Of a stretch of DNA of 23,445 nucleotides, positions 1 through 23,445 are shown in pieces (the stretch's first letter is position 1; each line of letters opens with the position of its first letter). Made by a program: the position numbers and the translations under genes. The stretch spans positions 1-23,445 of the forward strand of contig RQSC01000070.1 of assembly GCA_013416795.1 (NCBI GenBank). Direction: 5' to 3'. The notes under the pieces were generated by a model. The model was not told the DNA's origin and ran no database searches. It saw nothing but the letters and a program-made list of their open reading frames with translations. This stretch comes from Prasinococcaceae sp. CCMP 1430. Lineage: Eukaryota > Prasinodermophyta > Palmophyllophyceae > Prasinococcales > Prasinococcaceae.

Positions 1-132
1 GGGGCGGAGCGGGGCCGCCCGCCGCCACGCCGCTCGCGCGCGCTCTGCCGCAGCGCCGCGACGCGACAAAGCCGCTCTCGCTTCTGCATTCTGCATACCG
101 ATCGTACGTTACACGTTGGCGCATGCGGTTTG
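1..132. other. Leader region upstream of kinesin gene
   Basis: This short GC-rich stretch lies before the first in-frame ATG of the kinesin. I see no recognisable gene. A TTTGATGGC motif at 129-137 overlaps the proposed start codon and recurs elsewhere in the window. Confidence 0.4.
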
Positions 133-3120
133 ATGGCCATCCCGTCCCCGCCGGTTGGGCGCGATTCGAAACAAAGCGAACGATCGCGCGCAGCGCGCCG
201 CCAACACCCGCCCGCGGCGACAGGCTGTGCTGTGCGCGCGCAGCGCACGGCGGGGCACACGGCGCGCGGCAGCCGCACGTCGGACAGCAGCCATGGTACC
301 CGTGATGGCGATCCGGCCCGCGGGTGGGCGGCGGGCGGGGCCGTCGAGGCACGGGGCGGAGCGAAGGGGGAGAGGAAAACGGACGGCGCGGATTCCGCCG
401 CCGCAGCAGCGATGCCGGCCGATGCGGCCGCCCGGCGCGCACCACCAAGCAAGATAAGGCCGCCCGCCGCGAGCGTCAAGCCACCCGCCGGCGCGGCGGG
501 CGAGGCGGGTGCAGACAGCGGTGACGCAGGGCACGGATTCGATGGGACGTCCGCGGCCGCCGTGCCGACGGCCATGCCGTTGCGCCGCGGACGGGCTTAC
601 GCACCTCCACCCGCGCTGCCGCTGCCGCTCGCAGGCCATTGCCAGGAGCCGCCTTCTTCGCTCACGAGGCACCCGCACACGCCGGCGACGGCTATCTCCA
701 CGGCGGTCTCGCGGCCGGCGTCCGCTCGTGGGGGCAACCGAGCGGACACGTCGCGCGAGCAACACGTGCGCGTTGTGGTGCGCGTGCGCCCTCACACGGC
801 GGCGCAGGACGCACCGCGGTGCGTTCGCGTGTGCGAAAATGGCACAATCACAGCAGTGACGCCCCCGACATCCTCCAACACTTCGAACACCGCGTTTGCA
901 TTCGATGCCGTGCTCGGAGAGGCTGCGACGCAGGCGGACACCTATGAAGTTGTCGCAGGGGACCTGGTGAAGCACGTGTGCAAGGGCTACAATGCGTGCG
1001 TGCTTGCATATGGGCAGACGGGCAGTGGGAAAACTCACACTATTTTGGGCGCCGATGGGGACGTCCAAGGTCTCGGCGTTGGGCCCCGCGCCCTGCATGC
1101 GCTCTTCCGCAGGCTCGAGGACGAGGAGCGCGTGGCATCGCTGAAGGTCTCGTTTGCTGAGGTGTACAATGAAGCCATCGGCGACCTTTTGGCCGAAACC
1201 GACCCGCTCGATAGAAGCGCCGGCGCCACCGGCCCCGGGGGCGCCTTCTCGCCTGGGGCGAGTGGCGGCCTCACGAGCTCTGGCGGCGGACTTCCCCTGC
1301 GCGAGGGCAAGGTGGGAGCCTACGTCGAGGGGCTCACATGGGTACCTGTGACATCGTATGGAGAGGCTCTGGAGGTGCTCGAGCAGGGCGCGGTGGAAAG
1401 GCGTGTGTCAGCAACGGAGATGAATGAGCAATCGAGCCGAAGCCACGCCGTCTTCACGCTCGAACTCAACCAGAAGGCTACGACGGACAGCCCAGCACTG
1501 TCCTCGCGTCTGCGCATAGTTGACTTGGCGGGGTCGGAGAGGCAGCGCACGGCAGGGACACGCGGCGAGAGCCTCAAGGAAACCTGCGGCATCAACTTGT
1601 CTCTGAGCTGCCTGGGCAATGTCATTCGAGGGCTGGCGCAGCACGCGCAGCAGCCGCAGCTGCCACAACCCCACATCCACTATCGAGACAGCAAGCTCAC
1701 ATTTTTGCTCAAGGATTCGCTCGGGGGCAATGCGTACACAGCGGTGTGCGCCACGGTCAGCTCGGCCATGGAGAATGCCGCCGAGACGATCAGCACGCTG
1801 CAATTCGCATCTCGATGCAAGCTCGTGCGCACTCGCGCTGTCGTGAACGAGGATCTCGAAGATGTCGAGGCGCTCAAGGCGGAGATCGCGAGACTCAGGA
1901 GGCAACTGAGCGACAGGCAGATCCCTGCGTCGAATCCCCTGGAGCCCACGCGTGTTTCTGATGCGACGCCGTCGATGGACGGGGAAGCGGCTGTCCGTGA
2001 AGGACCGGAGGATGTTCAAGGGGAGGGTGCATTGTCTGAGTCTGCCGACCAGTCGCCATCCGCGCCAACTGTAGGCGAGGCCTCTCTGGTGGAGGCGTCT
2101 CTTTCTGCTGCGCTCGCGGGCGCACTGCGACGGGAGCGAGGTCTCGAGCGCCACATGGCTGCTCTCGGCGACAAGATTGGCGCCCTTGAAGCTGAGCAGG
2201 ACGATCAGTCGGACGACGCCGGCCCCGAACAGGACTCACTGAAGCAGCAGCTGCTCCGCTTGCGAGCCGAGAACGCCCGCCTCTCGCAGCTCCTGGAGCC
2301 TGCCGCAGCTGAGGAGATCAGCGCCCTGCGAGCTGACGTGCGCGTGCTGCGGGACGAGGTCCTGGTCGCGCTCGCTACACGTGACGAGCGTGGCGTCGAG
2401 GCATCGCTCGGGGAGGAATCCTCGACATCGCGCGATGACCTGGTTGAGGTTTCGAAGATGTCCACGCAGCTCGAGACGTTTCGAGGGCGTGTGCAGGAGC
2501 TGGAGGAGGAGATCGCGCGGGCTGGCGAGCGCGAGGAGGAGGCGCGCCTGACCGCCATGGACACGGTCGCCGCCGAGCTGGCGCGCGAGTCTGAGGCGGC
2601 GCGCGCCGCCCGCACGCGGGCAGAGGTGGCCGAGCGCCGCCTGGCTGCACGCGAGGAGGAGCTCGCTGCTGCAGCGGCGGCAGAGAGGCGCGAGCAGCGT
2701 GCCATGGACGCCCGCACCGCACCGACGGCGGGCGCGGACGAGAGCTGCAGGGGCGCGAAAAGCGAGGCCACCGCGGAAGCGTGTCCGCCGTCCGCCGTCG
2801 GCGCCGTCGGCACCGCCACCGCCGACGGCGCTGGCGGTGCGGGCGCTCCTACCCCTGGGTTGAACTCGTTGGACGACAGCCTCGACGAGTCAATCTGCAT
2901 GCTCGCGGCGACCGTCGGTCCGGCTGGAGTGGCTGAGGCCATGAGCGACGCCATCGAGGCGCTGCGCGCCGAGCTCGCTGAGGAGCGCCATCGCGCGGAC
3001 GATGCGCAGGCGCGCTGTAGCGCCGCCGAGCGTCGCGCCGATGAGCTGGAGGCTGTGCTCCACGACAGCGAGGTCCTGCGCCAAGCCAAAGAGGCGAGGA
3101 GCCCGGGATGGGCGTGGTGA
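133..3120 (+). CDS. Kinesin motor protein, kinesin-12 (KIF15)-like
   Basis: This is an ATP-driven microtubule motor with an N-terminal motor domain. The open frame from ATG 133 gives 995 aa. Residues 1 to about 210 are Ala/Arg/Pro-rich low complexity with no recognisable domain, so the true start may be later or an intron may be missed. The motor spans about 210-570. It starts at VRVVVRVRP and carries the P-loop GQTGSGKT (294-301), the switch I motif NEQSSRSH, the switch II motif VDLAGSER, and YRDSKLTFLLKDSLGGNA. The string LSLSCLGNVI and the neck-like VVNED segment after the motor resemble kinesin-12/KIF15, but subfamily placement from motifs alone is tentative. The C-terminal half is predicted coiled coil (long Glu/Ala/Arg heptad-like runs), interrupted by a Gly/Ala/Thr-rich linker near 860-910. 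It is convergent with the golgin gene. The kinesin call is secure; the N-terminus is not. Confidence 0.9.
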   Translation: MAIPSPPVGRDSKQSERSRAARRQHPPAATGCAVRAQRTAGHTARGSRTSDSSHGTRDGDPARGWAAGGAVEARGGAKGERKTDGADSAAAAAMPADAAARRAPPSKIRPPAASVKPPAGAAGEAGADSGDAGHGFDGTSAAAVPTAMPLRRGRAYAPPPALPLPLAGHCQEPPSSLTRHPHTPATAISTAVSRPASARGGNRADTSREQHVRVVVRVRPHTAAQDAPRCVRVCENGTITAVTPPTSSNTSNTAFAFDAVLGEAATQADTYEVVAGDLVKHVCKGYNACVLAYGQTGSGKTHTILGADGDVQGLGVGPRALHALFRRLEDEERVASLKVSFAEVYNEAIGDLLAETDPLDRSAGATGPGGAFSPGASGGLTSSGGGLPLREGKVGAYVEGLTWVPVTSYGEALEVLEQGAVERRVSATEMNEQSSRSHAVFTLELNQKATTDSPALSSRLRIVDLAGSERQRTAGTRGESLKETCGINLSLSCLGNVIRGLAQHAQQPQLPQPHIHYRDSKLTFLLKDSLGGNAYTAVCATVSSAMENAAETISTLQFASRCKLVRTRAVVNEDLEDVEALKAEIARLRRQLSDRQIPASNPLEPTRVSDATPSMDGEAAVREGPEDVQGEGALSESADQSPSAPTVGEASLVEASLSAALAGALRRERGLERHMAALGDKIGALEAEQDDQSDDAGPEQDSLKQQLLRLRAENARLSQLLEPAAAEEISALRADVRVLRDEVLVALATRDERGVEASLGEESSTSRDDLVEVSKMSTQLETFRGRVQELEEEIARAGEREEEARLTAMDTVAAELARESEAARAARTRAEVAERRLAAREEELAAAAAAERREQRAMDARTAPTAGADESCRGAKSEATAEACPPSAVGAVGTATADGAGGAGAPTPGLNSLDDSLDESICMLAATVGPAGVAEAMSDAIEALRAELAEERHRADDAQARCSAAERRADELEAVLHDSEVLRQAKEARSPGWAW

Positions 3121-3376
3121 GCTCTCTGACACCACCATAACAGCAGGCCGGCGGCGGCCGCTGATATCACTAAGGAAGGATGGTGCGCTCACCACTGCAT
3201 GCCATAATGGCTTTTGAGCGCACCGAATAATATATCGTTAATGTTGCGGACATGGCAAGGCATAGAAAGCAACGGGTGCAGCTGAGTCAGCCGCCTTTAA
3301 CGAGAGCTGTCCTTGGCGGGCGGAGTCTCTGCCGCGCGCGCGTGCACCGGCACGCGGCACGCAAGGCTCTGAGGTC
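3121..3376. other. Convergent intergenic region, kinesin/golgin
   Basis: 256 bp between two convergent stop codons. It contains a short AT-rich patch (about 3225-3245). It presumably holds both 3' UTRs. No gene, RNA or canonical AATAAA signal was seen. Confidence 0.4.
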
Positions 3377-4813
3377 TCATCGCTCGTGGCTCTTATTTTC
3401 CGTGCCATGTTTTTCGTCCGCGCCAAACACCGCGCGCTTCGCCTGCGCCCAAAGAAGCATGAGAGTCACGAGCCCCTGCAAGCAGAGCATCCACAGCGCG
3501 AACACGGTGACGATGCCGCGCTGGCTGAGCATGCGCCGCCCCGCACGGTCCACGCGTCGCGCCATGCGCATGGCCTGCGCGACCTTGCCCTTGTCCTTGC
3601 CGTTGTCATCGTCGTAATCGAGCTCCGCGTCGTCGGCGTCATCGGCGGTCCCGCGCCTTGCGGCAAGCGCCGCCATCGCGTCGCCACTCGAAGCGATCTC
3701 TCGCCGCCGCGCCGTCACCCGCTCGAGCTGGTTGCGAAGGGTGGCTCGCTCCTCGCCAATCGCGGTCACGCGCGCCTCTTTCGCTGCGAGCTCCTCAGTG
3801 AGGGCTACCACTCGGCGCTCCAGGGCGGCCTCGCGCTCTGCGGGTGTTCCTCGGTGCGCCTGCGCAGGTTTTCGGTGCAGAGGTTGGCGCGCGGCCGCGG
3901 CAGCAGTTGCCGTGCGTTCCGCGTCGATGCGTTCCGCTCGCGCGCGCAATTCTTCCGCCTCCGCCTCCAGCTGCTCAGCCTCGGCCTCGGCCGCTGCGAC
4001 CGCGCTCGCGGTGCCCACTTGTTCCCCCGACTCGAGGAATTTGGCCTCAATCTCATCGGCCTCGCGCTCTGCCGCGACCGCCACTCCCTCTTCTGCGATG
4101 GCCGCGCGCTCCGAGTCCGCGGCTGCACGTAGGCGCTCGCTCGCCACGGCGCGCGCCTCGTCCATCGCTCGCCGATAGGCAGCCGCCTCCGCCTCTGCCC
4201 TCTCACGGATGGCGTCCGCCTCGCCGGCGGCCTCTCGTGCGTCGCGCGCAGCCACACCTCGCTCGCCTGCGCCGCGCGCGCTCTCCTCGCGCACCTGCTG
4301 CAGCTCGGCCGCGTAGAGCTCCTCGGCGAGAGCCGCTGACTGCGCCTGCTCCTCTGCCGCGGCCTCCAGCGCGGCCGCGCGCGCCCACTGCTCGCGCACC
4401 TGCGCCAGGCATTTCTCGAATTCCTGCTGCAGCTCTTGCCGCGGCCACGCACCAGAGAGCCCCCCCGCAGCGTCCAGAGCCGCCACGGACTTTCGCAGCG
4501 CGGCGAGGGCGGGATCTGACAAGCTGCTGGGATCCTCAGCGCCAGTGCCGTCGAGCGCAGTGCGCGCAAGCGGGCCGAGCGCCACTGGCGCCTCGGCGGT
4601 GCGCGGCACGCCCCCGAGGTGGACCTCGACGTCCCCTGCGGCAGAGCTGTCCCTTGGCTGCGGCTGGTGCTCGGTGCCCGTGGCGCCCCCGTCGTGCACA
4701 ACCTCTCGTGCGGCGTCGAGCACGGCGAGCGGCGTCTCGCCGTCCGCGGCCTTCTGCGCGGCCTTGGCGTCGATGCTCTCGAGCCAGCTTCCCACGGCGC
4801 GGAACGCCGACAT
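3377..4813 (-). CDS. Golgin-84-like tail-anchored coiled-coil protein
   Basis: The uninterrupted 478-aa frame has the architecture of golgin-84 (GOLGA5, plant GC1/GC2): a Golgi-membrane tether anchored by one C-terminal helix. The N-terminus (FRAVGSWLESIDAKAAQKAA) resembles the short amphipathic start of golgin-84 proteins. Residues about 20-115 are a low-complexity linker. About 120-395 is long Ala/Glu/Arg coiled coil. The C-terminus has a DRAGRRMLSQRG juxtamembrane segment followed by a hydrophobic segment at about 433-455 and a short polar tail, matching the family pattern of a tail anchor. CASP-type golgins share this layout and are the main alternative. Sequence identity to golgins is low outside the two ends, so this is an architecture-based call. 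The start at 4813 is the only ATG giving the amphipathic N-terminus. The gene shares a divergent promoter region with the dihydroorotase. Confidence 0.65.
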   Translation of the reverse strand: MSAFRAVGSWLESIDAKAAQKAADGETPLAVLDAAREVVHDGGATGTEHQPQPRDSSAAGDVEVHLGGVPRTAEAPVALGPLARTALDGTGAEDPSSLSDPALAALRKSVAALDAAGGLSGAWPRQELQQEFEKCLAQVREQWARAAALEAAAEEQAQSAALAEELYAAELQQVREESARGAGERGVAARDAREAAGEADAIRERAEAEAAAYRRAMDEARAVASERLRAAADSERAAIAEEGVAVAAEREADEIEAKFLESGEQVGTASAVAAAEAEAEQLEAEAEELRARAERIDAERTATAAAAARQPLHRKPAQAHRGTPAEREAALERRVVALTEELAAKEARVTAIGEERATLRNQLERVTARRREIASSGDAMAALAARRGTADDADDAELDYDDDNGKDKGKVAQAMRMARRVDRAGRRMLSQRGIVTVFALWMLCLQGLVTLMLLWAQAKRAVFGADEKHGTENKSHER

Positions 4814-5175
4814 CGCGCGTGCGCGCGCCTCTCAACAACCCCTCCCCCCTTCTACGCCCAGGGCGCGTCCCTGCCGCACCCGCGCCGCCGCGCACCGCGG
4901 CACGCGCGCGCCTTGTGGCAACCCCCTCCGGTCGCTCCCCCCCCCCCCCACACCTGAGCAACACCCGCCCCGTCCAGCTGCTGCGCGCGCTGCGGGCGGC
5001 CTCGAATTTGGTCCGCCCCTCAGGTTTAGGTTTTAGTGAGTTAGGGTTTATCTTTAGGGTCACACCCAGGTGAGGTTGCGGTTCTGTGTCAGGATTTGAA
5101 GACGAGGTACGCGTGGCTTTCAGGGTTCGGTTTCGACCGAAGTATTCAAATCGCTCGTGTGTGTGCGTTCATCAA
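4814..5175. promoter_or_regulatory. Divergent promoter region, golgin / dihydroorotase
   Basis: 362 bp between two start codons pointing away from each other. It has a 13-C run at 4937-4949 and a degenerate telomere-like patch at about 5022-5061 that contains a perfect TTAGGGTTT. No gene is recognisable. Its role as a promoter is inferred from position. Confidence 0.5.
5041..5049 (+). promoter_or_regulatory. Telo-box-like motif TTAGGGTTT
   Basis: Exact reverse complement of the plant telo-box AAACCCTAA. It sits in a T/G-rich patch with further TTTAGG and TTTAGGG strings nearby, 135 bp before the dihydroorotase ATG. The function in this organism is inferred. Confidence 0.4.
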
Positions 5176-6683
5176 ATGCGGCGGTAAACCTCAAAGGAGC
5201 CGCCGTCGCGCGGCCGGCCGGCGGCTGGGGCGGGCTCGGGGGACTGAGAGGAGGGGTGGGAGGCCCGCGCGCCGCACCGCCGCGCGCGCCGCCGACGCCA
5301 GCCTCACGCTACGCGCTCCCGATGACTGGCACCTGCACGTCCGCGACGGCGCGGGGCTGGCGTCGGTGGTGCCGCACTCGGCCTCCAATTTTCGCCGCGC
5401 CGTCATCATGCCAAACCTCACACCGCCGGTGACGACCATCGAGATGGCCGCCGCGTACCGCGCGCGCATCGAGGCGGCGGTGCCCGCCGACGTGAGCTTC
5501 GAGCCGCGTATGGCGCTCTACCTCACCGACAACACGACTGCGGAGGACGTCGCCGAGGCGCATGAAGCAGGCATCGTGCACGGGTACAAGCTCTACCCCG
5601 CGGGGGCGACCACAAACTCAGACGCGGGCGTCACCGACCTCGCAAACTGTGCGGATGCGCTCAAGGCCATGGAGGCGCTCGGCGTGCCGCTCATGGTGCA
5701 CGGCGAGGTGACGCACTCGCACGTGGACATTTTCGACCGCGAGGCGAAGTTCCTGCAGGAGGTGCTCGCGCCGCTGCTCGAGGCGCATCCAGGCCTCAAG
5801 CTAGGTACGATGATATCGCACGGCGGTGCCGCACGCGCGCGCGTTGCCGTGGTCTGGTCTGACGCGCGCTTGGGACGCGCCTTTGCTCCACCCGCGCGAG
5901 CGCAGTCGTGGAACACTGCACCACTGCGGAGGCTGCAGCCTTCGTCAGCTCGGCTGGTGAGAACGTCGGAGCGACCGTCACCCCGCAGCACCTGCTGCTA
6001 AACAGGAACGCGCTATTGGTCGGCGGGATGCGGCCGCACAACTTTTGCCTCCCGGTGCGTGAGAATCGCGCAGCGCGATTGTTCAATATGTGCTGGTTCT
6101 CGGCGCCGACCCGTCCCGAACGATCACGTGCGCTGACATCAACGGGCTCTGGGCGCGTGCCATGTGCCATCCCCCTTCCCCTCCAGGTTTTGAAGCGCGA
6201 GACGCACCGGCAGGCGCTCGTTGATGCGGTGACCTCGAGCGCCGTCGGCCACAAGTTCTTCCTCGGCACGGACTCCGCACCCCACCCAAAGGGCGCGAAG
6301 GAGGTGCGACACGCGATGCGCGATGTCGACGCGCCAGGCACAAGTACTGCGATCGCCCAGCGCTTGCGTACCTGTACACTGACATTGGTCGCGCGCGCAC
6401 GCCTACGTACGCGCAGTCGGCGTGCGGCTGTGCGGGGTGCTTTTCCGCGTACGCCGCGCTTCCACTGTACGCGCACGCGTTCGAGGACGCGGGAGCGCTC
6501 GACAAGCTTGAGGGCTTCGCCTCGCTCAATGGCCCGCGCTTCTACGGCCTTGAGCCCAACGAAGACACTGTGACTCTCGTCAGGGAGAACTGGAGAGTGC
6601 CGGATGAGTACGAATTCGCTGACACGGTGGTGGTGCCTCTCAAGGCGGGGGAGACGCTGCGTTGGAAGCTCAGCGATCAATAA
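5176..6683 (+). CDS. pyrC: Dihydroorotase, PyrC type (five exons)
   Basis: It catalyses reversible cyclisation of carbamoyl-aspartate to dihydroorotate, step three of pyrimidine synthesis. The model is join(5176..5183, 5302..5804, 5906..6054, 6187..6303, 6417..6683): 347 aa, close to the 348 aa of E. coli PyrC, and colinear end to end. All metal and substrate residues expected of the family are visible: H13 and H15 in [10 protein letters not shown]41 in MPNL, the carboxylated Lys K99 in [10 protein letters not shown]136 in MVHGE, H174 in VVEH, D249 in GTDSAPH. The Cys-rich CGCAGC loop follows. The 8-nt first exon is inferred: no in-frame ATG exists upstream of exon 2, and splicing from GTAAAC at 5184 restores a PyrC-length N-terminus. 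With this start there is no targeting peptide, unlike plant mitochondrial enzymes, so an upstream alternative first exon remains possible. It is convergent with the jouberin gene. Confidence 0.93.
5184..5301 (+). other. Dihydroorotase intron 1 (118 nt)
   Basis: Donor GTAAAC, acceptor GCCAG, with a CTGAG branch-like motif 54 nt before the acceptor. It is inferred to supply the missing start codon. It is the least certain intron of the gene. Confidence 0.55.
5805..5905 (+). other. Dihydroorotase intron 2 (101 nt)
   Basis: Donor GTACGA, acceptor GCGCAG, branch-like CTGAC at 5859-5863. Splicing restores the conserved string [14 protein letters not shown]. Confidence 0.92.
6055..6186 (+). other. 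Dihydroorotase intron 3 (132 nt)
   Basis: Donor GTGCGT, acceptor CTCCAG after a C/T tract, CTGAC at 6133-6137. Its length is a multiple of three and it has no stop, so retention would insert 44 residues into the conserved FCLPVLKRE block. Confidence 0.92.
6304..6416 (+). other. Dihydroorotase intron 4 (113 nt)
   Basis: Donor GTGCGA, acceptor GCGCAG, CTGAC at 6379-6383. Splicing joins PKGAKE to SACGCAGCF, as in PyrC proteins. Confidence 0.92.
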
Positions 6684-6797
6684 TACGTGCATGTTGTCAC
6701 GCGAAGAGCGCGCACACGCTTTCAAGCGAGACTGCCAGCCGACTGTCTTGACATAGATTGTGTTACAACGGGTACTGCCGACGCTGCGAGGATCCCC
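6684..6797. other. Short convergent intergenic region
   Basis: 114 bp between the convergent dihydroorotase and jouberin stop codons. A TGTAA on the minus strand (6763-6767), about 30 nt after the jouberin stop, is the poly(A) motif used by green algae. One occurrence is weak evidence. Confidence 0.3.
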
Positions 6798-9700
6798 TCA
6801 GTCGTCATAGCGCGCGCTCGCCCGCGCCGCCGCCTTGGCTTTCATTTCGTCCAGGCGAGCCATGATGCGCCCGGCAGCTCGACCGCCCTGCGAGGGCGCG
6901 ACGATGGTCCCGGCAGTCGTCCTCGAACCCGAGTCGTCCACGACTGGCGGTTGAGAGACTGAGCCGCTGGAAACGCCCGAGCCGCCCGCCTGCGATCCGC
7001 CGGCGCCCATCCCGCTGAAGGGAGGCCGTCGCGCAGCCAGCGCTCCGTCGCTGTTGCCGCCGCCGAAGCCTAGCGAGCTCGACGGGGCAGCTGCCGGCAG
7101 TGACGCAGAGGCAGGTGCGCTGGGCACCGCCTCGGCCTTCCGCGCTTCCAGCTTGGCGGACACTGCGCCCTTCGTGGGACGCAGGCGAGGGATGCTCGAG
7201 CGCGAGCTAGGCCGCGCCGAAAATGCAGAGGACTGTGGCGGCATCGGCTGGACTTCCGGGTCGGGCACCGGCGCTGTGCTTTTTCCCATCCCTCGTTCGT
7301 CCTCCCGCACCTTGGCGAGCATCGAGCGCACCATCGCAGGCGTGAGTTTGTCCGGAAGGTGGAGCCTCTTGCGCTGCTTGGGCGGCGCCGCGGGTAGATG
7401 GAGGGGAAGCAGCGCTGGGCGCGGACCTCCACGCTTGAAGCGAGCTTCCGAGTCGAGCAGCGATTGCGCCGCCTCGGCAATCTGGGGCGACCAATCGTGC
7501 ACCTCAGGCTCTACAGCCGAACCAAAGGCGCCCACGGCGATGGCATGCTCTGTCGGTGACCAGCACAACGAGTCCAGGGGCTGCCCCTTGAGGTCGATTC
7601 CAAACAGCGTGGCGGATTCGCCACTGGTCCAGCTCCAGATGATGCAGCGACCGTCTTCCGAACCAGCCAGTAGCCACGCCCCGTCGGGGCTGATTGAGAG
7701 CGCCTGCGTGGCTGCCGGGCGGTGCGACGAGCACTGCACACCCCAGAAAGGTCTCCCCCCCTCCATCGTGGTCAGGTTGATGGTCACCAGTGCTGACGCA
7801 TGTGATAGCGCAGCCATCTCCTCGCCGTTGGGGTGCATCGCGAGCGCCGCGATGGGCGCCCCACCGAGACCTGCAAAGGTGCGCAGCAGTGTGAGCTGCG
7901 ATGCCCTGCCTCCCGCCTCGACGCCGCCACCGACGTCAATGCCCACCTCGCGGATGTGCCCATCCGCGCAGCCAAGGTACGCGCGCGATCCGGAGGGAGT
8001 CATTGCAAGCGCGTTGCCGTACGCATCAGTCCCAACGCCGAGCTGCAAGTCGGCGACGACGCTCGCCATGCCCGTCGTGGTGGCATCCCATAGGCGCAGC
8101 GCGCCGTCGTAGCAGGAAGTCAGCACGTGGCGGCCGTCCTCGAGGTTGCTTCCAGCAGACGCCTCGTCCACCCATGCCGCCGCGTACACAAAGCCCGCGT
8201 GCTGCATGACCGCACGCGCGGAGCCACGGCCGCGCAGCACCTCCACAGGGCCGACGCCACCCTCCGGAGCCATTGCCACGTTCCAAACCTTCGCTGTGAA
8301 GTCTGAGCTCGCACTGATCAGCTCGGTTCCCGTCTTGCTCCAACGCATGTCGTACACCATGTCGTAGTGCGGCTCAAGCGTCGCCTCCAGCTTCAACGTC
8401 GCCGTGGAGTAGAGGCGGATGGAGAAGCTTGTGTCTGCGTCGCCGATGGCCGCAGCGATGACGCTGCCGTCGGGCGAGAACGCCAAGGCCGATGCGCCCG
8501 TCAGCCCTGAGTCGAGGAAGCCCGCGCGGCGGTTGGGCACCTGGCACGGCTCCCCGAGGCCGCGGCGGAGGTGTACGCGGGGGTCGATCTTTGGTTCGCT
8601 GCCGGCCACCTCGGCAAGCTCCATGCCTTCCTCCTCTGCCGTTTTGCGCGGCGCCGGAAGTCGCCCGCCAGCCAGAAGCTGCTCAACGGTGAGACGGCCC
8701 TGCTCCTCTTGAAACGGCCACATCGCGCGGTCAACCCTGGCGCGCCCCGATGGCCTAGGCATCGCCGTCAGCCTGATTCGCAGGACGCCGGGGTACGCCT
8801 CCGCGACGGCGGGCGCGCATACGCAGGAGAAGAGCCCGTTGCTTTTGGGCGGGACGTTCTCGTCGGAGGGCATAAAGTCCTTGTGGGCAGCGTTGCAGTA
8901 CGCACGGTACTCGTCGTACACTCCCGGGGGCTTGCTTGTCGAGCCGACTGCCTTGTACGAAGCCGAGCGCGTCCACTCCCGCAGCTTGATGTTGACGTCG
9001 CCGTGCTTCTTGACGCCGCCCTTCGGCCGCAGCCGCAGGAAGCCCCACGCGACTGGGTACGCGCCGTCCCTGCTGCGGAAGGCGCCACGCATGTTACGAT
9101 ACGCGTCGTAGCTGCCAGCAGGTTGCAGCACTTCGAAGAGGGCGAGAGCGGAGCTGGTCGGCGAAAGCAGGTTGTCCCAGTCCTCGTCAATGACGAGCTC
9201 CTCGTTCCAGCGCGCGACCATCACGTCGCTGGTCACACCGGAGCTGTTCGGCTTGGTGTTGTCGCCTAGCACGTACGGGGAGGTCTGAAAGGGCTCGATG
9301 TGCGGGGGCGCATGGCGCGCAGTCACTGCTGTCCGCGAGGGATTCGACTTGCTGACATACGCGCCCGTTGCCGCATCCACCAGATGCACGCGCACCACCG
9401 GCGCCGTCACGAGCGCATCCGGCACAAGCGCATCAAGCTCGCGGATGATCAGGCTCACCATGCAGCCAGGATGCGGCGGCGCGTAGTCGGCGTCGCGGAC
9501 AGCTGCCAGCGAAGCGCCCGTGGCAACGCGCGGCGTGAAGAAGGATGGCCCGCCCTGCGCGACCTCACGCGCCGCACCGGCGGCCCCGATGGGTGCCATA
9601 GGAAGCGACGGCACTTTCGTGGGCGCGGCGGCCCCGCCCAGCCCGCGCTGCAGTTCAGAGGCCGCCGCGACGTACGCCGAGGGGCCCAAAGACTCGGGCG

Positions 9701-10298
9701 CGGTGGCGGCCCGTGGTACCGCGGGTGGCGCCCTGGGCACTTCCATCGTCGCTGGCACTTTTTCCTCGGGCTGCAGGAACGTCTTGTCCGTCGCATCGGG
9801 CAGGTCGTCCAGCGTGGTCCAGTCGTCGGCGTCGAGCTTTCCGTCGGCGTCCACGACGGAGGTCGTCCGCCGCGTCACAGACCCGACAGCCTGCTTCCGC
9901 ACCTCGAGCGACTTTTGCGACAGTGGCTTTGGGGGGGGCGGTGAAGGCAGCTCGTGAGCGGCCGCCACCGGCGATCCGCCCTCCGTGTTGGCAGCCGCGG
10001 CAGCGGGTGAGGCCAGAGTAGCCGCTGCTACCGCGGCGGTCGGCGAGCTCGGTATGCTCTCTATCTCCGTAACCTCGCCAGCGCGGGCGCTCGCTCTGGG
10101 TGTGGTCGGCAAGCTCTCGACCTCGACGACTTCCAGCGCGGGCGGGGCCGGCTGCTGCGGCGCGGCCACGGCCACGGGCGCAGGCGCGGTCGATTGCACG
10201 GGTGCAGCGCGCGGTGAGCTCGGCATGCTCTCGATCTCAGTGATCTCGCTCGCCTCCGCCGAGGGCCGCGCGAACGGCTCCGCCGGCGCGCCGTCCAT
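6798..10298 (-). CDS. AHI1: Jouberin (AHI1)-like WD40 protein
   Basis: From ATG 10298 the frame encodes 1166 aa. Jouberin is a transition-zone protein at the base of cilia. Residues 1 to about 275 are low complexity and hold three copies of an acidic ES-x-P-(S/T)-(S/T)-P motif. About 279-590 matches the conserved region that precedes the jouberin WD repeats (VVRVHLVDAATGAYV; ARWNEELVIDEDWDNLL; ALFEVLQPAG; VAWGFLRL). The diagnostic linker GLGEPCQVPNRRAG then leads into WD repeats at about 596-933, including VYDMRWSKTGTELISASSD and HVLTSCYDGALRLWD. The tail (933-1166) is Ser/Ala/Pro-rich with basic patches. Human AHI1 has an SH3 domain here; none is visible. The frame stays open upstream through the N gap, but 10298 is the last ATG before recognisable structure. 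It shares a divergent upstream region with the RING gene. Confidence 0.82.
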   Translation of the reverse strand: MDGAPAEPFARPSAEASEITEIESMPSSPRAAPVQSTAPAPVAVAAPQQPAPPALEVVEVESLPTTPRASARAGEVTEIESIPSSPTAAVAAATLASPAAAAANTEGGSPVAAAHELPSPPPPKPLSQKSLEVRKQAVGSVTRRTTSVVDADGKLDADDWTTLDDLPDATDKTFLQPEEKVPATMEVPRAPPAVPRAATAPESLGPSAYVAAASELQRGLGGAAAPTKVPSLPMAPIGAAGAAREVAQGGPSFFTPRVATGASLAAVRDADYAPPHPGCMVSLIIRELDALVPDALVTAPVVRVHLVDAATGAYVSKSNPSRTAVTARHAPPHIEPFQTSPYVLGDNTKPNSSGVTSDVMVARWNEELVIDEDWDNLLSPTSSALALFEVLQPAGSYDAYRNMRGAFRSRDGAYPVAWGFLRLRPKGGVKKHGDVNIKLREWTRSASYKAVGSTSKPPGVYDEYRAYCNAAHKDFMPSDENVPPKSNGLFSCVCAPAVAEAYPGVLRIRLTAMPRPSGRARVDRAMWPFQEEQGRLTVEQLLAGGRLPAPRKTAEEEGMELAEVAGSEPKIDPRVHLRRGLGEPCQVPNRRAGFLDSGLTGASALAFSPDGSVIAAAIGDADTSFSIRLYSTATLKLEATLEPHYDMVYDMRWSKTGTELISASSDFTAKVWNVAMAPEGGVGPVEVLRGRGSARAVMQHAGFVYAAAWVDEASAGSNLEDGRHVLTSCYDGALRLWDATTTGMASVVADLQLGVGTDAYGNALAMTPSGSRAYLGCADGHIREVGIDVGGGVEAGGRASQLTLLRTFAGLGGAPIAALAMHPNGEEMAALSHASALVTINLTTMEGGRPFWGVQCSSHRPAATQALSISPDGAWLLAGSEDGRCIIWSWTSGESATLFGIDLKGQPLDSLCWSPTEHAIAVGAFGSAVEPEVHDWSPQIAEAAQSLLDSEARFKRGGPRPALLPLHLPAAPPKQRKRLHLPDKLTPAMVRSMLAKVREDERGMGKSTAPVPDPEVQPMPPQSSAFSARPSSRSSIPRLRPTKGAVSAKLEARKAEAVPSAPASASLPAAAPSSSLGFGGGNSDGALAARRPPFSGMGAGGSQAGGSGVSSGSVSQPPVVDDSGSRTTAGTIVAPSQGGRAAGRIMARLDEMKAKAAARASARYDD

Positions 10299-10299
10299 G

Positions 10300-10327
10300 G
10301 CGCGCGGCCGCAGCTGCGGCCGCGCGC
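10300..10327. repeat. 28-bp perfect palindrome next to jouberin start
   Basis: Every base pairs around the centre at 10313/10314, inside a CAGCTG core flanked by GGCCGC and CG repeats. The arm ends two bases upstream of the jouberin ATG (minus strand) and 23 bases from the N gap. Confidence 0.95.
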
Positions 10328-10350
10328 TCTCACACGCGCGGGGGCCGCGC

Positions 10351-10357
10351 NNNNNNN
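10351..10357. other. Sequence gap (7 N)
   Basis: Unresolved bases between a palindrome and an alternating GC tract. The true length is unknown. It lies in the jouberin upstream region, so it does not affect the coding call. Confidence 1.
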
Positions 10358-10416
10358 CGCCGATGGACCCGAGCGCGCGCGCGCGCCTGTGCGCGCGCGC
10401 CCCGCCGGGGGAACCG

Positions 10417-10515
10417 CCCGCCATCAAACGCCATGCGATTCCCCCACCCACCACGCGCGCGGCCCGCCGCACCCCGCCACGCGACCGCCCGCGCACCGCC
10501 ATCAAACGCCACGCG
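10417..10515 (-). repeat. Two direct copies of a 20-bp element
   Basis: Copies at 10417-10437 and 10495-10515 share CCGCCATCAAACGCCAYGCG, one mismatch, period 78. On the minus strand each contains GTTTGATGGC, pointing toward the jouberin gene. Confidence 0.85.
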
Positions 10516-10714
10516 CCGCGGGCCAACGTCTTTCGGAATCGCCTTTCGACATTTGGGAGAAAGTCCGATCGGCGGGCGAGGGGTGCCGAGGAGGCCATCC
10601 GCCGGACGTCGAAATCGTCCAAACGTGCAATAATGGCCAGGTCACACTCAAATAGCAGTGTCAGGTCACGTCGTCAGGTGTGTGCCACAGCATGCTGTCT
10701 GTGAGGCCGCATTT

Positions 10715-10738
10715 GGATCAGGATCCGGATCGGGATCA
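10715..10738. repeat. Four tandem GGATCN hexamers
   Basis: Units GGATCA, GGATCC, GGATCG, GGATCA in direct series, in the RING/jouberin intergenic region. The function is unknown. Confidence 0.85.
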
Positions 10739-11180
10739 TGTCATCATGACCTGGCAACGCCTGGGGTTGGCATACAAGAGTCTGCCGTGGTTGAATTTGA
10801 TGACAATATGAATGAGTGGTATCGGCGCCGTCGCCGGGTCGCGGGCCGCGGCGCGCCGCGCGCGCTTCCGCGGCGCGACAGGGCGAATACACCCGCGTCC
10901 GCGGCGGAGGGGTGCGAGCCTTCAACAAAATCCGGCCGAACACCCGCCCCGACCGAATCCGAACGACCGACCCACCGGAGGCAACCATGCCCTGCAGTTA
11001 TTTTTTTTTTTGCCGAGTTTTTCATCCGAACTTTTCGCGCTTTTTTGCGTTTTTTTGTTGGGCAGTGCCGTGGCATCTGGCTGGCGCGACAAACCCCAAA
11101 TGCCACGTGGAGGGTTTGTGCCGCGCGCGCCTGGGGCCCGGGCCAGGCGGGGCTGGGCTGGGCCGAGCCGCGGGCGCAGC

Positions 11181-11182
<2 letters not shown>

Positions 11183-11232
<50 letters not shown>
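11183..11232 (+). repeat. 50-nt poly-G tract
   Basis: An uninterrupted G run 140 bp before the RING-protein ATG. It could form a G-quadruplex. The printed length is probably unreliable, because homopolymers this long are rarely resolved. Confidence 0.9.
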
Positions 11233-11372
11233 CGAGCCGGCGCCCTCCCTCGCTCCGCGCCCCTCTCGTCCGCCTTCACCCCGCCCGCCGGCGAGGCGCG
11301 GCGCGGCGTGGCGCGACGCTGTGCGGCGTGCGCTCACGTGCGCTCGGACGCAGGTGGGACGGCGCAGGGAGG

Positions 11373-13088
11373 ATGCCCGACGCCGGGGCGGGGAATGGTC
11401 GCGCTGAGGGTGTTGCGACAGGGGGGGGCGTTGTGCTCGGCGCGCTCGGCGTCGTGCAGTGGGGCGCGACGGCAGCGGCAGCGTGTGGCGCTCTGTGCGG
11501 CACCGGGAGCGAGGTTGATGGCGCATGTGGCCTCGCGCCGGTCGCGGTTGCCACGTGCAGCTGGACCGTGCTCGCGGCGCTCGCGCTCGCCTTCCCCGCA
11601 TGCGTTTCGGCATTCGGCCCGGGCGGCGCAGGCGGGAACGTGGGGGTCGCCGCGCGTTTCGGGGCGACGGCCACGCTGCTCTTCACGGTCGGCGGGGTCG
11701 CTCTTGCGGACGGCACCACCGACGCGCGCGGGTCGGTGAGGACCATCCTCATCATATCCCTGGTGCTCGCCACGGCGCTTCTCTCGCACGCGGCGTACGT
11801 CGCCCACGGCGCCTGCTCGCGAGCAGCCGATGCCAGCGCGCCGGCAAGGACACTCCGTGAGTACTTCCGCCTGCTCTACGCAGCGATGGTGGCCGGCGAT
11901 AGTGGGGTGATGCCGGGCAACGCGGTGGGGCCGATGGACGTGGAGGCCGGCGGCAGCAGTGGAGGGTATCAGCGCATGCGGGGCGACGCCGTCCGCGGCA
12001 GCAGGCGGGGAAGCGCGGTCGCGCCTGCGCCCGCGTCCGCGCTCGCCGCCCCGGCCGCGGCACAGCGCGGAGGCGTGCACTCGCGACAGCGCTTACATGG
12101 GCATGGCCCGCCGCACTCACAGGCGACGGCGGTGCTGCCCGTGGCCCAGCCAGCGTCGCCAGGGGCGAATGGCGCGCAGTTCGCTGAGGGCGTGGACGAC
12201 AAGAGCGATACGCACAAGTTCTACTGCCCTATCTGCATGCTGTACTACAAGGAGACGCTTCGCACCGCCTGCTGCGGCAACTACCTGTGCGAGGGGTGCG
12301 CGGTGAGCTTCATCAACGGGAAGGCCATGGTCGGCAGGGACGGTCAGCCTGCGGCCCTGAGCATCTCCTGCCCCTACTGCAACGAGAAGGAGCTCAGGCT
12401 CATTCGCGTGAAGCCATCAGAGGAGGCCAGGAGATACGAGGACTCACCCGCGACGGTCAGGCTGCGCAACAAGGGGGTCAAGCGTATCAGCGCCCCTAGT
12501 CCGATCCGCGTGGGTGACGACTGGGCGGCCATGGACAACAAGATGGTGGGCTTCGGTACGGCGGCCGAGGCTGTCGCTGACGAGCTGGAGGAGGGCCAGC
12601 AGTGGCGCACTCCTCGCCACTCCTTGGAAGAAAGCTGGCCGGGAGACGCGGCCCAATCGGTCGAGTTTCAGCGCTCAGTCGAGCGGGTCCGCAGTGTGAT
12701 CGCGGCCGGCAACGCTGTTGCAAATGCCTCGAGGCCTGTGGCCACGATCGTTACCGCGGGGGTATCGACCGTGGCGCCTGGGGGCGGGGACGCCGACGCG
12801 ATGGCGACACCTGCGCGGCAGACCGGGGGCCGACCTCCGCGCCCCCCGGCGTCGCGCGCGACGCCGGCGGTCGCCCCAGGCGTGCAGGCGATGGCGACGC
12901 CATTCTCAACCGTGGCCGGTGGCGTGTCGCCAGGGCCGCAGCACGTCCCGTGGGAGCACCAGGAGGCACAGGATGACCGCGAGGGCCGACGGACGGTTGC
13001 GCGAAGGCTCGACGCGGTGGCCGGGGGCGACACGCCCGCGCAGTCGCCGGAGCCAGAGCGCCAGTCTCCACCGAGCTCCTCGGAGTGA
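11373..13088 (+). CDS. Four-TM membrane protein with His-less RING finger
   Basis: Probable membrane-anchored E3 ubiquitin ligase; no family name is assigned. From ATG 11373 the protein is 571 aa. Four hydrophobic segments lie at about 19-42, 54-80, 92-112 and 122-145. A 135-residue Ala/Ser-rich linker follows, then a RING-like finger with C285, C288, C301, C306, C309, C333 and C336. The usual His in CGHxxC is Asn (CGNYLC, N303). An extra Cys (C300) and the CPICxLYY start recall the plant DA2 and fungal Sip5 RING variants. After the finger there is a short conserved-looking segment and then a disordered tail with two AMATP motifs. The frame stays open upstream to an ATG at 10812, but that would translate the 50-G run, so I prefer 11373. 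No intron is visible. It is convergent with the CBM20 gene. Confidence 0.78.
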   Translation: MPDAGAGNGRAEGVATGGGVVLGALGVVQWGATAAAACGALCGTGSEVDGACGLAPVAVATCSWTVLAALALAFPACVSAFGPGGAGGNVGVAARFGATATLLFTVGGVALADGTTDARGSVRTILIISLVLATALLSHAAYVAHGACSRAADASAPARTLREYFRLLYAAMVAGDSGVMPGNAVGPMDVEAGGSSGGYQRMRGDAVRGSRRGSAVAPAPASALAAPAAAQRGGVHSRQRLHGHGPPHSQATAVLPVAQPASPGANGAQFAEGVDDKSDTHKFYCPICMLYYKETLRTACCGNYLCEGCAVSFINGKAMVGRDGQPAALSISCPYCNEKELRLIRVKPSEEARRYEDSPATVRLRNKGVKRISAPSPIRVGDDWAAMDNKMVGFGTAAEAVADELEEGQQWRTPRHSLEESWPGDAAQSVEFQRSVERVRSVIAAGNAVANASRPVATIVTAGVSTVAPGGGDADAMATPARQTGGRPPRPPASRATPAVAPGVQAMATPFSTVAGGVSPGPQHVPWEHQEAQDDREGRRTVARRLDAVAGGDTPAQSPEPERQSPPSSSE

Positions 13089-13391
13089 GCGAGACTTGGG
13101 TGCGCCACGACACTACCACACAAACACAGCGGCACCAAACATTCAATGCAGGGCGGATGTGATATCCCATCGCATGGAGCATAATCAAACTTTGCCGGGA
13201 CGCTCGAAGCCTCGAACCATTGTCGCGCGCGCATTGTTCGGTGGCCTGACAGTGTGCATTTGTCGTATGTTGACAGTTTCAGGGGGTTTGGACCGCGCGC
13301 GCCAACACTTTCTCTTGCGCGGTGCTTTGTTTGAGCTCGATCGTCCCACGCGTCAGCCAGTGCGCTGGCATCCCAGTGACTGCGCACAAGC
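13089..13391. other. Convergent intergenic region, RING / CBM20
   Basis: 303 bp, less GC-rich than its flanks. No gene or RNA is recognised. A GTCAG at about 13349-13353 (CTGAC on the minus strand) leaves open a 3' intron in the CBM20 gene. Confidence 0.35.
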
Positions 13392-14717
13392 TCATGCGCT
13401 GGTCACAGCGAGCGCCCGGATGACGCTCCGCGAGGCCGCCTTTCGTCTGGCTCCGACTGCTGTCACCGCCCGCGCCACGGACATCGTGTACTGCACGTTT
13501 GTGAGCATCAATCGCGACAGTGCGCGAGCACAGCCGACGATGGCAGGACGGACGAGGTCTTCGACCGAGCCATCGCGGAATGAGTGCGAAGCCAAAGGGT
13601 CGACGACAGCGAGGTCGTTTGCAGCGCCCTGGATGGCGCCCGCGACTGCTGCTATGCCGTCCGACACATGCGCGAGCTCGTGAAGCTCGTGATGCGTCTC
13701 CTCTCGCAACCTCTTCCCTTCTTGAGTGCGAGCGTGCCGTTCTTTGTCGGCGTCTCGCTTCGTGTCCGGGCCTTGCAGCACGTCGAGCAGCTCCTCGCCG
13801 ATGGGCTCCACACTGGTGCGGCCATCCCCACGCACAGCCTTCTTGGGCCGATACGTGCTCCATTTGTCGTGGTCGTCGCCATCGCCGTCACCGTCGTCGT
13901 CAGAGTCGCCGCCATCCTTTTCGTCGTCGCCGGAGCTCTCAGCCTCTGCGAGCTCCTCAGCCTCGTCTTGTCGAAGGGCATCTTTCATGTCATTGCGCGC
14001 TTGCTCGAGCTTCGCCATGGCGTCCTGCGCCACGGCCTCGTGCTCCGGCACGAACTCGGTCACGAGCGCGGACATATCTCCGAAGTCGCACGAGATGAGT
14101 GCCTCACCCGTGCACTCGCTCGCTGGAATCACTCTATCCTCGCCCTCCTCCCAGGCGCGCGGCTCGCCATCTTTGTGCACGACGAACTTGAAGTACACGG
14201 CCTGTCCTTCATCGCCATCCCCATCCTCAGAGCCCGTCGCCGGCGCGGTCACCGGCAGGAGCAGCTCGCCCTCCCACACGTCGCCGTCCGTCCACTCGAG
14301 CGACGTGCCCGCGGCCAACGCGGCGCCGATGTCCCACGCACCCAGATCGGGGTGCGACCCCACCACGCAGACGCTCTCGCCGAAGCGCACATGAATTCCC
14401 ACGCGCACATGCAGTATGAGTCCGCCGCCTTCGCCCCACCCATCAGCGTCCGCGCCGAGACCTGCCGCGCCCGCCGCGGGCAGCGAGTCTTCGCCCGTCT
14501 CCGCGGCCACCTCGCGTAGCAAGGCCTCCATGTGCGGCGCCGTGTCCGCGCATCGCGCCGCACGCCGGTGTGCGCGCGTGCCGAGTACCAGGCAAGCGCG
14601 CGCCACGGCGCTGTCTCGCGCGCTGTGGCGCCCACAGTGGCGCCACCGACCCCATCCCACAGCCCGCGCGCGCGCGCAGCCGGTGTTGACGCCGCCGGCG
14701 CGCCCTTTGAGGTTCAT
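13392..14717 (-). CDS. CBM20 (starch-binding domain) protein
   Basis: The 441-aa frame has one clear CBM20 alpha-glucan-binding domain at about 98-215: the string SVCVVGSHPDLGAWD, then LEWTDGDVWEGELLLP, VYFKFVVHKDGEP and WEEGEDRVI. The family's WExGxNR motif has Asp in place of Asn. No catalytic domain is present. Residues 1-62 are Arg/Ala-rich and could be a targeting peptide or untranslated; a second ATG (14531, residue 63) is a credible start. After the CBM20 come a helical Glu/Ala segment, an Asp/Gly-rich acidic tract near 265-285, and a helical C-terminus of unknown role. The final 50 residues are not recognisable and could hide a missed splice. It is a close paralogue of the CBM20-SAP gene, head to head across about 740 bp, but lacks the intron within the domain. 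Confidence 0.78.
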   Translation of the reverse strand: MNLKGRAGGVNTGCARARAVGWGRWRHCGRHSARDSAVARACLVLGTRAHRRAARCADTAPHMEALLREVAAETGEDSLPAAGAAGLGADADGWGEGGGLILHVRVGIHVRFGESVCVVGSHPDLGAWDIGAALAAGTSLEWTDGDVWEGELLLPVTAPATGSEDGDGDEGQAVYFKFVVHKDGEPRAWEEGEDRVIPASECTGEALISCDFGDMSALVTEFVPEHEAVAQDAMAKLEQARNDMKDALRQDEAEELAEAESSGDDEKDGGDSDDDGDGDGDDHDKWSTYRPKKAVRGDGRTSVEPIGEELLDVLQGPDTKRDADKERHARTQEGKRLREETHHELHELAHVSDGIAAVAGAIQGAANDLAVVDPLASHSFRDGSVEDLVRPAIVGCARALSRLMLTNVQYTMSVARAVTAVGARRKAASRSVIRALAVTSA

Positions 14718-15455
14718 TGAAAACTAGGGTTCAAAGAAGCTGCTTCATAGAATGTTCTTTGATGCGTTTTGTTTTTTTAACTTGCCAAGAATGGTTTAGG
14801 TTTCATCGGCTCGAAGGCAGCGAGGCCAGCTGCGGGAGGGGGGCACACGCGCTGCGCGCGCGCGCGCATCCGCGGGCGTTTTTTCCTACTTTTTCTTTTT
14901 TTCGGGCGGGCGCGTCGCGTCGCGGCGCGGCGCGAGCGACGTTTCGGCGAGGTGCGTGGGACCATCGGACTTCGCGGAAGGCGGGGCGAAAGGCGCGAGG
15001 GCGCGGGTCCCTTTCCGGGATCCGGGGCGCGCGGCGACGGGCCGGCCCGAAACCCCCTCCACCGCCACGTACGGATGTGATATGCGTAACACGTTGGCAA
15101 CAACACTCGGCACATGAAACCCCGATCGACACATCGAACGAAACGCGCCCCGCTGGAAAAAGAACAAAAAAGCGCGGGAGATGGAATCGGCTGCAGGTGC
15201 GGATTGAGATGAGATGCGACGGGGCGGTGATGAGGAAACCCCTGCAAAGCCGTCGTTTTTTTTTTTTGCCTTGCAGGCAGGAGAGACGGGGAGGAAAGAG
15301 GAAGAAGAGGATGGGCTGTGAAGGCCCCGAAGGGCTTCGAAGGCGTCGCACCCGGCCGTTGGCGGCTCCGGCGCGTCCCGTGGCCGCGCCACACCTTCGG
15401 TTGCACGGTGCGTGGCGGGATTCGCGCGGGCAGACCTTCTTCGCGTTTAGATCCG
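14718..15455. promoter_or_regulatory. Divergent region between CBM20 paralogues
   Basis: 738 bp without a supportable gene. It holds a CTAGGGTT telo-like string at 14724-14731, an 8-bp inverted repeat (14731-14738 with 14755-14762), T-rich blocks near 14769-14777 and 14879-14902, alternating GC near 14850-14867, and a 13-T run near 15257-15269 followed by GCCTTGCAG. That run looks like a splice acceptor, so an upstream non-coding or short coding exon of the CBM20-SAP gene may lie here. Confidence 0.4.
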
Positions 15456-16863
15456 ATGGCTTTCCCGTGGGTACCTTTTGGAGGCGCCTCTTCAGGCACC
15501 TTTTTTCGCGCGTCAGCGGCGCCGCCCGCGTGGCGAAAAAGCGCGCGCGCGCGCGGCGACTGCGCGTCGGCAGCAGCAGCGCGGACGGCGGCGGCGGAGG
15601 GCGGCGGCGGGGCGCGGGTGCCGCGCTCCGAGTCGAGCCGTTGCGGCGTCCGAGGGGGGGGGCGGCAGCAACAGGGAACTCAGACTGCGCGTGTGCGTGG
15701 AGAAGCACGTGCACTTCGGCGAAAGGTGCGAGCGAGCGAGCGACCGCGCCGGCGCAGGGAGCGGTTGTGTGCATGCTCTTTCTGCCTTGGTGCTCCGTGC
15801 GCCCGCGCTGACACGCCGTCGACAAAGCGTGTGCATGGTGGGGTCGCACCCTGCGCTGGGTGAGTGGGACATCGGGCGCAGCGCGCCGCTCGAGTGGACA
15901 ATGGGCGACCTGTGGCAGGGCGAAGTGCGGCTGCCAGCGATCGCGCCCAAAGCGTGCAGCGAGGGGGGCGCGGGCACTGCTGACGTGTACTTCAAGTTCG
16001 TCATCCAGAGAGACGGACACCCGCGCAGGTGGGAGGAGGGCCAGAATAGGGTGATTCTCGCGAAAGAGTGCGATGGGGACGCACGCATCTCGTGCAAGTT
16101 CGGTGACATGTCGGCAGGCCTGACCGCGATCGAGGCAGAACCAACTAGCGTCGAGGAAGCTACGATCGAGGGCGAAGGGGGGGCAAGCGCAGCACGTGCG
16201 GCGCCCCCCCCCCCGCGCCCTCCGCCCCTGCCCCCACGCTCCCCGCCGCTCGAGCGTCCTCGCGCCCTTTCGCCATCGCGAGCTCGTGGCGGAGCCTGGA
16301 GGAGGAGCCTGACGACGAGGAGCCCGGATGGTGAGGACGAGGTTGAGGAGCCTGAGAGGGCTGAAGTGGTGCTCAGTCTCGAGGAAGCGCGGGCGAAGCT
16401 CGAGGACGACGTGCGCCAGAGCGCGAGCGAGACGAGCAGAGAACACGAGATGGAGCAGCAGGAGCGGGAGCAGGGGGAGCTGGGCTTTGCGGCGGCGGCA
16501 TACTGGGCTCGGCGCGCGGTGGTGGGGACAAGCGCGGCACGCGCGGCACCTTCCGCGCGGCGGCCTTCGATACCACCGCCCGGCGCGCCGTCGCGAGCTC
16601 GCGGCGGAGCCTGGAGGAGGAGCCGGAGGAGGAGCCTGACGATTAGGAGCCTGGAGGATGAGGATGAGGAGCCTGTGATGCCCGAAGTGTTGCGAGGCTC
16701 GCAGCGAGCAACCGGCGGCGCACGACACATCGCCCTCAGTACCGAAGGGTCGACGCTCGCGGCGTGCAAGCTCGCGGAGCTCCGCGAGATGTGCCGGGCG
16801 CGCGGCCTCCGGACGTGGGGCACCAAGCAGATGCTGGCGGAGCGTCTCGAGAAGGGCTACTAG
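15456..16863 (+). CDS. CBM20-SAP fusion protein (5' end unresolved)
   Basis: The supported coding frame runs from about 15675 to the stop at 16861-16863, with one intron (15726-15827). An N-terminal CBM20 domain spans about 15676-16080: HVHFGE, then SVCMVGSHPALGEWD, LEWTMGDLWQGEV, VYFKFVIQRDG and an intact WEEGQNR. A Pro/Arg/Glu linker contains a duplicated module. The C-terminus ends in a SAP-type motif (LAELREMCRARGLRTWGTKQMLAERL), a helix-turn-helix usually binding DNA or RNA. No in-frame ATG precedes the CBM20. The nearest, 15456, is one base out of frame: either the 9-G run at 15654-15662 has one extra base, or an intron (for example 15467-15674, giving MAFPELRLRV) is spliced out; that intron lacks the CTGAC motif. 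The start given here is therefore provisional. Confidence 0.7.
15726..15827 (+). other. CBM20-SAP gene intron (102 nt)
   Basis: Donor GTGCGA, acceptor ACAAAG, CTGAC at 15808-15812 only 16 nt before the acceptor. Removing it restores HVHFGESVCMVGS, colinear with the intronless paralogue. The length is a multiple of three and it has no stop, so the frame reads through. Confidence 0.88.
16183..16675 (+). repeat. In-frame duplicated module in CBM20-SAP linker
   Basis: Copy one (about 16183-16354) and copy two (about 16526-16675) share SAARAAP, SRARGGAWRRS, an LT(T/I)RS string and an EDE-x-EEP acidic end. Offsets between matching parts are 345, 315 and 321 nt, all multiples of three. Confidence 0.8.
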
Positions 16864-17172
16864 GGAGTGTGCCCGTGCGGCCTCGCCCGGCCCGTGGTGT
16901 GGCAGCCGCGCCCTGGCGTCGCGCAGCGCTTGTCCGCGTAGTTAGGGTTTCGAATTGGAATTCACGAGAAGGTTACTGTATTAGAGGCTAGGCCACAGCC
17001 AGGGTTAACTACTCCAATTGGCGATTGCCGCGGGTGCGCCGGCGCGCGCCCGCCACAGCCGCCGCGAGCGTCGTCGCCGCAGGGCGGCGGCGCCGCCCGC
17101 CGGCTGGGTTGGAGTGGGAGGCGCGTCCGTGCGCGGCAGCGCGGACTCACCGGCGGCCCGCGCGCTGGCGCG
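16864..17172 (+). promoter_or_regulatory. Intergenic region upstream of helicase
   Basis: 309 bp between the CBM20-SAP stop and the helicase ATG. It contains a perfect TTAGGGTTT at 16942-16950 and CCAAT at about 17013-17017. The part from about 17030 is extremely GC-rich and is probably 5' UTR. Confidence 0.45.
16942..16950 (+). promoter_or_regulatory. Telo-box-like motif TTAGGGTTT
   Basis: Second perfect copy of the motif in the window, 231 bp upstream of the helicase ATG and 79 bp after the previous stop codon. Confidence 0.4.
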
Positions 17173-20100
17173 ATGGGCGGACGCCCAAATGCAGGCGGGG
17201 GGCGACGGACGGGCGGAGGCAACCGCGCGGTCAAGGGCGAGCCGAAGTGGAAGGCGGCCATCAAGCGCAGCGAGCGCGAGAAGGCTGCTGAGAAGCGCCG
17301 CGGCGCGGGCAGCGACGGGAGTGGAGGAGCGGGCGGCAAAGGAGGCGGCAGCAATGGCGGTGGCGCGGCGCCTCGTCCGACCGACGCAGTGAGCCTTGGC
17401 GCTGACGCAGCGGCGCGCGTGGCGGCCGTGCTGCGCGAGGTGGCCGCGGCGGCGGGCGAAGAGCCGTCTGTGGCGACCGCTACCGGTGCCGACGCGGCGA
17501 CCACAGGCGTCGACCCCCGCTCGGTCGACGCGAAGGCCGCCACCGAGCTGCTGCGCAAGGGCTTTGCCGACGCGGCGGCCGCCGCCGCACTCGCCGCCAC
17601 ACGCGCCGCAGCGCGGGCGTCAGACGCGACGGAGGGCTTCAATGAGCAGCGCCGACGCCGCGTGCAGCGCGCGCTCGACTGGCTGGTCGTGCACGCGCCT
17701 GACCACGAGCTGCCGCCAGACTTCGCATCGCAGCGGCCGAAGCCCGTGCCGCCGCCGCCACGCGCCCCCATCGTCAGGAAGGGGCTCGGCGTAGCATCGG
17801 CGGCGCCGACGCCGGGGTCCTCGCGGCAGCAGCCGCAGCCGCAGCAACGGTCGCAGCAGCCGCCCCAGCACACGCAGAAACACGAGCACGCCGAGGCGGC
17901 ACTGGTCGCCGCAGGCTGGCCGCAGCGCGCGGTTGCGCAGGCGCTCGCTCAGGCGCTCGAGCGCGCCCCGCTCGCCGCGCACTCGCCGCGCGCGCACGCC
18001 CTCGCGGCGCTGCCGGCGCTCGCGCAGGGCGCTGCGCGCATGTTCAACGCGTCGGTGCCACAACCGACATTGGCCGAGGCGGAGGCCAACAGGGATGCCC
18101 TGCGTGAGGAGCTCACGGCAGTCGATGCCATCAGCGGCTGCACAGCGCTCGCCATCGCCGACGGAGCACCGCTCCCCGAGCGTCTGTCGCTGCCCGTCGA
18201 GTGTGGGCAGGGGCGCCCCGCGCGCATTGACGTGCGCGTGCGGCTGTCGCCGGGCTCGTACCCCGACCATGTGCCCGCCATCGTTGCCGAAGCGGTCGAT
18301 GGCGACGGTGTTGGCGATGGCGACGATGAGAGCGACTGTCGTGCCGCGTCGTGGTTTGCGCTGCTCAGCCGAAGGTTGATAGAGCGGGCCGCAGAGATGC
18401 GCGGCGTGCCCATGCTGTGGGAGCTGATGGAGGGCGCGGCCGAGCTGGCAGCATCTGGGGAGCTCGAGCGCGAGCTCAAAGAAGGTCGCAGCGGGCACCA
18501 GCAGCAGCGGCTGCCGTTGCAAGCCGCCCAGCAGCAACAGTCAAAGTGCGCTGTACAATTGGCGCGACTCGCTTTGGAGGAGGCGGAGGAGGGGGCGGAG
18601 GGTGCCGATGGCGGCGATGACGAATCCCGACGCACGGCGAGGCTCGAGGCTCTGCTGAACGTCGCGTCGGGGCCCCGAGCGGAGAGGGAGCCGCAGCAGG
18701 AGCTGCCGCAGCCGCCGCTGCCAACACAGCCGCGAGAGCAACCGCAGCAGCAGCAGCAGCGGCAGCGGCAGGAGCCCAAAGCCGTCCGGCGGCCGAATCC
18801 TCGCATGCCTGAGATTAAGCCCCTCAGCCCGAAAGAGGCGGCCGCGGAGAGCGCGCGCCTGCGTGAGGATTGGCAGCGGCGCCTCCTGTCGGACGGCAAA
18901 CTCCGCGGCATGCGCGAGCGACGCGCCAAGCTACCCGCGTGGCCCCTCGCTGACACGCTTGCGAGGGCCGTGCGCGACAACCGTGTGGTGGTCGTGTGCG
19001 GTGAGACGGGGTGCGGCAAGTCGACGCAGCTCCCGCAGTTTTTGCTCGAGGATGCCGTGCAACGCGGCGAGGGCGGCTCGTTCCAGATGGTCGTGACCCA
19101 GCCGCGACGAATCGCCGCCACGGGAGTGGCCATGCGCGTCGCGCAGGAGCGCGCCGAGGACATCGGTGGCACCGTTGGGTACTCGATCCGCCTCGAGACC
19201 AAACGGAGCAAAAGCACGCGCGTGCTCTTCTGCACCACGGGCGTGCTGCTGCGCCGCTTGGCCGACGACAAGGCGCTGGTCAGCGTGAGCGTGGTGTGCG
19301 TTGATGAGGTGCACGAGCGCAGCCTTGACTCGGACTTCTTGCTCGTGCTCCTGAAGGACGTCATGGCGCGCAGCCCCAACCTGCGCGTTGTGCTCATGAG
19401 CGCGACCATGGACGCGACCAAGTTTGCCGAGTACTTTGCCGCTGAGAGCGGCGGGCGGCCCTGCCCCGTGCTCGAGATCCCGGGATTCACGCACCCCGTG
19501 CGTGAGTTGTACCTTGAGGACGCCGTTCGGCTCTGTGAGTACTCACTGCGTCCCGGGTCGGACTTCGCGCGCAAGGGACCGCCCGGCGGTGGCGGCGGCA
19601 AAGGCGGTGGCTTCGACGGCAAGACAGAGGAGCAGCGCCGGGCGGAGGAGCAGGCCGAGCGCACTGAGATGGCCGCGGCCGAGGCGCTCACGAAGCGCGG
19701 CTACCCTCGGCACGTCGCCGATTGCGTCCGAGACACCGACCCGGACGCCATCAACTACGAGCTGCTCGAAGCGCTGCTGGAGCGGCTCGTGGTTGACCAG
19801 GCCGACGATGGCGCGGTGCTGGTCTTTCTGCCAGGTTTGATGGAGATCTCAACGCTGCACGAGGCCTGCACGGCCAACCGAACCATCCACGGCGCGACGG
19901 GTGGCGGCAAGTACCTCATCGCGCTGCACTCGCAGCTCAGCACGCAGGAGCAACAGCGGGTGTTCGAGAACCCGCCGAAGGGCACACGTAAGGTGGCCCT
20001 CGCTACCAACATCGCTGAGACGAGTATCACCATCGACGACTGTACCGTCGTCGTCGACTGCGGCAAGGTCAAGGAGACGGGCTTCAATGCGGCAACGCGC

Positions 20101-21524
20101 ATGTACGTGGCGGCGGCGGCCCTCCAGCGCTGACAGCTCGCCTCGTCTTTTTGTCTTTTTTTGCATGCGCTGCCTCCGCAAGCGTGCGCTTCGGCCTCGC
20201 GTTCGCCCAGCTCTCACGTGCATCGGCATGTACGCGCCACGCTGACTGGGCTGGCCGCGCCGCATGTCTTGGCGCGAGCTGAAATAGGAACACGCTGCTT
20301 ACGTGCTGGGTGTCGCGTGCGAGTGCGCGGCAGCGCCGCGGGCGCGCGGGGCGCGTGCGGCCAGGCAGGTGCATCCGCCTCTTCTCGCGGCACCGCCACG
20401 ACGCGCTCTTCGCGGAGTACCAGACGCCCGAGATCTTGCGCGTGCCGCTCGACTCGCTCACGCTCGCCGTGAAGCTTCAGCAGGGCAGTGGCATCGACCC
20501 TCGGGTCTTTCTGAGTCGCTGCGTTGACCCGCCTGAGCCGGACGCCATCGACGCAGCCATTTCGGAGCTCACGTCGCTTGGCGCGCTGGCGCCTGCCGAC
20601 GAGGCCATGACGGCGCTGGGCAGCCACCTGGCGCTGCTCCCCGTGGACCCGCGCATCGGAAAGATGCTCGTGTACGGCGCGCTCATGGGTTGCGTCGAGC
20701 CCGTCCTGACGATCGCCGCCGCCATGAGCACGCGCTCGCCTTTCGTCGCGCCGCTCGACAAGCGCGACGAGGCTGACGCCGTACGCAAGGGCGTCTACGG
20801 TCGCGAGCAGAGCGACCTGCTCGCGAGCCTGCGCGGGTACGACGCGTGGGAGGAGGCGAGGCTCGGGGGCGGGTGGGCGGCCGCGCGCGAGCTCGCGCGC
20901 GACCACTTCATGAGCCTGCGAGCCATGGAGGGCATCTCGCAGGCACGGCGGCAATTCCGCATGCTGCTCGAGGACGCGCGGCTGGTGCTCAGGCCGAGAA
21001 GGGCTGGAGCGGGGACTGGAAGGGGGCGGAAAGGGGGCCGCGGCCAAGGCCGGCAGCAGCAGCCCGCGCCGGCGGATGGGCTCGGGGACGCTGAGCCGCC
21101 ACCGCGCGCCGGCGAGGCCAACCAGAATGCTGGCAACGCCAAGTTGGTCAAGGCCGTCATTGTCGCGGGGCTCTATCCCAACGTGGCGCGCGCAGAGCCC
21201 AGCCGCACGCCAGGCAGTCCGCCCAAGATCTCGGTGCGCGTGCCGGGCAAGAAGAAGGAGGAACCCGCGGCGCTGCATCCGAGTTCTGTGTGCGCCGATG
21301 TGCCGCGGTTGCATAGCCGCTACCTGGCGTACCACGAGATGGTGGCCACCTCGCAGATCTATCTGCGCGACGCTACGGCCGTCTCGCCGTACAGCCTCCT
21401 ACTCTTCGGTGGGGCCATCGACGTGCAGCACGCGAGTGGCACTGTGACGCTGGACGGATCGCTCGCATTTCGGTGCAACCCGCGCGTCGCACTGCTCTTC
21501 AGGGAGCTCAGGGCGAGGTACGAG

Positions 21525-21558
<34 letters not shown>

Positions 21559-21978
21559 NACCCGCGGGGGAGGGTTGGGGGGGGCGCTTCGGCTTCGCTC
21601 GCGCATTGGTGTCTGCCGAGACGGCTGCGCTCGCCTGCTGCTCACCGGCTGGCTCTGCCGCTGACGCGCGCCTGCGATCCCTCCTGCGCGTCGCATCGTA
21701 CTCCGCGCAGGCTCGACGCCGAGCTGGCACGCAAGATTGCCGAACCTGACAGCGACCTGAGCTCGTCTGCGGCGTCCGTGGTGGGTGTGGTGTGCGAGCT
21801 GCTCGAGGGCGAGGTCGAGGTCGCCCCCGCGGCCGCCGCAAGCGGCGGCGGCGGTGGTGCTGCCGGCCGCGGCGGCAGCGGGGGAGGCGGAGGAGGTCGC
21901 GGAAAGGGCAGGGGCGGCGGAAGGGGCGACCGCGCTAGGGGCAGGGGTGGCAGGGGGCGAGGCAGGAGCCGCCGCTAG
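17173..21978 (+). CDS. DExH-box RNA helicase, DHX57-like (three exons)
   Basis: ATP-dependent DEAH/RHA RNA helicase. The model join(17173..20102, 20288..21517, 21711..21978) gives 1475 aa in one frame. The N-terminus is basic and Gly-rich. A UBA-like helix bundle lies near 236-260 (EAALVAAGWPQRAVAQALAQ) and an RWD-like domain near 310-420, the pair typical of DHX57. A polyQ-containing linker follows. The helicase core has motif I GETGCGKST (610-618), motif II DEVH (711-714), motif III SAT (743-745), ALATNIAETSIT, and motif VI QRRGRAGR (992-999) created by splicing exons 1 and 2. Winged-helix, ratchet and OB-fold regions follow, with RDATAVSPYSLLLFGG in the OB fold. Exon 3 completes the C-terminal helix and adds an RG/GGR-rich tail typical of RNA binding. 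An insertion KGGGGGKGGGFDGKTEEQRR lies inside the core after the SAT motif. DHX36/DHX29-type helicases are alternatives, but UBA plus RWD favours DHX57. Confidence 0.9.
20103..20287 (+). other. Helicase intron 1 (185 nt)
   Basis: Donor GTACGT, acceptor AAATAG, CTGAC at 20242-20246. It is needed to join NAATRM to NTLLTCWVSRASARQRRGRA. It contains in-frame stops (20131-20133). Confidence 0.92.
21518..21710 (+). other. Helicase intron 2 (193 nt) with poly-G
   Basis: Donor GTACGA, acceptor GCGCAG, CTGAC at 21661-21665. It joins LFRELRAR to LDAELARKIAEPD. It holds a 33-G run and one N, so its true length is uncertain. Confidence 0.88.
21526..21559 (+). repeat. 33-nt poly-G tract ending in N
   Basis: It starts 8 bases after the intron 2 donor of the helicase gene and stops at an ambiguous base, which suggests an unresolved homopolymer length. 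Confidence 0.9.
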
Positions 21979-22350
21979 CTGCATGCGTCGGAAGAGTTTC
22001 GCTCGTGTGGGGGTAGACCGCGGGTGCACGGAGTTGGTAACGCCAGTCATTGCCTCCGTCCACGGCGCCCAGGCGCGCGCGTGTGCCACCCACCCGCCCA
22101 CCCACCCACAGTGGGGTCTCGATGAGGGCGTGTGCGACCTCGCGCGCCCTTGCTGTGGCGCCAGTGCGAGCGCGCGCGCCTCGCTGGCACAGCGTGCGCT
22201 GCAGAGCTGGCGTGGCGTGCGGACGGGTCTGGGCGCGCGCGCGGCAGGTGGACAGGTGCGCGCGAGCATTCGCAAGCCCGAGCGCCGAGGGCGCCTGGCG
22301 ACCGCGCGCGGCCCGCGCTCGCCGCCGTCCCCGAGGGCGCGCGCGCCGCA

Positions 22351-22374
22351 CACACACACGCACACACACACACC
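22351..22374. repeat. CA dinucleotide microsatellite
   Basis: About 12 CA units with one CG interruption, downstream of the helicase gene. Confidence 0.85.
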
Positions 22375-23105
22375 GCGTCGCCAGCCACCCCAGCATGCAC
22401 ACCCGCGCGCTGTTATCGAGACACTGCATTCGTCACCAAATTCATCGATACTCGATACTCCCACTGCCTCAAATCGAAATCGGCATCCGCGCCGCTGGCT
22501 GGGGTCGCGACCGCAACCGGGTCGCTGCGATCGGAGTTCGCGGCGAGAAATTCGATTCGAGCTCCGGCCGACAAGCCGTCGCCTCGAAGCCTGGGAGGCC
22601 GAGGTGCAGGGCCACGTGCGGCGGGGGCACCGCCGACACGATGCCGCGCGTGCGTTGATGGCAAAAATACGATGCTCGAATTGATGAGAGTACAAATGAG
22701 ATGTGCGCGATGCCGAGCAGCGATGTCGATATTGACCGCGTGCGAGTGGCATGTGATATTAAATGTGTGTGTGGTGACCGATTTGCTTTCGAATTGATGC
22801 GCGCAAAGACGGGTGTGTTGTGCCTCCAACATGAGGCGTGTGCTCGCTCGTGTCGACAAATATGGCCGTTGCGAACCCCGGCGCCCGCCGATTTCCGCCG
22901 CCTCCTTGGGCGCTCAAAGTGGATGGGCGCGCGCCTGGTCCCGCTCTCCTTGCCCAGGTTGGAGCCAATTAATCGCACGCGCGAGAAGCCTCTTTTCCAT
23001 CGACGATTGGGAGGGCGACTCCCGCATTCCGAGCGGGCCGGCGGCCGCGCATGGCCCCACGTACAGAACGCGCCCGTTGCCGTTGCCGTTTGCCGGCCGG
23101 ATCTT

Positions 23106-23298
23106 GCCAGATGGACGTTGCGGCATCGGCACGATCCAATTGGCAATCGCACCTGCATCGATGTCAGATATTACATCAGAATCGGATGCCGGCCAGATGG
23201 TCCGCACGTGGTGCTCGCTTGAAATTGATGGTGTGTGGATGGTGGAGGCATTGATTTGTGTTGTGGAGTCCCTTTGGCTCCCCGCCAGATGGACGTTG
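23106..23298 (+). repeat. Dispersed CCAGATGG elements
   Basis: A 15-bp word GCCAGATGGACGTTG occurs at 23106-23120 and 23284-23298. A shorter CCAGATGG lies between them at 23193-23200. Spacings are 85 and 93 bp. Confidence 0.8.
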
Positions 23299-23445
23299 AA
23301 ACTCGAGGGGGTGCACATCGCCGCGCGGTTTTTCCGCGCGCGCGCGCGATCGGGGTGCGCGCGGGGCATTCCCGCGCGTTTTGGGTGCGTTTTGATGGCC
23401 GGGCGACGGCGCCGCGCGCGGTGACGCGCCCGAGGCTGCGCGCGC

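Follow-up and report, generated by a model that had tools for sequence, protein, structure and literature searches.

The two CBM20 genes lying head to head in this stretch of DNA differ by the presence of a 102-nucleotide (nt) insert with GT and AG at its ends, which is found in the plus-strand copy (positions 15726 to 15827) and is missing from the minus-strand copy. The insert is very probably a spliceosomal intron, and we favor the view that it is a regular singleton (canonical) intron of the prasinophyte type, probably gained in the plus-strand lineage after the duplication, with the minus-strand copy never having possessed one. We infer both the splicing of 15726 to 15827 and the direction of the change from the sequence. 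The presence/absence difference was noted correctly and is of an ordinary kind, such differences being common.

The insert is located on the plus strand between two conserved anchors, HVHFGE and SVCMVGSHP, and the only GT-AG pair between these that preserves the frame is the one at 15726 and 15827. It begins with GTGCGAGCG and ends with CGACAAAG (last bases ACAAAG). Its excision restores HVHFGESVCMVGSHP, with the joined codons GAA AG|C GTG TGC reading E-S-V-C; that is, the predicted intron is in phase 2 and splits the serine codon as AG|C. In the plus-strand CBM20 transcript, these 102 nt would be spliced out and the serine rebuilt from AG and C. The matching site in the minus-strand copy, at 14374/14373, reads TTC GGC GAG AGC GTC TGC without a gap, leaving GAG AG|C GTC uninterrupted. 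A preliminary description of this DNA had reported a 102-nt GT-AG intron splitting the Ser codon of GES in the plus-strand copy, which is borne out for boundaries, frame, and splice signals, and the same codons standing uninterrupted in the minus-strand copy, which we also find. Its further statement that there is no other change between the two is false: across the CBM20 coding regions, 96 of the 354 aligned nucleotides differ, and 72 of the 118 residues are identical (61%), leaving 46 that differ. The term “polymorphism” used there is likewise the wrong one for a difference between paralogues.

The splice signals point to the host's own introns. The host, a small green alga, is a photosynthetic eukaryote and can be read as a prasinophyte, the group of Micromonas, from a light-harvesting protein of its genome (locus L045), which matches the Lhcp-type chain of 7yca (E value of 6e-104 over 187 residues); 7yca is presumably the PSI-LHCI-Lhcp complex of Ostreococcus tauri, and Lhcp marks prasinophytes. 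As a yardstick, we used 10 introns whose borders are set by homology, from Rab/Ran genes and from a dihydroorotase-like gene within the window (the whole contig C118, 23,445 bp). This last gene, at 5100 to 6680 on the plus strand, served as the local yardstick; its three introns, all clear, measure 101, 132, and 113 nt. The 10 introns are 94 to 240 nt long; seven have a GTGCG donor, all 10 carry a C/TTGAC motif, and nine end in CAG and one in TAG. The distance from the motif to the AG is 34 to 53 nt in eight of them and 19 nt in another, and one intron carries motifs at both 61 and 7 nt from the acceptor; the spacing varies widely in this genome and does not define its introns. The insert, with the context AAAG|GTGCGA...GCTGAC...AAAG, shares the GTGCG donor core and CTGAC with these introns. 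The branch-point-like CTGAC lies at 15808 to 15812 (plus strand), its A 16 nt before the 3' end of the predicted intron, a distance shorter than that in most host introns, and the acceptor is AAG rather than CAG. Canonical introns of Micromonas prefer an AG|GTGCGT donor and an NCTGAC branch motif (PMC3879977), the latter being of the type seen here. When a 102-nt window was moved through 6,672 registers over the coding sequence of the contig, 24 registers (0.4%) had GT at the start together with AG at the end, and the combination of GT, AG, and a CTGAC near the 3' end occurred in none of the 6,672.

The length of the insert is divisible by 3, and the host frame runs through it without a stop; a retained copy would hence be translatable. 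One alternative is that the 102-nt stretch is coding sequence, or is frequently retained, adding 34 residues to the CBM20 domain after GE and before SVCMVG. Consistent with this, the codon score of the insert falls inside the coding range, with 7.9% of coding windows scoring equally low, and the score alone is thus not decisive. Against it, the donor, CTGAC, and acceptor fall exactly at the boundaries set by homology, and the other CBM20 domains of the genome have no comparable insert. Further, the GC content of the insert, read in the host frame, is 0.70 at codon position 2 and 0.61 at position 3, and an excess of GC at position 2 over position 3 as large as this is found in none of 744 coding windows. 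We therefore regard a coding insertion as very unlikely. Taking the host-type splice signals together with the noncoding composition by codon position, we conclude that the insert is very probably a spliceosomal intron.

The plus-strand gene can be followed on both sides of the predicted intron. The 5' part of its CBM20 coding region (15686 to 15725), ending in ...HVHFGE plus the AG of the serine codon, has coding composition from about position 15685 (GC by codon position of 0.77/0.23/0.92) and is recovered by tblastn as a piece at 15679 to 15729; the candidate upstream acceptor for this stretch is at about 15679 or 15685. The exon downstream of the predicted intron (15828 to 16160, 3' border approximate), starting with SVCMVGSHP..., has coding composition and matches Pfam PF00686 at 40.1 bits. 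The 3' part of the same open reading frame (16161 to 16863) is of low complexity, is partly duplicated, and ends in a SAP domain (PF02037, E value of 8e-8), with the coding score turning negative near 16140 to 16280 and 16500 to 16600 (plus strand). The duplication is direct, between 16271 to 16342 and 16586 to 16669 (plus strand; 315 to 327 nt from start to start, 83 to 90% identical), in low-complexity sequence with a poor coding score. The presence of CBM20 and SAP in one open frame (15828 to 16863, plus strand) would be an unusual combination if this is truly one protein. The minus-strand paralogue (13392 to 14531) is an open frame from an ATG at 14531, with an alternative in-frame ATG at about 14717; it matches CBM20 at 40.4 bits, shows no intron within its open frame, and has no SAP domain. 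Both copies thus exceed the Pfam gathering score for PF00686, 23.3 bits, and the similarity between the two genes is detectable in the CBM20 region only, the remaining parts being different.

It is also conceivable that the plus-strand copy is in decay, in which case the insert would not be under selection as an intron. The region upstream of the CBM20 exon (15451 to 15685, plus strand) shows no in-frame ATG, no coding signal, and no CTGAC for an upstream intron, as might be expected of such a copy. We consider decay clearly unlikely: the CBM20 and SAP parts retain open, coding-like frames, and the upstream part might be accounted for by an exon that was missed or by a frameshift in the G run near 15656. 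There is an ATG at 15456 (plus strand) in another frame, and the G homopolymer near 15656 lies between this ATG and the CBM20 exon.

To place the two genes among their relatives, we searched the 24.5-Mb assembly (145 contigs), in which Pfam finds CBM20 in six places; a protein search of the genome added none to these. The site of the predicted intron is read through in all five other CBM20 domains: HVRFGESVCVVGSHP in the minus-strand copy, HVQYGQRVAVMGSH in the domain on contig C101, RVEFGEQLAVCGS in that on C82, LRPGELVVVVGS in that on C75, and TIKFGDCFAVVGS in that on C72. Further, a search of the whole genome with the spliced protein is split into two pieces here and at no other locus. The C75 domain (locus L005) is followed by sequence resembling, as recognized by eye, a DPE2-type 4-alpha-glucanotransferase, and the C72 domain (locus L006) is apparently interrupted by an intron at a different site, right after ...VWKVDVV. 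Related loci in viral contigs were not found. The four domains outside the window are 28 to 35% identical to the plus-strand copy, and no CBM20 match other than the minus-strand copy exceeds 39% identity to it. The two copies in the window, at 60 to 61% identity, are each the nearest relative of the other in the genome, in keeping with the preliminary view of them as direct paralogues, while a tree of the short CBM20 domains does not settle the branching order among plus, minus, and C101. We conclude that the two genes are old paralogues, arranged head to head. Of the 38 fourfold sites compared between them, 12 differ, and the estimates of dS disagree by method (NG86, 0.52; YN00, 0.97; maximum likelihood, 1.08; i.e., about 0.5 to 1.1). 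Dating from synonymous sites was accordingly dropped, as the three estimates disagree and there is no clock; with no orthologues either, the claim that this is a dated case of intron birth or death has no support.

That account had offered gain in one copy or loss in the other. As the intron is also missing from the CBM20 domains on C101, C82, C75, and C72, gain in the plus-strand copy requires the fewest events. We treat it as likely rather than certain, given that these outgroup domains are distant and that the tree does not order the plus, minus, and C101 branches. In the history that we favor, the intron would have been gained in the plus-strand lineage after the duplication and would never have been present in the minus-strand copy. 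The other half of the original proposal survives as a rival, in which the intron is older than the duplication and was precisely lost from the minus-strand copy, e.g., when a cDNA made from the mRNA of that copy recombined with the gene. The minus-strand frame is open and shows no intron, and the one at this site is missing cleanly, to the base, as would be expected from loss via cDNA, a route outlined in a reverse-transcriptase model (PMC3652778). A history in which the intron arose first, the genes then duplicated, and the minus-strand copy dropped it needs just one step more than gain in the plus-strand copy, the extra event being required by the four intron-free domains. The minus-strand copy bears no positive sign of retroposition, which had been suggested as the route of loss, and the inverted, head-to-head arrangement of the pair suggests duplication at the DNA level. 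Hence, we view loss as somewhat unlikely.

The mechanism of gain cannot be told from the sequence. Introners are abundant in the group of Micromonas (PMC3879977, PMC4815162), to which this prasinophyte host belongs, and the insert has AAAG at either end, raising the possibility that it is a mobile intron of the introner type, intact or decayed. The genome search with the intron sequence that the preliminary description had called for recovers the insert itself only and detects no introner family: a DNA search with the 102 nt across 24.5 Mb, which skips very common words, yields no second copy, and an internal 27-base pattern, with three mismatches allowed, matches this locus alone in the whole genome. 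A 4-base repeat at the ends is also present in an ordinary intron, the first of locus L020. We consider an introner origin extremely unlikely. The 4-nt AAAG repeat is no more than chance would give, an ordinary host intron showing four bases too, and makes no clear case for a target site duplication. An origin by tandem duplication was rejected: the 9-mer GTGTGCATG, common to the intron and the downstream exon, is at chance level, with 437 of 1,901 (23%) random 102-nt pieces of the window sharing at least nine bases with their flanks. It is quite improbable that the gain, specific to the plus-strand copy, came from an intron source still active in this alga, with the source decayed or too sparse for a visible repeat family; if it did, orthologues in sister species would bracket the gain within a narrow interval.

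We thus have one clean site of intron presence and absence between paralogues, which would amount to at most one entry in any tally of prasinophyte intron turnover and would carry greater weight only if sister species confined the gain to a brief interval or pointed to the donor of the intron sequence. Two Micromonas strains have only 47% of their canonical intron positions in common (PMC3879977); hence, an intron in one of two paralogues that are 61% identical is to be expected in this lineage. Among known systems, the predicted intron is closest in its features to the canonical singleton introns of Micromonas and other Mamiellophyceae (PMC3879977), with which it shares GTGCG after AG, CTGAC, GT-AG ends, and a unique sequence; it differs from those of Micromonas in having its motif 16 nt from the acceptor, against the published 43 to 52 nt (PMC3879977), and in its AAG acceptor. 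The introner elements of Micromonas (PMC3879977, PMC4815162) resemble it in belonging to a related lineage, in the GYGCGT-type donor of IE-A1/A2, and in phase 2, which is preferred by IE-B/IE-D; unlike them, the insert has no second copy in the genome, and its ends are GT-AG, whereas those of IE-B/IE-D are GT-TG. As for the domain itself, both copies in the window pass the curated cutoff for CBM20 (Pfam PF00686), and that of the plus strand shares its open frame with SAP, whether or not the two form one protein.
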